Source: Streptomyces sp. SCUT-3
GTDB lineage: Bacteria; Actinomycetota; Actinomycetes; Streptomycetales; Streptomycetaceae
Assembly (NCBI RefSeq): GCF_014083985.1
Contig: NZ_CP046907.1
Coordinates: 3,018,001 to 3,082,000 of the forward strand
Reading direction: 5' to 3'
Length of the DNA stretch: 64,000 bases
Each line of letters starts with the position of its first letter. Positions within the stretch are counted from its first letter, which is position 1. The position numbers were made by a program, and so were the translations under genes. The notes under the pieces are model-generated. The model was given only the letters and a program-made list of their open reading frames with translations, did not search any database and was not told the DNA's origin. Positions 1-64,000 of the stretch are shown one piece after another.

Positions 1-2108
1 GCGCCCGCGCCCGTGCCCCCGGCCGCGCTGCGCACCGTGCCGGCCAGGCCGCCGGTGCCGGCGAGCAGGACGTCGTGGACGAGCGGTCCGTCGCCGACCA
101 CGACGGTGGAGGCCTGCGGCTGGTGGCCGTCGGCGGCCGCGATCAGCACGTACGAGCCGGCGCCCGGCACGGGAAGCTCGTACGAGCCGTCGCCGTGGGC
201 GGTGGCACGGCCGAGCTGGCGGCCGGTCAGCGAGATGAGGGTCAGGGTGGCCCGGGCGACGGGCGCGCCCTCACCGCTGCGGACGTGGCCGGTGATCCCG
301 GTGCCGGAGCCGGGGGCACTGTCGCCGTCGCCGTCGGCGCTGTCCAGGGCCACCGGGGAGGCGGCCGTCAGCAGCTCGGCCGCGGCGCTGCCGTCCGGCC
401 TCGCGGCGGACGGCACCGGCTCGGCGGCGGTGCGGGGCCCCGGGGTGCGGGACGGGGCGTGCCCGGCCGCGGTCACCACGGCCGCGGTCTCCGCGGTCCC
501 CGCGGCCGCCGCCACGGGGGCGCCGGACGCGGCGTCCTTGCCCTCCGCGCCCTCCGCGGCCTGTTGCATGCTGCTGCTCGTCCTCAGCGGCACTTCCTTG
601 ACGAAGAGCAGGAGGAGGAGGGCGACCAGGGCGGCCGGGGCGGCGACCAGGAAGATGTCGGCGATGCCGTCGCCGTAGGCGCTCTCGACGACCGTGCGCA
701 CCGGGGCCGGCAGGGCGGACATGTCCGGGATGGTGCCGGAGCCGTCACCGCCCTTGATGCCCAGGGCGGCCAGTCCGTCCTTCATGTAGTCGGTCACCCG
801 GTGGCCCAGGACTGCTCCGAGCGCGGAGACGCCGACCGCGCCGCCGAGGGTGCGGAAGAAGGCGACGGCGGAGCTGGCCGAGCCGAGGTCCTGGGGGGCC
901 ACCTGGTTCTGGGTGGCCAGCACCAGGTTCTGCATCATCATGCCGACACCGATGCCGACGAGGCCCATGAAGAGGGCGACCTGCCAGTAGTCGGTGTCGT
1001 GGTGGATCGTGCCGAGCAGGCCGAGGCCCGCGGTGAGCAGCACGCCGCCGGAGATCAGCCACGCCTTCCAGCGGCCGGTGCGGGTGATGACCAGGCCGGA
1101 GACGGTGGAGGAGAGGAACAGCCCCGCGATCATCGGGATGGTCAGCACGCCCGACATGGTGGGCGACTCGTTCCGCGCCAGCTGGAAGTACTGGCTGAGG
1201 AAGACGGTCCCGCCGAACATGCCCAGGCCCACGAAGAGGCTGGCGGCCGAGGTCAGGCTGATGGTGCGGTTGCGGAACAGCCTCAGCGGGATGATCGGTT
1301 CGGCGGCCCTGGACTCGACCAGCACGAAGACCACGGCGAGGAGGACCGATCCGCCCACCATGGCGGCGGTCTGCCAGGAGAGCCAGTCGTACTTGTCGCC
1401 GGCCAGGGAGACCCAGATGAGCAGCAGGCTGACCGAGGCGGTGATGAAGAAGGCGCCGGCCCAGTCAATCTTCACGTCGCGCTTGAGGACCGGGAGCCTG
1501 AGGGTCTTCTGCAGCACGATCAGGGCTATGACGGCGAAGGGGGCGCCGACGTAGAAGCACCAGCGCCAGCCGAGCCAGTCGGTGTCGACGATCACGCCGC
1601 CGATGAGCGGGCCGCCCACGGTGGCCACGGCGAAGGTCGCGCCGAGGTAGCCGCTGTAGCGGCCGCGCTCGCGCGGGGAGATCATCGCCGCCATGATCAC
1701 CTGGGACAGCGCGGTCAGGCCGCCGGCCCCGATGCCCTGGACGACGCGGAAGGTGATGAGGGTGCCGATGTTCTGCGACAGGCCGGCCAGGAGGGAGCCC
1801 GTGACGAAGACGATCAGCGACGTCTGGACCAGGACCTTCTTGCTGGTGAGGTCGGCCAGCTTGCCCCACAGCGGGGTGGAGGCGGTCGTGGCCAGCAGGG
1901 CGGCGGTCACCACCCAGGTGTAGGCGCTCTGGCCGCCGCCCAGGTCGGAGATGATCCGGGGGAGGGCGTTGGAGACGATCGTGGAGGACAGGATCGCCAC
2001 GAACATGCCGAGCAGCAGCCCGGACAGCGCCTCCATGATCTGTCGGTGCGTCATGGGAGCGGCGTGCGAGCCTGCTTCCCGCGCACCGGGCGGTGCGGTC
2101 TGTGCCAT
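1..2108 (-). CDS. MFS efflux transporter (DHA2/EmrB-QacA type) with C-terminal regulatory-like domain, partial
   Basis: Drug:proton antiporter of the 14-helix DHA2 class in the cytoplasmic membrane. The ATG start at 2108 (MAQTAPPG) is followed by hydrophobic helices and the motif region GGLIADLTSKK-like 'WGKLADLTSKKVLVQ' near residue 75, and motif C 'QGIGAGGL'. After about residue 500 the protein leaves the membrane, passes an Ala/Pro-rich linker and enters a carboxypeptidase-regulatory-like beta domain (GITGHVRSGEGAPVARA), with a second repeat starting at the window edge. The C-terminus lies outside the window. The MarR gene ends 17 bp upstream on the same strand, so the two form an operon. 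Substrate cannot be told from sequence. Confidence 0.9.
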   Translation of the reverse strand, partial: MAQTAPPGAREAGSHAAPMTHRQIMEALSGLLLGMFVAILSSTIVSNALPRIISDLGGGQSAYTWVVTAALLATTASTPLWGKLADLTSKKVLVQTSLIVFVTGSLLAGLSQNIGTLITFRVVQGIGAGGLTALSQVIMAAMISPRERGRYSGYLGATFAVATVGGPLIGGVIVDTDWLGWRWCFYVGAPFAVIALIVLQKTLRLPVLKRDVKIDWAGAFFITASVSLLLIWVSLAGDKYDWLSWQTAAMVGGSVLLAVVFVLVESRAAEPIIPLRLFRNRTISLTSAASLFVGLGMFGGTVFLSQYFQLARNESPTMSGVLTIPMIAGLFLSSTVSGLVITRTGRWKAWLISGGVLLTAGLGLLGTIHHDTDYWQVALFMGLVGIGVGMMMQNLVLATQNQVAPQDLGSASSAVAFFRTLGGAVGVSALGAVLGHRVTDYMKDGLAALGIKGGDGSGTIPDMSALPAPVRTVVESAYGDGIADIFLVAAPAALVALLLLLFVKEVPLRTSSSMQQAAEGAEGKDAASGAPVAAAAGTAETAAVVTAAGHAPSRTPGPRTAAEPVPSAARPDGSAAAELLTAASPVALDSADGDGDSAPGSGTGITGHVRSGEGAPVARATLTLISLTGRQLGRATAHGDGSYELPVPGAGSYVLIAAADGHQPQASTVVVGDGPLVHDVLLAGTGGLAGTVRSAAGGTGAG

Positions 2109-2125
2109 CGTGTTCCTTTGCCTGG

Positions 2126-2611
2126 TCACCTGGTGGTCGTCTGGTCCGCCGGGGGGCGGGTCGTACGGTTCGCCGTGTGCGTCCGGCGGCACTCGAGGCT
2201 CTCGTCCAGCCGTGCGAGCAGTTCGGTGAGGAGCCTGACGTCGTGGTCGGACCACGACCGGAGGCTGTCGGCCAGTGCGTCGGTGCACCGGAGGGAGGCC
2301 TCCTGGAGGACCTGCTCGCCGCGCGGCTCGATGCACAGCAGCCGCGACCTCTTGTCCTGAGGGTCCGGCCGCCGGCTCGTCCAGCCGTTCGCCGCGAGGT
2401 GCGCGACGTGCCGGCTGGCGACCGACGGATCCACGCCGAGCAGCTCGGTGAGTCTGCTCAGCCGCATCTCGCCGTGCTGCTTCAGGATCGCCAGCACCGT
2501 GATCGAGGCGGGCGGGCTGTCGGACGGCAGTGTGCGGTCGAAGGCCTTCTTGACCGCACCCAGGGTGCTGAGCTGTCCCGCGAGGCGGGAGCATTCCTGC
2601 TTCGTTGCCAC
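2126..2611 (-). CDS. MarR family transcriptional regulator
   Basis: 161-aa winged-helix repressor. The GTG start at 2611 has an AAGGGGG Shine-Dalgarno. The helix-turn-helix region reads LSRLTELLGVDPSVASRHVA (about residues 52-71), followed by a wing with DPQDKRSR, the typical MarR D-x-R-S/D-x-R element. It sits immediately upstream of the MFS pump and most likely represses its own operon through the paired palindromes at 2628-2669. The inducing ligand is unknown. Confidence 0.9.
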   Translation of the reverse strand: MATKQECSRLAGQLSTLGAVKKAFDRTLPSDSPPASITVLAILKQHGEMRLSRLTELLGVDPSVASRHVAHLAANGWTSRRPDPQDKRSRLLCIEPRGEQVLQEASLRCTDALADSLRSWSDHDVRLLTELLARLDESLECRRTHTANRTTRPPADQTTTR

Positions 2612-2627
2612 GGCACCCCCTTACTGG

Positions 2628-2669
2628 TTGCCTCAAGCAACTTTATGATTGGTTAGTTGCTGCAGGCAA
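2628..2669. promoter_or_regulatory. Twin palindromic operator of the marR-MFS operon
   Basis: Two 13-bp palindromes of the form TTGC-N5-GCAA lie at 2628-2640 (TTGCCTCAAGCAA) and 2657-2669 (TTGCTGCAGGCAA), 29 bp centre to centre. On the minus strand a -35-like TTGCCT overlaps the distal box, with CATAAA 16 bp later between the boxes. This is the layout expected for MarR autorepression. The rest of 2670-2955 shows nothing identifiable. Confidence 0.65.
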
Positions 2670-2955
2670 ATTGATTCGGGGCTTCCCGGGTAAAGATCCG
2701 TAAAAGGGACTGCCCGGCCTCCGTCAAGGAGCCGGGCAGGGAGCGGCACGGCCGCGAACCGGAGCCCCGGGCCGCGTCGCGGGCGACGCACGGACGACGC
2801 ACGGACGATGCATGGACGACGCACGGACACCTGCGGCACGGACCGCGGTGGAGAAGGAGCGCACCGAGAGGGGCGGCGCGGGCGGATTCCCTCTGCCGCC
2901 CCGGGGCGGGATCGGTGTTCCGTCCGTGCCCCGGGGTTCGTTAAAGTCCTCTCCC

Positions 2956-3135
2956 ATGGCTGACAACAACATCGACCCCGCCGGCAGCACCCAGATGTTC
3001 CGGGCGTTCGTCGAAGAGCAAGAGCCCGCCGCCGCGGTGGACGCCGGAGCGGGGAAGCGCACCGGCATGGTCGTGGTCGGCGTCGTCGCCGCAGTGGCCG
3101 TGCTCGCCGCCGTGGTCTGGCTCGCCCTGTCGTGA
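2956..3135 (+). CDS. Small single-pass membrane protein
   Basis: 59-aa protein starting MADNNIDPAG at ATG 2956. The first 35 residues are acidic and polar (FRAFVEEQEP), followed by KR and one hydrophobic helix (residues about 38-58) ending two residues before the stop, as in a tail-anchored protein. An in-frame extension to 2812 exists but is Arg/Gly-rich and unlike a protein start. A 58-bp palindrome follows as terminator. Function unknown. Confidence 0.6.
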   Translation: MADNNIDPAGSTQMFRAFVEEQEPAAAVDAGAGKRTGMVVVGVVAAVAVLAAVVWLALS

Positions 3136-3180
3136 AACCGGCGGACCGGGAGCGGACCCACCGGGACCGGTGAACCACCG

Positions 3181-3238
3181 GTGAGGGCCCGGAGCCGGCG
3201 GCCGGCCGTACGGCCGGCCGCCGGCTCCGGGCCCTCAC
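3181..3238. terminator. 58-bp perfect palindrome, bidirectional terminator
   Basis: Two 29-nt arms (3181-3209 and 3210-3238) are exact reverse complements with no spacer. It lies between the convergent small membrane protein gene (ends 3135) and the sigma factor gene (ends 3252), so it can stop transcription from both sides. Confidence 0.8.
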
Positions 3239-3251
3239 TCTGTCGGGAGCC

Positions 3252-4085
3252 TCACTCCTCGGCGATCAGGCCCTGCCTCAACTGGGCCAGGGTGCGGGTG
3301 AGCAGGCGGGAGACGTGCATCTGGGAGATGCCGACCTCCTCGCCGATCTGGGACTGCGTCATGTTGGCGAAGAAGCGCAGCATGATGATGCGCCTCTCGC
3401 GGGGCGGCAGCTGGGCCAGCAGCGGCTTGAGGGACTCGCGGTACTCCACGCCCTCCAGCGCCGTGTCCTCGTAGCCGAGGCGGTCGGCCAGCGAGCTCTC
3501 GCCGTCCTCCTCGGGCGGGGGCGAGTCCAGGGAGCTGGCGGTGTAGGCGTTGCCCACGGCGAGCCCGTCGACCACGTCCTCCTCGGACACCCCGAGGTGG
3601 GCCGCCAGTTCGGGGACGGTCGGGGAGCGGTCCAGGGTCTGGGCCAGTTCGTCGCCGGCCTTGGTCAGGGCCAGGCGCAGCTCCTGCAGACGGCGCGGCA
3701 CGCGCACCGACCAGCTGGTGTCCCGGAAGAAGCGCTTGATCTCGCCGACCACGGTGGGCATGGCGAACGTCGGGAACTCCACGCCCCGGTCGCAGTCGAA
3801 GCGGTCGATCGCCTTGATCAGACCGATCGTGCCGACCTGGACGATGTCCTCCATCGGCTCGTTGCGGCTGCGGAACCTCGACGCCGCGTAGCGCACCAGG
3901 GGGAGGTTCAGCTCGATCAGGGTGTCGCGCACGTAGGTGCGTTCGGGCCCGTCCTCGGTCAGTGCGGCGAGCCGCAGGAACAGGGAGCGGGACAGGGTCC
4001 GGGTGTCGATGGCTTCGCTGACAGGGGTGCCGTGCGGCACCTCGGGCTCGACGCTCGCCTCAGGGCTGCCCAGTTCGACGGACAT
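3252..4085 (-). CDS. RNA polymerase sigma factor, SigB/SigF/SigG subfamily
   Basis: 277-aa alternative sigma factor directing RNA polymerase to stress or sporulation promoters. The start chosen is ATG 4085 (MSVELGSPEA), preceded by AAGGGGGTGGC. An upstream in-frame extension is Arg-rich and lacks a ribosome site. Region 2 is clear ([20 protein letters not shown], then [19 protein letters not shown]). Region 3 starts VPRRLQEL. Region 4 carries the [18 protein letters not shown] helix-turn-helix. It is a close paralogue of the next gene upstream, also on the minus strand. By the order of neighbours (tadA, upp) the pair may correspond to S. coelicolor sigN/sigF, with this one sigN; that is inference from synteny. 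No anti-sigma gene is adjacent. Confidence 0.93.
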   Translation of the reverse strand: MSVELGSPEASVEPEVPHGTPVSEAIDTRTLSRSLFLRLAALTEDGPERTYVRDTLIELNLPLVRYAASRFRSRNEPMEDIVQVGTIGLIKAIDRFDCDRGVEFPTFAMPTVVGEIKRFFRDTSWSVRVPRRLQELRLALTKAGDELAQTLDRSPTVPELAAHLGVSEEDVVDGLAVGNAYTASSLDSPPPEEDGESSLADRLGYEDTALEGVEYRESLKPLLAQLPPRERRIIMLRFFANMTQSQIGEEVGISQMHVSRLLTRTLAQLRQGLIAEE

Positions 4086-4246
4086 GCCACCCCCTTGTGG
4101 TCGCGGACGGGACGCGATCGGCGTTCCTCCACCTGAATACCGGCGCGGGGACCGTGCCAAACACACTTCCTGCGGAATGTCATATGTCGGCAACACTGCG
4201 TAGCGTCAAGTCGACATGTCAGGGCGGTGCGATTCACCTGTGACGG

Positions 4247-5047
4247 TTACGGTTCGATCTGATTTGCCGATCTCAGACGGGCGAAGCTTCTCGACAGCAA
4301 CCGGGACACATGCATCTGCGAGACGCCCAGCCGGTCGCTGATCTGCGACTGCGTCAGGTTGCCGAAGTACCGCAGCATGAGGATGTGCCTCTCCCGTTCG
4401 GGGAGCTGCACCAGCAGGTGCCGCACGAGGTCGCGGTGCTCCACGCCGTCGAGCGCCGGGTCGTCGTAGCCGAGCCGTTCCAGCAGCCCGGGGTGGCCGT
4501 CACCCTCCTGCGCGGCCTCCAGTGACGTGGCGTGGTACGCCCGCCCGGCCTCCAGGCAGGCCAGGACCTCCTCCTCCTCCAGTTTCAGGCTCGCGGCGAT
4601 CTCGGCGGTCGTGGGCGAGCGCCCGTGGGCCGTCGTCAGGTCCTCGATGGCGCCGCTGACCTGCACCCACAACTCGTGCAGCCGGCGCGGCACGTGGACG
4701 GTGCGCACGTTGTCCCGGAAGTAGCGCTTGATCTCCCCGACGACGGTCGGCATGGCGAAGGTCGGGAACTGCACCCCGCGTCCGGGGTCGAAGCGGTCAA
4801 TGGCGTTGATCAGGCCGATGGTGCCGACCTGGACGACGTCCTCCATGGGCTCGCTGCGGCTGCGGAACCTCGACGCCGCGTAGCGCACCAGGGGCAGGTT
4901 GGCCTCGATCAGGGCGGTCCGGACCCGGGCGTGCTCCGTGGTGCCGGGTTCGAGGCCGGACAGCTTCTCGAAGAGGACCTGGGTGAGGGCTCGCGCATCG
5001 GCCGTTCTCGTACTGCGCGGAGGTGCGGTGCGGGCCTGCGCGGACAT
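4247..5047 (-). CDS. RNA polymerase sigma factor, SigB/SigF/SigG subfamily (paralogue)
   Basis: 266-aa group-3 sigma factor. ATG 5047 follows GGGGTGGT. Region 2 ([39 protein letters not shown]), region 3 (VPRRLHEL) and the region 4 helix-turn-helix ([18 protein letters not shown]) match the downstream paralogue closely. The N-terminus differs (Thr/Arg-rich). A 161-bp gap separates the two genes, so each probably has its own promoter. By synteny this would be the sigF-like member, a late-sporulation factor in Streptomyces; this assignment is inferred, not seen. Confidence 0.93.
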
Positions 5048-5186
5048 ACCACCCCTCGATCCACGACAAATGATCCGGCAAAAGCGGTCATAGCATCACA
5101 AGCCGGTGCACCGTCTGCAAGCACCCGGCCACACCGTGTTGGTGACCGGCGGCCGGGGGCTGCGGGGCGGGAGGTCCGCGGAGGGC

Positions 5187-5480
5187 TCAGATCTCGAAGT
5201 CGGCGACGACCCAGGTCGCGTACTCGGCCCAGTGCGCGACCGCCGCCCGGTGGGCCGGGTGCTCGGCGTACGCCTTCAGGGCATCCGCGTCGGCCACGGA
5301 GGAGTTGATGGCGAAGTCGTACGCGATCGGCCGGTCGCTGATGTTCCAGCCGCACTCCCAGGACTCCAGGGCCGGCACGAGGGGCCCCAGCTCCCGGAAG
5401 AGACGTGCCCCCTCGGCCACTCGGGGCTCGTCACGGCCGACGCCCTCGTTCAGCTTGAACAGCACCAGGTGGCGGATCAC
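5187..5480 (-). CDS. Dabb family protein (stress-responsive A/B barrel)
   Basis: 97-aa ferredoxin-like alpha/beta barrel protein. The start MIRHLVLFKLNEG and the late motif ALKAYAEHPAHRAAVAHWAE are typical of the Dabb family, whose members form small dimeric barrels; most have no known reaction. It ends 14 bp after the next upstream small gene stops, suggesting cotranscription. Confidence 0.85.
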   Translation of the reverse strand: MIRHLVLFKLNEGVGRDEPRVAEGARLFRELGPLVPALESWECGWNISDRPIAYDFAINSSVADADALKAYAEHPAHRAAVAHWAEYATWVVADFEI

Positions 5481-5493
5481 TTCGGGCTCCTTC

Positions 5494-5658
5494 TCAGTTG
5501 ACCAGGGCGGTCATGAAGTCGCCCACGCCCCGGGCCGCGCTGGATATGCCCTCGAAGCCTATCTGCACCAGGTCCGCCGCCCGCGCGGGCGAGTTGATGA
5601 TGGTGTAGAGCACGAAGACGGCGAGGACGTAGACCGTCAGCTTCTTCGCCTGTGCCAT
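5494..5658 (-). CDS. Small membrane protein
   Basis: 54-aa protein from ATG 5658 (MAQAKKLTVYVLAVFVLYTI) with GGGAGG about 10 nt upstream. A basic N-terminus and one hydrophobic segment (residues 7-21) are followed by an amphipathic tail. It is cotranscribed with the Dabb gene by spacing. In-frame extension upstream reaches the tRNA gene and is not believable. Function unknown. Confidence 0.6.
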   Translation of the reverse strand: MAQAKKLTVYVLAVFVLYTIINSPARAADLVQIGFEGISSAARGVGDFMTALVN

Positions 5659-5808
5659 CCCCGGTCTGCCTCCCCGCGCGGAGCCCGTGCCCATGATCCC
5701 GTCGTGCAGTGGCGCGAGTCTAACCGCCGGAACGGCCGCCGAGGGAGCCCCGGAGGCACGGGAACCCGCCCCGGCCCCGCCGGGCGCCCTTCCGCCCGGC
5801 GGACACGC

Positions 5809-5840
5809 CAGAGGCCCCGCCGGTGCCGGCGGGGCCTCTG
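5809..5840 (-). terminator. Hairpin downstream of tRNA-Ser(CGA)
   Basis: A perfect 15-bp inverted repeat (5809-5823 and 5826-5840, two-base spacer) starts 10 bp after the tRNA 3' end on the minus strand. Confidence 0.8.
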
Positions 5841-5849
5841 GTCTGCGAG

Positions 5850-5936
5850 CGGTAGCGGTGGGATTTGAACCCACGGAGGAGTTGCCCCCTCACACGCTTT
5901 CGAGGCGTGCTCCTTAGGCCGCTCGGACACGCTACC
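5850..5936 (-). tRNA. tRNA-Ser(CGA)
   Basis: 87-nt class II tRNA read on the minus strand. Acceptor GGTAGCG pairs with CGCTACC, discriminator G. The anticodon loop CTCGAAA gives anticodon CGA (reads UCG). A long variable arm (GTGAGGGGGCAACTCCTC) identifies serine. T-loop GGTTCAAATCC. CCA is not encoded. Confidence 0.97.
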
Positions 5937-5946
5937 GAGAGGAATC

Positions 5947-6537
5947 CTAGCGGACGCCGGGGAGTGCTCCGAAATCGGTTTCCGCGGCGGCCTCCCCGCG
6001 GTCGCCCGCGGCGTCCCGGTGGCCGTCGAAGAAACCGGTCAGCAGGGCCGAGCACTCCTCTGCCAGCACCCCGTGCACGACCTGCGGCCGGTGGTTGAGC
6101 CGGCGGTCGCGCACCACGTCCCACAGCGAACCCGCCGCGCCCGCCTTCTCGTCGACCGCCCCGAAGACCACCCGGTCCAGCCGGGACAGCACGATGGCGC
6201 CCGCGCACATCGTGCACGGTTCCAGGGTCACCACCAGGGTGCAGCCGGACAGCCGCCAGTCGCCCGGCCGCCGTCCCGCCGCCTCCCCGGCCGCGCCGAG
6301 GGCGCGGGCCGCCCGGCGGACGGCCAGCACCTCGGCGTGCGCCGTCGGGTCGCCCACGGCCTCGCGCTCGTTGTGGCCCCGTCCGATCACCGAGCCGTCC
6401 GGGCCCAGCACCACCGCGCCCACCGGCACGTCGCCGGTGGGCGGGGCCAGCGCGGCCTCGGCCAGCGCCAGGCGCATCGGCGCGCGCCAGCGGTCGCGCA
6501 CCGGATCGGGTCGGCGGACGGGGGGGACACGTTCCAT
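5947..6537 (-). CDS. tadA: tRNA adenosine(34) deaminase TadA
   Basis: 196-aa zinc deaminase that converts A34 to inosine in tRNA-Arg(ACG). Zinc and catalytic residues are visible: HAE (about residue 67, with the proton-shuttle Glu) and PCTMC (about 107-111), plus the GRGHNERE substrate loop. The ATG at 6537 (MERVPP) is preferred; a GTG two codons earlier is possible. The C-terminal tail runs to 10 bp from the tRNA-Ser gene. The associated protein gene lies just upstream on the same strand. Confidence 0.93.
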   Translation of the reverse strand: MERVPPVRRPDPVRDRWRAPMRLALAEAALAPPTGDVPVGAVVLGPDGSVIGRGHNEREAVGDPTAHAEVLAVRRAARALGAAGEAAGRRPGDWRLSGCTLVVTLEPCTMCAGAIVLSRLDRVVFGAVDEKAGAAGSLWDVVRDRRLNHRPQVVHGVLAEECSALLTGFFDGHRDAAGDRGEAAAETDFGALPGVR

Positions 6538-6674
6538 GCACACCAGTGTCGGCCATGCCGCGGGCCGTCGGGCCGTACCCCCGCCCGGTCGTACCCCCGC
6601 CCGGTCGTGCGGTCCGCGCCGTCGCGGCCGGGGGCAGAGGGGCGGGTCCGGGGTTCCCGGGCCGGGGCGTGCCG

Positions 6675-7199
6675 CTAGCGGACGGCCTCCAGGACGTCCG
6701 CGCAGCCCAGGGCCTCGGCGACGGCGGCCATCGCCTCCCCGGTGAGGGCGCTGCTCCTGCTCAGCGCCAGCAGCTCCTTCTCCGGCAGGCCGTGGTCGGC
6801 CAGGAGGCCGGCCTCCCCGATGGGCCCGACCGGGACCGGGTCGTCGTCCGGGGCGGCCCCGTCCTCCTCTCCGTCCTCGGTCCCGTCCAGGTCGACCAGG
6901 ACGTCGAGGTCGTCGGGATCGCGGCCGAGCAGTTCGTCCGTCAGGAGGATCTCCCCGTACGAACTGCGGGCTGCGGCCGCCGCGTCCGAGACGTAGATCC
7001 GGGGGTCCTCCTCGCCGTCCACCCGCACGACGGCGAACCAGGAGTCCTCCTGCTCGATGAAGATCAGTACCGATTCCTCGTCGACGGAGGCTTCACGTGC
7101 CAGGTCGGCCAGGTCGGCGAGGGTTTCCACGTCGTCGAGCTCGGTTTCGCTCGCCGCCCATCCATCAGGGGTGAGCGCGAGCAGTGCGGCGAAGTACAC
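6675..7199 (-). CDS. tRNA adenosine deaminase-associated protein
   Basis: 174-aa acidic protein starting at GTG 7199 (VYFAALLALTPDGW) with GGGAG eight bases upstream. It is the conserved actinobacterial partner gene found beside tadA. It has an alpha/beta N-terminal part (SVLIFIEQEDSWFAVVRVDG) that ends in YVSDAAAAARSSYGE, then a very acidic linker (DGTEDGEEDGAAPDDD) and a helical C-terminus (LLALSRSSALTGEAMAAVAE). No catalytic motif is visible. The family name reflects neighbourhood rather than a proven activity. Confidence 0.8.
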   Translation of the reverse strand: MYFAALLALTPDGWAASETELDDVETLADLADLAREASVDEESVLIFIEQEDSWFAVVRVDGEEDPRIYVSDAAAAARSSYGEILLTDELLGRDPDDLDVLVDLDGTEDGEEDGAAPDDDPVPVGPIGEAGLLADHGLPEKELLALSRSSALTGEAMAAVAEALGCADVLEAVR

Positions 7200-7334
7200 C
7201 GTGACTCTCCCACTAGGTCCTAGGTGTGCCGGATCGATGCGGACGGGAGCCCGCCCACTCGGCATCGTGGCAGAAAGTCGCGCGATGCGAAGCCTCTTCC
7301 GCGCTGCGTCGTGCCGGGTGTTTCTACGTAACCC

Positions 7335-7535
7335 CTACCAGCGGAACGTGCGCATGCGCATCTGCTGGCGCATGCGCGCGGCCCGGGCCCGGCGCGGCTG
7401 CACGCGCGCACGCAGCTCCTTGGCCTCGTTGAGTTCCCTCAGGAAGATCGCCCGCCGCCGTCGGCGGTCCGCCTCCCGCTCCTCGTGCGTGCGCTCCTCG
7501 CTCTCGCGACCCGCGCCGCCTGTCCCGTCGGCCAT
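7335..7535 (-). CDS. Small highly basic protein
   Basis: 66-aa protein from ATG 7535 (MADGTGGAGRESEE). The middle is a charged helix (HEEREADRRRRRAIFLREL) and the C-terminus is Arg/Met-rich (RMRQQMRMRTFRW). The composition suggests nucleic-acid or ribosome contact, but no family is recognised. It is divergent from upp, whose start is 121 bp away. Confidence 0.5.
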   Translation of the reverse strand: MADGTGGAGRESEERTHEEREADRRRRRAIFLRELNEAKELRARVQPRRARAARMRQQMRMRTFRW

Positions 7536-7656
7536 GGTCACCACCCGGTTCGTCGGCCTGCTCGGCGGTACGGGCACACCTTCCCCCGAAGCGGTGATTT
7601 GATGCCACCGGGCTGGTGAGGGCGGCGGTCCCCCGGCTCGGCTAGGGTTTTCCACC

Positions 7657-8295
7657 ATGCGGATCCACGTTGTCGACCACCCCCTGGTCGCGCACAAGCT
7701 GACCACCCTGCGCGACCGGCGCACCGACTCCCCGACGTTCCGGCGGCTGGCCGACGAGCTGGTGACCCTGCTCGCCTACGAGGCCACCCGCGACGTGCGC
7801 ACGACCGTGGTCGGCATCGAGACGCCCGTCGCGCCCACCACGGGCGTGCGGCTCTCCCACCCGCGTCCGCTGGTGGTGCCGATCCTGCGGGCGGGCCTGG
7901 GCATGCTCGACGGCATGGTCCGCCTGCTGCCCACCGCCGAGGTCGGCTTCCTGGGCATGGTGCGCAACGAGGAGACGCTGGAGGCGTCCACCTACGCCAC
8001 CCGGATGCCGGACGACCTGTCCGGGCGCCAGGTGTACGTGCTCGACCCGATGCTGGCCACCGGCGGCACCCTCGTCGCCGCGATCGACCTGCTGATACAG
8101 CGCGGCGCGGACGACGTGACGGCGATCTGCCTGCTGGCCGCTCCGGAGGGCGTCGCGCTGATGGAGCGCGAGCTGGCGGGGAAGCCGGTCACCGTGGTGA
8201 CCGCGTCGGTGGACGAGCGCCTGGACGAGAACGGCTACATCGTGCCCGGTCTCGGCGACGCGGGCGACCGCCTCTACGGCGCGGCCGAGGGCTGA
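7657..8295 (+). CDS. upp: Uracil phosphoribosyltransferase
   Basis: 212-aa salvage enzyme making UMP from uracil and PRPP. The PRPP loop DPMLATGGT is at residues 130-138, the family start [15 protein letters not shown] is intact and the uracil-binding end [18 protein letters not shown] is present. Length is normal for UPRT. It stands alone and is closed by the hairpin at 8321-8362. Confidence 0.97.
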
Positions 8296-8320
8296 CCGGC
8301 CCGGTCCGGCCCCTGCCGCA

Positions 8321-8362
8321 CGCATCCCCCGGCCGGGGGTCGCCCCGGGCCCGGGGGATGCG
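8321..8362. terminator. Terminator between upp and the LytR_C gene
   Basis: 12-bp arms CGCATCCCCCGG (8321-8332) and CCGGGGGATGCG (8351-8362) flank an 18-nt GC-rich loop, between two convergent genes. Confidence 0.7.
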
Positions 8363-8376
8363 CCTTCCGGCGGGGC

Positions 8377-9009
8377 TCAGCAGCCCTCGACGGGAGAGGG
8401 GGAGGGCGAGACCAGCGCGGCGAGTTCCTTCTCGGCCTCCTTGACGGGGGCGAGTCCGGTGAACGCCTTGCCGATCATGAGGTCCACCGACGGGTCCTCG
8501 TGCCTGTCGATGATGTCGGTGCGCGCACCGGCGAGGTGCGTGCCGAGCAGCTTCAGGGCCCGCTCGGCCCCGGGGCCGCCCAGCAGCAGCGCCGACTCCT
8601 TGACCTTCTTGTCGTACTTGGCGGGGGCGTTGTCCACCTCGCCGATCGCGAAGCCGCGCTTCTCCAGTGCTTCCGCGGTCTTCTTGGCCAGACCGTCCTT
8701 CGTCGTGGCGTTGTAGATGTTGACCTTCACCTTGCCCGGCTTCGGCAGCGCGATCGCCGAGGCCGAGGGGGACGGGGAGGGCGGGGTGACGCACGCGGCG
8801 CGCTTGGAGGCGGCGCCCGTGCCGGCTCCGCCGCCGGTGAAGACGTCCAGCAGTTGGACGGTTCCCCAGCCCAGCAGTCCCACCGTGCAGACCGCCGCCG
8901 CGGCCAGCACGACGATGCGGCGCCGGTTGCGTGGACGGCGCATGCGCGGGTACTGGTTGCCGGTGATTCTGTACTTCCCGCCCATACCGGGGGGAGTGAG
9001 CATGCTCAT
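8377..9009 (-). CDS. LytR C-terminal domain (LytR_C) membrane-anchored protein
   Basis: 210-aa protein: a short cytoplasmic basic head (RMRRPRNRRR), one transmembrane helix (about residues 32-53), a Ser/Pro linker (SPSPSAS), then a LytR_C domain (KVKVNIYNATTKDGLAKKTA, GFAIGEVDNA) outside the membrane. It lacks the LytR-CpsA-Psr catalytic domain, so it is not itself a wall-polymer ligase. ATG 9009 is preferred over 9003 because AGGGGG lies 11 bases upstream. It may act at the cell wall; the role is not known. Confidence 0.8.
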   Translation of the reverse strand: MSMLTPPGMGGKYRITGNQYPRMRRPRNRRRIVVLAAAAVCTVGLLGWGTVQLLDVFTGGGAGTGAASKRAACVTPPSPSPSASAIALPKPGKVKVNIYNATTKDGLAKKTAEALEKRGFAIGEVDNAPAKYDKKVKESALLLGGPGAERALKLLGTHLAGARTDIIDRHEDPSVDLMIGKAFTGLAPVKEAEKELAALVSPSPSPVEGC

Positions 9010-9229
9010 GGTCGCAGTCGCCCCCTGGGCGGGCAGCAGGGACAGTGGGGCATCAGATTAATCCGATGAAGTGCCGCAACGTAATAAATGATCATTGTGT
9101 TGCGTGCTGGCACCCGAAAGGACGCACCGAGGACCCCGCACCGCGCCGGGGCGCGCGGAAGGAGCACGGCGACCCGCGCCCGGCCGCGCCGTGCCCGGCG
9201 GCCTCGCCGTCCGGGAGTCCCCGCGGGCC

Positions 9230-9526
9230 TCAGCCCAGTTCGAGGACGCGCGCGTGCAGCACCTGGCGCTGCTGCAGCGCCGCCCGCACCGCGCGGTGCA
9301 GCCCGTCCTCGAGGTACAGGTCGCCCTGCCACTTCACCACGTGCGCGAACAGGTCGCCGTAGAACGTCGAGTCCTCCGCGAGCAGCGTCTCCAGGTCCAG
9401 TTGCTGCTTGGTGGTGACCAACTGGTCGAGGCGCACCGGGCGCGGTGCGACATCCGCCCACTCACGGGTGCTGGAGCGGCCGTGGTCGGGATACGGCCGC
9501 CCACTTCCGATGCGCTTGAAGATCAC
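9230..9526 (-). CDS. VapB-family antitoxin-like protein, no toxin partner visible
   Basis: 98-aa protein from GTG 9526 (MIFKRIGSGRPYPDHGRSST). The family is called VapB-like in actinomycete annotations, but no PIN-domain VapC is nearby, so it is either an orphan or misnamed. The C-terminal half (KWQGDLYLEDGLHRAVRAAL) is the best conserved looking part. It precedes the LytR_C gene on the same strand by 220 bp; the AT-rich stretch 9055-9100 in that gap may hold the promoter for LytR_C. Confidence 0.65.
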   Translation of the reverse strand: MIFKRIGSGRPYPDHGRSSTREWADVAPRPVRLDQLVTTKQQLDLETLLAEDSTFYGDLFAHVVKWQGDLYLEDGLHRAVRAALQQRQVLHARVLELG

Positions 9527-9653
9527 ACGGAAAGCCTACCGGGCCCGGCCGTCCGGACGCAGCAACGCGGCCCGGATGTACCGGTGGACGCTCCGTGCGG
9601 GCCGTGCGGACCCCGCGGGGCGCGCGGATCCCGCCGGAATATCCACAGCCTGT

Positions 9654-9692
9654 GGACGGTCCGCGCCCTTGCGACAAGGGCGCGGACCGTCC
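9654..9692 (-). terminator. 18-bp hairpin terminator after the M28 peptidase gene
   Basis: Perfect arms at 9654-9671 and 9675-9692 with a CGA loop, beginning 18 bp downstream of the peptidase stop. No obvious T-run, as usual in Streptomyces. Confidence 0.8.
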
Positions 9693-9710
9693 GGGAACCG
9701 GCGCCGCCGG

Positions 9711-11255
9711 TTACTCGGTCACGCGGCCGTGGCCGTCGTGCAGCCCGCCGCCGCTGCCCGCGTCGCCGTCGGTGGGCACCGACTCGACCGGCTCGGAGAG
9801 CGTGGAGATGTCGTGGGCGTAGCGGCCCACGGCGTCGGCGATGACGTCGACGTTGACGTCGAACGCCTTCATGTCGACGTTGTCGATGTCGTCGCAGGCC
9901 TGGTGGTAGCAGGGGTCGTAGGCGACACCCGCCTCACCGCCGAACTTGGCCGCCTGCTCGGGCGTCTTGATGCCCTCGGCGCCGGTGAAGGTGCCGCCCG
10001 AGGGAATGCCGATCTCGATGAACGGGCCGTAGTCGGAGCGGCCGGTGAAGTCGGTGCCCTCGTGCGGGATCGACTTCGAGTCGAGGAAGTCGGTGATGCC
10101 CCTCTCCAGTTGGGCGGAGCCCTCGGGGCCCGCGCCCGCCCCGACGCCGTCGGAGTCGTCGCCGTCGTAGACGAAGTAGCCGGCGTTCGGCGAGGCGATC
10201 ATGTCGAAGTTCAGGTACAGCTTGATCTGCGCGCGCTGCTCCTCGGACAGGCCGGCGACGTACGCCTCCGAGCCGAGCAGGCCGAACTCCTCGGCCGACC
10301 ACCAGGCGAACCGCACCTTGTTGGCCGGCTTGGCCTTGCTCTTCGCCAGCTCCATGGCCACCTCGACCAGGCCCGCCGAACCGGAGCCGTTGTCGTTGAT
10401 GCCCGGGCCCTCGGAGACCGAGTCCAGGTGGGCCCCGAGCATCACCGTCCGGTCGGCCGAGCCGCCGCGGGTCTCGGCCGTGAGGTTGTAGGTGGTGCGG
10501 TCCTCGCGCAGCTCGCGGATGTCGAGGGTCACCTCGACCCCGCCCTGCGCGGCCTCGGCGGCGAGCGCCTCCCCGTCGGCCATGCTCACCCCGCCGGTCG
10601 GGATCCGGCCGGCCCCGGGGTCGCCGATGGTGCCGTTCAGGGCGCCGTCGGTGTTGTTGTAGATCACCGCGCCGACCGCTCCGGCATCGGCGGCCGCGGC
10701 CTGCTTCTGGGCGAAGCTGCAGGTGCCGCGCTTGACCAGCGCGATCTTCCCGGTGAACGTGTCGGAGGCGTAGTCGTCGGCCTCGCAGCCGGTGGCGTTC
10801 CCGGCCGGCAGCGCGGCCAGCGGGGCGGTGATCCCGCCCTCGGGCCCACTGGCCGTGTAGGTCATCAGCTTGATCGGGACCTCGCGCGGCGAGGGCGAGA
10901 CCACCTGCAGCTTCTCGGCGATCGTCTCGGTGTAGACGTAGTCGAACGCCTGCCGCTCCACCTTGTACCCGGCGGCCTTCATCAGCGCCTCGATGTACGC
11001 CACGGACATGTCGTGGCCGGCGGATCCTGCGACGCGGGTGCCGTCGTTGCGGTCGGCTATCGCCTGGAAGACCTTCAGGTGGCGGAAGGCGTCCTTGGCC
11101 GTCGCCCCCTTGACCAGGGTGCGGGAGAGCTTGTTCCCCTGCTGGGCGGGCGAGGGCGCGGCGGTGGCCGGGCCGGCCAGGAGCAGCGGTGCCGCTACGG
11201 CGGCCGCCGCCAGGGCGGCCGTGGCCGCGGCGGTGGCGCGGTTGCGCAAGGGCAT
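9711..11255 (-). CDS. Secreted M28 family metallopeptidase (aminopeptidase) with PA domain
   Basis: 514-aa exported zinc aminopeptidase. ATG 11255 follows AAGGGA by six bases. Signal peptide: MPLRNRATAAATAALAAAA with cleavage around ATAAPSPA. A PA insert domain (CEADDYASDTFTGKIALVKR, GTCSFAQKQAAAADAGAVG) precedes the catalytic core. Zinc ligands and catalytic residues are in GAHLDSVSEGPGINDNGSG (His, Asp), WSAEEFGLLGS (Glu-Glu), FDMIASPN (Asp) and YHQACDD (His). Organisation matches the S. griseus-type aminopeptidases. The acidic C-terminal tail is short. Confidence 0.95.
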   Translation of the reverse strand: MPLRNRATAAATAALAAAAVAAPLLLAGPATAAPSPAQQGNKLSRTLVKGATAKDAFRHLKVFQAIADRNDGTRVAGSAGHDMSVAYIEALMKAAGYKVERQAFDYVYTETIAEKLQVVSPSPREVPIKLMTYTASGPEGGITAPLAALPAGNATGCEADDYASDTFTGKIALVKRGTCSFAQKQAAAADAGAVGAVIYNNTDGALNGTIGDPGAGRIPTGGVSMADGEALAAEAAQGGVEVTLDIRELREDRTTYNLTAETRGGSADRTVMLGAHLDSVSEGPGINDNGSGSAGLVEVAMELAKSKAKPANKVRFAWWSAEEFGLLGSEAYVAGLSEEQRAQIKLYLNFDMIASPNAGYFVYDGDDSDGVGAGAGPEGSAQLERGITDFLDSKSIPHEGTDFTGRSDYGPFIEIGIPSGGTFTGAEGIKTPEQAAKFGGEAGVAYDPCYHQACDDIDNVDMKAFDVNVDVIADAVGRYAHDISTLSEPVESVPTDGDAGSGGGLHDGHGRVTE

Positions 11256-11448
11256 GGGTGTTCCCTTCACGAGGGTGCAGGGCGCGTGTGGTGAGGGGAC
11301 GGTAGCCGTGAGGGGTGATCTTTGTGAATAGCGGACCGGGGATCGAGGGTTTACCCCACCCGGCCGAGTGAGCCGCAGGTCGGCCCACCCGCCCGGCGGG
11401 TCACACCGGCCCCATCGGCCCCACCGGAACCGCCGCCGCGCCGCCCAC

Positions 11449-11567
11449 GGGCCGCTACCACTACCGGGCCACCGCCGCTCCCGGGCCGTCCCCGGGCCGT
11501 CCCCGGGCCGCTACCACTACCGGGCCACCGCCGTCCCCGGGCCGTCCCCGGGCCGTCCCCGGGCCGG
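11449..11567. repeat. Direct and tandem GC-rich repeats in the M28-MerR gap
   Basis: A 29-bp unit at 11449-11477 recurs exactly at 11505-11533. Each copy is followed by runs of an 11-bp unit GGGCCGTCCCC (two copies after the first, three after the second). The repeats lie between the MerR stop (11601) and the peptidase start (11255); the rest of that 345-bp gap shows no gene. Confidence 0.85.
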
Positions 11568-11600
11568 GGCGCACCGGGGTGGGCCGGAGGGCGGTGGCGA

Positions 11601-12746
11601 TCAGCGGGCGCAGACCGCGACGAGGGTGTCCAGCGCCTCGCGCAGCCCCCGCGGACGCAGGGTCCCGGCGGGCGGGGTGCCGCCGGCCCACCCCGGCCCC
11701 GCCACCGCCACGGCGGGACGGGTACGCGCACCGCGCACCCCCCAGGCGGTCGCCCCCACCCGCACGGCCAGCGCGCGGTCCGCGGTGGGGCGGGACTGCG
11801 ACCACAGCACGACGGCCGCCGGGCCGGTGCGGCGCACGGCCCGGTCCAGCGCCTCGGCCGGCACCGACGCGCCGAACATCCGCACCGGCAGACCGCGCTC
11901 GGCCAGCCCGGCCGCCAGCGCCTCCAACGACAGGGTGTGGGTCTCTCCCGGCGTGCAGGCCAGCAGCACCGGCGCGCCCCGCGGCCGCACCGGCGGATGC
12001 GTCACAACCCGGCGCAGCGCGGACGACACGTGCCAGGAGAGCAGGTGCTCTACCTCCACGTACCGCTCCCCGGGGCGCTCCGTGGAAGCCGCCCACTTGC
12101 GGCCCACAGCCCGCAGGGCCGGCGTGATCACGTCCTCCCAGGAGGCGACGAGGCCGTGCTCCGCGAGCACCGCCTCCAGCAGGCCGTCCACGGCGGCCGC
12201 GTCGAGACGGACCGCGGCGCCGGCCAGCCCCCGGCACTCCTGGCGGACGTTCCCCAGCGGCAGCGCGTTGCTCCCGCCGGGCCGGTGCGCCGGCGACCGG
12301 GGGCCGGTGCGCTCCGGACGCTGCGCGGGGGCAGCACCCCCCGGCGGCCGCGTCTCGTTCCCCGGCCGCACGTCGTTCCCCGGCCGCCGTGCGTCGCGGC
12401 GGCCGGGCCCGGAGGCCTGCCGGGCGGCGAGGGCCTGCCGGGCGGCCTCGGCCGGAGGGACGCCCGAGCCGGTCAGCCGGCACATCGCCTCCAGGACGGC
12501 TACGTCCGCCGGGGACCAGCGCCGGTGCCGGCCGCCCTCGCGGACCGCGGGACCGATCCCGTAGCGGCGGTCCCAGGAACGGAGCGTCGTCGGCGCGACG
12601 CCGAGCCGCCGGGCCACCGCGCCCGTGGTCAGACCTGCGGCACCGGCGTCCGGCCCCGCGCCGGCCGCGCCGGCCGCCGGGTCCGTGACCGCGCCGGTGG
12701 CCGAGTCCGCGGGGAGCGGGGTCGAGGTGTCCGCCGGACCGCCCAT
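11601..12746 (-). CDS. MerR family regulator with cobalamin-binding domains
   Basis: 381-aa regulator. After an Ala/Gly-rich head, a MerR helix-turn-helix spans about residues 39-105 (TTGAVARRLGVAPTTLRSWD, RYGIGPAVREGGRHRRWSPA). A Pro/Arg-rich linker follows, then a four-helix cap domain (about 165-240, including KWAAS at 217-221 and VEVEHLLSWHV) and a Rossmann-like B12 fold. Glu-Thr-His (ETHTLSLEAL, His270) aligns with the lower axial ligand motif of CarH/LitR-type photoreceptors. The cap motif is W218 then EH at 233-234, a wider gap than the W-x9-EH of light-sensing members. Start ATG 12746 (MGGPADTS). Vitamin B12 binding is likely; light sensing is not established. Confidence 0.85.
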   Translation of the reverse strand: MGGPADTSTPLPADSATGAVTDPAAGAAGAGPDAGAAGLTTGAVARRLGVAPTTLRSWDRRYGIGPAVREGGRHRRWSPADVAVLEAMCRLTGSGVPPAEAARQALAARQASGPGRRDARRPGNDVRPGNETRPPGGAAPAQRPERTGPRSPAHRPGGSNALPLGNVRQECRGLAGAAVRLDAAAVDGLLEAVLAEHGLVASWEDVITPALRAVGRKWAASTERPGERYVEVEHLLSWHVSSALRRVVTHPPVRPRGAPVLLACTPGETHTLSLEALAAGLAERGLPVRMFGASVPAEALDRAVRRTGPAAVVLWSQSRPTADRALAVRVGATAWGVRGARTRPAVAVAGPGWAGGTPPAGTLRPRGLREALDTLVAVCAR

Positions 12747-12978
12747 ACGGCACAGCGTACGACGCAGGAACGGTGCGAGCCGCCGCACCCGCACGTCCTG
12801 CGTCGGTGCCTTCCCGGCCGCGGGGGACACGAGGTTCGGAGCTCCTCCGCCGTGCTGCCGACACGGAATCGGCCCCGGTTACGGGACGTGGACTGCGACC
12901 GTTGCCGGCCGAAGTACTCGGAGAGAGCTGAGTACCTGCACTCTGGCCGGCCGTGCGGCGGGCCGAAATGCTCGGGCC

Positions 12979-13371
12979 ATGAGACAACGACCCTCAAGAC
13001 TCGTCCCCCGGTTGTCGGCGACCCTCGTGCCGGCCGTGGTGGCGTCGGCGGCGTGGGCCGCATGGCTGGGCTGGGACCAGCACCGTGACGTGCAGCCCGA
13101 CGGTACGACGACCGGCCCGTACGAGGCGTGGCAGGTGATCGGACTGGTGCTGACCCTGCTGGTGCCGGTGTACTGGGCGGCGTCCCGGCACCAGGTCGCA
13201 GGCGCCGTGCTCGGCACCACGGTCGGCCTGACCGCTGCCGCCTGGTACGACTGGTCGGACGACTCCAGCGGCCTCTTCGTGGTCGGCGTGGGGATGGTCA
13301 TGGTGGGGAGCCTCGTCCTGACCGCCGCCGTCTCCGCCGTCATCTCCTCCCTGAAACAGGACGGACGATGA
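12979..13371 (+). CDS. Membrane protein of unknown function, four helices
   Basis: 130-aa protein from ATG 12979 (MRQRPSRLVPRLSATLVPAV). Four hydrophobic segments are seen at about residues 9-30, 48-66, 71-87 and 98-120, and it ends with a short basic tail. No family recognised. Upstream, GTACTC (12914-12919) and GAGTAC (12930-12935) form an inverted repeat in the divergent region with the MerR gene and could be a regulator site. Confidence 0.65.
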   Translation: MRQRPSRLVPRLSATLVPAVVASAAWAAWLGWDQHRDVQPDGTTTGPYEAWQVIGLVLTLLVPVYWAASRHQVAGAVLGTTVGLTAAAWYDWSDDSSGLFVVGVGMVMVGSLVLTAAVSAVISSLKQDGR

Positions 13372-13440
13372 CGAGCCGCGGCCGTTCCCGCCCACCGCTC
13401 CCGTGAGGCCGACCGGGACGGAAACCGGGGCGGAGAACGC

Positions 13441-13474
13441 CGAAGGGCCCCACCGCGGACGGTGGGGCCCTTCG
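13441..13474. terminator. 14-bp hairpin between membrane protein gene and tRNA-Ser(GGA)
   Basis: Arms 13441-13454 and 13461-13474 are exact reverse complements with a GCGGAC loop. It can end both the plus-strand gene and the minus-strand tRNA. Confidence 0.8.
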
Positions 13475-13498
13475 ACATCGTGCCCGGTGAGGCACTGG

Positions 13499-13583
13499 CG
13501 GAGGATACGAGATTCGAACTCGTGAGGGGTTGCCCCCAACACGCTTTCCAAGCGTGCGCCCTAGGCCTCTAGGCGAATCCTCC
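13499..13583 (-). tRNA. tRNA-Ser(GGA)
   Basis: 85-nt class II tRNA on the minus strand. Acceptor GGAGGAT pairs with ATCCTCC, discriminator G. Anticodon loop TTGGAAA gives GGA (reads UCC/UCU). Long variable arm; T-loop GAGTTCGAATC. CCA is not encoded. Confidence 0.97.
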
Positions 13584-13650
13584 GCGGAGAACATTACATG
13601 GTCCTGGGGGGTGGTTGCTAACTCGATGCCGCGCGCTCCGATCGGGTAGG

Positions 13651-13747
13651 GTGGGCGAGGCCCCTCACGCGGCGCCATCTCGCTGAACCCCCCCAGGGCC
13701 GGAAGGCAGCAAGGGTAGGTGAGCTCTGACGGGTGCGTGAGGGGTCC
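13651..13747 (+). ncRNA. ffs: Signal recognition particle RNA (small bacterial 4.5S type)
   Basis: The universally conserved SRP apical hairpin is present around 13690-13718 (CCCCAGGGCCGGAAGGCAGC then AAGGG), giving the GGAA tetraloop and asymmetric internal loop bound by Ffh. The closing helix pairs CCCCTCACGC (13661-13670) with GCGTGAGGGG (13735-13744). Ends are estimated. It is the short form without an Alu domain and runs to within about 35 bp of the dnaX start. Confidence 0.93.
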
Positions 13748-13782
13748 TTCGTTTGTCGGTGGGGCCAGCTAACCTCGTGGAC

Positions 13783-16161
13783 GTGTCGCTCGCCCTGTAC
13801 CGCCGCTACCGTCCCGAGTCCTTCGCCGAGGTCATCGGGCAGGAGCACGTCACCGACCCGTTGCAGCAGGCGCTGCGCAACAACCGGGTCAATCACGCGT
13901 ACCTGTTCAGCGGGCCGCGCGGCTGCGGCAAGACGACCAGCGCGCGCATCCTCGCCCGCTGCCTGAACTGCGAGCAGGGCCCCACGCCCAATCCCTGCGG
14001 CGAGTGCCGGTCCTGCCTCGACCTGGCGCGCAACGGCCCCGGTTCGATCGACGTCATCGAGATCGACGCCGCCTCCCACGGAGGCGTGGACGACGCCCGC
14101 GACCTGCGCGAGAAGGCGTTCTTCGGCCCGGCCTCCAGCCGCTACAAGATCTACATCATCGACGAGGCCCACATGGTCACCCCGGCGGGCTTCAACGCCC
14201 TGCTGAAGGTGGTCGAGGAGCCCCCGGAGCACCTGAAGTTCATCTTCGCCACGACCGAGCCCGAGAAGGTCATCGGCACGATCCGCTCGCGCACCCACCA
14301 CTACCCGTTCCGCCTGGTGCCCCCGGGCACCCTGCGCGACTACCTCGCCGAGGTCTGCGGACGCGAGCAGATCAAGGTCGAGGACGGCGTGTACCCGCTG
14401 GTGGTGCGGGCCGGGGCCGGCTCGGTGCGCGACTCCATGTCCGTGATGGACCAGCTCCTCGCCGGCGCCGGCGAGGACGGCGTCACCTACACCATGGCCA
14501 CGGCCCTGCTCGGCTACACCGACAGCGCCCTCCTCGACGACGTCGTGGACGCCTTCGCATCCGGCGACGGGGCCGCGGTCTTCGAGATCGTCGACCGGGT
14601 GATCGAGGGCGGGCACGACCCGCGCCGCTTCGTGGCCGACCTGCTGGAGCGGCTGCGCGACCTGGTCGTCCTCGCCGCCGTCCCCGACGCCGGGGAGAAG
14701 GGCCTGATCGACGCGCCCGCGGACCGGGTGGAGATCATGCAGGCCCAGGCGTCCGTCTTCGGCGCCGCAGAGCTCAGCCGCGCCGCCGACCTGGTCAGCA
14801 CCGGACTGACCGAGATGCGCGGGGCCACCTCCCCCCGGCTGCAGCTGGAGCTGATCTGCGCCCGGGTCCTGCTGCCCGGCGCCTACGACGACGAGCGCTC
14901 GCTGCAGGCCCGGCTGGACAAGCTGGAGCGGCGTGCCGCACTGGGCGGCGGCCTCGGGGGAGCGGCGGGGGCGCCCGCGGCTCCGGCGGCGTACCCGCAG
15001 GCGGCGGCTCCGGCCGCGTACCCGCAGGCGGTGCCGCCCGTTCCGCAGCCGGCGGGCCCGGCCGTCCCGGACGGCGGCCGGCCCGCGGGTCCGCCCGCGC
15101 AGGCGGCTCCCGCTCCGGCGGCGGCCCAGGCGGCCGGTGCAGGGCCGGAGGCCGGGCAGGACCGCCGTCCGGGTGCCTGGCCGGGATCCACCGGCGGCGC
15201 GGCGGGCACCGCGCCCGCCGCCCGCAGGCCGGGATCCTGGCCCACGGCGGGCGGGCCGGGCCAGGGCGGGCCGGTACAGGCGTCCGACACGCCCGGGCAG
15301 ACCGCCCCCGTACAGGCCGGCGCCCCCGCACAGGCCGGTGCCTCCGCGCAGGCGGCGGGACGCCCCGGCGCCTGGCCGACGGCCGCCCCGGTGGGCGGCG
15401 GGCAGCCCGGCGGCGCGGCCGCGCACACAGTGCCGTCCCCGTCGGCCGGACCGTCGCAGGCCGCCTCTCCCGGGGGCGACGCCGCACCCACGGCCGGGGC
15501 CCGCGAGGGCGCGGCCCGGGTGCGCCAGCTGTGGCCGGACCTGCTGCAGAGCGTCGCGGGCATCAAGAGGGTCACCTGGATCCTCCTCCAGCAGACCCAG
15601 GTCGTCGGTTTCGACGGCTCCACCCTGCAGGTCGGTTTCGAGCACGCGGGTGCCCGTGACGGTTTCGTCCGCGGGGGCCACGACGAGGTGCTGCGCCAGG
15701 CGGTCCGGCAGACGACGGGTGCGGACTGGCGCATCGACTGCATCGTCGACCCCGGCGGGGCTGCGGGCGGTTCCGCCGGTCCTGGCCCGGCGGGTGGCGC
15801 CGGCTTCGGCGGGGCGGCGGGCCACGGGGGCCCCGGACCGGGGGCCGGGTCCCCCGGCGGGGGCGGTTTCGGAGGCGGCGGCTTCGGCGGGGGCCGGCCG
15901 GCCCCGGCGCAGTCCGCCGACCACCGCCCGGCCGACCGGGCGGCCCCGGACCGTTCCGCGCCGCAGACGTCACCGGCCTCGCCGCCGCAGGGACCGCGTC
16001 CGGCCGAGCGGCCCGGTCCGCCCGCACCGGTGCCGGTCTCCCCGGAGGACGACATCCCGGAGGAGGACGACCCGGACCTCGTCGACTCGGCGCTGACCGG
16101 CCACGAGCTCATCGTCCGGGAGCTGGGGGCCACGGTGATCGAGGAGATCCCGCACCAGTGA
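13783..16161 (+). CDS. dnaX: DNA polymerase III subunit gamma/tau
   Basis: 792-aa clamp-loader ATPase. GTG 13783 (MSLALYRRYRPESFAEVIGQ) is preferred over TTG 13753 because homologues begin at this motif and the upstream codons run into the SRP RNA. Walker A GPRGCGKT is at residues 44-51, the zinc cysteines follow (C63, C72, C75, C78), and Walker B is IIDEAH. Domain III ends near residue 370. A long Ala/Pro/Gly/Gln-rich linker (about 375-590) precedes a compact tau C-terminal domain (VRQLWPDLLQSVAGIKRVTW), then a second low-complexity stretch and an acidic tail. No strong slippery sequence for a gamma form was noticed. Confidence 0.95.
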   Translation: MSLALYRRYRPESFAEVIGQEHVTDPLQQALRNNRVNHAYLFSGPRGCGKTTSARILARCLNCEQGPTPNPCGECRSCLDLARNGPGSIDVIEIDAASHGGVDDARDLREKAFFGPASSRYKIYIIDEAHMVTPAGFNALLKVVEEPPEHLKFIFATTEPEKVIGTIRSRTHHYPFRLVPPGTLRDYLAEVCGREQIKVEDGVYPLVVRAGAGSVRDSMSVMDQLLAGAGEDGVTYTMATALLGYTDSALLDDVVDAFASGDGAAVFEIVDRVIEGGHDPRRFVADLLERLRDLVVLAAVPDAGEKGLIDAPADRVEIMQAQASVFGAAELSRAADLVSTGLTEMRGATSPRLQLELICARVLLPGAYDDERSLQARLDKLERRAALGGGLGGAAGAPAAPAAYPQAAAPAAYPQAVPPVPQPAGPAVPDGGRPAGPPAQAAPAPAAAQAAGAGPEAGQDRRPGAWPGSTGGAAGTAPAARRPGSWPTAGGPGQGGPVQASDTPGQTAPVQAGAPAQAGASAQAAGRPGAWPTAAPVGGGQPGGAAAHTVPSPSAGPSQAASPGGDAAPTAGAREGAARVRQLWPDLLQSVAGIKRVTWILLQQTQVVGFDGSTLQVGFEHAGARDGFVRGGHDEVLRQAVRQTTGADWRIDCIVDPGGAAGGSAGPGPAGGAGFGGAAGHGGPGPGAGSPGGGGFGGGGFGGGRPAPAQSADHRPADRAAPDRSAPQTSPASPPQGPRPAERPGPPAPVPVSPEDDIPEEDDPDLVDSALTGHELIVRELGATVIEEIPHQ

Positions 16162-16180
16162 TCCCGCACCAGTGATCCCG
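16147..16180 (+). repeat. Tandem 14-bp duplication across the dnaX stop
   Basis: The unit GATCCCGCACCAGT is repeated back to back from 16147, with a third partial copy. The first copy holds the last dnaX codons and the stop; the next lies in the non-coding spacer. The remaining spacer up to ybaB (16367) shows no gene. Confidence 0.75.
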
Positions 16181-16366
16181 TGCCGGGGCCGGTGCGGGAG
16201 GCGGCGCCGGGGTGGGGACGGGTGCGGGTCGGCCCGGGCCGGCGCGGGCCGGGAGCTGCGGTGCACCGGCCCCGGGGTGAAGCTTCGCACCGGGGCGGTC
16301 GCGGGCGCCGGGAGCACGTAGGCTCGCAGTGCGCAGGCAACAGACGACGCAAGGCAGGAGAGTCCC

Positions 16367-16711
16367 GTGATCCCCGGTGGCCAGCCCAACATGCAGCAGC
16401 TCCTCAAGCAGGCCCAGAAGATGCAGGAGGACCTGGCGGCGGCCCAGCAGCAGCTGGCCGAGGCGTCCGTGGAGGGTTCCGCGGGCGGCGGCCTGGTGAC
16501 GGCCACCGTCAGCGGCGCCGGCGAGCTGCGGGCCCTGAAGATCTCCCCGGAGGCGGTCGACCCCGAGGACACCGAGACCCTGGCCGACCTGGTCCTGGCC
16601 GCGGTGCGCGACGCGAACGCCAGTGCCCAGCGCCTCCAGCAGGAGAAGCTCGGCCCGCTGGCCCAGGGCCTGGGCGGTGCCGGCGGCGGCATCCCCGGCC
16701 TGCCGTTCTGA
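16367..16711 (+). CDS. YbaB/EbfC family nucleoid-associated protein
   Basis: 114-aa DNA-binding dimer typical of the dnaX-ybaB-recR block. GTG 16367 follows GGCAGGAGAG. The helix [20 protein letters not shown] and the strand block [20 protein letters not shown] are characteristic. The C-terminus is Gly-rich ([12 protein letters not shown]). It probably shapes the nucleoid and is cotranscribed with recR. Confidence 0.95.
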
Positions 16712-16784
16712 CCGGACGGCCCCGGAACGCAGGCAGACCCGGCGGACAGCGGCACGGCGGGCGGAGAGAGACGGAAGGCACGAC

Positions 16785-17384
16785 GTGTACGAAGGCGTGG
16801 TCCAGGACCTGATCGACGAGCTGGGCAGGCTGCCCGGTGTGGGTCCCAAGAGTGCGCAGCGGATCGCCTTCCACGTGCTCCAGGCGGACCCCGCCGACGT
16901 GCGCAGGCTCGCCCGCGCGCTCACCGAGGTCAAGGAGCGGGTGCGCTTCTGCGCGGTCTGCGGCAACGTGGCGCAGGACGAGCGGTGCCGGGTGTGCCTG
17001 GACCCGCGGCGCGACCGGGCGGTGATCTGCGTGGTCGAGGAGCCCAAGGACGTGGTCGCGATCGAGCGCACCCGGGAGTTCCGGGGCCGCTACCACGTCC
17101 TCGGCGGGGCGATCAGCCCGATCGAGGGCGTGGGCCCGGACGACCTGAGGATCCGGGAGCTGCTGGCCCGGCTCGCCGACGGCACCGTCACCGAGCTGAT
17201 CCTCGCCACGGACCCGAATCTGGAAGGGGAGGCGACAGCCACCTATCTCGCCCGTATGGTCAAACCCATGGGTTTGACAGTGACCCGGCTGGCCAGTGGT
17301 CTCCCTGTCGGGGGAGATCTTGAATATGCCGATGAGGTCACGCTCGGGCGGGCCTTCGAGGGGAGACGATTGCTCGATGTCTGA
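16785..17384 (+). CDS. recR: Recombination mediator protein RecR
   Basis: 199-aa protein that acts with RecO in loading RecA. GTG 16785 follows GGAAGG. The helix-hairpin-helix ([20 protein letters not shown]) is at about residues 13-32. The zinc finger is C-x2-C-x8-C-x2-C in [17 protein letters not shown], followed by a Toprim domain ([15 protein letters not shown]). Normal length. The stop overlaps the next start by 8 bases, so translation is coupled. Confidence 0.97.
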
Positions 17385-18060
17385 CACCGTGACTGCGGAG
17401 CGGGACACGAGCGGCGGGCAGCGCCTGCCGTCGAACGATCCGGGCGAGTTCGCCGTGCAGATCGCCGACCAGGTGGAGAGTTTCGTCCTGGCGGTCGACG
17501 AGGTGGCCAAGGGCGACGAGCCGGGCAGTGCGATCTCGCTGCTGCTCCTGGAGGTCTCCCAGCTGCTGCTGGCCGGCGGCCGCCTCGGCGCGATCGAGGA
17601 CGTGCTCCCCGAGGACCGCTACGAGCCGGACACCGGGCCGGAGCCGGACGGCGACGAGCTGCGCGAGCAGCTGGCCGCCCTGCTGGAGCCGATCGACGTC
17701 TACCACGAGGTCTTCGACCCCTACGCCCCCGACGAGCATCCGCAGGCGTTCCGGATCTCGGACGACCTGGCCGGGGTGGTCACCGACCTGCGGCACGGGC
17801 TGGTCCACTACCGGGCCGGACGTGTCGCCGAGGCGCTGTGGTGGTGGCAGTTCTCGTACCTGTCCAACTGGGGCGCGACGACCACGGCTGTCCTGCGCGC
17901 CCTCCAGTCGCTCGTGGCCCACGTGCGGATGAACAGTCCGCTGGGCGACCCGCCGGCCATCGCCGACACCGACGACGACGGCCTCACCGACGAGCAGCTC
18001 GGGGCCGCGGCCGGTGCCGTGATGGCGGCCGAGCTGGGCGTGCACGCGGACGGCCGCTGA
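17377..18060 (+). CDS. DUF5063 domain-containing protein
   Basis: 227-aa mostly helical acidic protein of a family found after recR in actinobacteria. ATG 17377 lies inside the recR stop region. The conserved core runs from [20 protein letters not shown] (about residue 24) to [20 protein letters not shown] (about 150). The biochemical role is unknown; coupling with recR hints at recombination or replication, but that is inference. Confidence 0.85.
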
Positions 18061-18068
18061 GACGGTGC

Positions 18069-18118
18069 CCGGGGCGCCGGGAGGCCGCGGTTCCAGCCGC
18101 GGCCTCCCGGCGCCCCGG
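18069..18118 (+). terminator. 22-bp hairpin terminator after the recR operon
   Basis: Perfect arms 18069-18090 and 18097-18118 around TTCCAG, nine bases after the DUF5063 stop. Confidence 0.85.
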
Positions 18119-18433
18119 CGTTTCCGCCTGCTTCCGGCGGGTCCGTGAGCGGGTGCGCGAGCGGGTCCGTGATCTCCCGGTTCGCGCCCTGTTAGGGACT
18201 GCCGGTACCGGGTAGGCGACGAACGGGCTGCGTGTGGCGCCGTTCACATTCGGGATTGGCCGGGCCCGGCCGGGGCAGGAGGGCCCCTCGAGCGGGCGTC
18301 GCGACGGGGCGGCGCGTGACCGTCCTGTTCCGCCGGGTGGGCCGTGTGTCCACCATGCGACATGTCCGGGGCGTTTTACGTCCGCTCGGTAAAATGAGCC
18401 GATTGCCACACACAACAGTTGCGAGGAGCGCAC
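18119..18433 (+). promoter_or_regulatory. Leader/promoter region of ask-asd with short repeats
   Basis: No gene in these 315 bp. Near-repeats of GAGCGGGTSCGYGA lie at 18147-18175. Close to the gene, TTTTAC (18374-18379) and GTAAAA (18389-18394) form an inverted repeat, and TAAAAT (18390-18395) is a possible -10. No lysine riboswitch features are visible. Confidence 0.4.
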
Positions 18434-19702
18434 GTGGGCCTTGTCGTGCAGAAGTACGGAGGCTCCTCCGTTGCGGATGCCGAGGGCATCAAGCGGGTTG
18501 CCAAGCGGATCGTCGACGCCAAGAAGAGCGGCCACCAGGTCGTCGTCGTGGTGTCCGCGATGGGCGACACGACGGACGAGCTGATCGACCTGGCGCAGCA
18601 GGTGTCGCCGATTCCCGCGGGCCGGGAGTTCGACATGCTGCTGACGGCGGGTGAGCGGATCTCGATGGCGCTGCTGGCGATGGCGATCAGGAACCTCGGT
18701 CACGAGGCCCTGTCGTTCACCGGCAGCCAGGCCGGAGTCATCACCGACTCGGTCCACAACAAGGCGAGGATCATCGACGTCACGCCCGGCCGCATCAAGG
18801 ACGCGGTCGACAAGGGCGCGATCGCGATCGTCGCCGGCTTCCAGGGTGTGTCCCAGGACAGCAAGGACATCACCACCCTGGGCCGCGGCGGCTCCGACAC
18901 CACCGCGGTGGCGCTGGCGGCCGCGCTGGACGCCGAGGTGTGCGAGATCTACACCGACGTCGACGGCGTGTTCACTGCCGACCCGCGGGTGGTGAAGAAG
19001 GCCCGCAAGATCAACGAGATCCCCTACGAGGACATGCTCGAGCTCGCGGCCAGCGGCTCCAAGGTGCTGCACCTGCGCTGCGTCGAGTACGCCCGCCGTT
19101 ACGACATCCCGATCCACGTGCGGTCCTCGTTCTCGGGGCACACCGGCACCTGGGTCCGCAACCAGCCCGAAGGAGCAGGCATGGAGCAGGCGATCATCTC
19201 CGGGGTCGCCCACGACACGTCCGAGGCCAAGATCACGGTCGTCGGAGTGCCGGACAAGCCCGGTGAGGCCGCGGCCATCTTCCGTGCCGTGGCGGACGCC
19301 GAGCTCAACATCGACATGGTGGTGCAGAACGTCTCCGCCGCCTCCACCGGGCTCACCGACATCTCCTTCACCCTGCCGAAGACCGACGGGCACCGGGCCA
19401 TGGAGGCCCTCACCAAGGCGCAGGCCACGATCGGCTTCGACTCGCTGCGCTACGACGACCAGATCGCCAAGATCTCCCTGGTCGGCGCCGGCATGCGCTC
19501 CCACCCGGGCGTGACCGCCGCGTTCTTCGAGGCGCTGTCCAACGCGGGCGTGAACGTGGAGCTGATCTCCACCTCGGAGATCCGCATCTCGGTCGTCACC
19601 CGCGCCGACGACATGAAGGACGCGGTCACCGCACTGCACACCGCGTTCGGCCTCGACAGCGACAGCGACGAGGCGGTCGTCTACGGCGGCACCGGACGAT
19701 GA
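18434..19702 (+). CDS. ask: Aspartokinase, alpha and beta subunits from one gene
   Basis: 422-aa kinase for the first step from aspartate to lysine, threonine, methionine and diaminopimelate. GTG 18434 follows GCGAGGAGC. The kinase motif [20 protein letters not shown] opens the protein, [16 protein letters not shown] binds substrate, and two ACT domains fill residues about 260-422 (feedback control by Lys/Thr). An internal ATG at 19181 with a strong ribosome site would give the separate beta subunit. The stop overlaps asd by four bases. Confidence 0.96.
19169..19183 (+). promoter_or_regulatory. Internal ribosome site and start for aspartokinase beta subunit
   Basis: GAAGGAG at 19169-19175 lies five bases before an in-frame ATG (19181; [11 protein letters not shown]), codon 250 of ask. 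The product would be 173 aa, covering both ACT domains, as in the alpha2beta2 aspartokinases of other actinobacteria. Confidence 0.75.
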
Positions 19703-20766
19703 GGCCGGACGGCCGAAAACCCACCCTCGCCGTCGTCGGTGCCACCGGTGCCGTCGGCGGCGTGGTGCTGGAACTGCTCTCCACCCGCCACGACGTGTGG
19801 GGGCGGATCCGGCTGGTGGCCTCCGAGCGCTCCGCGGGCCGCAGGCTCGTGGTGCGGGGGGAGGAGACCGAGGTCGAGGCCCTCTCCGAGGAGGCGTTCC
19901 GCGGAGTGGACGTCGCGGTCTTCGACGTCCCCGACGAGGTCTCGGCCCGGTGGGTGCCGGTCGCGGCCGCCGCGGGCGCGGTGGTGGTCGACAACTCGGC
20001 GGCCTTCCGTCGGGACGGGGACGTGCCGCTGGTCGTCCCCGAGGTGAACGCGGCGGCCGCCCGCAGCCGCCCCCGCGGGATCGTCGCCGGCCCCGGCTGC
20101 ACGACCCTGGCGATGATCGTCGCGCTGGGCGCGCTCCACCAGGAGTTCGGCCTCACCGAACTGGTCGTCTCCTCCTACCAGGCGGCCTCCGAGGCCGGCC
20201 GGGCCGGCGCGGAGACCCTGCGGTACCAGCTGGTCAAGGTCGGCGGCACAGACCTGGGCAGCCTTCCCGGCGACGTGCGGCGCACGGTCGGCGACTACGG
20301 CCCCTTCCCGGCGCCGCTGGCCCTCAACGTGGTGCCGTGGGCCGGCGCCTGGGAGGAGGGCGGCTGGTCCTCGGAGGAGACGGGGATCCGCGAGGAGTCC
20401 CGGAGGATCCTGGGGCTGCCCGGCCTGCGGGTGACCGCGACCTGCGTGCGCGTGCCCGTCGTCACCGCGCACTCGGTCAGCGTGCACGCGCGGTTCGAGA
20501 ACGAGGTCACCGTGGAGCGTGCGCACGAGATCCTCAGCAGCGCCCCCGGAGTGGTGCTGTACGACGACCCGGCCCGGGGCGAGTTCCCGACCCCGGCGGA
20601 CGTGGTGGGCACCGACCCGGCCTGGGTCGGCCGGGTGCGCCGCTGCCCGGACGACCCGAACGCCCTGGGGCTGTTCGCCTGCTGCGACAACCTGCGCAAG
20701 GGCGCCGCGCTGAACGCCGTCCAGATCGCCGAGACCGTCGCGGCGGAACTCGCCGCGGAGGCCTGA
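19699..20766 (+). CDS. asd: Aspartate-semialdehyde dehydrogenase
   Basis: 355-aa NADPH enzyme converting aspartyl phosphate to the semialdehyde. N-terminal dinucleotide fold [17 protein letters not shown] (residues 11-27), DNSAAFR (98-104), and the catalytic cysteine Cys134 in [12 protein letters not shown] 19699 overlaps the ask stop (ATGA), so the pair is translationally coupled. The active-site loop reads GPGC rather than the common GNPNC; that is a variant seen by eye, not a loss of the cysteine. Confidence 0.95.
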
Positions 20767-20800
20767 ACCCGCGGAGGTCTGAACCCGCGAACGCCTGAAC

Positions 20801-20824
20801 CCGCGGGGGCCCGGGCCCCCGCGG
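20801..20824 (+). terminator. 24-bp palindrome after asd
   Basis: CCGCGGGGGCCC followed directly by its reverse complement. Three near copies of CTGAACCCGCG precede it (20764-20804). The following 330 bp to the sigma gene hold no clear gene. Confidence 0.7.
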
Positions 20825-21156
20825 TCAAGATCATCCGGCTGACTTCCCGGGCTGCTTGAAATACAGTCGGACCCCGGTCGAGAATTTCGTCTCCCGCGCT
20901 CTGCAACCGACAGGGGGTGGGGGGCGTCCGTGTCTGTGCCTGCGCATAACCTGCGTGTGAGCCCTGGACGGGTGGCGACATGGGGAGAGTTGTTACGCAT
21001 GGGGACGTTTCACGGCCAACCGAAAATCGCGCCCGGGGCGTACAACCCTGAGGGGGTAACGGTTGTCCAACATGCGTGGCAGAGGTACTCGGGATCGAAA
21101 CAGCTCTGGGCGGCGGTTTGGCAGCGCCCCCGCGCAGCCGGCGCGCAAACAGCGGG

Positions 21157-21723
21157 ATGCCCGTGATAGCGCCGTGGCCCGCCGTGCGCGTCACTGCTGA
21201 GCGGGAGGGCACCGAGGGCGCCGCAGCTGCGGGCACCACGGTGGACCACCTCACCGAGACCTACCGCGCCCACTACCGGTCCCTCCTCGGACTGGCCGCC
21301 CTGCTGCTGGACGACACCGCGTCCTGCGAGGACGTCGTCCAAGAGGCGTTCATCCGCGTCCACTCCGCACGCAAGCGGGTGCGCGACCCCGAGAAGACCC
21401 TGGCCTACCTGCGCCAGACGGTCGTCAACCTCTCCCGCTCCGCGCTGCGCCGCCGCATCCTCGGCCTGAAGCTGCTCTCCAAACCGATGCCGAACATGGC
21501 CAGCGCCGAGGAGGGGGCCTACGACCAGCTCGAGCGCGACCAGCTGATCCAGGCGATGAAGGGGCTCCAGCGCCGCCAGCGCGAGGTCCTCGTCCTGCGG
21601 TACTTCTCCGACATGACCGAGGCCCAGGTGGCCGAGACCCTGGGCATATCGGTCGGTTCCGTCAAGGCGTACGGCTCCCGGGGGCTGGCGGCCCTGCGCA
21701 TAGCCATGGGAGCCACGGCATGA
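21157..21723 (+). CDS. ECF sigma factor, SigE-like family
   Basis: 188 aa if started at ATG 21157 (MPVIAPWPAV); GTG 21076 or GTG 21163 are alternatives, and none has a good ribosome site. Region 2 is HYRSLLGLAALLLDDTASCE-DVVQEAFIRVHSA and region 4 is MTEAQVAETLGISVGSVKAY. It overlaps the next gene by four bases (ATGA), which suggests that the membrane protein encoded there controls it. Confidence 0.85.
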   Translation: MPVIAPWPAVRVTAEREGTEGAAAAGTTVDHLTETYRAHYRSLLGLAALLLDDTASCEDVVQEAFIRVHSARKRVRDPEKTLAYLRQTVVNLSRSALRRRILGLKLLSKPMPNMASAEEGAYDQLERDQLIQAMKGLQRRQREVLVLRYFSDMTEAQVAETLGISVGSVKAYGSRGLAALRIAMGATA

Positions 21724-23060
21724 CCGACGACCGAAATCCCGACGGCGAGCAGCAACCCATGCACTCCGACCACGACGACAAGCCCCTCGACGACGAGCCG
21801 CGCGACGACGAGCCGCGCGACGACGAGCCGCGCGACGACGAGCCGCGCGACGACGAGCCGCGCGACGACGAGCCCCGCGACGACGAGCCCCGCGACGACG
21901 AGCCCCGCGACGACAAGTCCCGCGGCGACGAGACCCCCGAGGGGACGGACGGGACGACGCGGCTCCTCGGCCTGCCCGGACTCCTCGGCTCCGGCCCGGA
22001 CGGCTCCGGCCCGGGCGCCCCGGGACCGGGTGACCTCGGCCCGCTCGACCCCGAGACGGAACTGAGCCCGGAGGAGGAGGCGCTGCGGCGCCTCCTGAAG
22101 GGCGTCACCCAGGACATCGCGCCTGCTCCGGAGGCGCTGGCGCACCTGCGCCGTGCGGTCCCGGCCCGGCGGGCCCGCCGGCGCCAGGCGCTCGTCGGCG
22201 TGGCCGCGGCCTGCCTGCTGCTCGGTACCGCGGCGCCCTCCGTGTTCCGGGCGGCGACCACCACCACGGCTGCCGACGCCGGCCCCAGCCACTCCGCGAG
22301 CCGGCACGAGGCCGCCGGAGGGCCGACCGGGGCGCAGGACGGCGGCGACCCGGACAAGGGCGGGAAGGTCGAGGAGAAGAAGCCCGACGCCTCCCGGTCG
22401 CACAAGGCGGACGAGAAGAAGGACAAGGGTTCCGGATCCCCGAAGGGCACCGGGGGCTCGGCCCCCGACAGCACCGGCCCGGACCCCTCGGACACGATGG
22501 CGGCCACCGCCCCCTCCTGCGGCCGCGACCAGTTGGACCAGGCCTCCGCCTCCACGGACGGGGGCGACGGCACCGGCACCGTCTACGGATGGTTCCGAGT
22601 GGTCAACGTCTCCGGTCAGACCTGCGCGGTGGACGGCGGCGGACGCGTCGACGCCTCGCCCCAGGGCGGCGCCGACGGCACGCGCATCCAGGTCGTCGAC
22701 CACACCAGCGGCGATCCCGCCGTCAACCTGCCCGACCCCGGCCTGGCCCCCGGCCGGGTCATCCTGACCCCCGGCAGCGCCTATCAGGTGAAGTTCGCCT
22801 GGATTCCGGCCTCGGGGGGCGGCGCCACCGGCTGCCAGACCACCGTAGAGCCGCCGCCCTCGGAGACCGGCGGCACCGAGGGCGGGGACGCCGGACAGGA
22901 GGGCCAGACCGCCGCGGCGGTGGAGGAGCCGGCCACCACGACCCCGGCGAGCGTCCTGCTCAGCCACACTCCGGAGGCCGGTGCGCCGGTCGCCGCCTCC
23001 GTCACGATCGACGGCGCCTGCGCAGGCACGGTCTACCGCACCTCGGTGCTGGCCGGCTGA
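21720..23060 (+). CDS. Single-pass membrane protein with DDEPR repeats, possible sigma regulator
   Basis: 446-aa protein coupled to the ECF sigma gene. Residues 24-63 are eight DDEPR pentapeptides and a ninth degenerate one (DDKSR). A helical block (LSPEEEALRRLLKGVTQDIA to LAHLRRAVPARRARRRQ, about 113-155) comes just before one transmembrane helix (about 156-178). Outside is a charged linker (KKPDASRSHKADEKKDKG) and a beta-rich domain with two cysteines about 45 residues apart (SCGRDQLDQ, SGQTCAVDGGG), loosely like DUF4232. The position fits an anti-sigma factor, but no zinc-binding anti-sigma motif (H-x3-C-x2-C) is present. Confidence 0.75.
   Translation: MTDDRNPDGEQQPMHSDHDDKPLDDEPRDDEPRDDEPRDDEPRDDEPRDDEPRDDEPRDDEPRDDKSRGDETPEGTDGTTRLLGLPGLLGSGPDGSGPGAPGPGDLGPLDPETELSPEEEALRRLLKGVTQDIAPAPEALAHLRRAVPARRARRRQALVGVAAACLLLGTAAPSVFRAATTTTAADAGPSHSASRHEAAGGPTGAQDGGDPDKGGKVEEKKPDASRSHKADEKKDKGSGSPKGTGGSAPDSTGPDPSDTMAATAPSCGRDQLDQASASTDGGDGTGTVYGWFRVVNVSGQTCAVDGGGRVDASPQGGADGTRIQVVDHTSGDPAVNLPDPGLAPGRVILTPGSAYQVKFAWIPASGGGATGCQTTVEPPPSETGGTEGGDAGQEGQTAAAVEEPATTTPASVLLSHTPEAGAPVAASVTIDGACAGTVYRTSVLAG
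21789..21923 (+). repeat. 15-bp coding minisatellite (DDEPR)
   Basis: Eight in-frame copies of GACGACGAGCCGCGC (later copies GAGCCCCGC) at 21789-21908, then a degenerate ninth copy. Unit length keeps the frame, so copy number can vary without breaking the gene. Confidence 0.97.
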
Positions 23061-23185
23061 CCGGGAGGGCCGGGCAGAACGGCTGACCGGGCGGCCGGGC
23101 GGCCGGGCCGCCCGGCGCAGCCCGCGGAGCCGTCCGGCGCAACCCCGCCACCGGCGGTCGGCCGCCGCCCGGTTACCTTTGAGGG

Positions 23186-24133
23186 GTGTACCGGTTCCTC
23201 CTGACCCCGCGATGGCTGGGCATCAACCTGTTCACCGTGCTGGCCATCCCGTTCTGCGTGTTCATGGGCATGTGGCAGCTCGGCCGCTTCGAGGACCGGG
23301 TCGACACGCACCGCGAGGCCGAGTCGCGCCCGGCCGTGAGCAGCGCCCCCGCCGTCCCCCTGGACGACGTCCTCCGGCAGGCCCCCTCCGGCCAGTACGT
23401 GGAGGCGGAGGACTCCGGCCGCCCCGTCACCGCCTCCGGCCGCTACGACACCGAGAACCAGTTCACCGTCCCCGGGCGGACCCTGCACGACGAGCAGGGC
23501 CACTACGTGCTCACCCTGCTGCGCACCGAGGGCGGCGACGGCCCGGCGCTGCCGGTCGTGCGCGGCTGGCTCCCCGGCGAACCGGGGGACCCCGCCGACG
23601 TCCCGGCGCCCCCGTCCGGCGAGGTGACCGTCGAGGGGTACGTCCAGGCCGCTGAGACCGTCGACACCCAGGAGGCGCACACCACCGGGGGCCTGCCCGA
23701 GGGGCAGGTCGGCATGGTCTCGGCCGCGTCCCTGGTCAACATCGTGCCGTACCCGGTGCACAACGTCTGGATCACCCTGCCGGAGGCGGAGGGGGCCATG
23801 GAGCCGGTGCCGCCCGTCGCCCCGAAGGGCGGCGGGCTGGACGTCAAGGCGTTCCAGAACCTCGGCTACACCGGCGAGTGGTTCGTCTTCGGCGGCTTCG
23901 TCGTCTTCATGTGGTTCCGGTTCTTCCGCCGCGAGGTCGAGGTGCAGCGCGACATCGCGCTGGGACTCACCGAGGACCCCGCGGCGGAGGGCCCGCCGCC
24001 CGGCGGGACCGGCGACGGCCCCGGACCCGACTCCGACTCCGGCCCGGACGGGCCCGCCGGGTCCGAGGGTCCCGACGGGCCCGCCGCCTCCGGCGCGCCC
24101 GCGGGGGCTCAGCCCGAGGCCGCCGGCAGGTAG
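23186..24133 (+). CDS. SURF1 family cytochrome oxidase assembly protein
   Basis: 315-aa membrane protein for maturation of the aa3 cytochrome c oxidase. GTG 23186 (MYRFLLTPRWLGINLFTVLA). Two transmembrane helices frame the protein: residues 10-30 (with MGMWQLGRFEDR just after) and about 230-250 (GEWFVFGGFVVFMWFRFFRR). The extracytoplasmic loop carries the SURF1 motif VRGWLPGE. The Pro/Gly/Asp-rich C-terminal tail overlaps the 3' end of the convergent S9 peptidase gene by 25 bp. Confidence 0.93.
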   Translation: MYRFLLTPRWLGINLFTVLAIPFCVFMGMWQLGRFEDRVDTHREAESRPAVSSAPAVPLDDVLRQAPSGQYVEAEDSGRPVTASGRYDTENQFTVPGRTLHDEQGHYVLTLLRTEGGDGPALPVVRGWLPGEPGDPADVPAPPSGEVTVEGYVQAAETVDTQEAHTTGGLPEGQVGMVSAASLVNIVPYPVHNVWITLPEAEGAMEPVPPVAPKGGGLDVKAFQNLGYTGEWFVFGGFVVFMWFRFFRREVEVQRDIALGLTEDPAAEGPPPGGTGDGPGPDSDSGPDGPAGSEGPDGPAASGAPAGAQPEAAGR

Positions 24134-25944
24134 CGCTCGGCGAAGCCGATCTCCAGCCGGACCTGCTTGATCCGCTCCTCGACCACCAGCGAGCCGTGCC
24201 CGGCGTCGTACCGGTACACCTCGTGCGTCTTCCCCAGGCGCTCCAGCGCGTCGACGTAGTTGTCGATCTGGCGTATCGGGCAGCGCGGGTCGTTGACCCC
24301 GGCCGAGACGTACACCGGCGCGGTCACCCGCTCGACGTACGTCAGCGGCGACGACGCCCGGAAGCGCTCCGGGACCTCCTCCGGGGTGCCCCCGAACAGG
24401 GTGCGGTCCAGCGCCTTCAGCGCCTCCATCTCGTCCTGGTAGGCGGTCACGTAGTCCGCCACCGGCACGGCCGCCACGCCCACCGCCCACACGTCCGGCT
24501 GGGTTCCCAGCCCCAGCAGCGTCAGGTAGCCGCCCCAGGAGCCGCCGGCCAGCACCAGGCGCGCGGGGTCGGCCAGCCCGGACCCCACCGCCCAGCGGCG
24601 CACGGCGTCGATGTCCTCCAGCTCGATCAGGCCCACCCGGTGCCGCAGGGCGTCCGTCCACTCGCGCCCGTAGCCGGTGGAGCCCCGGTAGTTCACCCGC
24701 ACCACGGCGTACCCGTGGTCGACCCAGGCGGCCGGCCCGGCCGCGAAGGCGTCGCTGTCGTGCCAGGTCGGCCCGCCGTGCACCTCGAAGACCGTGGGGA
24801 AGGGACCGGTTCCCTCCGGCTTCTGCACCAGCGCGTGGACGGTCCCGCCGGGCCCCTCCACCCAGACGTCCTCCACCGGGACCGACTCCGGCGCGCGCAT
24901 CCCCGGCGGCTCCAGCACCACCGCGCCCGAGGTGGAACGCACCTGCGGCGGCCGGGCGGCCGAGGACCACAGGTACTCCACGGAGCCGTCCGGCCGCGCC
25001 GTCGCCGACGACACCGACCCGGCCGGCGTCTCCAGACGCTCCAGCACCTGCCGGGCCAGGTCGTAGCGGTACATCTCCGCCCGTGCCCGGTAGGAGTGCA
25101 CCACCAGCAGCGCGTCCCCCGACGGGGTCCACTCCGCCGACACGTCGCCGGGCAGGTCGAAGTCCAGCTCGGTCGTCCCGCCGCCCAGCGGGTCCCAGAG
25201 CATCGGCTCCCACCGGCCGCGCCGCTGGTGCGCCACCAGCAGCCGGGAGTCGCCGACCGCGGGGGAGAAGCCGAGGCACTCCAGGCCCAGCTCCTTCGTG
25301 CCGCCGGCGGAGTCGTCCAGCTCGGCCACCGGCGTCCCGTCCAGGCGCACCACCCGCAGTGCCGAGTGCATCGCGTCACCGTGCTCGGTGTGCTCGATCA
25401 CCAGCAGCGAGCCGTCCCTGGACAGGCCCCCCACCCCGGCCGACTCGCGGTGCCGGTAGATCTCCACCGGCTCACCGGGCTCACCGGGCCCGTCGGCCCC
25501 ACCGGGCCCGTCGGCCGGCCGCGGCCGCAGTACGTGCACCGAGGTGCCGTGCTCGTCGGTGCTGCGCCCGACCACCACCGTCCCGTCCCGGCCCAGCGCC
25601 AGGCCGGCCGGGTACGACGGCTCCAGCCCCGGAGCGCCGGGGACGTCCTCGCCTCCGGCGAACGGCTGCCGCATCCACACGCCGAACTCGTCGCCGTCGG
25701 TGTCGGAGAACCACCAGACCCACTCGCCGTCCGGGCTGAGCGTGCCCTCGGTGGTGCCGTTCGGGCGGTCGGTCACCTGGCGCTGCGTCCCCGTGGCGCG
25801 GTCCCAGGCGTACAGCTCGAAGGTTCCCGTGGCGTTGGAGACGAACAGCGACCTGTCGGGCGCGTCCTCGGCCCATTCGGGCAGCGAGACGCGCGGCGCC
25901 CGGAACCGCTTCTCCCAGTCCGGCACACAGCTCTCATCAGTCAT
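24109..25944 (-). CDS. S9 family prolyl oligopeptidase-like peptidase
   Basis: 611-aa cytoplasmic serine peptidase or acyl-peptide hydrolase. ATG 25944 (MTDESCVPDWEKRFRAPRVS); the reading frame stays open far upstream but runs antisense to rtcB. An N-terminal seven-bladed propeller (repeats such as SPDGEWVWWFSDTDGDEFG) covers about residues 20-350. The alpha/beta hydrolase domain has Ser469 in GGSWGGY, Asp near 551 (VNDPRCPIRQ) and His near 582 (YDAGHGS). No signal peptide. Confidence 0.93.
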   Translation of the reverse strand: MTDESCVPDWEKRFRAPRVSLPEWAEDAPDRSLFVSNATGTFELYAWDRATGTQRQVTDRPNGTTEGTLSPDGEWVWWFSDTDGDEFGVWMRQPFAGGEDVPGAPGLEPSYPAGLALGRDGTVVVGRSTDEHGTSVHVLRPRPADGPGGADGPGEPGEPVEIYRHRESAGVGGLSRDGSLLVIEHTEHGDAMHSALRVVRLDGTPVAELDDSAGGTKELGLECLGFSPAVGDSRLLVAHQRRGRWEPMLWDPLGGGTTELDFDLPGDVSAEWTPSGDALLVVHSYRARAEMYRYDLARQVLERLETPAGSVSSATARPDGSVEYLWSSAARPPQVRSTSGAVVLEPPGMRAPESVPVEDVWVEGPGGTVHALVQKPEGTGPFPTVFEVHGGPTWHDSDAFAAGPAAWVDHGYAVVRVNYRGSTGYGREWTDALRHRVGLIELEDIDAVRRWAVGSGLADPARLVLAGGSWGGYLTLLGLGTQPDVWAVGVAAVPVADYVTAYQDEMEALKALDRTLFGGTPEEVPERFRASSPLTYVERVTAPVYVSAGVNDPRCPIRQIDNYVDALERLGKTHEVYRYDAGHGSLVVEERIKQVRLEIGFAERYLPAASG

Positions 25945-26098
25945 GGGCCCATTCTGTCCCGCCCCTCCGACGACCCCCTGCCCCCGGGACTTCCGTGGCC
26001 CTCGGGGGAGAGGTGCGGGAGACCGCCGCGGCGGCGGGAGCAGGGTTCGGCCCCCGACGTCGGTCCTCGGCGTCAGCCCTCGGTACCAGTCCTCGACG

Positions 26099-27541
26099 TC
26101 AGCCCTTGACGACGCCGAGCGGCACCAGCCGCGCCACCCTGCGGCACAGCCCGGCCCCCTCGCTCGCGCGCACCACGGCGTCGATGTCCTTGTACGCGCG
26201 CGGCGCCTCCTCGGCGAGCCCGCGCCACGACGCCCCGCGCACCGCGACGCCCCGGGCCTCCAGCTCCGCCCGCAGGGCGCGGCCGTCGACCTCCCGCGCC
26301 GCGCTGTGCCTGCTGCGCACCCGGCCCGCGCCGTGGCAGGTCGAGTGCCACGCGCCACCGCCTTCCACACCCACCAGCAGGTACGAGGCGGTGCCCATGG
26401 TGCCGGGGATGAGGACGGGCTGCCCCACTGCGGCGAGGTCGTCCGGCAGGTCGGGGTGGCCGGGCGGCAGCGCCCGGGTGGCCCCCTTGCGGTGGACGCA
26501 CAGGCGCACCGCCCTCCCGGCGACGTGGTGGGTCTCGATCTTGGCGAGGTTGTGCGAGATGTCGTACACCAGGTCCAGTCCGTGGCCCGTCGTCTCCTCG
26601 AAGGCGTCTCTGGCGGCCTCGGACAGCAGCTGCCGGTTGGCCCGTGCGTAGTTGGCCGCGGCGGCCATCGCGCCGAGGTAGGCACGCCCCTCCCCGGACC
26701 CCGCCGGCACGCAGGCGAGCTGACGGTCCGGCACCTCGATGCCGTACCGCGCCGCGGCGCGGTCCATGGTGCGCACGTGATCGGTGCAGATCTGGTGGCC
26801 CAGACCCCGGGAACCGCAGTGGATCATCACGCAGACCTGCCGCTCGCGCACCCCCATCGCCGACGCGGCGGCCCGGTCGTGGACCGTGTCGACCGCCTGC
26901 ACCTCCAGGAAGTGGTTGCCCGATCCCAGGCTGCCGACCTGCCCGAGGCCGCGTTCCACGGCGCGGACGCCGACCTGCCCGGGATCGGCGCCGGGCAGGA
27001 CCCCGCCGTCCTCGCAGCGCGCCAGGTCACGGGCGACGCCGTGTCCCCGCTCCACCGCGTGGCACGCCCCGCCGACCAGGACCTTCTCCAGCTCGGTGCG
27101 GCCGATCTGCCAGACCCCGCCACGGCCCGGCCCGCGCGGGACGCGCCGGTCGAGTACGTCCATCAGCTGCCCCAGGCGGGGGAGGAGGGCGTCCCGTTCG
27201 CACGGTGCGGCGAGCAGCCGCACCCCGCACGAGATGTCGAAGCCGACGCCCCCGGGGGAGACGACGCCGCCGTCCGCGACGTCGGTGGCGGCGACGCCCC
27301 CGATGGGGAAGCCGTACCCCCAGTGCACGTCTGGCATGGCGTACGAGGCCTCCACGATCCCCGGCAGCGTGGCCACGTTCACCACCTGCTGCAGCGCCTG
27401 GTCCCCGGCCGCCTCCGGGAGCAGCGCCCGCGAGGCGAAGACGACGCCGGGCACGCGCATGCTCCCCCGCCGGGGGATCCGGAACCGGAAGGGGCCCTCC
27501 TCGACGACCTCCACGGTCGCCCCCGTCACGGTCGCACCCAC
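26099..27541 (-). CDS. rtcB: RtcB family RNA ligase
   Basis: 480-aa GTP/Mn-dependent ligase joining RNA 2',3'-cyclic phosphate or 3'-phosphate to 5'-OH ends, used in RNA repair. Metal ligands and active site are visible: [25 protein letters not shown] (Asp, Cys), [22 protein letters not shown], and the guanylylated histidine in [12 protein letters not shown]. The archease gene lies 117 bp upstream on the same strand. Position next to Hsp20 suggests a stress role. Confidence 0.95.
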
Positions 27542-27569
27542 CGAGATCGCCTCCTCACGCCCCGCGGGG

Positions 27570-27657
27570 CCTGTTCCCGCGGGCCTGTTCCCGCGGGCCC
27601 TGCTTCCGCGGGTCCTGTTCCCGCGGGCCCTGCTTCCGCGGGCCGGGTCCTCGCGGG
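27570..27657. repeat. 14-15 bp tandem repeats between archease and rtcB
   Basis: About six units ending in CCGCGGG or CGCGGG (CTGTTCCCGCGGG alternating with CCCTGCTTCCGCGGG) fill the gap between the archease stop and the rtcB start. Confidence 0.85.
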
Positions 27658-27658
27658 C

Positions 27659-28093
27659 TCACACGTCGAGCGTCACCGAGCAGGTCCAGCCCTCCGGCCC
27701 GCCGGAGAGGGACAGCCCGTGCAGGGTGACGGCCTTGGGCGCCGCGCCGATCACCGTCAGCGTGCCGGCGTCGGCCATCAGCAACTCGGCCCGCAGCGCA
27801 CCCCGGACCTCGGTCAGGACGACGTCGACGGGCACCTCGTCCTCGGTGTCGAGCCGGTACACGACCTCCTCCAGGAGGTCCACCAGCAGGTCCTCGTCGC
27901 GGTCTGCACGGAGTTCGACGACGCGGCTGCGGACTCCCCTCGCCCCGGTGAGGTCGACGAACGCCTCCGCGACGCCGCGCACCGCGTGCGCCATGCACTC
28001 CTCGCGCGTCGGCGCCCACGCCCGGACCGTCAGGTCCGCGGTGTGCGGAACGCCGCAGTGGCCGCCGCGCAGCGCGGTGCCTCCCGCTCCCAT
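27659..28093 (-). CDS. Archease, RtcB activator
   Basis: 144-aa protein that helps RtcB turn over its GMP intermediate. ATG 28093 (MGAGGTALRGGHCGVPHTAD). Metal-binding features of the family are present: the early HTAD (about residues 17-20), DRDEDLLVDLLEEVVYRLD (about 73-91) and the C-terminal D (SVTLDV). A longer in-frame start region is Pro/Gly-rich and not credible. Confidence 0.93.
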   Translation of the reverse strand: MGAGGTALRGGHCGVPHTADLTVRAWAPTREECMAHAVRGVAEAFVDLTGARGVRSRVVELRADRDEDLLVDLLEEVVYRLDTEDEVPVDVVLTEVRGALRAELLMADAGTLTVIGAAPKAVTLHGLSLSGGPEGWTCSVTLDV

Positions 28094-28290
28094 GACCGCC
28101 CGCCTCCCTGCCGGCCCTGCCGCCTTCCCGTCGGACCTGCCGGGCCCGCCGGACCTGCTGGGCCCGCCGACCGCGCCGGGCCCGCCGACCGGGAGGCCCG
28201 GCGCCGTACGCCGGGACGGGACGCCCCGGGACCGCCGCGGTACGACGGACAATCCGGTGACGCCCCGTCACCCGGGACGGTCCGACAGGG

Positions 28291-28776
28291 TCAGTCCCCG
28301 GACGTGATCTCGATGTGCCGGGGCTTGGACTTCTCCGCCTTCGGCACGGTCACGGTCAGCACGCCGTCGTTCAGGGCCGCGTGCACGTCGTCGGCCTTCA
28401 CGTCGGCGGGCAGCAGCGCCCGGTACTCGAACCGTCCGGCGCGGCGGGTGCCGCGCCGCAGGACGCCCGTGCGCTCGCGCTCCTTCAGCTCCCCGGCGAT
28501 GACGAGTTCGCGTCCGCCCATCGAGATGTCGATGTCGTCGCGGGCGACACCGGGCAGGTCGGCCTCGATCAGGTACGCGTCGTCGGTCTCGGTCATGTCC
28601 GCCAGAGGAGCCCAGGCCGCCATCTCGGCCATCGGGGCCGAACCGACTGCGGACTCGAACAGGCGGCTCATGCGGTTGAACAGGTCCTCGAACTCCGCGA
28701 GGGGATCACGCGTCCACGCGGGAATCCCCAACTCGCCTGTCGTGCCTGCTCGGTGACGTCGTACGGGAAGAGTCAT
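28291..28776 (-). CDS. Hsp20/alpha-crystallin family small heat shock protein
   Basis: 161-aa ATP-independent chaperone. ATG 28776 (MTLPVRRHRAGTTGELGIPA) follows GGAGGTGG. The N-terminal arm contains DPLAEFEDLFNRMSRLFE. The alpha-crystallin domain spans about 55-150 (YLIEADLPGVARDDIDISM to NDGVLTVTVPK). No HAIR or CIRCE element was found upstream. Archease and rtcB lie downstream on the same strand. Confidence 0.95.
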   Translation of the reverse strand: MTLPVRRHRAGTTGELGIPAWTRDPLAEFEDLFNRMSRLFESAVGSAPMAEMAAWAPLADMTETDDAYLIEADLPGVARDDIDISMGGRELVIAGELKERERTGVLRRGTRRAGRFEYRALLPADVKADDVHAALNDGVLTVTVPKAEKSKPRHIEITSGD

Positions 28777-28957
28777 CGGTACCACCTCCGTGGACCGCCG
28801 TCAGGACGGTTCCGTCGTTTCCATGCTTGCTCGGTTGCAGTACATCCGCACGCCCGGACCCGGCCCCCGGACCCGGCCCGGCGGTGCGCGCCGCCCACCG
28901 GGCCGGGCGCGGTTCCCGCGCCCCGTGCGGGCCGCCCGCGGTGCGGACTGCCCGGGG

Positions 28958-29386
28958 TCACGCCACCGGTTCGAGGAGGGAGCGCACGTCGCGCGGCAGC
29001 TGGTCGAGCACCGTCTCGAACTGCCCGGGCGAGACCTGGTGGCGCACGGCCTCGGCGACGGCGGGGGCGATCCGGGGGACGTCCGCGGGATCGACCCTGG
29101 ACTCCTGGGTGAAGCGGTTGACGTAGGTCTGGCGGTCGTACTTGACCGGCACGTGGCTGGGGTCCCAGCCGTCGTAGTACACGCCGCGCAGCAGTTCTGG
29201 GAGCTGGGCGGCGAAGTGGGCCGCCACGTCGACCGTGAGCCGGTCGCGCAGCGTGTGCAGCCAGGCGCGCAGCGCCCGGTTGGCGAGGTGGCGGTCCTCG
29301 GTCTCCATGGAGTCGGCGACGGCCTTCAGCCAGATGTTCGCCGTGTGGATGGCGTGCTCGAAGCCGTTGGAGTGCGTGGCGGTCAT
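28958..29386 (-). CDS. DUF2267 domain-containing protein
   Basis: 142-aa helical protein. ATG 29386 (MTATHSNGFEHAIHTANIWL) with GGAAGGGAAGG upstream. Signature segments: HLANRALRAWLHTLRDRLTV and LPELLRGVYYDGWDPSHVPV. The family is common in actinobacterial stress and hypoxia clusters; activity unknown. Confidence 0.9.
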   Translation of the reverse strand: MTATHSNGFEHAIHTANIWLKAVADSMETEDRHLANRALRAWLHTLRDRLTVDVAAHFAAQLPELLRGVYYDGWDPSHVPVKYDRQTYVNRFTQESRVDPADVPRIAPAVAEAVRHQVSPGQFETVLDQLPRDVRSLLEPVA

Positions 29387-29969
29387 GGGCCTTCCCTTCC
29401 GGTCCGCCCTGCCGGACGGTGCCGGTGCGGTCACGGCCGGAGGTGCGCGGCCGCTCCCCGGCCGTGCCGGGCCCGGCGGGAGGGCCGTCCGGGTTCACCG
29501 CCCTGCGGTGCCGGGAGCGGAGGTCCGTCGGGGCCGGCGCGGTGCCGGCGCCGGTGCGGACAGGGCCTGTTCCTCTGCCCGTGCGCCGTTCCGTTCCGTA
29601 CGCACGGAAGACCTGCGAGGTGGGCTCCCTTCGCCGGCATTGTCCGGATCAGGTGCTGGAGGTCGCCGTCCGGTCTCTCGACCTTCCGGCCTCTCAGCCC
29701 GGCCGTCGATCACCTCGGCGAGGACCAAGGCCCTCTTCCCCGAGGCTGCTCCGGTCGAACTCCCTCGCTCGCCCCGCAGGCCACTTACTACGCTATTCCC
29801 GGACGAAACGGGCGTCAAGGGTGAATTCCCTGATCCGGGCGAGTGATTTTCCGGAGCGGATGGAGACGCACGCGCAGACGCACGACCACGGCGAACCGGG
29901 GCAGAGGCCCGTATCTCCTCTGCCCCGGAAGGCCCCGGAAGGCCCCGGGAAGGCCCCGGGAGGGGGCCG
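29387..29969. other. Intergenic region with candidate DevR-like box, terminator and short repeats
   Basis: 583 bp without a gene. GGACCAAGGCCCT at 29722-29734 resembles a DevR/DosR-type half-palindrome 340 bp upstream of the DUF2267 gene. An 11-bp hairpin (29897-29907 with 29917-29927) and four GGAAGGCCCC-like repeats (29923-29961) lie just after the end of the next gene. Confidence 0.45.
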
Positions 29970-30197
29970 CTACATCCCCTGGGCGAGCAGCAGTTCGTGC
30001 GCCAGCCGGGCGCCGCGGGCCGCCTCCGTCTCCAGCCTGGTGTCCTCCGACGGGATCTCCTCCAGCCCCCGGGCCAGCGCCCGTAGTGCCTGGGCCAGGG
30101 TCTGCACCTGCGACTCCAGCAGGCGCAGCCGTTCCTCCGGGTCCTCGGCGGCCCGGCCGGCGCCGGCGTCCGGCTCCTGTGCGGAGTTCTGGGTCAT
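29970..30197 (-). CDS. Small coiled-coil protein
   Basis: 75-aa acidic protein (MTQNSAQEPDAGAGRAAEDP) with one long amphipathic helix, EERLRLLESQVQTLAQALRA, predicted to form a coiled coil. No family is recognised. It is 50 bp downstream of the hibernation-factor gene and likely cotranscribed with it. Confidence 0.6.
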   Translation of the reverse strand: MTQNSAQEPDAGAGRAAEDPEERLRLLESQVQTLAQALRALARGLEEIPSEDTRLETEAARGARLAHELLLAQGM

Positions 30198-30247
30198 CGT
30201 CGACCTCCGTCAACGTGCGGATGGTGTGCGGGTGGGCTGTGGACGGA

Positions 30248-31048
30248 CTACTCGACGGGCGCGATCAGGCCGTAGTGGCCGTCGTAGCGGTGGTAGAGGA
30301 CGTTTCCCCGTCCGGTCGCCCCGTCGGTGAAGAACACGAACGGGAACCCGGCGAGGTCCAACCGCTTCTCCGCCTCCTCCACGTTCATCCGGGGCGCCGG
30401 GAGCCCGCTCACGGTCAGCGGCACGGACACCGGGCCGATCCGGTCGGGGCTGGGGCGAACCTGGGCGAGCCGGTAACCGTCCGGACCGTCCCGGTAGACG
30501 ACGCTGTCCTCGCCCGAGCCGGCGTCCGTGAACAGGTGGAAGTCGTAGTCCATCTCCTCCATCTCGTAGACCGCCTCGTCCGGGGTCTCCCGGGCCAGGG
30601 AGAAGGACTTGTGGCGCACCACCTGCCGCTCCTCCACCGGACGGGGGAAGTAGTCGGGACGGTGCGTCGGCTCACTGTCGTGGCGCCACTCGTGCGGCTC
30701 CTTCGTCGGCATCCCGCCGCGCCGCGCCTCCCAGTCCTGCCGGGTCCGGCGCATCCTGGCCACCAGCCGGTCGTGCGGCAGGTCGACGGCCTCGGACATG
30801 GTCCCCGAGGCGACGTGCGCCCGCACCTGCCGGCCGTTGACGTCCAGGTTGGCCTGGGCGATCGCGGGCCTCTCCGTCGCGGGGTTCGCGGTCCGGGTCA
30901 GCCTCACCCGGGCGAACAGAACGGGTTCACGCAGCTGACCGGCCAGCTCCTGCACCTTGGAACGTGCGTACTCGACCGAGTCCTCCGGGACCTCGCCCCG
31001 GACCTCCACCTGGATCTCGGGAGTCTGCCGGACTGTCGAACGTTTCAT
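30248..31048 (-). CDS. HPF/RaiA family ribosome hibernation factor with duplicated C-terminal domain
   Basis: 266-aa protein predicted to bind the 30S subunit and inactivate ribosomes in dormancy. The N-terminal HPF domain is residues about 9-105 (EIQVEVRGEVPEDSVEYARS). After a linker there are two S30AE C-terminal dimerisation domains: 143-200 (RHKSFSLARETPDEAVYEME, FHLFTDAGSGEDSVVYR) and 207-266 (MNVEEAEKRLDLAGFPFVFF, NVLYHRYDGHYGLI). Ordinary long HPF has one. ATG 31048 follows AGGAGG-like AGGAT. Confidence 0.85.
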   Translation of the reverse strand: MKRSTVRQTPEIQVEVRGEVPEDSVEYARSKVQELAGQLREPVLFARVRLTRTANPATERPAIAQANLDVNGRQVRAHVASGTMSEAVDLPHDRLVARMRRTRQDWEARRGGMPTKEPHEWRHDSEPTHRPDYFPRPVEERQVVRHKSFSLARETPDEAVYEMEEMDYDFHLFTDAGSGEDSVVYRDGPDGYRLAQVRPSPDRIGPVSVPLTVSGLPAPRMNVEEAEKRLDLAGFPFVFFTDGATGRGNVLYHRYDGHYGLIAPVE

Positions 31049-31723
31049 GGCATCCTCCTGGCGTCGTTGCTTCCAGGCTCACCACTTCGCGGGCCGACCG
31101 GGCAGGGCCGAAGGTCCTTCCGCGCAGACCGGTCGACCCACGCGCCGCGCCGGACGCCGCGCCGCCGCGGGCCGGGGGCGGGCCGGGGAACCACTCGCGC
31201 CAGGGGCCCGGCGCCGCTTCCAGTTCCCGTCGGCCCTCTTCCGCGATCTGCGGGACGGCGCCCGTCGGCGCAGTACCCGCGCGTGCACCAGGCACAGGGC
31301 CGCCCCGCGCAGCAGCACCTCCCGCGACCTCCTGCGCTGCCCGCCGCCGGGCCGCCGTGCTCACGGGCGAGCCGCCGGCCCCGACGGCGACCACCGGTCG
31401 CACGATCCCGCCGCCTACAGGCGTGCAGGTCAGTACGGGGCGGTACGGGTCGGTACGGGGCGGCGCCCGACCGGGTCACGACGGCCGGGCACCCCCGGGG
31501 AGCCTCGTCTCCCCCCGGGGGTGCCCGGACCACCCACAGTGCGCCCGTCGCACCCCAATGCTGTCCCGCCCGCCCGTAGCGCGGCAGGGCCGAACCGCTC
31601 CGGGCCTTAGGGCCTTGTGGCCCCGACCCGTTCCCCCTTTGTCCCGGGCCCGTTCCCGTCCCGGGCCCGTCCCCCGTCGATCTCCGCCGGTCCTCCACCG
31701 GTTCCCGGCAGCCGTCCGACGGG
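31049..31723. other. Intergenic region upstream of the hibernation factor
   Basis: 675 bp without a convincing gene. On the minus strand AAGGACCTTCGGCCCT (31104-31119) resembles a DevR/DosR-type box 56 bp upstream of the hibernation-factor start. GGGCCTTAGGGCC (31602-31614) is a similar near-palindrome farther away. Confidence 0.45.
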
Positions 31724-32347
31724 TCAGGTGCCGCTGCCGGGGGAGGGAGCGGTCAGACCGGCGGTGACGAAGGCGACGACGGTGGCCGCCTCGGGGAGCG
31801 GGACCGCGGCGGCCGGCGCGGGGGCCACGGGGCGCCCGTAGACCTCCAGCAGCAGCGTGAAGGCGAGGCGCCAGCGCTCGGAGACCTCGTGCACGGGCAG
31901 CCCCGGCAGCGCACGCCCCAGCATCACCTCGAAGGGAGGGGAGCCGAACCACGGCGAGACGTTCGGCATCGTCCCGGTGGGGAGCACCGAGCGGGCCAGC
32001 AGGTGGCACAGCATCCGGCCCTTCTCGGTGCGGGAGAGCTCGTCGAACGGCTCCACGAGGGTGGTCACCAGCTCCCGGACGCCGGAGAGGGCGCCGTCGT
32101 CGCCGCAGGCCCGCGCACGACGGATGACGTCCCGCAGGCGGTCCCCCCAGAAGGGCTCCAACTCCCGCTCCAGCAGGGCCGACACCAGGCCCTCCCGCGA
32201 TCCGAAGTGGTAGTGCACCGCACCGGGGTTCAGGCCGGCCTCCGCATTGACGGCGCGGACCGAGACGCGGTCGACGCCCTTCTCCAGGAAGAGCCGCTCC
32301 GCCGCGTCGAGGAGCCGGTCACGGGTTGAGGGGGAATCGTCGGCCAT
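31724..32347 (-). CDS. TetR family transcriptional regulator
   Basis: 207-aa repressor from ATG 32347 (MADDSPSTRDRLLDAAERLF). The helix-turn-helix is VSVRAVNAEAGLNPGAVHYH (about residues 28-47), followed by FGSREGLVSALL. The C-terminal ligand domain is helical. It is divergent from the SDR gene, with a perfect palindrome between them. Confidence 0.92.
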   Translation of the reverse strand: MADDSPSTRDRLLDAAERLFLEKGVDRVSVRAVNAEAGLNPGAVHYHFGSREGLVSALLERELEPFWGDRLRDVIRRARACGDDGALSGVRELVTTLVEPFDELSRTEKGRMLCHLLARSVLPTGTMPNVSPWFGSPPFEVMLGRALPGLPVHEVSERWRLAFTLLLEVYGRPVAPAPAAAVPLPEAATVVAFVTAGLTAPSPGSGT

Positions 32348-32383
32348 GCCGTCATTGCACCACACCGCCACCCGCCTTCCCCT

Positions 32384-32410
32384 CACGATTCAATCAGTGA
32401 TTGAATCGTG
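32384..32410. promoter_or_regulatory. 27-bp palindromic operator between tetR and SDR genes
   Basis: CACGATTCAATCA and its exact reverse complement flank a single G. It lies 37 bp from the tetR start and 63 bp from the SDR start. Size and position are right for a TetR dimer pair controlling both divergent promoters; TTGAAT and TGATTG inside it may overlap -35 elements. Confidence 0.8.
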
Positions 32411-32472
32411 TGAGAGAACCAACCGGGCGGGCCCGCACAAGACGGACGCCCGCCGTAAGGAGACCTGTCGCC

Positions 32473-33300
32473 ATGGGAACGTTCGCCGTCACCGGATCCG
32501 CCTCGGGCATGGGCGCCGCCAGCGCCGCCGCCCTCCGCGACGCCGGCCACACCGTGATCGGGGTCGACCTGCGCGACGCCGACGTGGTGGCCGACCTCGG
32601 TACCGCCGACGGCCGCCGGCACGCGGTCGAGGAGGTCCTCGCCCTCAGCGGCGGCACCCTCGATGGCGTCGCCGCGGTCGCCGGCGTCGGCCCCGCGATG
32701 AAGGACGCGGGCGCCGTCATGTCCATCAACTACTTCGGCCCGGTGGCCCTCCTGGACGGACTGCGGCCCGCCCTGGAGCGTTCCGGCGCCGGCCGCGCCG
32801 TCGTGATCGGCTCGAACTCGGCGTCCACCGTCCCGATGATCGACGAGGAACTGGCCCGCCTCGCCCTGGCCGGCGACGAGGACGCCGCCCGCGAGCGCGC
32901 CCGCACCGCCCAGGCCGCCCTGCCGCCGGAGATCGCGGGCGACGCGCCGAGCATCTCCGCCTACGCCACGTCGAAGTTCGCGCTCGCCCGCTGGGTGCGC
33001 CGCACCGCCGTCACCCCCGAGTGGGCGCGACGCGGCATCCTGCTGAACGCGATCGCCCCCGGCGCCGTGCTCACCCCGCTCATGCTCGGCTCCACCGGCG
33101 ACGCCGCCGACCACGACCCGGACGAGTTCCCCACGCCCATGCCCCTGGGCGTCTTCGGCCGCCCCGAGGACATCGCCTTCTGGGTGCACCAGTTCCTCCG
33201 CCCGGAGGCCCGCTTCACCACCGGCGCGGTCCTCTACGTCGACGGCGGCACCGACGCGGCCATGCGCCCCGACACCCAGCCCACCGCGATGACCCTCTGA
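32473..33300 (+). CDS. SDR family oxidoreductase
   Basis: 275-aa NAD(P)-dependent short-chain dehydrogenase. ATG 32473 (MGTFAVTGSASGMGAASAAA) follows AAGGAGA. The cofactor loop is TGSASGMGAA (residues 7-16). The catalytic Ser is in IGSNSAST and YATSK is present (Tyr-x3-Lys, about residues 164-168). The C-terminus has the GAVLYVDGG motif. Resembles 3-alpha-hydroxysteroid dehydrogenase/carbonyl reductases, but the substrate is unknown. Probably repressed by the divergent TetR. Confidence 0.93.
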   Translation: MGTFAVTGSASGMGAASAAALRDAGHTVIGVDLRDADVVADLGTADGRRHAVEEVLALSGGTLDGVAAVAGVGPAMKDAGAVMSINYFGPVALLDGLRPALERSGAGRAVVIGSNSASTVPMIDEELARLALAGDEDAARERARTAQAALPPEIAGDAPSISAYATSKFALARWVRRTAVTPEWARRGILLNAIAPGAVLTPLMLGSTGDAADHDPDEFPTPMPLGVFGRPEDIAFWVHQFLRPEARFTTGAVLYVDGGTDAAMRPDTQPTAMTL

Positions 33301-33417
33301 CGCACACCCCGCCGTTCCGGGCCCGTCCGGCCCGTCCGGGCCGGGCTTCCGAAGCACGGGCGCGACATGGCGCCGGGCTCTGACGCCGCGCACGTCCCAC
33401 AGTCTTCGCAGACGGGG

Positions 33418-33457
33418 CAGGTGCGGCACCTACTGAATTCAGTAGGTGCCGCACCTG
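33418..33457. terminator. 40-bp perfect palindrome beside relic tRNA end
   Basis: Twenty-base arms meet at the centre CTGAATTCAG. It stands in the same place relative to the relic tRNA-Pro end (33468-33512) as the hairpin at 41123-41162 does to the intact tRNA, and shares its core and the following CCTGGTGTTTCG. The 117 bp before it, after the SDR stop, hold no gene. Confidence 0.7.
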
Positions 33458-33467
33458 GTGTTTCGCT

Positions 33468-33512
33468 GCCGGAGCGGCGGGATTTGACCTCACACCCTCG
33501 TCGTCCCGGAAC
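33468..33512 (-). repeat. Degenerate copy of the tRNA-Pro 3' end (relic attachment site)
   Basis: Aligns along its length with 41173-41218, including CGGCGGGATTTGA (T-arm) and TCGTCCCGGAAC (anticodon arm), but with several substitutions and indels. It marks the outer edge of the integration hotspot. Confidence 0.65.
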
Positions 33513-33704
33513 ATCGGCCGGACGGTCGACGGGGGTGCGTCCGCCTGCTCACGGGCTGTCGGAAGTCAGGAAGAGGCACCTGCGGCTCACGCGGTTGCTG
33601 TACTTCACTGCTGTGCTGCTGTCTCCGCTCTTCTCCCCCGTACAACCCTTCAGGCTCACCAGAGGTCATTTCTGGGCCCACGCACATGTCCTGGAGAGGA
33701 ATTC

Positions 33705-35162
33705 ATGTCTCGGCCCCACCACAAGCACTCCCGTCGTCCCGGCGTCCTGGGCGCCACCGCCCTCGCGGCCGTCCTGGCCGGTGGCCTGCTCATCACCCTG
33801 CCCGGCGGCGCGAGCGCCGCCGCGTCGGGCCTCGCCGACGATTTCAACGGCGACGGCTACCGCGATCTGGCGACCGGCGCCCCGGGCGCTGTCGCGGGAG
33901 GGAAGGCGAAAGCGGGCGCCGTGGTCGTCAACTACGGCTCGTCGAGCGGTATCAGCGCCGCGCGCCGCAAGATCACGTCGCAGAGTTCCTCCGGCGTGCC
34001 GGGCGCCTCGGAGACCTCCGACCGCTTCGGCACCGAACTCGCTAACGGCGACCTCAACAACGACGGCTACGGCGATCTCGTCGTGGGCACACCGCTGGAG
34101 GACGTCGGCGGAGATGTCGACGGCGGTTCGGTCACGATCCTGTGGGGCGGCTCGTCCGGCCTGTCGGGTGGTACGACGATCAGTGACCCGAACGCGTCGG
34201 GCCACGACAGGTTCGGCCAGTCACTCGCGGTCGGGGACTTCACCGGTGACGGGAAGGCCGATCTGGCGGTCGGGTCCACCGGCAAGGACGTGTGGGTCTT
34301 CAAGGGTGGCTTCACCAGGTCCGAGGGCGCGGCCGGGAAGCTGCGCCTCGACGCGCAGATCGAGTCCGGCGCGTACCCCAAGGGCGCCGTCCGGCTGGCC
34401 GCCGGGGACTTCGACAACGACGGGACGGACGACCTTGTGGTGGGGTCCTCCGCAGGCAACTTCGTCTACAGGGGCACCTCGACCGGGCCCGTGCTGCAGA
34501 CCGGGGCGGGCACGGGGTACGCGGGCGCGCTCGTCGTGGCCGACTTCGACCGTGACGGGCACGACGACCTGGTCGTCGGCTCCGACTTCGTCTCCGTCAC
34601 GGACCAGGCGGCGAAGGGCGGCTACGTCACCGTGTTCCACGGCGGTACGGCGGGCGTCGACACCACTCGCAGCGCCGTCTTCAGCCAGGACACCGAGGGT
34701 GTGCCGGGAGCGGACGAGTCCGACGACTCGTTCGGCGGCGCACTCGCCGCGGGCGACGTCAACGGCGACGGCTACCCGGACCTCGCCGTCGGCGCGGCCT
34801 TCGAGACCGTGGGCTCCGCGACCCGTACAGGCAACGTCTGGGTACTGCGCGGCGGCGCCTCCGGCCTGACGGGGACCGGCGGCCAGTCCTTCAACCAGGG
34901 CACCTCGGGCGTCCCGGGCGCCAACGAGTCGTCGGACATGTTCGGCGGCGCCGTCCACCTCGCCGACCACAACAAGGACGGCCGCGCCGACCTGTCGGTG
35001 GGCGCGGCCGGTGAGAACAGCGACGACGGCGCCGTCTGGGTCCTGCGCGGCTCCACCGGAGGCGTCACGGCCACCGGCGCCGTGAGCTTCGGTGCGTCGT
35101 CCGTGGGCATCGGGAACCCGGGGGACGACCCCATGTTCGGGGACATCATGTCGGGCTCCTGA
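33705..35162 (+). CDS. Secreted FG-GAP/integrin-like beta-propeller protein
   Basis: 485-aa exported protein. ATG 33705 follows GAGAGGA. Twin-basic signal peptide (SRRPGVLGATALAAVLAGGL) with cleavage after ASA. Seven calcium-binding FG-GAP blades carry motifs such as DFNGDGYRD, DLNNDGYGD, DFTGDGKAD, DFDNDGTDD, DFDRDGHDD, DVNGDGYPD and DHNKDGRAD. No catalytic domain, so probably an extracellular binding or adhesive protein. It lies between two copies of the tRNA-Pro end, so it may be cargo of the outer island. Confidence 0.92.
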   Translation: MSRPHHKHSRRPGVLGATALAAVLAGGLLITLPGGASAAASGLADDFNGDGYRDLATGAPGAVAGGKAKAGAVVVNYGSSSGISAARRKITSQSSSGVPGASETSDRFGTELANGDLNNDGYGDLVVGTPLEDVGGDVDGGSVTILWGGSSGLSGGTTISDPNASGHDRFGQSLAVGDFTGDGKADLAVGSTGKDVWVFKGGFTRSEGAAGKLRLDAQIESGAYPKGAVRLAAGDFDNDGTDDLVVGSSAGNFVYRGTSTGPVLQTGAGTGYAGALVVADFDRDGHDDLVVGSDFVSVTDQAAKGGYVTVFHGGTAGVDTTRSAVFSQDTEGVPGADESDDSFGGALAAGDVNGDGYPDLAVGAAFETVGSATRTGNVWVLRGGASGLTGTGGQSFNQGTSGVPGANESSDMFGGAVHLADHNKDGRADLSVGAAGENSDDGAVWVLRGSTGGVTATGAVSFGASSVGIGNPGDDPMFGDIMSGS

Positions 35163-35183
35163 GCATGTGAACGGACGGCCGGA

Positions 35184-35217
35184 AGGGGCGGCACCGGAGG
35201 ATTCCGGTGCCGCCCCT
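35184..35217 (+). terminator. 15-bp hairpin terminator after the FG-GAP gene
   Basis: Perfect arms 35184-35198 and 35203-35217 with a GGAT loop, 22 bp after the stop. Confidence 0.85.
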
Positions 35218-35294
35218 GCCGGCTGTCCTGACTCAGGACGCGTCCTGAGAGGTGAGACGGACCAACCGCTTGCCGCAGAGGAAGCGCATGCATG

Positions 35295-35332
35295 TCAGAG
35301 GCCCATTCACGATGATGTGAATGGGCCTCTGA
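35295..35332. terminator. 16-bp hairpin beside the 46-bp tRNA-Pro copy
   Basis: Arms TCAGAGGCCCATTCAC (35295-35310) and its exact reverse complement (35317-35332), loop GATGAT. It occupies the place of a tRNA terminator next to the repeat at 35337. Confidence 0.75.
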
Positions 35333-35336
35333 CCTG

Positions 35337-35382
35337 TGTCGGGGTGGCGGGATTTGAACCCACGACCTCTTCGTCCCGAACG
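35337..35382 (-). repeat. 46-bp attachment-site copy (3' end of tRNA-Pro)
   Basis: Identical over 46 bp to 41173-41218, which is the 3' part of tRNA-Pro(CGG) from the anticodon loop to the discriminator base and two bases beyond. This is the left boundary of the integrated element. The following 244 bp (to 35626) hold no recognisable gene. Confidence 0.95.
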
Positions 35383-35626
35383 CGATCAGAGCGTGCTTGG
35401 CCTTGATCCTGAGCACTGACCTGCGCGTGTGCAGTCCAGGACCGTCCGCTTCAGTCCGGGAAGATCGTGGTTCGGCTGCTCCGTTTGGCCCCCTGTTTGG
35501 CCCCCGGGGGCCGGGCTTCTCGGCCCTTGGAGGCGGATGGTTCTGGCCCGCCGCGTGCGCCTCTGGAGCAGGCGCTCCCAGGCTTCCCACGGACGGCGGG
35601 CCCAGGCGCGTGGCGCGCCCAGCCGG

Positions 35627-35857
35627 TTACCTACGGATGTGCACCGTGATCTGCCATCCAGCGGCAGCGGCGACGATCGCCACCCCGAGCGGTACGTTCG
35701 CGCTGAGCCCGATCACCGAGCCAGCCGCAACACAGAGGGTGGAGAATCCGATCTGAGCCCAGGCCAGTGCGCTTCCGCCGGCCTCAATAGACCCGGTCGG
35801 TGCCGTCGAGCGGTCGTGCTGTCCGCCCGGTCCTGGGGTACGTTCAACAGTGCTCAA
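35627..35857 (-). CDS. Small two-helix membrane protein of the element
   Basis: 76 aa from TTG 35857 (LSTVERTPGPGGQHDRSTAP) with CGAGGAA about nine bases upstream. The C-terminal half has two hydrophobic stretches (ALAWAQIGFSTLCVAAGSVI and LGVAIVAAAAGW) and a basic end. Resembles small membrane proteins carried by Streptomyces plasmids and integrative elements; no exact family recognised. The start is uncertain. Confidence 0.45.
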   Translation of the reverse strand: MSTVERTPGPGGQHDRSTAPTGSIEAGGSALAWAQIGFSTLCVAAGSVIGLSANVPLGVAIVAAAAGWQITVHIRR

Positions 35858-36033
35858 TGTAGAAGTTCCTCGCTTCTCTGGGGAACCGCAGGCACCAGGG
35901 CGCTGTGCTGCCAGGCTGGTGGCCCTGGCGCCTGCGTAACTGTTCGCGGCCCGGGACCCGTTACACCTCGTAAGCCCTTGCCGCTCACCACAAGGTTCCC
36001 CTCTGACTTCCGACGAGTCAGGTAGACTGTCGG

Positions 36034-36113
36034 ACGGATTGATCCTCATGGCTGCTAAGTTGACATTGAATAGATGAATATGCATGACCCAGTCAGCATG
36101 CGGATCAATCCGT
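36034..36113 (+). promoter_or_regulatory. Inverted repeats flanking the promoter of the 380-aa gene
   Basis: ACGGATTGATCC (36034-36045) and its exact reverse complement (36102-36113) are 56 bp apart. Between them is AT-rich DNA with a consensus -35 TTGACA (36060-36065) and TATGCA 13 bp later. The layout suggests a repressor binding two sites around one promoter. Confidence 0.55.
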
Positions 36114-36136
36114 AGCGCTCAAAGCGTGGGGGAAAT

Positions 36137-37279
36137 TTGCCGCCGAAGGACGGGAAGGTCGCGGTTCGACTAGAGACGCTACGTGCCCTACGGCGCGGCG
36201 AGTTGCCGGCCGTCACGGCTGAGGCGTTGCGTCTCTGGCAGGAGGGCCATCAACCAGCCGACATTCGCGTGCGGCGCGCGTACCTCCGGAACGACAAAAT
36301 CGAATCGGTAGAGGACGAGCGGAAGCCCTTGCCGATGGAGCAGCGCCCACTTGCAGCGCGCATGATCACCCCCAAGGGGGTCGCGCTGAAGCTGCACCTC
36401 ACGTTGTTGTTTGCCGCGCAGTGCTCTGCCAAGCCCGGGAAGGCGTGGAAGAACCCGTACCCCGTGGAGCCGACGCCGCAGAGTGATCACTCATGGATGG
36501 GGTTGACCGCGACCATCGCCAGATACCGCGGTCCGGGTATCCAGGGTGCCTCGGTTGCCACCAATAAACGGCGACAGGTCACAGAGGCGCTGAAGAAGTT
36601 GGAGGGGCTCAATCTGATACGCCCCACCAAGGGGCCCGGCCGGGGGCGGCAGGGATTCCACTTGTTGCACGAGAACGGGAAGAGCACGCCAGCGGCCGGA
36701 GTGCCGTATGTGGTTCCGACTGACGCCGAGCCGTTCGTGGAGGTTCCCCGGGAGTTCTTCACTGAGGGCTGGGTGCACGTCCTGACAACCAGTGAGATTG
36801 CCGCGCTCCTGATGTGGCTTGATGCTCTGAAGTACGACTGGATGACGACCGCGGACCCGTCGCTGTTCGTCACGAGGGTGACGAGCGCGGTGCGGCAGGG
36901 GGCTTACGGTCTTGGGCGAGAAGCCTATGAGACGCATCAACAGCTCGATGCATTTCAACTGTTCGATGTGCTCCGGCCCGAGAAGCGTCACGACGACGGT
37001 AAGTGGGAAGGGTTTGGCCAGGACAGTAGCGACCTGGCCTGTCACCGTGTCGCGTTGACCCCGAACGGGTTCAGTCGAGATGCCGGAGAGGTGGTTCAAG
37101 AAGTGCTGCAACGCCGGGATGCCCGGGGGGACTGGTCGCGCCCTCCGTTTGCAACCCGTCGCTACTCGAAGATTGTGCTGCGTAAACCCGAGCGCGGTCC
37201 GGACGATCAGCGCGAGGGAGGGCTGAGCGATCTCGACCTCGAACGGAAGTATGGGATGGTTGTCGACAGTTATGAGTGA
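36137..37279 (+). CDS. Unrecognised 380-aa element protein, possible winged-helix replication or control protein
   Basis: TTG 36137 follows GTGGGGGAAAT. Two winged-helix-like parts can be suspected: residues about 75-190, with RRQVTEALKKLEGLNLIRPT followed by a basic wing (KGPGRGRQGFHLL), and about 205-330, with VLTTSEIAALLMWLDAL and a helix TRVTSAVRQGAYGLG. The two-winged-helix layout recalls plasmid replication initiators, but I do not recognise a family. It is the largest intact gene of the element and lies behind the inverted-repeat promoter. Codon use is less GC-biased than in neighbouring core genes. Confidence 0.7.
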   Translation: MPPKDGKVAVRLETLRALRRGELPAVTAEALRLWQEGHQPADIRVRRAYLRNDKIESVEDERKPLPMEQRPLAARMITPKGVALKLHLTLLFAAQCSAKPGKAWKNPYPVEPTPQSDHSWMGLTATIARYRGPGIQGASVATNKRRQVTEALKKLEGLNLIRPTKGPGRGRQGFHLLHENGKSTPAAGVPYVVPTDAEPFVEVPREFFTEGWVHVLTTSEIAALLMWLDALKYDWMTTADPSLFVTRVTSAVRQGAYGLGREAYETHQQLDAFQLFDVLRPEKRHDDGKWEGFGQDSSDLACHRVALTPNGFSRDAGEVVQEVLQRRDARGDWSRPPFATRRYSKIVLRKPERGPDDQREGGLSDLDLERKYGMVVDSYE

Positions 37280-37464
37280 TGTGGCGTAGGACCCTCCACC
37301 CGCTACGGCACGCCCGGGATTGGACACCGACGGACCGGCTTTAGTGGCGGACCGCTTGCTCCCGAAGCAACTTAGGTGGGGGCACTGCCTTGGGCTGGTG
37401 TACCTCTCACCTGCATTGATGGTCCACAGACGTCCATGCTCGTCCGCCGCTGTTCGTCGGCGTT

Positions 37465-37481
37465 GTCACGCAGATAGACAC
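37465..37481. repeat. 17-bp repeat shared with the integrase 3' end
   Basis: GTCACGCAGATAGACAC occurs here and at 41095-41111, just inside the tRNA-side end of the element. It may be an integrase arm site or the scar of an earlier element end. Confidence 0.75.
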
Positions 37482-37494
37482 TCAAGGGTGCTGC

Positions 37495-37920
37495 TCAGGC
37501 CAGGGACGGCCTTGCCCCGTAGCGTTCGTAAAGCCGTCGTACCTGCTTGATCCAGAAGCTGTCCTTCTCATCCTTCGACGCACTCATGGGGAGGAGTTGA
37601 AGCTCCTTGGCGAGCTGGTAGAAGCCGGGGCCGGCATCGTTAGCGGTCAGGTAATTGACGAGAGCCGACAGCATCAGCGGGGGATCAGAGGGTGCGATCT
37701 GCTGGTCTCGTTCCACGATCAGACCGAGCAGATGTCCCATAGCCGCTCGCTCGTCGGCACGCTCAAAGTCGAAGAGCCGACAGCCAGTTCGCCGGGCCAA
37801 AGTGACGTTGAGCTCGGTGTACGAAGTGAGCTTGCCCAACTTCGCCCGCTCAACGAGGAACTCGCGCCCTGAGTCCACCAGGCAGTCCCATTCGCTGTCG
37901 TCACGGCCATATGCAGACAT
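37495..37920 (-). CDS. Hypothetical 141-aa protein
   Basis: ATG 37920 (MSAYGRDDSEWDCLVDSGRE) preceded by ACAGGGGGCGGG. Entirely soluble, with a conserved-looking core TSYTELNVTLARRTGCRLFD followed by FERADERAAMGHLLGLIVE, and a C-terminal KDSFWIKQVRRLYERYG. No recognised family. Its coding quality and ribosome site make it a real gene of the element. Confidence 0.65.
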   Translation of the reverse strand: MSAYGRDDSEWDCLVDSGREFLVERAKLGKLTSYTELNVTLARRTGCRLFDFERADERAAMGHLLGLIVERDQQIAPSDPPLMLSALVNYLTANDAGPGFYQLAKELQLLPMSASKDEKDSFWIKQVRRLYERYGARPSLA

Positions 37921-38014
37921 CCCGCCCCCTGTGTGTCGTACCGGTCCTTGCGAACGTACCCTGCTGGCCGAATGCTCACAATCACTCGATGGGCCTACCG
38001 GGCCTGCTGTTGAA

Positions 38015-38158
38015 ATGCGGGGTGTCGCAGGCGATTGTGACGGGTGTGGAGAGAAACACGCCATCTTGCTGGACGGCTACCCCTGGGGGAAGCCCGATTG
38101 GATGGGTGGCTTTGACCTGCGGTTTCGCTACTGGCGACTGCGGGAGGTCTGTCACTGA
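38015..38158 (+). pseudogene. Possible small gene or gene remnant
   Basis: 47 codons from ATG 38015 (MRGVAGDCDGCGEKHAILLD) ending WRLREVCH. The Cys-x2-Cys and the aromatic end look protein-like, but there is no clear ribosome site. It may be the tail of a decayed gene. Confidence 0.3.
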
Positions 38159-38820
38159 CGGTCGCCGTCGAGTGCCCTCGGCGAACCTCGGACGGCCCAG
38201 AGACGGCCCAGGGTTGATCACCGCGAACGGCCGATCGACCGACGACGGGCACCCTCAGTACGGCTGGCCCGAACCTCAGCCGACGACAGCCAGCTACGAC
38301 GGCGGGCGCGCCGACCGACCACGCACGCGTGTGCCTCGCTGCACCCCCACTGGCCTCAGCCACGCTGCCAGTGCCGTCGACCAGAGCAAGCCGCGTCGGT
38401 CGGGCCGTAGGAGACGCCTTCAGGTCCGCCTCATCCAAGCCCTCAGCTTGGGAAGCTGCGATCATTTGAGGGCGGCACGCACGCTGACCTCGACGAACGG
38501 TTCAGGTGCGACCTCGTCGGGCTGGGCAGCTTTCACCGTGATCCCCCGCTGTTCTCCGCTCGATCTGGTGCGCTTGTGGTGCGGCCGTGGTGTGCTCGCA
38601 GCGGTCGCCCGCCCCACTGGGTCCGTAGTTGCGGAGAGACCGGTCGTTGGCGGTGATGCCGGCTGCGGCCAAGCGCGTGACGCTCGGTGTTCGTGCTGGG
38701 CGCGGCCTCCATCCCGAGTCTGTACGGCCGCGGAGCATCGTCGCGTTCAGTAGGTGGGTTGCGTCAAAGCCCGTGCGCTGAGCCCGAGTTGTCAGTGGCG
38801 GGTGCAAGAATGCTCCGTAT
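38159..38820. other. Non-coding or decayed stretch before the IS
   Basis: 662 bp with several open frames on both strands but none with Streptomyces-like codon use or recognisable motifs. I see no gene here. Confidence 0.5.
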
Positions 38821-38835
38821 GAGCTCGTAACACGA

Positions 38836-39339
38836 TCATGAGTTGGCCTTCTTGAGGCGTCTCCAGCAGATGAGGCTGCAGGCGAGGGAGACGAAGGCGT
38901 CGTGGAGCTCGGTGCGGCGTTCCCAGCGGACGGCGAGGCGCTTGAACTGGTGGAGGAGGGCGAAGGTCTGCTCGACGACGTAGCGGAGCTTGCCCAGGCC
39001 CTTGATGTTAGGCCTGCCCTTGCGGGAGATGACCGGCAGGATCCGGCGTTTGCGCAGTTCGCGGCGGTTGGGGTTGGAGTCGTAGCCCTTGTCTCCGAGG
39101 AGGGCCTCGGGGCGCCGGCGGGGTCGGCCCGGGCGGCCGGCGACGGGTGGGACTCCGTCGACCAGGGCGAGGGTCTGGGTGACGTCGTTGACGTTGGCCG
39201 CGGTGGTGATGACCTTGAGCGGGGTGCCGCGTCCGTCGCAGATCAGGTGGTGTTTGCTGCCCGTCTTCCGCCGGTCGACCGGCGACGGACCGGTGTCGGC
39301 TCCCCCTTTTTGGCGCGGACGTGGGAACCGTCGACGCAT
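38836..39339 (-). CDS. IS5-family transposase, orfB (catalytic C-terminal part)
   Basis: The frame carries the DDE core end of the transposase: KKGGADTGPSPVDRRKTGSK after the shift, HHLICDGRGTPLKV, DKGYDSNPNRRELRKR and the glutamate in YVVEQTFALLHQFKR. The ATG at 39339 is probably not used; translation should enter by -1 slippage from orfA near 39310. The orfA-orfB fusion gives a transposase of about 270 aa, normal for the group. Confidence 0.9.
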   Translation of the reverse strand: MRRRFPRPRQKGGADTGPSPVDRRKTGSKHHLICDGRGTPLKVITTAANVNDVTQTLALVDGVPPVAGRPGRPRRRPEALLGDKGYDSNPNRRELRKRRILPVISRKGRPNIKGLGKLRYVVEQTFALLHQFKRLAVRWERRTELHDAFVSLACSLICWRRLKKANS

Positions 39340-39644
39340 GCTCTGGACCAGTCCAGCTCGCCGGCCGCGTGCAGCCTGGCGAGCAGGACGCGGTGCAGTT
39401 GGTCGAAGACTCCGGCCTGTTGCCAGCGCTCGAGGCGCCGCCAGCAGGTCTGCCCCGAGCCGAACCCCAGCTCAAGGGGGAGCAGTTGCCAGGCGATGTC
39501 GTTGTACAGGACGTAGAGGATGCCCTGCAGGCACAACCGGTCCGACACGGGCCGTGGACCGGGAGCCTTCTCGGGCCAGGATGGCAGGAGCGGCTCGATC
39601 AGCGCCCACAGGTCATCGTCCACGATCCACGGCCGGGTAGTCAC
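39243..39644 (-). CDS. IS5-family transposase, orfA (N-terminal part)
   Basis: 133 aa from 39644 (MTTRPWIVDDDLWALIEPLL). Contains the DUF4096-type N-terminal domain (GILYVLYNDIAWQLLPLELG) and the first catalytic Asp in ACVDGSHVRAKKG. On the minus strand CAAAAAGGGGG at about 39306-39317 is a slippery run; a -1 slip there restores the canonical sequence KKGGADTG. Without the shift orfA ends in a short nonsense tail. Confidence 0.9.
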   Translation of the reverse strand: MTTRPWIVDDDLWALIEPLLPSWPEKAPGPRPVSDRLCLQGILYVLYNDIAWQLLPLELGFGSGQTCWRRLERWQQAGVFDQLHRVLLARLHAAGELDWSRACVDGSHVRAKKGEPTPVRRRSTGGRRAANTT

Positions 39645-39907
39645 ACCCTCTCGAACGGCCGAATCGTCACACCGGGCACGGCCTACCAGGGCAGTTCAAC
39701 AAGATCGTGTTACGAGCTCTTAGGCCCTCCGTGCCTGGCTCCGTAACTTGGTGCGCTGCTGGAAGGCCAACTGTCTCACCTTGGACATAGGGCTGTGAGC
39801 GCGGCCCGGGTGCCGGCCGGGCTGGAGCGGGGCGGAGACAGGAGCGGCGGCCCGGTCCGCGGGCCGCGCGCGGTGAGCGGAGCGAGCCGCCTTGAGCGTG
39901 CGGCCTG

Positions 39908-41077
39908 ATGACCAAGCGTCGAAGCCGCGGTGACGGCGGCCTGCACTGGGATGAGAAGCGGCAACGGTAGATCGCCACGGCGAACCTCGGTTTCGATCCG
40001 AGTGGGAAGCGGATCGTCAAGCGGGGGAGTGGCAAGACCAAGACGGAGGCGAAGAACAAACTCAAGGAGGTGTTGCGGGACCACGAGGACGGCCTCGCGA
40101 TCGCCCCCACCAACTACACGGTCAAGGATGCGGTGACGGACTGGCTCACGTACGGCCTGGTGGGCATCGACCCCAGCACGGCCAAGACCTGTGCGCTCCT
40201 GAGCCAGACGCACGTCATCCCATCCCTCGGCGCCCGTAAGCTCCGCGACCTGAGCGCCGAAGACGTCGACCGCTGGCTTGCCGCTAAGGCGCAGGCACTC
40301 AGCACGCGCACCCTCCAGGCGATCCACTCGTGCCTGAACCGCGCGGTCAAGCGGGCCATGGCCCGGGACAAGGTGAAGCGGAACGTCGTAGAGCTGTGCT
40401 CGGTGCCCCAGGGGCAAGCCGGGCGACCCTCCAAGGCGCTCACCTTCGCCCAGGCTGAGGCCGTGCTCAAGGGCGCCGAGGGAACCTCGATGTACGCGTA
40501 CATCGTCGTCGCACTGCTGACCGGTGCCCGCACCGAGGAGCTGCGGGCGCTCACCTGGGACCACGTCTTCCTCAAGGGCAAGCCGGACGCCGACCCGCCG
40601 CAGCCTCCGCACATCGCGGTGTGGCGATCGGTCCGCCGGGGTGGGGACACCAAGACCCGGAAGTCCCGGCGCACGCTCGCTCTGCCGGCGCGCTGCGTCG
40701 AAGCCCTCTGGCAGCAGTTCGAGGATCAGGGGTGGGACCGGCTCGCCGCCGGCGACAAGTGGGAGGAACACGGGCTCGTCTTCTCCTCGGCCGTGGGCAA
40801 GCCGCTCGACGCGGCCAACGTCCGTCGTGCCTTCCGCCAGGCGCTCAAGGGCATCGACGGGATCAACGCCGATGAGTGGACTCCGAGGGAGCTGCGGCAC
40901 AGCTTCGTGTCTCTGCTGTCCGACCGGGGCGTTCCACTGGAGGAGATCTCCCGGCTCGTTGGGCACTCCGGGACGGCCGTGACCGAGGAGGTCTACCGGA
41001 AGCAGATCCGGCCCGTGATCCAGACCGGCGCCGTGGTCATGGACGGCATCTTCGGCACGCAGGAACGGCGGCCGTAG
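39908..41077 (+). pseudogene. Tyrosine recombinase (phage-type integrase) with premature amber codon
   Basis: Reading from ATG 39908 (MTKRRSRGDGGLHWDEKRQR) codon 21 is TAG (39968-39970), in a context where homologues have Trp before IATANLGFDPSG. The frame then runs intact to 41077, giving 389 residues if the stop is ignored. Catalytic features are intact: Arg in TGARTEELRALTW, RELRHSF, GHSGTAVTEEVY (His, Tyr). A product starting at GTG 40070 would be 335 aa and lack the N-terminal arm-binding region. Its 3' end lies 96 bp from the attachment site. Confidence 0.85.
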
Positions 41078-41122
41078 TCACGCGGAAAGCGGTAGTCACG
41101 CAGATAGACACGCAGGCAGAAA

Positions 41123-41162
41123 CAGGTAGGGCAGGCACTGAATTCAGTACCTGCCCTACCTG
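41123..41162. terminator. 20-bp hairpin next to tRNA-Pro, homologous to 33418-33457
   Basis: Arms pair with a single mismatch around the centre CTGAATTCAG. It lies 13 bp beyond the tRNA 3' end and probably terminates the tRNA transcript. Confidence 0.75.
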
Positions 41163-41174
41163 GTGTTTCGGCTG

Positions 41175-41248
41175 TCGGGGTGGCGGGATTTGAACCCACG
41201 ACCTCTTCGTCCCGAACGAAGCGCGCTGCCAAGCTGCGCTACACCCCG
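41175..41248 (-). tRNA. tRNA-Pro(CGG)
   Basis: 74-nt tRNA on the minus strand. Acceptor CGGGGTG pairs with CACCCCG, discriminator A. Anticodon stem CTTCG/CGAAG with loop TTCGGGA gives CGG (reads CCG). T-loop GGTTCAAATCC. Its 3' half is the integration target and was restored by the element. Confidence 0.97.
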
Positions 41249-41425
41249 GTGTCGCCGTACTGCTCCGGGTTTCCCCCGGCGACTGGACCTACTCTAGCGG
41301 ACGCATCCCCCGGAGACGAAATCCGATTCCGGGAGCGGGCCCGCCCCCCCGAAGGGCAGGTCGCGGGCCCTCCGGCCCTGGGAACCTGTCCCCCGGGGCC
41401 CGCTCCCGGTACCGGGGCCGTTCTC

Positions 41426-42367
41426 TCACGCCTCCCGGGGCACCAGGGTCAGCAGGGTGGCCTCCGGGGGGCAGGCGAAGCGCACGGGGGTGAAGCGGTT
41501 GGTGCCGCAGCCGGCGGAGACGTGCAGGTAGGACTCGTGGCCTCCGGCGTGGTGGGTGGACAGTCCCTTGACCCGGTCGGTGTCCAGGTCGCAGTTGGTC
41601 ACCAGGGCGCCGTAGAAGGGGATGCACAGCTGGCCGCCGTGGGTGTGCCCGGCGAGGATCAGCGGGTACCGGTCGGCGGTGAAGGCGTTCAGCACCCGCA
41701 GGTAGGGGGCGTGGACGACGGCCAGGGCGAGGTCCGCGTCCTCCTCGGGGCCGCCGGCCACCTCGTCGTAGCGGTCGCGCTTGATGTGCGGGTCGTCCAG
41801 GCCGGTGAGGGCGATCTCGGTGCCGTCGTCGAGCTTGAGCCGGCCGCGGGTGTTGCTCAGGCCGACCCAGCCGGCGGCGTCGAAGCCGTCCCGGACGTCC
41901 TCCCACGGGTTGCGGGGCACGTTGCGGGCCGGCTCGTTGCCGTTGGCGCCGTGCCGTCCGGTGAACCGTTCCACCAGGTACCGGCCCGGGTTGCGCAGCC
42001 GGGGGGCGTAGTAGTCGTTGGAGCCGAAGACGTAGGTGCCGGGGAACTCCATGAGGGGGCCGAGGGCGTCCAGGAGCTCGGGCACCGCCTCCGGGTCGGA
42101 GAGGTTGTCGCCGGTGTTGACCACGAAGTCGGGGCGCAGCGCGGCCAGGCTCTGCAGCCACCGCCGCTTCTTGTTCTGCCCGGAGACCAGGTGGATGTCC
42201 GAGACCTGCAGCACGCGCAGCGGCCGCATGCCCTTCGGCAGGACCGGCACCTCCACACGCCGCAGCCGGAAGGACCGGACCTCGTAGCCCGCCGCGTACG
42301 CCACGCACGCGGCGCCTACTGCGGTGATTCCCAGGGGTACTCCGAAACGCGCTCGCATGCGCCCCAT
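41426..42367 (-). CDS. Membrane-anchored metallophosphoesterase
   Basis: 313-aa calcineurin-like phosphoesterase with one N-terminal helix (FGVPLGITAVGAACVAYAAG). Metal-binding motifs in order: VSDIHLVSG (D-x-H), VNTGDNL (GD), GSNDYY (GNxD variant with Ser in place of Gly-Asn), AVVHAPY (His) and LAGHTHGGQ (GHxH). Similar to the YkuE/YaeI group; substrate unknown. Start 42367 or ATG 42358. Confidence 0.93.
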   Translation of the reverse strand: MGRMRARFGVPLGITAVGAACVAYAAGYEVRSFRLRRVEVPVLPKGMRPLRVLQVSDIHLVSGQNKKRRWLQSLAALRPDFVVNTGDNLSDPEAVPELLDALGPLMEFPGTYVFGSNDYYAPRLRNPGRYLVERFTGRHGANGNEPARNVPRNPWEDVRDGFDAAGWVGLSNTRGRLKLDDGTEIALTGLDDPHIKRDRYDEVAGGPEEDADLALAVVHAPYLRVLNAFTADRYPLILAGHTHGGQLCIPFYGALVTNCDLDTDRVKGLSTHHAGGHESYLHVSAGCGTNRFTPVRFACPPEATLLTLVPREA

Positions 42368-42436
42368 CGTCGCAGACGCCCCGCCGGGGCCAAATCCGCG
42401 CGCGTGCCGGGGCCGGGGCCTGGCAGACTCGGTGCC

Positions 42437-42901
42437 ATGACCACGCTCAAGAAGCGGCTCCAGGACGACCTGACCGCTGCCATCAAGGCGCGCGACGAGC
42501 TGCGCTCCTCGACGCTCCGGCTCACCCTGTCCGCCGTCACCAACGAGGAGGTCGCGGGCAAGACCGCCCGCGAGCTGTCCGACGACGAGGTGCAGAAGGT
42601 GATCGCCCGCGAGGCCAAGAAGCGGCGGGAGGCCGCGGAGGCGTTCGCGCAGGGCGGCCGGCCCGAGCAGGCGGAGCGCGAGCGCGCGGAGGGCGAGGTG
42701 CTCGCCGATTACCTGCCGAAGCAGCTGGACGACGCGGAGCTGGCGGAGATCGTCCGGCAGGCCGTGGCGGAGGCCGCCGCCGCGGGGGCCGAGGGGCCGC
42801 GGGCGATGGGCGCGGTGATGAAGGTCGTGAACCCGAAGGTGGCCGGGCGCGCCGAGGGCGGCCGGGTGGCGGCCGAGGTGAAGCGGCAGCTGGCCGGCTG
42901 A
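42437..42901 (+). CDS. GatB/YqeY domain-containing protein
   Basis: 154-aa helical protein from ATG 42437 (MTTLKKRLQDDLTAAIKARD). The YqeY core is complete: LRLTLSAVTNEEVAGK, AREAKKRREAAEAFAQGGRP and LADYLPKQLDDAEL. The domain resembles the tail of GatB amidotransferase and may bind tRNA. Divergent from the phosphoesterase gene. Confidence 0.93.
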   Translation: MTTLKKRLQDDLTAAIKARDELRSSTLRLTLSAVTNEEVAGKTARELSDDEVQKVIAREAKKRREAAEAFAQGGRPEQAERERAEGEVLADYLPKQLDDAELAEIVRQAVAEAAAAGAEGPRAMGAVMKVVNPKVAGRAEGGRVAAEVKRQLAG

Positions 42902-43060
42902 CGGCCCGCTGGCGACCTGCTGGCAGCCTGCTGACGGGCTCGTACTGCCGCCGGGCCCGGAGCCGCCGGACGCCGGGGCGGCGGGACGCGGGGCCCGCCG
43001 GCCGCGGGGCGGCCGCTCGTGCGACCACCGTCCGCGCGGCGGGCGCCGTGGTGCATGTGT

Positions 43061-43110
43061 GAGGACGTGAGGAGGGGCGCCCCGAACGGGGCGCCCCTCC
43101 TCACGTCCTC
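43061..43110. terminator. 23-bp perfect hairpin, bidirectional terminator
   Basis: Arms 43061-43083 and 43088-43110 with a GAAC loop, between the convergent YqeY and PBP genes and 11 bp from the PBP stop. The stretch 42902-43060 shows no gene. Confidence 0.9.
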
Positions 43111-43121
43111 ATGCTCTCCGG

Positions 43122-45485
43122 CTAGCCGTTTCCGGGGCCGGTGAACCCGCCGATGCCGCTGATGTCGCCGACGTCACCCGTGGTGCCTGTGGTGCCCGTG
43201 GTGCCGGTGGTGGTGCTGTCGGTGCCTTGGGCGGTGGCGCCGTTGGCGCCGTTGCCGCCGCCGTTGTCGTTGCCGCCGAGGAAGTCGGGCGGGAGGGAGA
43301 TCTCGGGCCAGGAGAAACCGGGACGGTCCGACGTGTCGTCGTTACCGTCCCTTTCGCCTTTTCCCCTGTCGTCCCGCCCCTTGTCCTTGTCCGCGGGCTT
43401 GGCCGGTTCGGCGATCGACACGATGTTGAAGCTCTGGGCGGGTGTCCCGGCCAGGGCGCCGGACATGGCGTCGCGCCAGATGGGTCCGGGCACACCGCCT
43501 CCGAAGACCTTCTGGTGGTAGACGCCGCCGATGGAGATGTCGGTCATCTCGACGTCGCCGGTCGGGCCGCCGACCCAGACGGCGCCGGACATGTTCGGGG
43601 TGTAGCCGACGAACCAGGCGGCCTTGCGGCCGTCGGTGGTGCCGGTCTTGCCCGCGCTCTGCCGGTCGCCCAGGCCGGCCTTGGTGCCGGTGCCGTCCTC
43701 GACGACGCCGTTGAGCATGGTGTTGATGCTGTCGGCGGTCTTCTCCGACATCACCCGGTTGCAGGAGGACTTCGGCACGTCGAGCTTTTTGCCGTCGGCC
43801 GTGGTGATCCCCTCGATCGCCACCGGGGTGCAGTAGGTGCCGCGGGAGGCGAACGTTGCGTAGGCGGACGCCATGTTGAGCGGGGACATCTGGCCGATGC
43901 CGAGGACCATGGACGGGTACTGCTTGATGTGGCTGCCGTCGGCCTGCTTGAGGCCCATCTTCTTCGCCAGGGTGGCGGTGGGGCACAGCCCCATGTCCTT
44001 GGAGAGCTGGACGAAGTAGGTGTTGACCGACAGCTTCAGCGCCTTGGACATGGCGAAGGCGCCGATCTCCTTGTCGTTCTCGTTCTCGGGCTTCCAGCCG
44101 TCGGTGGGGGCCGTGCCCCCGCAGGTGGTGAAGGTCTGGCCGCTCATGTCGACGAACGGCTTGCCGGCGGCGTTCAGGGTGCTGCTGGTGGTGTAGGTCT
44201 TGGCGGTGCTGACGCCCCGCTCCAGGGCTGCGGCCGCGATGATCGGCTTGAACGTCGAGCCGACCTGGAAGCCGTAGTTGGAGCCGCCCATGGCGTGGTC
44301 CACGGACAGGTTGATCTGGAGTTCGTTCTCGCCGAACCCGTAGGGGCGGGACTGGCCCATGCCCAGGATCTTGCCGGTGCCGGGCTCGACGATGGTCACG
44401 GCGGTGGCGACCTTGTCGTCCTTGTAGACGTGCTTGGCGATCGACGCCTGGACCGACTTCTGCGCCTTGGGGCTCAGCGTGGTGCGGACGGTCAGACCGC
44501 CCTCGTTCCAGCGCTTCCGGCGCTCCTCCGGGGTCTTGCCGAAGGTCTTGTCGTTGTAGAAGACGTTGCGCACGTAGTCGCAGAAGAAGCCGGCGCCGTC
44601 GACGGCGGTGATGCAGCCGTTCTTGGGCTTGCTGACCTTCAGGTTCAGTTCGGCCTTCTTGGCCTTGTCGGCCTCGGCCTGGGTGATGTCGCCGACGTCC
44701 GCCATGCGCTGCAGGACGAGGGCGCGGCGCTTGACGGCCTCCTTCGGGGCGGTGGTCGGGTCGAAGCGGCTGGGGGACTGGACGAGGCCGGCGAGCATCG
44801 CGGCCTCGGGCAGGGTGAGGTCCTTGGCGGACTTGCTGAAGTACCGCCTGGACGCGGCCTCGACGCCGTACGCCTGCTGGCCGAAGAAGGTGATGTTCAG
44901 GTAGTTCTCGAGGATCTTGTCCTTGCCCAGCTCCTCCTCGATCTGGATCGCGTACTTGATCTCCTGGATCTTGCGGCCCGCGGTCTGCTGGGTCGCCCGG
45001 GCCACGGCGTCCGCGTCGTTGCCGGCCTGCTCGACGAAGACGTTCTTCACGTACTGCTGGGTCAGGGTGGAGGCACCCTCGGCGACGCCGCCCTCCTGGG
45101 CGTTCTTGTTCAGCGCGCGCAGGATGCCCTTGAGGTCGATCGCGCCGTGCTTGTAGAAGCGGGCGTCCTCGATGGCCACGATGGCCTGCCGGATGTACGG
45201 GGACATCTCCTTCAGGGGCACCACCGTGCGGTCGCGGTAGTAGACGGTGGCGATGAGCCCGCCCTCGGAGTCGAGGATCTTCGACGCCTGACTGAGCGGG
45301 GGGCTCTTGAGTTCGCCGGGGAGCTCCTCGAAGCTCTCCATGCTGCCCTTGGCGGCCAGACCCATCGAGCCGACCGCCGGAAGAGCGATGCCGGCCGTCA
45401 CGACCCCCGCCAGCACGCTGACTCCGAGGAACTTCGCGGCGGCCTGTGTGACAGAGGCTCCGCCGCCCGAGCGCTTGAAAGCCAT
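43122..45485 (-). CDS. Bifunctional penicillin-binding protein (glycosyltransferase/transpeptidase)
   Basis: 787-aa class A PBP that polymerises and cross-links peptidoglycan. ATG 45485 (MAFKRSGGGASVTQAAAKFL) has no clear Shine-Dalgarno. One membrane anchor (about 14-36). GT51 domain: catalytic Glu in AIEDARFYKHGAIDLKGI (about 104), GASTLTQQYVKN, and the LPEAAMLAGLVQSP end. Transpeptidase motifs: SxxK in GSTFKP (about 408), SxN in KLSVNTYF and KTGTT (about 611). The tail is low-complexity, with TTTGTTGTTGTTG then a Gly end. wblA lies divergently upstream. Confidence 0.95.
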   Translation of the reverse strand: MAFKRSGGGASVTQAAAKFLGVSVLAGVVTAGIALPAVGSMGLAAKGSMESFEELPGELKSPPLSQASKILDSEGGLIATVYYRDRTVVPLKEMSPYIRQAIVAIEDARFYKHGAIDLKGILRALNKNAQEGGVAEGASTLTQQYVKNVFVEQAGNDADAVARATQQTAGRKIQEIKYAIQIEEELGKDKILENYLNITFFGQQAYGVEAASRRYFSKSAKDLTLPEAAMLAGLVQSPSRFDPTTAPKEAVKRRALVLQRMADVGDITQAEADKAKKAELNLKVSKPKNGCITAVDGAGFFCDYVRNVFYNDKTFGKTPEERRKRWNEGGLTVRTTLSPKAQKSVQASIAKHVYKDDKVATAVTIVEPGTGKILGMGQSRPYGFGENELQINLSVDHAMGGSNYGFQVGSTFKPIIAAAALERGVSTAKTYTTSSTLNAAGKPFVDMSGQTFTTCGGTAPTDGWKPENENDKEIGAFAMSKALKLSVNTYFVQLSKDMGLCPTATLAKKMGLKQADGSHIKQYPSMVLGIGQMSPLNMASAYATFASRGTYCTPVAIEGITTADGKKLDVPKSSCNRVMSEKTADSINTMLNGVVEDGTGTKAGLGDRQSAGKTGTTDGRKAAWFVGYTPNMSGAVWVGGPTGDVEMTDISIGGVYHQKVFGGGVPGPIWRDAMSGALAGTPAQSFNIVSIAEPAKPADKDKGRDDRGKGERDGNDDTSDRPGFSWPEISLPPDFLGGNDNGGGNGANGATAQGTDSTTTGTTGTTGTTGDVGDISGIGGFTGPGNG

Positions 45486-45584
45486 GGGGGGAAGCCTACG
45501 TTGCGATTCCCGGGACGTGCGCCCCCTTGTTCGCCTAACCTGGACGGGACGAGCACGGGAGGGCCGGTTCGTCCACCCTCCTTC

Positions 45585-45714
45585 GTCACTCTTGTGGGTG
45601 ATGAGAGCTGACCGAATTCCTGTCATATGCCAGGGGATACGGATCACCGAATGTGCACAGAGGGCGGAATGCCCCTTGTGTCCCGAATGCCCTCAGGTCA
45701 CTCCGGTGGGTGAT
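45585..45714 (+). promoter_or_regulatory. Spaced direct repeats in the PBP-wblA divergent region
   Basis: GTCACTCTTGTGGGTGAT (45585-45602) recurs as GTCACTCCGGTGGGTGAT (45697-45714), 16 of 18 bases identical, 112 bp apart, within the 385-bp gap upstream of wblA. Each copy has the inverted element TCAC/GTGA expected of a dimeric regulator such as BldD. TTCGGGCC and GGCCCGAA form a further inverted repeat near 45737-45763. Confidence 0.45.
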
Positions 45715-45870
45715 CTGCCGTATACACATAGTCCGTTCGGGCCATTCGAGATTGGGCCCGAAGGGGCTGTTGCGCCGTGTCTCACTTCCGTAACGTCCTC
45801 AACTGGCAGCGGTGAATATGCCGCCTGCCGCCGTGGGGGAGCCTCGATTCGGGAGAGGACGGCGCCAGTC

Positions 45871-46194
45871 ATGAACTGGGTTACCGACTGGAGTGCGCAG
45901 GCAGCCTGCCGCACCAGCGATCCGGACGAACTGTTCGTCCAGGGTGCGGCGCAGAACCGCGCCAAGGCAGTGTGCACGGGATGCCCGGTGCGCACCGAGT
46001 GCCTGGCGGACGCACTGGACAACCGCGTCGAGTTCGGCGTGTGGGGCGGCATGACGGAGCGGGAGCGCCGCGCGCTGCTGCGCCGGCGCCCCACCGTCAC
46101 CTCGTGGCGGCGCCTGCTGGAGACCGCGCGCACCGAGTACGAGCGGGGCACCGGCGGGCTGATCGGCGACGAGGAGTACGCCGAGGCCGGGTGA
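45871..46194 (+). CDS. wblA: WhiB-like iron-sulfur regulator WblA
   Basis: 107-aa [4Fe-4S] protein acting on development and antibiotic production in Streptomyces. ATG 45871 (MNWVTDWSAQAACRTSDPDE). The four cluster cysteines are C13, C35, C38 and C44 (CTGCPVRTEC). GVWGG (56-60) is the sigma-contact turn, followed by the basic AT-hook-like RERRALLRRR. The gene neighbours (class A PBP, two ArsA-like ATPases) and the WblA-type N-terminus support the name. Confidence 0.9.
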   Translation: MNWVTDWSAQAACRTSDPDELFVQGAAQNRAKAVCTGCPVRTECLADALDNRVEFGVWGGMTERERRALLRRRPTVTSWRRLLETARTEYERGTGGLIGDEEYAEAG

Positions 46195-46287
46195 CGGACC
46201 CGGCCCGGCAGGCGCCGCCCCGGTCTCCGGACCGGCAGGCGCCGGCCCGGCCGACTTCGGCCCCGCGAGTGCTGCCCCGAGGTTTAC

Positions 46288-46315
46288 GGCGGCGCGTGCC
46301 CCGGCACGCGCCGCC
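46288..46315. terminator. 13-bp hairpin between wblA and the ArsA-like genes
   Basis: Arms 46288-46300 and 46303-46315 are exact reverse complements; the genes on either side converge here. Confidence 0.75.
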
Positions 46316-46324
46316 GGCACGCCG

Positions 46325-47734
46325 TCAGACGCCGCCCAGCCGCGCTCCGACGGTCCGCAGGCCGTCCAGGTCGTGGACGTCGCCGGGCAGTGCGGCCACC
46401 TCCACGACGGGCACCTCCGGGTGCACGGCGACGAAGCGGTCGCGGGTGCGGCGCTCGCGCGCCATCACCTGCATGCGCTCGGCGTGCAGGCGCAGCATCC
46501 CGGCGGCGAGGAGCTCCGGGGAACGGGCGGGGGAGCCGGAGACGCCGGCCTGCCTTCCCCCACCGGCACTCCCGCCCGGCAGGCCCGCGACGCCGTCCGT
46601 CTCCTGGCCCCCCGCGTCCGGGTCCCCCGCAGCCTCCGGGCCCGGGCCTTCCGCGCCGGGGTCCTCCGCCCCGAACGGCTCCTCGAGCGCCTCGGCCGCG
46701 GCCAGCGCGCGTTCCGCGGAGAGCTGGGGCGCCCCGGTGCCGTGTACCCGGTTGAGCACCAGGCCGGCCAGCGGCATCTCGTCGGCGGCCAGCCGCTCCA
46801 CGAAGTACGCCGCCTCGCGCAGCGCGTCCCGCTCGGGGGAGGCGACCACCAGGAACGCCGTGCCGGGTGCCTGGAGCAGCCGGTACGTGGCGTCCGCCCG
46901 CTTGCGGAAGCCGCCGAACATCGTGTCCATCGCCGCCACGAACGTCTGCACGTCGCCGAGCAGTTGGGTGCCCACGACCTTGTTCAGCACCCCGGTCACC
47001 ATCGACATCCCGGCGTTCAGGAACTTCAGCGCACCCCGCCCGCCGACCTTGGCCGGCGCCATCAGGAGCTTGATGAACCTGCCGTCCAGGAAGGACCCGA
47101 GGCGCTTGGGCGCGTCCAGGAAGTCCAGGGCGGACCGGCTCGGCGGGGTGTCCACGACGATCAGGTCCCACTCCCCGCGCGCCCGCAGCTGGCCCAGCTT
47201 CTCCATGGCCATGTACTCCTGCGTGCCGGCGAAACCGGCCGACAGGGCCTGGTAGAAGGGGTTCTCCAGGATCGCCCGCGCCCGCGCGGCGTCGGTGTGG
47301 GCCAGCACGACCTCGTCGAAGGTCCGCTTCATGTCGAGCATCATGGCGCTCAGTTCGCCGCCCGCGGAGCCGTCGACGCCCTCCACCCGGCGGGGGGTGT
47401 TGTCCAGCTCGTTCAGGCCCATCGACTGGGCCAGCCGCCGCGCCGGGTCGATGGTCAGGACCACCACCCGGCGGCCGCGCTCGGCCGCCCGTACGCCCAG
47501 GGCGGCGGCCGTGGTGGTCTTGCCCACGCCGCCCGACCCGCAGCACACCACGATCCGGGTGCCCGGGTCGTCCAGGAGCGCGTCGACCGCCAGCGGCACC
47601 ACGTCCAGCGGCTCCCGGTCCTCCGCCGGCCGCCACGCCCCGGCGGGGTCCTGCCCGGCCGGTTCCCGCACCGCCGGTCCCGGACCGGCCGGTTCCCGCC
47701 CGGACACCGTCGGAGCACCGTCCCGCGCGTTCAC
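46325..47734 (-). CDS. ArsA-family P-loop ATPase (second of pair)
   Basis: 469-aa ATPase of the GET3/ArsA class. GTG 47734 overlaps the previous stop by four bases (GTGA). Walker A is the deviant CCGSGGVGKTTTAAALGV (about residue 64). Switch I follows in LTIDPARRLAQSMGL, and switch II is VVDTPPSRSALDFLD. A C-terminal Pro/Gly/Asp-rich insert (about 370-420) precedes a short conserved end. No arsenite-binding cysteine cluster is visible, so anion transport is not supported. Confidence 0.9.
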   Translation of the reverse strand: MNARDGAPTVSGREPAGPGPAVREPAGQDPAGAWRPAEDREPLDVVPLAVDALLDDPGTRIVVCCGSGGVGKTTTAAALGVRAAERGRRVVVLTIDPARRLAQSMGLNELDNTPRRVEGVDGSAGGELSAMMLDMKRTFDEVVLAHTDAARARAILENPFYQALSAGFAGTQEYMAMEKLGQLRARGEWDLIVVDTPPSRSALDFLDAPKRLGSFLDGRFIKLLMAPAKVGGRGALKFLNAGMSMVTGVLNKVVGTQLLGDVQTFVAAMDTMFGGFRKRADATYRLLQAPGTAFLVVASPERDALREAAYFVERLAADEMPLAGLVLNRVHGTGAPQLSAERALAAAEALEEPFGAEDPGAEGPGPEAAGDPDAGGQETDGVAGLPGGSAGGGRQAGVSGSPARSPELLAAGMLRLHAERMQVMARERRTRDRFVAVHPEVPVVEVAALPGDVHDLDGLRTVGARLGGV

Positions 47735-48774
47735 GCCGCCCCCTGCTTCCGCAGCGACCCAGCCAGCCGGTACAGCCCGGCCAGGTCGATGCCCTCGCCC
47801 TGCATACCCAGCTCGTACCCCGGGAGCCCCAGCGCGGCGATCTCCGCCCGCTGCAGGTGCTCCAGGGCCACCCGCTCCGCGTGCTCGCGGGCCTCGGCCA
47901 GCAGCGGGTCGAACAGCCTCTCGGCCGACCCGCCGCGGCGGGTCCCGCCCAGCCCGGCGGCGGACAGCGCCCGCACCACCTCGGCGCGCCGCCCGTCCTC
48001 CGCGGCCGCCACCGCGTCCGCGTCCAGCAGGGCGGGGCGGACCATGTTGACCACCACTCCGCCCACCGGCAGCTGCGCGGCCCTCAGCTCGGCCACCCCG
48101 TCGACGGTCTCCTGCACCGGCATCTCCTCGAGCAGGGTGACCAGGTGCACCGCCGTCTCCGGCGACTTCAGCACCCGCATCACCGCCTGCGCCTGGTTGT
48201 GCACCGGGCCGATCCGGGCCAGCCCGGCGACCTCGTCGTTGACGTTGAGGAACCGGGTGATCCGCCCGGTCGGCGGTGCGTCCATCACCACCGCGTCGTA
48301 CACCCTGCGGCCGTCGGGCCCCTTGCGCCGCACCGCCTCGCACGCCTTGCCGGTCAGCAGGACGTCCCGCAGGCCGGGGGCGACGGTCGTGGCGAAGTCC
48401 ACCGCGCCCATCTTCTTGAGCGCCTTCCCCGCGCGGCCCAGCTTGTAGAACATCTCCAGGTAGTCCAGGAGGGCCAGCTCGGGGTCGATGGCCAGGGCGA
48501 ACACCTCCCCGCCCCCGGGCCCGGCCGCGATCCTGCGCTCCTCGTAGGGCAGCGCCTCGGTCTCGAAGAGCTGGGCGATGCCCTGGCGCCCCTCGACCTC
48601 GACCAGCAGGGTGCGGCGGCCCTCGGACGCCAGGGCGAGCGCGAGCGCGGCGGCGACCGTCGTCTTGCCGGTGCCGCCCTTGCCGCTCACGACGTGCAAC
48701 CGGACGCCCTCCCAGTCGGGGGCGTCGTCACGGTCCCGGTCCTGCCGGTGCGGTGCGGACTGTCGATGGCTCAC
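47731..48774 (-). CDS. ArsA-family P-loop ATPase (first of pair)
   Basis: 347-aa ATPase from GTG 48774 (VSHRQSAPHRQDRDRDDAPD). Walker A VSGKGGTGKTTVAAALALAL lies at about residues 30-49, and switch II is VMDAPPTGRITRFLNV. With its partner it forms a translationally coupled pair next to wblA, as in other streptomycetes; the two may form a heterodimer. Upstream DNA (48795-48880) contains GGGCGTCC-type tandem repeats and no gene. Confidence 0.9.
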   Translation of the reverse strand: MSHRQSAPHRQDRDRDDAPDWEGVRLHVVSGKGGTGKTTVAAALALALASEGRRTLLVEVEGRQGIAQLFETEALPYEERRIAAGPGGGEVFALAIDPELALLDYLEMFYKLGRAGKALKKMGAVDFATTVAPGLRDVLLTGKACEAVRRKGPDGRRVYDAVVMDAPPTGRITRFLNVNDEVAGLARIGPVHNQAQAVMRVLKSPETAVHLVTLLEEMPVQETVDGVAELRAAQLPVGGVVVNMVRPALLDADAVAAAEDGRRAEVVRALSAAGLGGTRRGGSAERLFDPLLAEAREHAERVALEHLQRAEIAALGLPGYELGMQGEGIDLAGLYRLAGSLRKQGAA

Positions 48775-48961
48775 GTCTGGGAGCGTAACCACCCGGGCGC
48801 GGAACAGTCCGGGCAGGCGTCCGTGCGGGCGTCCCGGCGGGCGTCCGCGCGGGTGTCCCGGTGGGCGTCCGGACGGGCTTTCGGACGGTGCGGCGACCGC
48901 GGTCCCGGCCGCGGCCGGGGAGTGCGCGGCGCGGCACGCCCCAGCCGTTACAGTCACAGGC

Positions 48962-49123
48962 ATGACCAAGTGGGAATACGCGACGGTGCCGCTTCTCGTG
49001 CACGCGACCAAGCAGATCCTGGACACCTGGGGCGAGGACGGCTGGGAGCTCGTCCAGGTCGTCCCGGGCCCGAACAACCCCGAGCAGCTGGTGGCCTACC
49101 TCAAGCGGGAGAAGCAGGCATGA
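48962..49123 (+). CDS. DUF4177 domain-containing small protein
   Basis: 53 aa from ATG 48962 (MTKWEYATVPLLVHATKQIL). The DUF4177 signature DTWGEDGWELVQVV is complete. Overlaps the RidA gene by four bases (ATGA). Role unknown. Confidence 0.88.
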   Translation: MTKWEYATVPLLVHATKQILDTWGEDGWELVQVVPGPNNPEQLVAYLKREKQA

Positions 49124-49584
49124 GCGCGGTCGAGGACAAGCTCTCCTCCCTCGGCCTGACCCTGCCCGAGGTCGTCCCGCCGCTCGCCGCCTACGCCCCC
49201 GCCGTGCAGTCCGGCCCCTACGTCTTCACCGCCGGCCAGCTGCCCATGGTGGACGGCAAGCTGCGCTCCACCGGGAAGGTCGGGGCCGAGGTCACCGCGG
49301 AGGAGGCCAAGGAGCTGGCCCGCGTCTGCGCGCTGAACGCCCTGGCCGCGGTGAAGTCCGTCGCGGGCGACCTCGACCGGGTCAAGCGGGTCGTCAAGGT
49401 CGTCGGCTTCGTCGCCTCCGCCGCCGACTTCACCGGCCAGCCGGGGGTCCTCAACGGGGCCAGCGAACTGCTCGGCGAGGTCCTGGGCGAGGCGGGCGTC
49501 CACGCCCGCAGCGCGGTCGGCGTCGCGGTCCTGCCGCTCGACGCCCCCGTCGAGGTCGAGATCCAGGTCGAACTGGCCGACTGA
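49120..49584 (+). CDS. RidA family protein (YjgF/UK114)
   Basis: 154-aa probable enamine/imine deaminase. ATG 49120 (MSAVEDKLSSLGLTLPEVVP), coupled to the DUF4177 gene. Segments YVFTAGQLPMVDGKL, ALNALAAVKSVAGDLDRVK and AVGVAVLPLDAPVEVEIQVE belong to the family. It is the longer subgroup; the catalytic Arg of canonical RidA (ARxxVxV) is represented by ARSAVGVAVL. Confidence 0.93.
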   Translation: MSAVEDKLSSLGLTLPEVVPPLAAYAPAVQSGPYVFTAGQLPMVDGKLRSTGKVGAEVTAEEAKELARVCALNALAAVKSVAGDLDRVKRVVKVVGFVASAADFTGQPGVLNGASELLGEVLGEAGVHARSAVGVAVLPLDAPVEVEIQVELAD

Positions 49585-49808
49585 GCGGCCCCCGACGGCG
49601 GGTGGCCCGCGCTCGCGCCGGCCCCCCGTCGTCCGGGCGCGCCGCCCGCAGTCCGGGCCGCCCCCCGCCGTCCGGGCGCGCCGCCCGCCCCGTCCCGCCC
49701 CGTCCCGCCCTTTCCGGGACCGGTCCTGGCCCGCCCTCCCGTGGCCGCCCCGCACCCCGCCCTCCGGCCCCTCTCGAACATCCGGGCGGCACCCCGTAGC
49801 ATCCGGCC

Positions 49809-50677
49809 ATGTCCACCACGAACGGCCAGTGGTTCCCTCCCTCCTGGCCCGCCCGGATCCGCGCGCTGGCGAGCGGCGAGCTCAGCCCCGTCGTGCCCCG
49901 CCGCGCCGCCACCGTCATGCTGCTGCGCGACACCCTTGACGGCCCCGCCGTCCACATGCTGCGCCGCCGGACCTCCATGGCCTTCGCGGCCGGCGCCTAC
50001 GCCTACCCCGGGGGCGGTGTCGACCCGCGCGACGAGCGGGAGCTGGGCTGGGCCGGCCCGGCCCCGGCCGTGTGGGCGGAGCGGCTGGGCGCGGAGGAGT
50101 CCGTCGCCCGCGCCATCGTGTGCGCGGCGGTGCGCGAGACCTTCGAGGAGTCGGGCGTGCTGCTGGCCGGCCCCGACGAACGCACGGTGGTCGCCGACAC
50201 CACCGGTGCCGACTGGGAGCGGGACCGCGCCGCGCTGGTCTCCCGCGAGCTGTCCTTCGCCGACTTCCTCGTCGCCCGGGGCCTGGTGCTGCGCAGCGAC
50301 TGCTGGGCGCCTGGACCCGCTGGATCACCCCGGAGTTCGAGGAGCGGCGCTACGACACGTGGTTCTTCGTCGCGGGGCTGCCCGCCGGGCAGCGGACCAG
50401 GGACGTGTCCACCGAGGCCGACCGCACCGAGTGGGTGCTCCCGCGGGACGCGGCGGCCCGCTACGACACCGGCGAGCTGACGATGATGCCGCCGACCATC
50501 AGCACGCTGCGGCAGCTGCTGCCGTACGGCTCGGCGGCGGAGGCGCTGGACGCCGCCGGGGGGCGCGACATGACACCGGTGCTCGCCACCGCCAGGCTGG
50601 AGGGTGAGCACGTCGTCCTGGAATGGCCGGGGCACGAGGAGTTCACCCGGCACGTGACGAAGGGCAGCACGCCATGA
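49809..50677 (+). pseudogene. NUDIX hydrolase, interrupted by a frameshift
   Basis: Starts at ATG 49809 (MSTTNGQWFPPSWPARIRAL). The Nudix box is degenerate but present, from GGGVDPRDEREL to AVRETFEESGVLL. Near 50300 one base is missing (GACTGCTGGGCG where GACCTGCTGGGC is expected); the sequence then continues in another frame with WITPEFEERRYDTWFFVAGL to the stop at 50677. The stop overlaps the next start (ATGA). Most likely a sequencing error in an intact gene. Confidence 0.85.
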
Positions 50678-51497
50678 CCGCGGCGGCACTCCCCGGCGAC
50701 CCCCGGTCCTCGATCGGCGGCGCGGGGACCGCGCGCGCGTTCTGCGTGCTCGCCCCCAACCCCTCGCCGATGACCCTCGACGGCACCAACACCTGGATCG
50801 TCGCCGAGCCGGATTCCGACCTCGCGGTGGTGATCGACCCGGGGCCGCTGCACGAGGGGCACCTGGCCGCCGTCGTCGCGGCCGCGGAGCGGATGGGCAA
50901 GCGGGTCGCGCTCACCCTGACCCACGGGCACCACGACCACGCCGAGGGCGCGGCGCGCTTCGCCGAGCTGACCGGCTCGAGGGTGCGGGCCCTGGACCCC
51001 GCGCTGCGGCTGGGCGACGAAGGACTCGCGGCCGGCGACGTGGTCACCACCGGGGGTCTGGAGCTGAGGGTCGTGGGGACTCCGGGCCACACCTCGGACT
51101 CGCTCTCCTTCCACCTGCCCGCCGACGGCGCGGTCCTGACCGGCGACACCGTCCTGGGCCGGGGCACCACGATGGTCGCCCACCCCGACGGGCGGCTGGG
51201 CGACTACCTGGACTCGCTGCGGCGCCTGCAGCGCCTGACCCGCGAGCGTGGGGTCGACACGGTGCTGCCCGGCCACGGGCCCGTCCTGCAGGACGCGCGG
51301 GGTGCCGTGGAGTACTACCTGGCGCACCGTGCGAGCCGGCTCGCGCAGGTGGAGACGGCGGTCGAGCTGGGGCACCGGACCCCGGCCGAGGTCGTGTCCC
51401 ACGTCTACGCGGACGTGGACCGCGCGCTGTGGCCGCGGCGGAGCTGTCCGTCCGCGCGCAGCAGCTGGAGTACCTCACGGAGCACGGCCTCATCTGA
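50674..51497 (+). pseudogene. Metallo-beta-lactamase fold hydrolase, frameshifted near the end
   Basis: From ATG 50674 (MTAAALPGDPRSSIGGAGTA) the frame includes THGHHDHAEG (zinc ligands), GTPGHTSDS, TGDTVLG and LPGHGPV. Near 51430 a base is lost, and the expected end AAELSVRAQQLEYLTEHGLI appears in another frame, stopping at 51497. Coupled to the NUDIX gene. Function unknown, LACTB2-like. Confidence 0.85.
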
Positions 51498-51669
51498 CCC
51501 GGGCGCGCAGCCCGGGGGGCCCGCCGTCCGGGGACCGGCTGCCAGGGGTGCGCCTTCCCTCGCGGGCGGCGGGCCGGGGAAGAGCCGGAGGGACCCGCCG
51601 TCGGCGGGGCCCTCCAGGGGGTCTGCTGCGGGTCTGCGGGGCGCCCGGGTTCGCGGGGCGCCCGGCGGG

Positions 51670-52336
51670 TCAGCGGGAACGCTTGGCCAGGCGCTCCACG
51701 TCCAGCAGGATCACCGCGCGGGCCTCCAGGCGAGCCAGCCGCGGCCGGCGAAGTCGGCCAGGGCCTTGTTCACGGTCTCGCGGGAGGCGCCGACCAGCTG
51801 GGCGAGCTCCTCTGGGTGAGGTCGTGGACGACGTGGATGCCCTCCTCGGACTGCACGCCGAAGCGGCGGGAGAGGTCCAGCAGGGCCTTGGCGACCCGGC
51901 GGGCACGTCGGAGAAGACCAGGTCCGACATGACGTCGTTGGTCCGGCGCAGGCGGCGGGCGACCGCGCGCAGCAGGGCGGAGGCGACCCGGGGCGGGCGT
52001 TCAGCCAGGGCTGCAGGTCGCCGTGGCCCAGGCCGAGGAGCTTGGACTCGGTCAGCGCGGTGGCGGTGGCGGTGCGCGGGCCCGGGTCGAACAGGCCAGC
52101 TCGCCGATCATCTCGCCGGGCCCAGGACGGCGAGCATGTTCTCCCGGCCGTCGGGCGAGGTCCGGTGCAGTTTCACCTTTCCCTCGGTGACGACGTACAG
52201 CCGGTCACCGGGTCCCCCTCGTGGAACAGCGATCGCCACGCGCGAGCGTGACCTCCGTCATGGAGGCGCGCAGTTCAGCGGCCTGCTCGTCGTCGAGCGC
52301 CGCGAAGAGCGGTGCGCGCCGCAGAACGTCGTCCAC
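51670..52336 (-). pseudogene. crp: CRP-family regulator with at least eight single-base losses
   Basis: Minus-strand GTG 52336 follows AAGGAG. Pieced together across frames it encodes the Streptomyces Crp (about 224 aa): cyclic-nucleotide domain fragments ([21 protein letters not shown]), a dimer helix, and the C-terminal FNR-type helix-turn-helix ([20 protein letters not shown]), ending [14 protein letters not shown]. Bases are missing near 51732, 51812, 51908, 51993, 52100, 52124, 52211 and 52233. Crp is needed for germination and normal development, so sequence error is more likely than real decay. Confidence 0.8.
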
Positions 52337-52346
52337 GAGGTCTCTC

Positions 52347-52355
52347 CTTGTCGAC
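52347..52355. repeat. CTTGTCGAC, left boundary of a 9.3-kb atypical segment
   Basis: The same nine bases occur at 61675-61683. The left copy holds part of the crp ribosome-site region; the right copy is followed by DNA that looks like the rest of the crp leader. It includes a GTCGAC hexamer. Confidence 0.7.
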
Positions 52356-54328
52356 ATCACTGCACTGCTCGGCGGACAGACCGAACCGGAGCGCTACTGG
52401 CGGTTCGCGCCCGCAGTGCAGAACCTGACAGCGGCGGACGCCGAGGCACTGGTCGACCGGGTGGCCTCCCTGGAGGACGGACCGGGACTGGTACACCTGC
52501 GGGAGGCCGCCGGCCCGACGGCCCAGCTGCTCACCGGCCTGGAAGAGGTCGTCGGCGAGTACGCGCGGACCCGGGACGCGATCACACCCGTGGTCGCCGT
52601 CGGGGCCGTCGGGATCGCCGCGGTCGCCGCGATCGTCCTGATGATGAGCGGCGGCCTGGCCGCCGCCCGCCGGGACACCGAACTGGCCCTGCTACGGGCC
52701 CGGGGCGGCTCCCTGACCGGGATCGGCGGCCGGCTGCTGGCCGAGAGCGCGCTACCGGCACTCCCGGCCGCCGCCTGCGGCTGCTGGCGGTACTCGCCGT
52801 GGACGAGGCCCGGCTGCTGCCCTCCGCGCTCACCACGAGCGCCGTGGCCCTGCTCGCCTGCGCCGCCCTGCCGGTGCGCGCGATGGTGGCACACCGCAGA
52901 CCACGCACGAACCCGGAGCGCGGCGACCTCACACACACCAGGCCCGGCGCACGCCGGACGGTCGTCGAACTGACCCTGCTCGCGCTGGCCGCGGGCTCGG
53001 TGGCGGCTCTGCGCCGCCGGGGCACCGAAGGCACCGCCGACCTGCTGGTCAGCGCCGCCCCGGTACTCATCGCACTGGTCGCCGCGCTGGTCCTCGTCCG
53101 GCTGTACCCGCTGCCCCTGCGCCGGGCCGCCGGCCCGGCCGGACGGCTGCGCGGAGCGGTGGGATTCCTGGCCCTGGCCCGGGCGGGCCGCTCACCGGCG
53201 GCCGCCACCACGCTGCCGCTGCTCGCCCTGCTGACGGCCCTGACCACGGCCGCGTTCGGCGGATCGGTGCTGAACGCAGTGGCCGACACCCGGGACCGGG
53301 CCGCGCTGCTGCACACCGGCGCGGACGCACGGGTGGACACCCCCGACGGCGCGGCGCTCCCGGCGGGACTGGAACGAGCAGTGCGGGACGTGCCTGGCGC
53401 ACAGGACGTGGCAACCGTGGGCATCTCGCACGCCTCGGAACACGTGTCGCAGGACAAACAGTCGCTGGCCGTGGTCGCCGTCGAACCGGACGCCTACGCG
53501 GCACTGGCCCGCCGCACCGGCCTCGGGGGCTTCACCGCCGACCGGCTGGCGACCGGGGACGGAGTGCTCGGCGCCGTCGCCTCCCCCGAGGTCGCCGAGC
53601 GCCTCGGGCACGCACCGCACCGGATCGACACGAACGGCGGACCCGTCACCGTGCGGATCACCGCCGTGCGACCGCACACACCGGCGGTCCCGGAGGGGGA
53701 CTTCCTGCTGGTCGACGCGGCCGGCCTGCCCCGCCCCGGCAGTGCCACGTCCCTGCTGGCAGCCGGCCCGGACCTCGACGGGGCCGCACTGCGAACGGCG
53801 GTGCGCGACACGGGAACCCGACTGTCGGTCACCCTGCGCAGCGAGGAACGCGCGGCGCTGTCCGACTCGCCGCTGCAGTCCGGCGCCGAACGGATCTACC
53901 TGTGGGCCGTCGCCGCGAGCACCGGCTACGCCCTGCTGTCCCTGGTGCTCGGCATGGCGCTGACCGCACCGGAACGCGCGGCCCTGCTCGCCCGCCTGCG
54001 CACCCTGGGCATGACGAACCGCCAGGGGCGGCAGCTGCTGGCCCTGGAAACGCTGCCCCTGGCGCTGCTCGCGGCCGGCGGGGGCATGGCCGTGGGCTGG
54101 GCGGCGGTCCGGCTGCTCGCCCCCGGCATCGACCTGGACCGCCTCGCCCTTGCCGACACGTACGGGGCCACGGTGCCGGCCGGTGCCGTGCTGCGGGCCG
54201 ACGTGTGGTCGCTGGCCCTGCCCGCGGCGGCCACGCTGCTACTGGCGGGATCGGTGGCCGTAGCACAGGCCTGGTGGGCAGGGCGCCGCACACCGACCAC
54301 CCACCTCAGAGCAGGAGACTTGCGATGA
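52356..54328 (+). pseudogene. FtsX-like ABC transporter permease, 5'-truncated and frameshifted
   Basis: The reading frame enters directly from the junction at 52355 (ITALLGGQTEPERYWRFAPA) with no start codon of its own, so the N-terminal half is missing. A frameshift near 52785 splits the rest. Membrane helices at VVAVGAVGIAAVAAIVLMMS and further on, and a C-terminal FtsX domain (YLWAVAASTGYALLSLVLGM) are clear. The stop overlaps the ATPase start (ATGA). Confidence 0.8.
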
Positions 54329-55286
54329 GCGCTACGACACGGTCGCTCGCGGAGCTGGAGCAGCGGGCGGCACACCACCGCGACCGGCCCGCCTACGGGC
54401 ACGACGCCTGATCGCCTGCGACCGGCTGGTACGGATCTTCAGCCAGCGCGGCGGGGGACGCCGTGGAGGTACAGGCCCTGCAGGGACTCGACCTGCTGGT
54501 GCGCCAGGGCGAGCTGATGGCCCTGGTCGGGGCCCGGCAGCGGCAAGTCGACCCTGATGAACATCCTGGCCGGCCTGGACGTGCCGACCGCCGGAACCGC
54601 GCGGATCGCCGGCCGCGACCTGCTGGCGATGGACGCGAAGGCACGCCTGCGCTACCGCCGCGAAGTGGTCGGTTTCGTGTGGCAGCAGACGGCCCGCAAC
54701 CTGCTGCCGTACATGACGGCGGCGCAGAACGTCGTCCTGCCGATGCAGCTGGCCGGGGTCCGCGCCGGCAACGGGCGGGACGCGCACAGGAGTTGCTGTC
54801 GCTGCTCGGGGTCGCCGACTGCCGGGACCGGCGACCGCAGCAGATGTCGGGCGGCCAGCAGCAGCGGGTGGCGATCGCCGTCGCCCTGGCCAACGACCCG
54901 GCCGTCCTGCTCGCCGACGAGCCGACGGGCGAACTGGACTCGGCGACCGGACAGCAGGTCTTCGCGGCGTTCCGCCGGGCCAACGAGGAACTGGGCACGA
55001 CGATCGTGGTCGTCACGCACGACCAGGCCGTCGCCGACGAGGTCCGCCGCACAGTGGCGATCCGCGACGGCCGCACGGCCACGGAGGTGCTGCGCCGCAC
55101 CGAGGTCGACGCGACGGGTCAGGAGTCCCTGGTGGCCGCGAGTACGCGATGCTCGACCGGGCCGGCCGGCTGCAGCTGCCGTCCGACTACACGACGGCCC
55201 TGGACATGCGGGACCGGGTACTGCTGGAACTGGAGGAGGACCACATCCAGGTCCGGCCGGACGACAACCGGAGCCAGAACGGCTGA
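54325..55286 (+). pseudogene. ABC transporter ATP-binding protein, several frameshifts
   Basis: Starts at ATG 54325 (MSATTRSLAELEQRAAHHRD). Indels near 54408, 54530, 54780 and 55140 break the frame; Walker A is disrupted (GARQRQV in place of GxSGSGKST). Downstream the signature MSGGQQQRVAIA, Walker B VLLADEPTGEL and the H-loop VVVTHDQA are intact. Belongs to the MacB/LolD-type ATPases that pair with FtsX-like permeases, matching its neighbour. Confidence 0.85.
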
Positions 55287-55838
55287 AACCCGGGACGAAA
55301 GCGGCCGCAAAGGCGCGGCGGCACCCGCCCGGCCGCCCGGCCGGGAACAGCCCTACCACCACCGCCGGACCACCCGTGCCGCGCCGCTCGCAGAACCCGC
55401 CACCGCCCCCGGCACCGACATCCGTCAGACGGCGTTCACGGCGCGACCCGCCACCACTGAGCCCGAAGCCCACGAGCCCGCTCTGCACGTCCGTTCCGCC
55501 GGGGATCCGGGCGCGGGCGGCGCCACCGGCGAAGGCGAGCACGGTCAGCAGGAACGTCCGGGCGCGCTCGGCCGGACCTTCCCGCAGCAGGCGGTTGGCG
55601 GCGGCCGCGGCCTGCAGTTCCACCGCCGGGACCCGACTGGAGGCCTGGGCCGAACGCCTGGACCACCGCCAGCGCCACGGCGACACCCCCGGCGTGCCCC
55701 GGCCCTCGCCCACGGAACCGCCCTGCACAGCGGTGAGGAACCGCCCGGCAGAACGCAGCAGCCGGAGCAGGAGACGAACGCGACTGCGGCGCGAAGCGCT
55801 GGACGGCCGCCGTGCCGAAGGGCTGTGCCGGGCAAGGT
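55287..55838. other. Region without a clear gene; possible minus-strand coding fragment
   Basis: 552 bp. Codon bias suggests a minus-strand fragment at about 55450-55690 (VELQAAAAANRLLREGPAER), but no start, end or family can be given. Confidence 0.35.
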
Positions 55839-56462
55839 GGCCGCTGCGTCGAAGCAGGTCCTCGCCATGCTGGCCTGCGGCACCGAGGCCAAGCTCGCCG
55901 CATTCGATCCGACCGACGGCAGGGCCCGCTGGACCGTGCCCCTCGACGCCCGGCGGGGTGTCGACGCGCGCGGGAACGTGGCCTTCACCTCCACCGAGCC
56001 GATCGTGCTGCGCGTCGACGAGGTGAGTGCCTTCCTCGCCTTCGGCCCCGACGGCCGCCCCCGGGGACGGATCGAGTCCACCGGCGCCCACGGCTCGATC
56101 GGCGGGAACGTGGCCGTCTCCGACGGCGGCTGTTCGCCCTCACCGACGGCGGCAGCTGGGGGCTGCTCGTCGCCTTCGACCCGGCGACCGGCGGCGAGCC
56201 GTGGCGCACCGACCTCGGCGGCGCCCGCTTCAACGCCGGCGGACTGCACGCGGAGGGCGGCCGGGTCATGGCCGTGCTCACCTCCGACAAGTACGGCGAC
56301 AACCTGTACGTGTACGACGCCGTCACGGGTGATGAGGAGGAGGACCGCGCCTTCCGCGAGCGCATCGGAGGTGCCTGGGACCTGTTCCCGTACAAGGACT
56401 TCGTCATCGGCGTCCGTACCGGTGGGAGCGTGCGGCCCTTCTCCGCGTACAAGCGCTGGTGA
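55839..56462 (+). pseudogene. PQQ-like beta-propeller protein, C-terminal fragment with frameshift
   Basis: Propeller repeats are visible: KLAAFDPTDGRARWTVPLDA, and after a frameshift near 56131 LLVAFDPATGGEPWRTDLGG, with the end FVIGVRTGGSVRPFSAYKRW. No start can be placed, so the N-terminal part is absent or scrambled. Resembles the extracellular half of Streptomyces propeller proteins. Confidence 0.65.
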
Positions 56463-56865
56463 CGGCCGCCATCCACTCACATGTCGCCAACGGCATCAAA
56501 CAGCCACCGGCCAGCGCGCCTCCCGAAGTCGTGAACATTCGCTGTCCGTTCTCGTGAACAAAGCCGCTGTGCGCGGTTCACGGGGTCGGGCCGAAGACCG
56601 TCGACCACCTCGCCCCTGGCCGGCCGGTCCGGCGTCGCGGTGGGGTGCACGGGCGGGTGTTCGCCCGCGGGGCCGGCGTCGAGGTGACGGGCTACGCGCA
56701 GCCGCGCAAGGTGCACGGGCAGGCCGCGGACCACCTCGGGCACGACCGGGGCGGACTGGAGCACGCGGTGTGGCGTCACATGTCGGGACGGCGCCGGGGA
56801 AGCCCCGGGCTTCCTCGGCACAGGCGCTGGGGTTTCCGCGGAACGCTCGACGAGGGAACCGTCCG

Positions 56866-56992
56866 CCGCCGTGTCCTTGTCATCGCCCGGGGCCAGCAGG
56901 TCCCGAAGACGGCCCTGCGACCTCGTCCTGTGGGCCACCGCCACCGCCCTCTACTTCCTCCTGCGCACCGCAGCCGCTACCTGCGCCGCACA
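56866..56992 (+). pseudogene. Decayed copy of the 71-aa membrane protein gene (59154)
   Basis: Aligns with the second half of the gene at 59154-59369; the stretch CTGTGGGCCACCGCCACCGC and following CCTCTACTTCCTCCTGCGC are identical in both. Upstream, 56463-56865 has no gene I can support. Confidence 0.65.
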
Positions 56993-56994
56993 TG

Positions 56995-57058
56995 GCCCGG
57001 AAGCCGGCGACCGGCCCGCCGCGGTCGACCGCGGCGGGCCGGTCGCCGGCTTCCGGGC
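56995..57058. terminator. 64-bp perfect palindrome centred on GTCGAC
   Basis: Two 32-nt arms meet without spacer at 57026/57027. It lies 46 bp beyond the stop of the minus-strand fragment at 57105 and could be its terminator; a spacerless palindrome this long can also be an assembly or rearrangement scar. Confidence 0.65.
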
Positions 57059-57104
57059 AAGGCCCCGCGGGTCACGGCCGGCGCCGGTGGCCGCGGCGGC
57101 GTCC

Positions 57105-57280
57105 CTACCGGGGGATCGGCGCGTACCGGTCCACCAAGGCACACAGCTCGTCGACGCGTCGGTCCGCGGGTTCGGCCGGCCAGGGCTGGGCGTCGGCCCA
57201 CTGCTGCCACAGCCCGCCGGGGGAGAGGAAACCGGCCGCATGGCCGGTGCCCGAGCGGTTGTCGATGTGCGCCGGCGCTG
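57105..57280 (-). pseudogene. C-terminal fragment of an unknown protein
   Basis: Coding-like minus-strand end HIDNRSGTGHAAGFLSPGGL, then WQQWADAQPWPAEPADRRVD, stopping after DRYAPIPR. The N-terminal part is not recoverable. No family recognised. 57281-57534 shows nothing further. Confidence 0.4.
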
Positions 57281-57534
57281 CGCGACAGCGCACGACGCGA
57301 ACACGAGGCCACCACCGACACATGCATCGGCGAAATCGCCCACGACCTCTCTTGGCCGGCCGCCCGAGACTTCCCGGACGGCCGACCCGGCAGAGCGGCA
57401 CGTTCCACAACACGGCCCAGACCACCAGGAGGCAGCCGGGCGCACCATGACAGGGTCACCGGCGATATTTCACGCGACCCGCGCGCAGCCCGCGCCCTAC
57501 GATCCCCGGTACGGCCGGAGGAGCGGGGGCGGGG

Positions 57535-58948
57535 ATGCGTGAGGACCGCAGGGGCGGGACAGCGGCGGCGGCGCGCCTGGCGGAAGGTGCGCCGCTGCGG
57601 GACGCGCTGGTCGTCGCCGACCCCGGTGACTGGCTTGCGCTGGACGCGGGAGCGCGGGAAGTGGCCTGGTACCGGGTGCAACCTGCCGGAGTGGGAACAC
57701 ACCGCCCGCTGCCCGCCGACCTGACACAACTGGGCGAGTCCCGGCTCGCCCTCGCCTGTGCCACCGGGGACGGGCGGATCCGCGAGGAAGCGGTGCGCAG
57801 GGCGGCGCAGCACCCCGCCCTGCTGCCGCTGATCGTGATCCGCTGCGCCGACTGGGCCGAACCCGTGCGCGAGCACGCCCAAAAGCTGCTGCGCCAGGTC
57901 CTGGACGCGCACACCGCCGTCGATCTCGCGCCGCTGATCCTGCGCGTCGGCCGCCGCGACCGGGGCACCTTCGGTGTCGAGCTGCTCGGAAAGGTCCTGA
58001 GCCGGGCACCTCACGGGGGGCTCACCGCTCTCTTCGCCCACCCCGACCGCCTCGTGAGGCGGTTCGGATACCGGCTGGCCCGTCGAGCACCAGCTCCTCC
58101 GCCCGCCGAGCTGGCCCGTGCGGCCGCCCGGGACGAGGACGGTGGTCCAGGACCTGTGCGCCACCGCGGCCTCACATCCCTGCAGGACGAGGACAGCACC
58201 TACGACGAAGTGCTACGCCCCTGCTGACCGCACGCAGCCCGCGCACGCGTTCGGCCGGCGTCACCGCGCTGCGGCGGGCGGGACGACCGAAGCAGGCGGA
58301 GCCGTTCCTCGCCGACCGCTCCGCACTGGTACGCGCCTGCGCCCGCTACGTGGTACGACAACACGGAGACGACCCGGCGCCCTGGTACTGGCAGCGGTGC
58401 GCGACACCCGATGACCCCGGGCTGCCGCCGGTACGGTCATCGGGCTGGCCGAGTGCGGAAACCGCGCGGACGCCGGTCTGCTGCGGCCGCTGCTCGCACA
58501 CCCGGCAGCCGGAGTGCGAGCGCAGGCGGTGGCCGGGCTGCGAGCACTGGACCTCGCAGACGCAGAACGGCTGTGGCCGCTGCTCGACGACCCGACCACG
58601 GTCGTCCGCGAGACAACCGTCGCCCTGCTGCCGTCGACGAAACAACTGCCCATCGGCCGGCTGCTGGAGCGCACCGGGGCCGAGTACCCGCGGCATGTCC
58701 GGGTTGCCGCGTTCCGGCTCCTCGACGCACACGGCGGGGTCGTGGCGCTGCGAGCGGCGGTCGGGCTGCTGGAGGACTCGGACGTGAAGCTGCGCACCTG
58801 GGCCAGGCAGTCCGTGCAGCGCTGGCATCCGTCGGCGCAGGTGCGGTGCGGGGACGCGGAGGTGGGCGAGCTGCTCGACCGCGGCCGGCACCTGTTCAGC
58901 GATCACGCGCTGCGGCGACGCAAACGGGAAGCCGGGCTGGACGGCTGA
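57535..58948 (+). pseudogene. HEAT-repeat protein with several frameshifts
   Basis: From 57535 (MREDRRGGTAAAARLAEGAP) the frame is open to about 58140, then changes repeatedly (near 58140, 58225, 58435) and ends in the frame RAQAVAGLRALDLADAERLW to KREAGLDG at 58948. About 470 aa if repaired. Helical HEAT units of about 30 residues (ARYVVRQHGDDPAPWYWQRC, HVRVAAFRLLDAHGG) recur throughout. Probably a scaffold or binding protein; role unknown. Confidence 0.7.
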
Positions 58949-59153
58949 CCCACCCGGAAATTCCCCACCACCGGAACCACCGTGCCGTGGACGTCTCCAG
59001 GGCGCGCACGGCCGCATCGACGACCTCGACCTGATGCAGGCGAGGAGAGGAAGGCGCAATCACGGCCGCTCAGTCTCCCACCGGCCACCACACAACCACG
59101 GCCGTCACCCCCACTATCCCGCCCCCGATCAAGACCGCACGGAGGACACGACC

Positions 59154-59369
59154 GTGAAAGAGCTCCTCGCCGACCTCCTGGAGCACCTCCTGCAGGGACT
59201 CCTCGGAATCCTGCTGATCACATGGTGGCTGGGCGGCCCCGCCGTCACCGCCATCGTCTGGGACCAGCAAGACCCGAAGGCGGCCTGGCAGTTCCTCGCC
59301 CTGTGGGCCACCGCCACCGCCCTCTACTTCCTCCTGCGCGCCGCAATCCGCCGCCTGCGCCGCTCCTAG
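59154..59369 (+). CDS. Small membrane protein of accessory DNA
   Basis: 71 aa from GTG 59154 (MKELLADLLEHLLQGLLGIL) with GGAGGA upstream. Two hydrophobic helices (about 9-36 and 46-62) and a basic end (RRLRRS). A decayed copy is at 56866-56992. Intact in an otherwise indel-rich region. Unknown function. Confidence 0.65.
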   Translation: MKELLADLLEHLLQGLLGILLITWWLGGPAVTAIVWDQQDPKAAWQFLALWATATALYFLLRAAIRRLRRS

Positions 59370-59669
59370 CCCCACCCGTAACCAGCCGCGCACCCGGCCG
59401 CGCCGGACGATCGCCGCCCTGCTCGCCGGCGACATCGCTACGGGTGGCCCGGTCCCTTCCCAGGACAGCCGTGAGGGAGACTGTCGCCCCGCACGCCGTA
59501 CAACCAGCCCGAGGAAGGAAGTACCCTTGCCCGTGGGCATCGTCGACGGCTGCCTCACCATTGCCGGGATGATCGTGGATGCTGCTTCGCCCGCCCCACG
59601 AAGGGACGGGGCTCCGGAGGGGCCACCTTCCGGAAGGGGCGCGCTGCAGGAAGAAATTGGAGGCAGGTC

Positions 59670-60016
59670 GTGGATTGGTCGGACGAGGAGTACTGCCTGT
59701 ACGTCAACGCCAGTGAGGCGTCGTCGCTGTGGATGATCCTGGCGGACTACACCCGCAGCGAGGACGAGAAGGAGTGGACCGAGCACATCCCGGTCTTCCG
59801 CAGGCTGATCTCCCAGTGGTCCTCCCGGGGGTCCTCAAGCTCTTCCAAGGAGAGGAGTGGCCCGCCGACCTGAAGGGCCGGGAGATTCCACCGCCCGAGG
59901 TCGATTCCGTCCTGTCGGACCCGGACAACTGGCGTTACGAGGAAGCGCCGTCCCGGCTCACCTGCATCACGGTCGGGGACCGTGAGATAACCGAACTGCG
60001 AGAACCCGACGCATGA
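59670..60016 (+). pseudogene. Hypothetical protein with one frameshift
   Basis: GTG 59670 (MDWSDEEYCLYVNASEASSL) follows TTGGAGG. The frame is broken near 59818 and continues as GVLKLFQGEEWPADLKGREI to ITELREPDA, about 115 aa if repaired. No family recognised. The preceding 300 bp (59370-59669) hold no supported gene. Confidence 0.6.
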
Positions 60017-60127
60017 GCCGATGCCGACGCGACCATACGTGCGGAACCGAAACCGGTGCCGCAGAACCCGAACCTGCCGTAGAGGGGAAGCGGCCGGAGG
60101 GCCGGTGACACGGGAAAGACCGAAGCT

Positions 60128-60345
60128 CCCGGAGCGCCGGCTTCTACCGCCCGGCGCACGCCACGATCTACGACGCCATCACCGGTTTGGACGGCCGGGA
60201 CGAGCCGGCCGACCCGATCACCGTGGCCGCCGAACTGGGCGCCGCGGCGACCTGGCCCGCCTCGACTGCCCCGCCTACCTCCACCAACTGATCGAGGCAC
60301 CCCCCACCGCGGCCAACGCCGGCTACTACGGCCATCGTCGCCGAC
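60128..60345 (+). pseudogene. DnaB helicase N-terminal domain fragment
   Basis: FYRPAHATIYDAITGLDGRD, EPADPITVAAELG and YLHQLIEAPPTAANAGYY match the DnaB N-terminal (primase-interacting) domain. A base is missing near 60240. No helicase motor domain follows; an XRE-type domain comes next. Confidence 0.65.
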
Positions 60346-60363
60346 CGCGCGAAGCTGCGCTGC

Positions 60364-60584
60364 GCGTCGTGCTCGCGCGCCTGCGGGCCGAACGCGGTGG
60401 ACCTTCGACGAACTCGCCGACCGCAGCGGGCTTGCCCGGCGCACTCTCATCGACCTCGAACACGGCCGCACCACGGCAGTGTCACCACCTGGCACACCCT
60501 CGCCCGCACCTTCGACGTGCCCATCGAGCGCTTCCTGGGGCCCTGTGTGACGACCACACCCCGCCCGGCACGGCCACTTCCTGA
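60364..60584 (+). pseudogene. XRE-type helix-turn-helix protein with frameshifts
   Basis: VVLARLRAERG, then TFDELADRSGLARRTLIDLE (helix-turn-helix), then VTTWHTLARTFDVPIERFLG and the stop at 60584, with single-base losses near 60393, 60470 and 60540. About 75 aa. It may be fused to the DnaB-N fragment or be a separate small regulator. 60585-60790 has no gene. Confidence 0.65.
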
Positions 60585-60790
60585 ACTCTCGCTCCGTCCC
60601 GGTGCGCACCACGCCGTGAATCACCCGATCGGGCAATCAGGTATGGAACAGTCATCCGCGTCTCCGCCGGCTGATCAACCCCGGTCTCACCCACACCAAC
60701 AACGCCTGGCACCTCGGCACGACCACGGATGACCGGAGTGGCTGCCCGGCTTCCGGCCGGACAGCCATCACCAAGATTTTCATGAGTCTT

Positions 60791-61430
60791 CTAGCCCGTC
60801 CGGGTGGCGGCGAGGTGGGCATCCACGGCGACGACACCGTCGACGCCCTGGCAGAGGCCCACGACGACCGGGACGAGACGCGGTTCCGGGACGTGACCGC
60901 GCAGGGCGACGACCCCGTCCGGACATCGACTGCGACGGTGCCCTCGTCCAGGCCGAGGATGCGCCCCAGGACGTCCTGCTCGACCTCGTTGCGGATCTCG
61001 ACGTCGGGGCGGACGAAGGCGTCGAGCAGGTCGCTGCGGCTGACGATGCCGGTGAGGAGCCCGTCGTCGCCGACCACCGGCAGCTGCTTGACGTGCCGCT
61101 TGCGGAGTTCCCGCGCGGCCCGGGGGATCGTCCAGTCGGCGGGCGGTGAAGACGGGGCTGCTCAGCGCGCCCGCAGTCCGGGCCCGGGCCTTGCCCCAGG
61201 CGCGCTCGTCGCTCCCGTCCTGCCCCTGCGGATCGGGCATGCCGGTCTCGTGCCGCAGCACGTCGGACGCGGACACCGACGCCGACGGGGGCGCCGTCGT
61301 CGTCGACGACCGGAGCCGCGACGATGTCGTTCGCGTCCAGCAACGCGGCGACCTCCTGGAACGGTGTGTCGGGGCGGAGGGTGACGACCTCCTCGGTCAT
61401 CACGTCACCGACCGTGCGACGGTGCAGCAT
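60791..61430 (-). pseudogene. CBS-domain pair plus BON domain protein, frameshifted
   Basis: Minus-strand ATG 61430 (MLHRRTVGDVMTEEVVTLRP). CBS 1: FQEVAALLDANDIVAAPVVD. CBS 2: LPVVGDDGLLTGIVSRSDLL. BON: DGVVALRGHVPEPRLVPVVV to AVDAHLAATRTG. Indels near 61275, 61135 and 60920 move it between frames; about 215 aa if repaired. CBS pairs bind adenine nucleotides; such proteins are common in Streptomyces stress clusters. Confidence 0.8.
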
Positions 61431-61674
61431 GGCATCGGCCTCTTCCGCTTTGCGACGGGGCGGCCGCAGCCGGACCGCCCGGGCGGACAACGTGCGGCAC
61501 GCCGGCCTCCGCGGCCTGCCCTGCTCGTCCACGCCGTCGCCCTACCCATGACAGCACCGCGCCGCTCCGGCGACCAGTAATGTTCGGCCTGGCGGAGGGT
61601 CGGCCGTCCCACGGCCAGGAGCACGGCCGAGCGCACGGCAGGTCCTGGCGACGCCGGGCGCTCGGCCCCTGCGC

Positions 61675-61683
61675 TTGTCGACG
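61675..61683. repeat. CTTGTCGAC, right boundary of the 9.3-kb atypical segment
   Basis: Exact copy of 52347-52355. The interval 61431-61674 between it and the CBS gene shows no gene. Confidence 0.7.
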
Positions 61684-62107
61684 GGGATGATCAGGTCACC
61701 CCTGACCACTCACTCAGCATCGTTGACGCTGCTGGCTTCGGCCGCGAATACGCGACACCTCAAATACGACCTCACCAGCCCCGAGGCCGGGCTCGGCCCC
61801 AGTGCGTTGACGCACGACGCAGAGGACGGCACCTCAACGCCGCGTCCTCCCACGGTCCGGTCGAGGGCGAGCGGTGCCTGTACCACCGGCCGGCCCGTCG
61901 ATGACTGTCCGCCGTGCCGTTCCGGCCGGCCCGCCCCCGTCCCTGCTGCGGAGCGGACGGCGGATCCGGCGGCCGAGGCCGCAGCCCGGGTGGCCCAGGA
62001 GCAGATCAAAGCCGCGCTACGCGGCAAGGCCCTGGACCGCCGCCGCGGCCCTGCGCCGTGCACCGCGCGAGCGGGCCGCCGCGAGAGGCCGACGAGCGGT
62101 CGTTCCC
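61684..62107. promoter_or_regulatory. Probable displaced crp leader, then unclear sequence
   Basis: Read on the minus strand this joins naturally to the crp ribosome site across GTCGAC. GGTCACCCCTGACC (61695-61708) is an inverted repeat that may be a regulator site. Between about 61900 and 62107 there is coding-like sequence (AAARVAQEQIKAALRGKALD) whose frame is broken and whose gene I cannot name. Confidence 0.4.
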
Positions 62108-62936
62108 ATGAGTACGACTGCCGACCCGCTCGCCGCGCTGGGCTCCCTCCCCGGCGTCGCCGAGTCCGTGGAGACCGTGCGCCAAGCCGTGGACCGGTCT
62201 ACGGGCACCGCGTGATGCGCCGCCGCAGCAACGAGATCACCGCCGAGGCGGCACTGCGCGGAGCGCGCGCGTCGGCAGCCCTGCAGGGGCCGACTGGGCC
62301 CTGGAGGAGGTGCGCCGGCGCACCGACTTCAGCGGCGACCCCGAGGCCGGCGTCGTCGGAGCCGCGCTGCGGCTGTCCGCCGAGGCCGGCCAGCTCCTGG
62401 GCACCTGGCGGCAGTCCCCGCTGCAGGTCCTGGCCCGGCTGCACCTGGTCGCCGCCGGCGGATCCGCCCCCGACGACACCGTCGGCCGCCCGCGCCGCGC
62501 CGGCGAGCCGGTGGACGAACCGGCCGTCGCACTGCCCCTGCCCGCGGCCGACGAGATGTCCGCCCGCCTCGACGGCCTCGCCCGGCTGCTCCTGGCCGGC
62601 ACCTCCGCCCCCGCCCTGGTCACCGCCGCCGTGGTCCACGGCGAACTCCTCGCACTGCGCCCCTTCGGCTCGTGCAACGGACTGGTCGCCCGGGCCGCCC
62701 AGCGGATCGTCCTCGTCGGCAGCGGCCTGGACCCCAAGTCGATCTGCCCCGCCGAGGTCGGCCACGCCGAACTCGGCGCCGACTCCTACCTGCGGGCACT
62801 GCAGGGGTACGCCACCGGGACGCCCGACGGGGTGGCGGCGTGGATCGCGCACTGCGCGGAGGCGGTCAAGCTGGGCGTGCGCGAGAGCACGGCGGTGTGC
62901 GAGGCGCTCCAGCGCGGCGCGCCTGACCGGCCTGCC
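62108..62936 (+). pseudogene. Fic-like family protein, three frameshifts
   Basis: ATG 62108 (MSTTADPLAALGSLPGVAES). Single bases are missing near 62197, 62291 and 62930; repaired length about 276 aa. The central motif LRPFGSCNGLVARAAQR resembles the Fic loop HPFxxGNGR but has Leu-Arg in place of the catalytic His, so AMP transfer is unlikely. Its conserved place beside the HAD gene suggests core genome. Confidence 0.7.
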
Positions 62937-63013
62937 GGGGCCGGCGGGCCGGGGCGTCCCGGCGCCGGGCCCGTGCGGCCGACCCGGACGGCCCCCCGGA
63001 CCGGGGGAAGGAT

Positions 63014-63041
63014 GCGGCGGCACCGCGGGCGGTGCCGCCGC
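63014..63041 (+). terminator. 13-bp hairpin after the Fic-like gene
   Basis: Arms 63014-63026 and 63029-63041 are exact reverse complements. The remaining sequence to 63297 shows no gene. Confidence 0.7.
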
Positions 63042-63297
63042 CGGCACGTCCGCCGGGCTACCAGGCGTGCGCGGTCGTCACCCATCAGGTCGGGATCTGC
63101 TGCCCGTCCCCTGGTGCGGCTGGCCCTGTGGAGGGTCGGCTTCGCGTGGTACCCGGCTTCGGTGCTCGGTCCGAGGGGCCGTCCTGACGGGGGATCCTCC
63201 CGGATCGCCCTGGTCTCGCGGGCCGTTGAGTCCTTTCTACTCCCGGGCGCAGTGAAGCGGAACCCCCTGCCGCACTTCTTTGCCCGATCCGGGCGGA

Positions 63298-64000
63298 TCA
63301 GGACGCAACGGACGGACGGCGGCGCCGCGAGGAGTACCAGACCAGGCCCGCGCCCAGCGCCGCCGCCCCCAGCGCCGCGGCCGCCAGCACCGGAGCCGAC
63401 GGGACGGACAGCGACGGCATGCGCCGGTGCAGCCGCACCGGCCGGTTGAACGACAGCACCGGCCACCCGCGCTCCGCGGCCTCCCGGCGCAGCGCCCGGT
63501 CGGATGACCGCGCAGGGGTGACCGACCGCCTCCAGCATCGGCACGTCCGTGATCGAGTCGCTGTAGGCGTAGCTGCGCGCCAGGTCGTACCCTCCGACGC
63601 GGCCAGCTCGCGCACGGCCTCCGCCTTCGTCGGCCCGTACACGTAGTACTCCACCTCGCCGGTGTAGCAGCCCTCCTCGGCGACCATCCGGGTCGCCACC
63701 ACGTGGTCGGCGCCCAGCATCCGGCCGATCGGCTCCACCACCTCGGCGCCCGAGGCGCTCACGATCACCACGTCCCGGCCGGCCGCGTGGTGCTCCTCGA
63801 TCAGCGAGGCGGCCTCGTCGTAGATGATCGGGTCGATCAGGGCGTGCAGGGCCTCGGCGACGATCTCGCGGACCTGCTGCACGTTCCAGCCGCGGCACAG
63901 CTCGGACAGGTACTTTGCGCATCCCCTCCATCTGGTCGTGGTCGGCGCCGCCGAGCATGAACGAACTGCACGTAGGCGGTGCGCAGCACGGCCCGGCGGT
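63298..64000 (-). pseudogene. HAD-IB family hydrolase, partial and frameshifted
   Basis: Runs off the right edge; its N-terminal DxDGT motif is outside. Seen: GGADHDQMEGMRK, VQQVREIVAEALHALIDPII, VVIVSASGAEVVEPIGRMLG (motif II Ser), KAEAVRELAASEG (motif III Lys) and YAYSDSITDVPMLEAVGHPC (motif IV), then a C-terminal membrane helix and RRRRPSVAS. Indels lie near 63503, 63595, 63914 and 63958. Probably a phosphoserine phosphatase-like membrane-linked enzyme. Confidence 0.8.

Follow-up and report, generated by a model that had tools for sequence, protein, structure and literature searches.

Riboswitches are usually regarded as part of the mRNA under their control. SreA and Rli55 of Listeria are riboswitches that act as small RNAs, and we know of no riboswitch for thiamine pyrophosphate (TPP) that does so. 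In mycobacteria, the ribosome hibernation factor RafH stabilises the 70S ribosome without 100S formation, according to PMC10799931. The window considered here is a stretch of 64,000 nucleotides of Streptomyces sp. SCUT-3, in which a first-pass annotation had placed genes for RtcB, archease, Hsp20, a DUF2267 protein, a coil-like protein and an HPF on one strand, and had suggested that they form a programme, possibly under a dormancy regulator. The genes were confirmed at these positions, all on the minus strand. A putative RNA gene lying between them had been overlooked, and the interval comprises the following features:

26099-27541, minus strand: RtcB RNA ligase (PF01139, 534 bits)
27659-28093, minus strand: archease (PF01951, 89.8 bits; gene call)
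28291-28776, minus strand: Hsp20 small heat-shock protein (PF00011, 78 bits)
28958-29386, minus strand: DUF2267 protein (PF10025, 133 bits)
29610-29782, minus strand: TPP-aptamer-like RNA gene of 173 nt (RF00059, our own model R1, covariation, DNA matches)
29722-29734, no strand assigned: nucleotides 49-61 of that RNA, the tip of its variable P3 arm, previously read as a first DevR box; no box
29790-29818, minus strand: promoter-like sequence of the RNA (TTGACG and TAGCGT, by sequence)
29896-29928, minus strand: perfect 12-bp hairpin after the coiled-coil gene, terminator-like, without a U tail
29970-30197, minus strand: 75-aa coiled-coil-like protein (coiled-coil matches below cut-off only)
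30248-31048, minus strand: rafH, an HPF with a duplicated C-terminal domain (PF16321, PDB 8whx)
31104-31119, no strand assigned: OsdR/DevR-type box preceding rafH (matrix score 14.4 bits, second among 63,985 window positions)

According to the gene call, ATG 28093 is a likelier start of archease than TTG 28252; for Hsp20, the gene caller favoured a later start at 28671. We favour, with a probability of roughly 0.58, an account in which the interval holds three units rather than one programme, namely rafH with the coiled-coil gene, an independent RNA gene (29782-29610, minus strand) and DUF2267-hsp20-archease-rtcB, and in which the RNA is a free-standing TPP aptamer that most likely senses TPP and acts elsewhere.

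The HPF matched PF16321 in two stretches (106.5 bits), fell just below the cut-off for PF02482 (21.9 versus 23.7 bits) and aligned nearly end to end with RafH of M. smegmatis (PDB 8whx, E 6.4e-86, residues 12-265 of 266); by homology, it is a RafH ortholog with a doubled C-terminal domain. A search for DevR sites with a loose half-site pattern returned 6,567 positions in the genome and was useless, and a matrix was built instead from the 26 S. coelicolor OsdR sites of PMC5069765 (Table 1), which score 9.6-18.3 when left out one at a time. The sequence at 31104-31119 (AGGGCCGAAGGTCCTT), located 56 nt before the rafH start codon, scores within this range and ranks second among all window positions, in agreement with its original designation as a DevR-type site. 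OsdR boxes also precede 22 of 33 RafH loci in relatives; these 33 are the best-scoring matches rather than all of them, and represent 29 of the 45 genomes with a match. A coiled-coil-like gene is near RafH in nine of the 33. The genome further encodes an OsdR/DevR ortholog (477004-477705) that is 81% identical to a DevR-like regulator whose gene neighbours rafH in relatives, the query used for this search matching M. tuberculosis DevR (3c3w, E 1.3e-80). The RafH match, the upstream box and the ortholog together support the earlier proposal that a dormancy-type regulator would control a ribosome-parking factor: rafH and the coiled-coil gene would be expressed from behind the OsdR/DevR box, and the factor would be made probably in hypoxia or NO stress. 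A second RafH-like copy, with a consensus box, is present in the genome at 656040-656786. The site at 29722-29734, in turn, could not be retained as a DevR box and was dropped on its matrix score (best nearby 16-mer -1.6, rank 817); it falls inside the structured RNA.

The RNA was found by DNA match (at least 66 bits) in 102 of 394 genomes of the family; a further count gave 29 of 150 Streptomycetaceae genomes, so that between one fifth and one quarter of the genomes sampled carry it. Two sequence-likeness searches yielded 136 copies. These are an uneven sample and come from related species, so that the counts given below represent non-independent events. One decayed copy (L160, of G009) was left out beforehand, while L259 (62 bits, P4/P5 lost) and L232 (a degenerate second copy) were kept in counts out of 136 and excluded from the 134-copy counts of motifs, pairing and promoter boxes. 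A mobile element was considered and rejected: phage records held no match, and plasmids lent no support either, with a single long match, located on an Embleya replicon of 5.7 Mb, and a 44-base match in Nonomuraea.

From 5′ to 3′, the RNA consists of the first strand of an 11-bp stem P1 that joins both ends, the segment GAGYGAGGGAG, P2, P3 with a long variable arm, a CUGAGA junction, P3a and P4/P5. A shorter natural form of 140 nt occurs at L037:7986-8125 on the minus strand. Against RF00059 the window copy scored 39.7 bits (E 4.5e-5) and 16 of 16 other copies 32.1-44.1 bits, which places all 17 scored copies below the Rfam gathering cut-off of 54.3; the RNA is likely unannotated because it lies under this threshold. 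No Rfam RNA other than TPP was detected in window positions 24000-34000 at E up to 0.5. Our own model R1, whose construction included the window copy, gave that copy 174.9 bits, and at E 1e-4 it also matched TPP-riboswitch-like RNAs in 175 of 396 genomes from elsewhere in the phylum; among the R1 matches listed, all but two scored below 70 bits and many span model positions 19-160 only. The motifs CUGAGAG and GAGGGAG occur in 134/134 copies, CCUGA in 132/134 and the joint P4/P5 pattern in 127/134. A strict three-part pattern of the TPP core was matched by 75/136, failures being due mainly to AUACC in place of AUGCC and to the base following ACCUGAU.

Comparison of the copies revealed 17 pairs with two-sided changes versus 5.5 in shuffles, and the model pairs were paired in 96.2% of cells versus 34-55% when slid. 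Free of any alignment, P1 was paired in 98.0% of cases (118 two-sided-change cells; 37-49% when slid) and P3 in 86.1% (10-36% when slid). In P2, an A-C mismatch recurs in almost every copy and two-sided changes are absent, and P4 is invariant, while the P3 arm and P3a vary. For the window copy, whose folding energy is 1.7 sd below shuffles and no more, the minimum-energy fold favours an alternative with a GGGCU/AGCCC pairing, in which the strands of P2 and P3 are used otherwise. In this helix and in the alternative hairpin of the energy folds no two-sided changes were seen; the two may represent an apo state. Taken together, the copies point to an RNA with a conserved fold that can adopt the full TPP-aptamer structure, with its two ends pairing over 11 bp to close it.

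The window copy is preceded by a promoter-like sequence consisting of TTGACG (29818-29813), a spacer of 17 nt and TAGCGT (29795-29790), which leaves 7 nt to the RNA start. A TAnnnT box 6-8 nt before the RNA start is present in 130/134 copies versus 0.5% of control positions. A scan of the region for consensus promoters and terminators returned nothing, its promoter consensus being stricter than streptomycete promoters, and its terminator search demanding a T run, for which reason the hairpin at 29896-29928 was not called. Furthermore, an OsdR box of at least 10 bits occurs at -54 to -48 of the RNA in 12/136 copies (at -50 or -49), versus 0.05 expected. These boxed copies are mostly from Kitasatospora, with a few from Streptomyces; the window copy has no such box (best score -11 at that position). 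Genes for USP, RafH, CspA or coil proteins are found near 8/14 boxed copies versus 4/122 of the others, as counted in flanks of up to 3 kb that reach at least 2.9 kb on both sides in 85/136 copies and at least 1.4 kb in 124.

Considering that the aptamer core is intact and that DUF2267 follows on the same strand 223 nt downstream, where the strict scan found no separate promoter, the window RNA could be an ordinary cis riboswitch, forming the leader through which the DUF2267-hsp20-archease-rtcB transcript responds to TPP. Among the 134 copies with a called downstream gene (of 136), this gene is co-directional in 40, and in 19 of these it lies within 150 nt. In the other 94, however, it is convergent, whereas the control set of ordinary TPP riboswitches (30 loci, 5 of which lacked the core and 2 a gene call) gave 22/23 co-directional and 1/23 convergent genes, and as a set the copies thus fail to behave as cis leaders of the TPP type. 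The geometry of the window is seen in only 10 of the 131 copies with both neighbours called, and its 223-nt gap differs from the 10-56 nt that separate core and gene in the three canonical TPP riboswitches of this genome. In addition, sequence conservation halts where P1 ends, and no thiamine-gene-like start was recognised by eye downstream of the copies, only seven neighbour proteins having been checked with Pfam (examples being a TetR-type regulator, a class-V aminotransferase and a GMC oxidoreductase). A cis role was therefore discarded as a general explanation on flank geometry; single copies may still act in cis, including that of the window because DUF2267 follows it, and for this copy we consider such a role unlikely. 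The convergent genes, at a median distance of 34 nt (94 copies), would also suit an RNA that affects its neighbours as a boundary element or as antisense, but these neighbours change between lineages, the 40 co-directional copies do not fit, and a metabolite aptamer would be unnecessary for such a function, making this highly unlikely.

Another reading takes the RNA for a former TPP aptamer that has lost TPP sensing and is retained as a scaffold or protein-binding RNA. The long closing stem, which does not require a ligand, the sub-threshold TPP scores of all scored copies and the novelty of the invariant 5′ segment are consistent with it; yet the junction and the P4/P5 core persist in 127-134 of 134 copies by pattern despite the variation of the P3 arm and P3a, which suggests ongoing selection for a ligand, and we judge the loss of sensing to be rather unlikely. 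As for the single DevR programme that had been proposed to co-induce RtcB, archease, Hsp20, DUF2267 and HPF, the box at rafH and the presence of an OsdR ortholog speak in its favour. The hairpin at 29896-29928 and, beyond it, the RNA preceded by a promoter-like sequence nevertheless split the cluster, and within 300 nt upstream of each gene a good OsdR box was found for HPF only, the best scores being 14.4 for HPF, 1.6 for the coil gene, 5.7 for DUF2267, 1.7 for Hsp20, 8.0 for archease and 2.2 for RtcB. The associated link to RNA repair stands in part: two relatives do carry rtcB and archease near rafH, and intergenic stretches close by contain OsdR-type boxes. In one (L066), two boxes separate rafH from a divergent ftsH, and coil, archease and rtcB come after this ftsH; in the other (L041), a box of 10.4 stands before an Hsp20 gene located upstream of archease and rtcB. 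This association is nonetheless limited to 2/33 RafH loci (about 10 kb on most sides examined) and has no corresponding box in the window, and co-induction of all these genes as one programme is quite unlikely.

Returning to the free-standing RNA, its own promoter-like start, the end of conservation at the closing stem and the usual lack of a gene behind it lead us to propose that it most likely senses TPP and acts elsewhere. Plausibly, binding of TPP would draw the GGGAG of GAGYGAGGGAG into helix P2; without TPP, this segment would be free to bind a protein or to pair with another RNA, either an mRNA or 16S rRNA at its anti-Shine-Dalgarno end. Boxed copies would be transcribed in dormancy, while the window copy carries a housekeeping-type promoter sequence instead. 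The sequences show the conserved RNA with its fold, promoter motif and context, as well as the OsdR boxes; its expression, TPP binding, the switch, action in trans and any link to ribosome parking are inferred. More tentatively, and with somewhat less than an even chance, these RNAs may constitute a new class of metabolite-receptor RNA: a TPP aptamer detached from the mRNA leader, equipped with a promoter and with a closing stem that stays paired, that would signal the level of the coenzyme in trans, with ribosomes or mRNAs as possible receivers via the Shine-Dalgarno-like GAGYGAGGGAG, and would be controlled by OsdR in Kitasatospora and a few Streptomyces, several copies being located beside rafH, USP or cold-shock genes. 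If true, a stand-alone TPP-aptamer gene would illustrate that a metabolite aptamer can turn into an independent sensor, and the OsdR-boxed subset would link coenzyme B1 status to dormancy.

With respect to the OsdR/DevR regulon of S. coelicolor and M. tuberculosis, as far as it is covered by the available text of PMC5069765, the box sequence, the presence of the regulator and, in relatives, the USP and RafH neighbours agree; the TPP-aptamer RNA is a candidate member not found in that text. Mycobacterial RafH (MSMEG_3935 / Rv0079) shares with the window protein the 8whx match over residues 12-265, the doubled C-terminal domain and the upstream DevR-type box, which suggests that DevR control of a 70S-parking factor is common to mycobacteria and streptomycetes; here the host is a streptomycete, a coiled-coil gene follows rafH and the genome has a second RafH-like copy. 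The TPP riboswitch (THI element, RF00059) has the same CUGAGA junction, P3a and P4/P5 core (ACCUGAUCCGG..AAUGCCGGCGAAGGGA), a layout shared with the three canonical copies of this genome; in contrast to it, the present RNA is free-standing with its own promoter motif, joins both ends in an 11-bp P1, carries the invariant GAGYGAGGGAG and, in nearly all copies, a long variable P3 arm, scores under the Rfam cut-off and has no recognised thiamine gene downstream. With SreA and Rli55 of Listeria it would have in common a metabolite aptamer placed outside simple cis control, and it differs from them in ligand class.

All six genes that the first-pass annotation had placed on one strand as a stress/dormancy cluster (RtcB, archease, Hsp20, DUF2267, a 75-aa coiled-coil-like protein, here "coil", and HPF) were indeed found, on the minus strand. 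Features of the interval are listed here.

31104-31119: 16-nt OsdR/DevR-type box
30248-31048, minus strand: HPF gene (rafH)
29818-29831: imperfect palindrome AGGGAATTCACCCT, directly adjoining the -35 element of the promoter-like sequence of the RNA
29782 (start) to 29610 (end), minus strand: TPP-aptamer-like RNA, inter-copy conservation stopping at 29610
27542-27658, between archease and rtcB: short GC-rich direct repeats, cctgttcccgcggg and variants (by eye)

The genome (6.08 Mb, single contig, with the window at 3,018,001-3,082,000) contains two matches to PF02482, one of them the window HPF, the other, stronger one at 3,874,867 presumably representing the housekeeping HPF. The window protein aligns with mycobacterial RafH (PDB 8whx) over residues 12-265 of 266 (E 6.4e-86), and carries two S30AE C-terminal stretches. 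According to passages of PMC10799931, the C-terminal domain of RafH is a repeated HPF-long domain, owing to which RafH hibernates 70S rather than 100S ribosomes, and its induction runs through DosR. Two further genes were noted elsewhere in the genome: a second RafH-like HPF (656040-656786; 39-43% identity), with an upstream OsdR box at 656896 that agrees with the consensus at 16/16 positions (AGGGCCGATCGGCCCT), and a second, shorter RtcB paralog (3284133-3285239; 33% identity to the window RtcB).

Two DevR/DosR-type boxes had been proposed for the cluster, and these were scored with a symmetric OsdR matrix built from the 26 sites given in Table 1 of PMC5069765, for which leave-one-out scores ranged from 9.6 to 18.3. 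The site at 31104-31119 scored 14.4, ranking second among 63,985 window positions, while that at 29722-29734 reached at best -1.6 (rank 817) and is not a box. A box scoring at least 10 was present within 400 nt upstream of rafH in 22 of 33 RafH loci from relatives (29 genomes) and missing there from the other 11. Of 1,617 control stretches, each 400 nt long and taken from the same loci, 142 contain one, a control which is conservative since these loci contain neighbouring regulon genes; the counts are not independent because the species are related. In ten of the 22 boxed loci the box lies at -72 to -69, the window box being at -71. A DevR-like response regulator is encoded in 11 of 36 RafH loci, an example of which matches M. 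tuberculosis DevR (3c3w, E 1.3e-80); its ortholog in the SCUT-3 genome (477,004-477,705; 81% identical) is flanked by three box-like sequences (9.2, 16.9 and 14.5).

As far as can be read from sequence, the rafH half of the proposed dormancy programme holds, while a single programme joining all six genes is unsupported in the window. Some support for it comes from two relatives (L066 and L041), in which archease and rtcB lie near rafH together with OsdR boxes. The L066 rafH neighbourhood contains matches to all six cluster genes, with two strong OsdR boxes (15.5 and 17.9; L066:10504-10578) in the gap that separates rafH from a divergently oriented FtsH gene encoding M41 peptidase and AAA domains, the latter gene being followed by coil, archease and rtcB. 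The L066 rafH itself (9613-10408, minus strand) is broken into two matches, one of which contains an internal stop codon.

A covariance scan of the region returned RF00059 (TPP) as sole match, its 39.7 bits (E 4.5e-5) falling short of the cut-off of 54.3; no Rfam 15 family exceeded threshold among the RNA copies scanned. A DNA search with 231 bases around the RNA gave at least 66 bits in 102 of 394 family genomes, nearly all of the remainder yielding short weak matches only, and 74 of 75 further fetched places scored at least 84.9 bits with a full-length RNA model. Covariance searches detected the RNA in 29 of 150 family genomes (8 of 17 genera) and in eight of 394 genomes class-wide, one being outside the family; it also occurs on two Catenulispora contigs. 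Among the open-access titles and abstract openings listed, from which subscription papers are mostly absent, no paper describing such an RNA was found.

A hand-drawn TPP-type structure of 42 pairs, laid on a MAFFT alignment of 31 sequences, had 96.2% of cells paired (slid versions, 34-55%), with 17 pairs changed on both sides versus an average of 5.5 in shuffles. In this alignment P5 received covariation support from one pair, and P2 and P4 from none. An alignment-free test, in which positions were paired by distance from the RNA ends or from two anchors, gave 98.0% pairing with 118 two-sided-change cells for the closing stem P1 (slid, 37-49%) and 86.1% with 52 such cells for the long variable arm P3 (slid, 10-36%); single-sequence folding favours a different core arrangement. 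All of the 134 copies have the junction CUGAGAG, while 132 contain CCUGA and 127 match a joint P4/P5 pattern. These nucleotides contact TPP in the known structures and would do so here; a stricter core pattern matches 75 of 136 copies. The 5' segment GAG[CT]GAGGGAG is likewise found in 134 of 134. Judging by these sequence features, the RNA is built on a TPP-type aptamer. One natural copy of 140 nt, about 1.5 kb from rafH (L037:7986-8125, minus strand), has no long P3 arm and would serve as a minimal construct, and a decayed copy (L259) has lost the P4/P5 arm while keeping closing stem and promoter.

In 130 of 134 copies a TAnnnT motif ends 6-8 nt upstream of the RNA's first base, versus 0.5% of random positions, the window copy having the promoter-like sequence TTGACG-17-TAGCGT. 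The palindrome at 29818-29831 was not seen at that place among the other copies listed. Twelve of 136 copies carry an OsdR box scoring 10 or more between -54 and -48 relative to the RNA start (eleven at -50, one at -49) versus 0.05 expected; at the 8-bit level these become 14 versus 0.2. Most boxed copies come from the genus matching Kitasatospora contigs, and a few from Streptomyces. Genes for USP, RafH, cold-shock protein or coil occur within flanks of up to 3 kb in eight of 14 boxed versus four of 122 unboxed copies, the window copy being one of these four.

Neighbours of the RNA vary by lineage: by eye, many Streptomyces copies adjoin a gene resembling ferredoxin together with a TetR-type regulator, and others a gene similar to a cysteine desulfurase or to a GMC oxidoreductase. 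Pfam matches of seven example neighbours agree with this (GMC oxidoreductase, class-V aminotransferase, TetR, ferredoxin, cold-shock, USP and NAD-binding/DUF2867). Gene starts resembling window 9230-9436 (L114, L115, L148 and L149) and 8377-8985 (L150) adjoin the RNA on Streptomyces contigs, the window genes themselves being about 20 kb from it.

A simple codon-based caller identified the next downstream gene for 134 copies: in 94 of them it is convergent, in the other 40 co-directional, lying within 150 nt in 19 of these 40. Among 30 ordinary TPP riboswitch loci examined with the same caller (seven without result), 22 of 23 were co-directional, 18 within 150 nt. We favour, at a probability of roughly 0.58, three units in place of one programme, the RNA likely being a TPP sensor that would act elsewhere, a reading slightly weakened by the counts of the strict core pattern and of the 19 near co-directional genes. 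The S. lividans reannotation (PMC8079986) names two TPP riboswitches in its passages on the subject, each located upstream of thiamine genes. Compared to the TPP riboswitch as an Rfam class, the RNA falls outside by its gathering score; and whereas a TPP riboswitch is the cis leader of the next gene, most copies of this RNA stand apart from such an arrangement.
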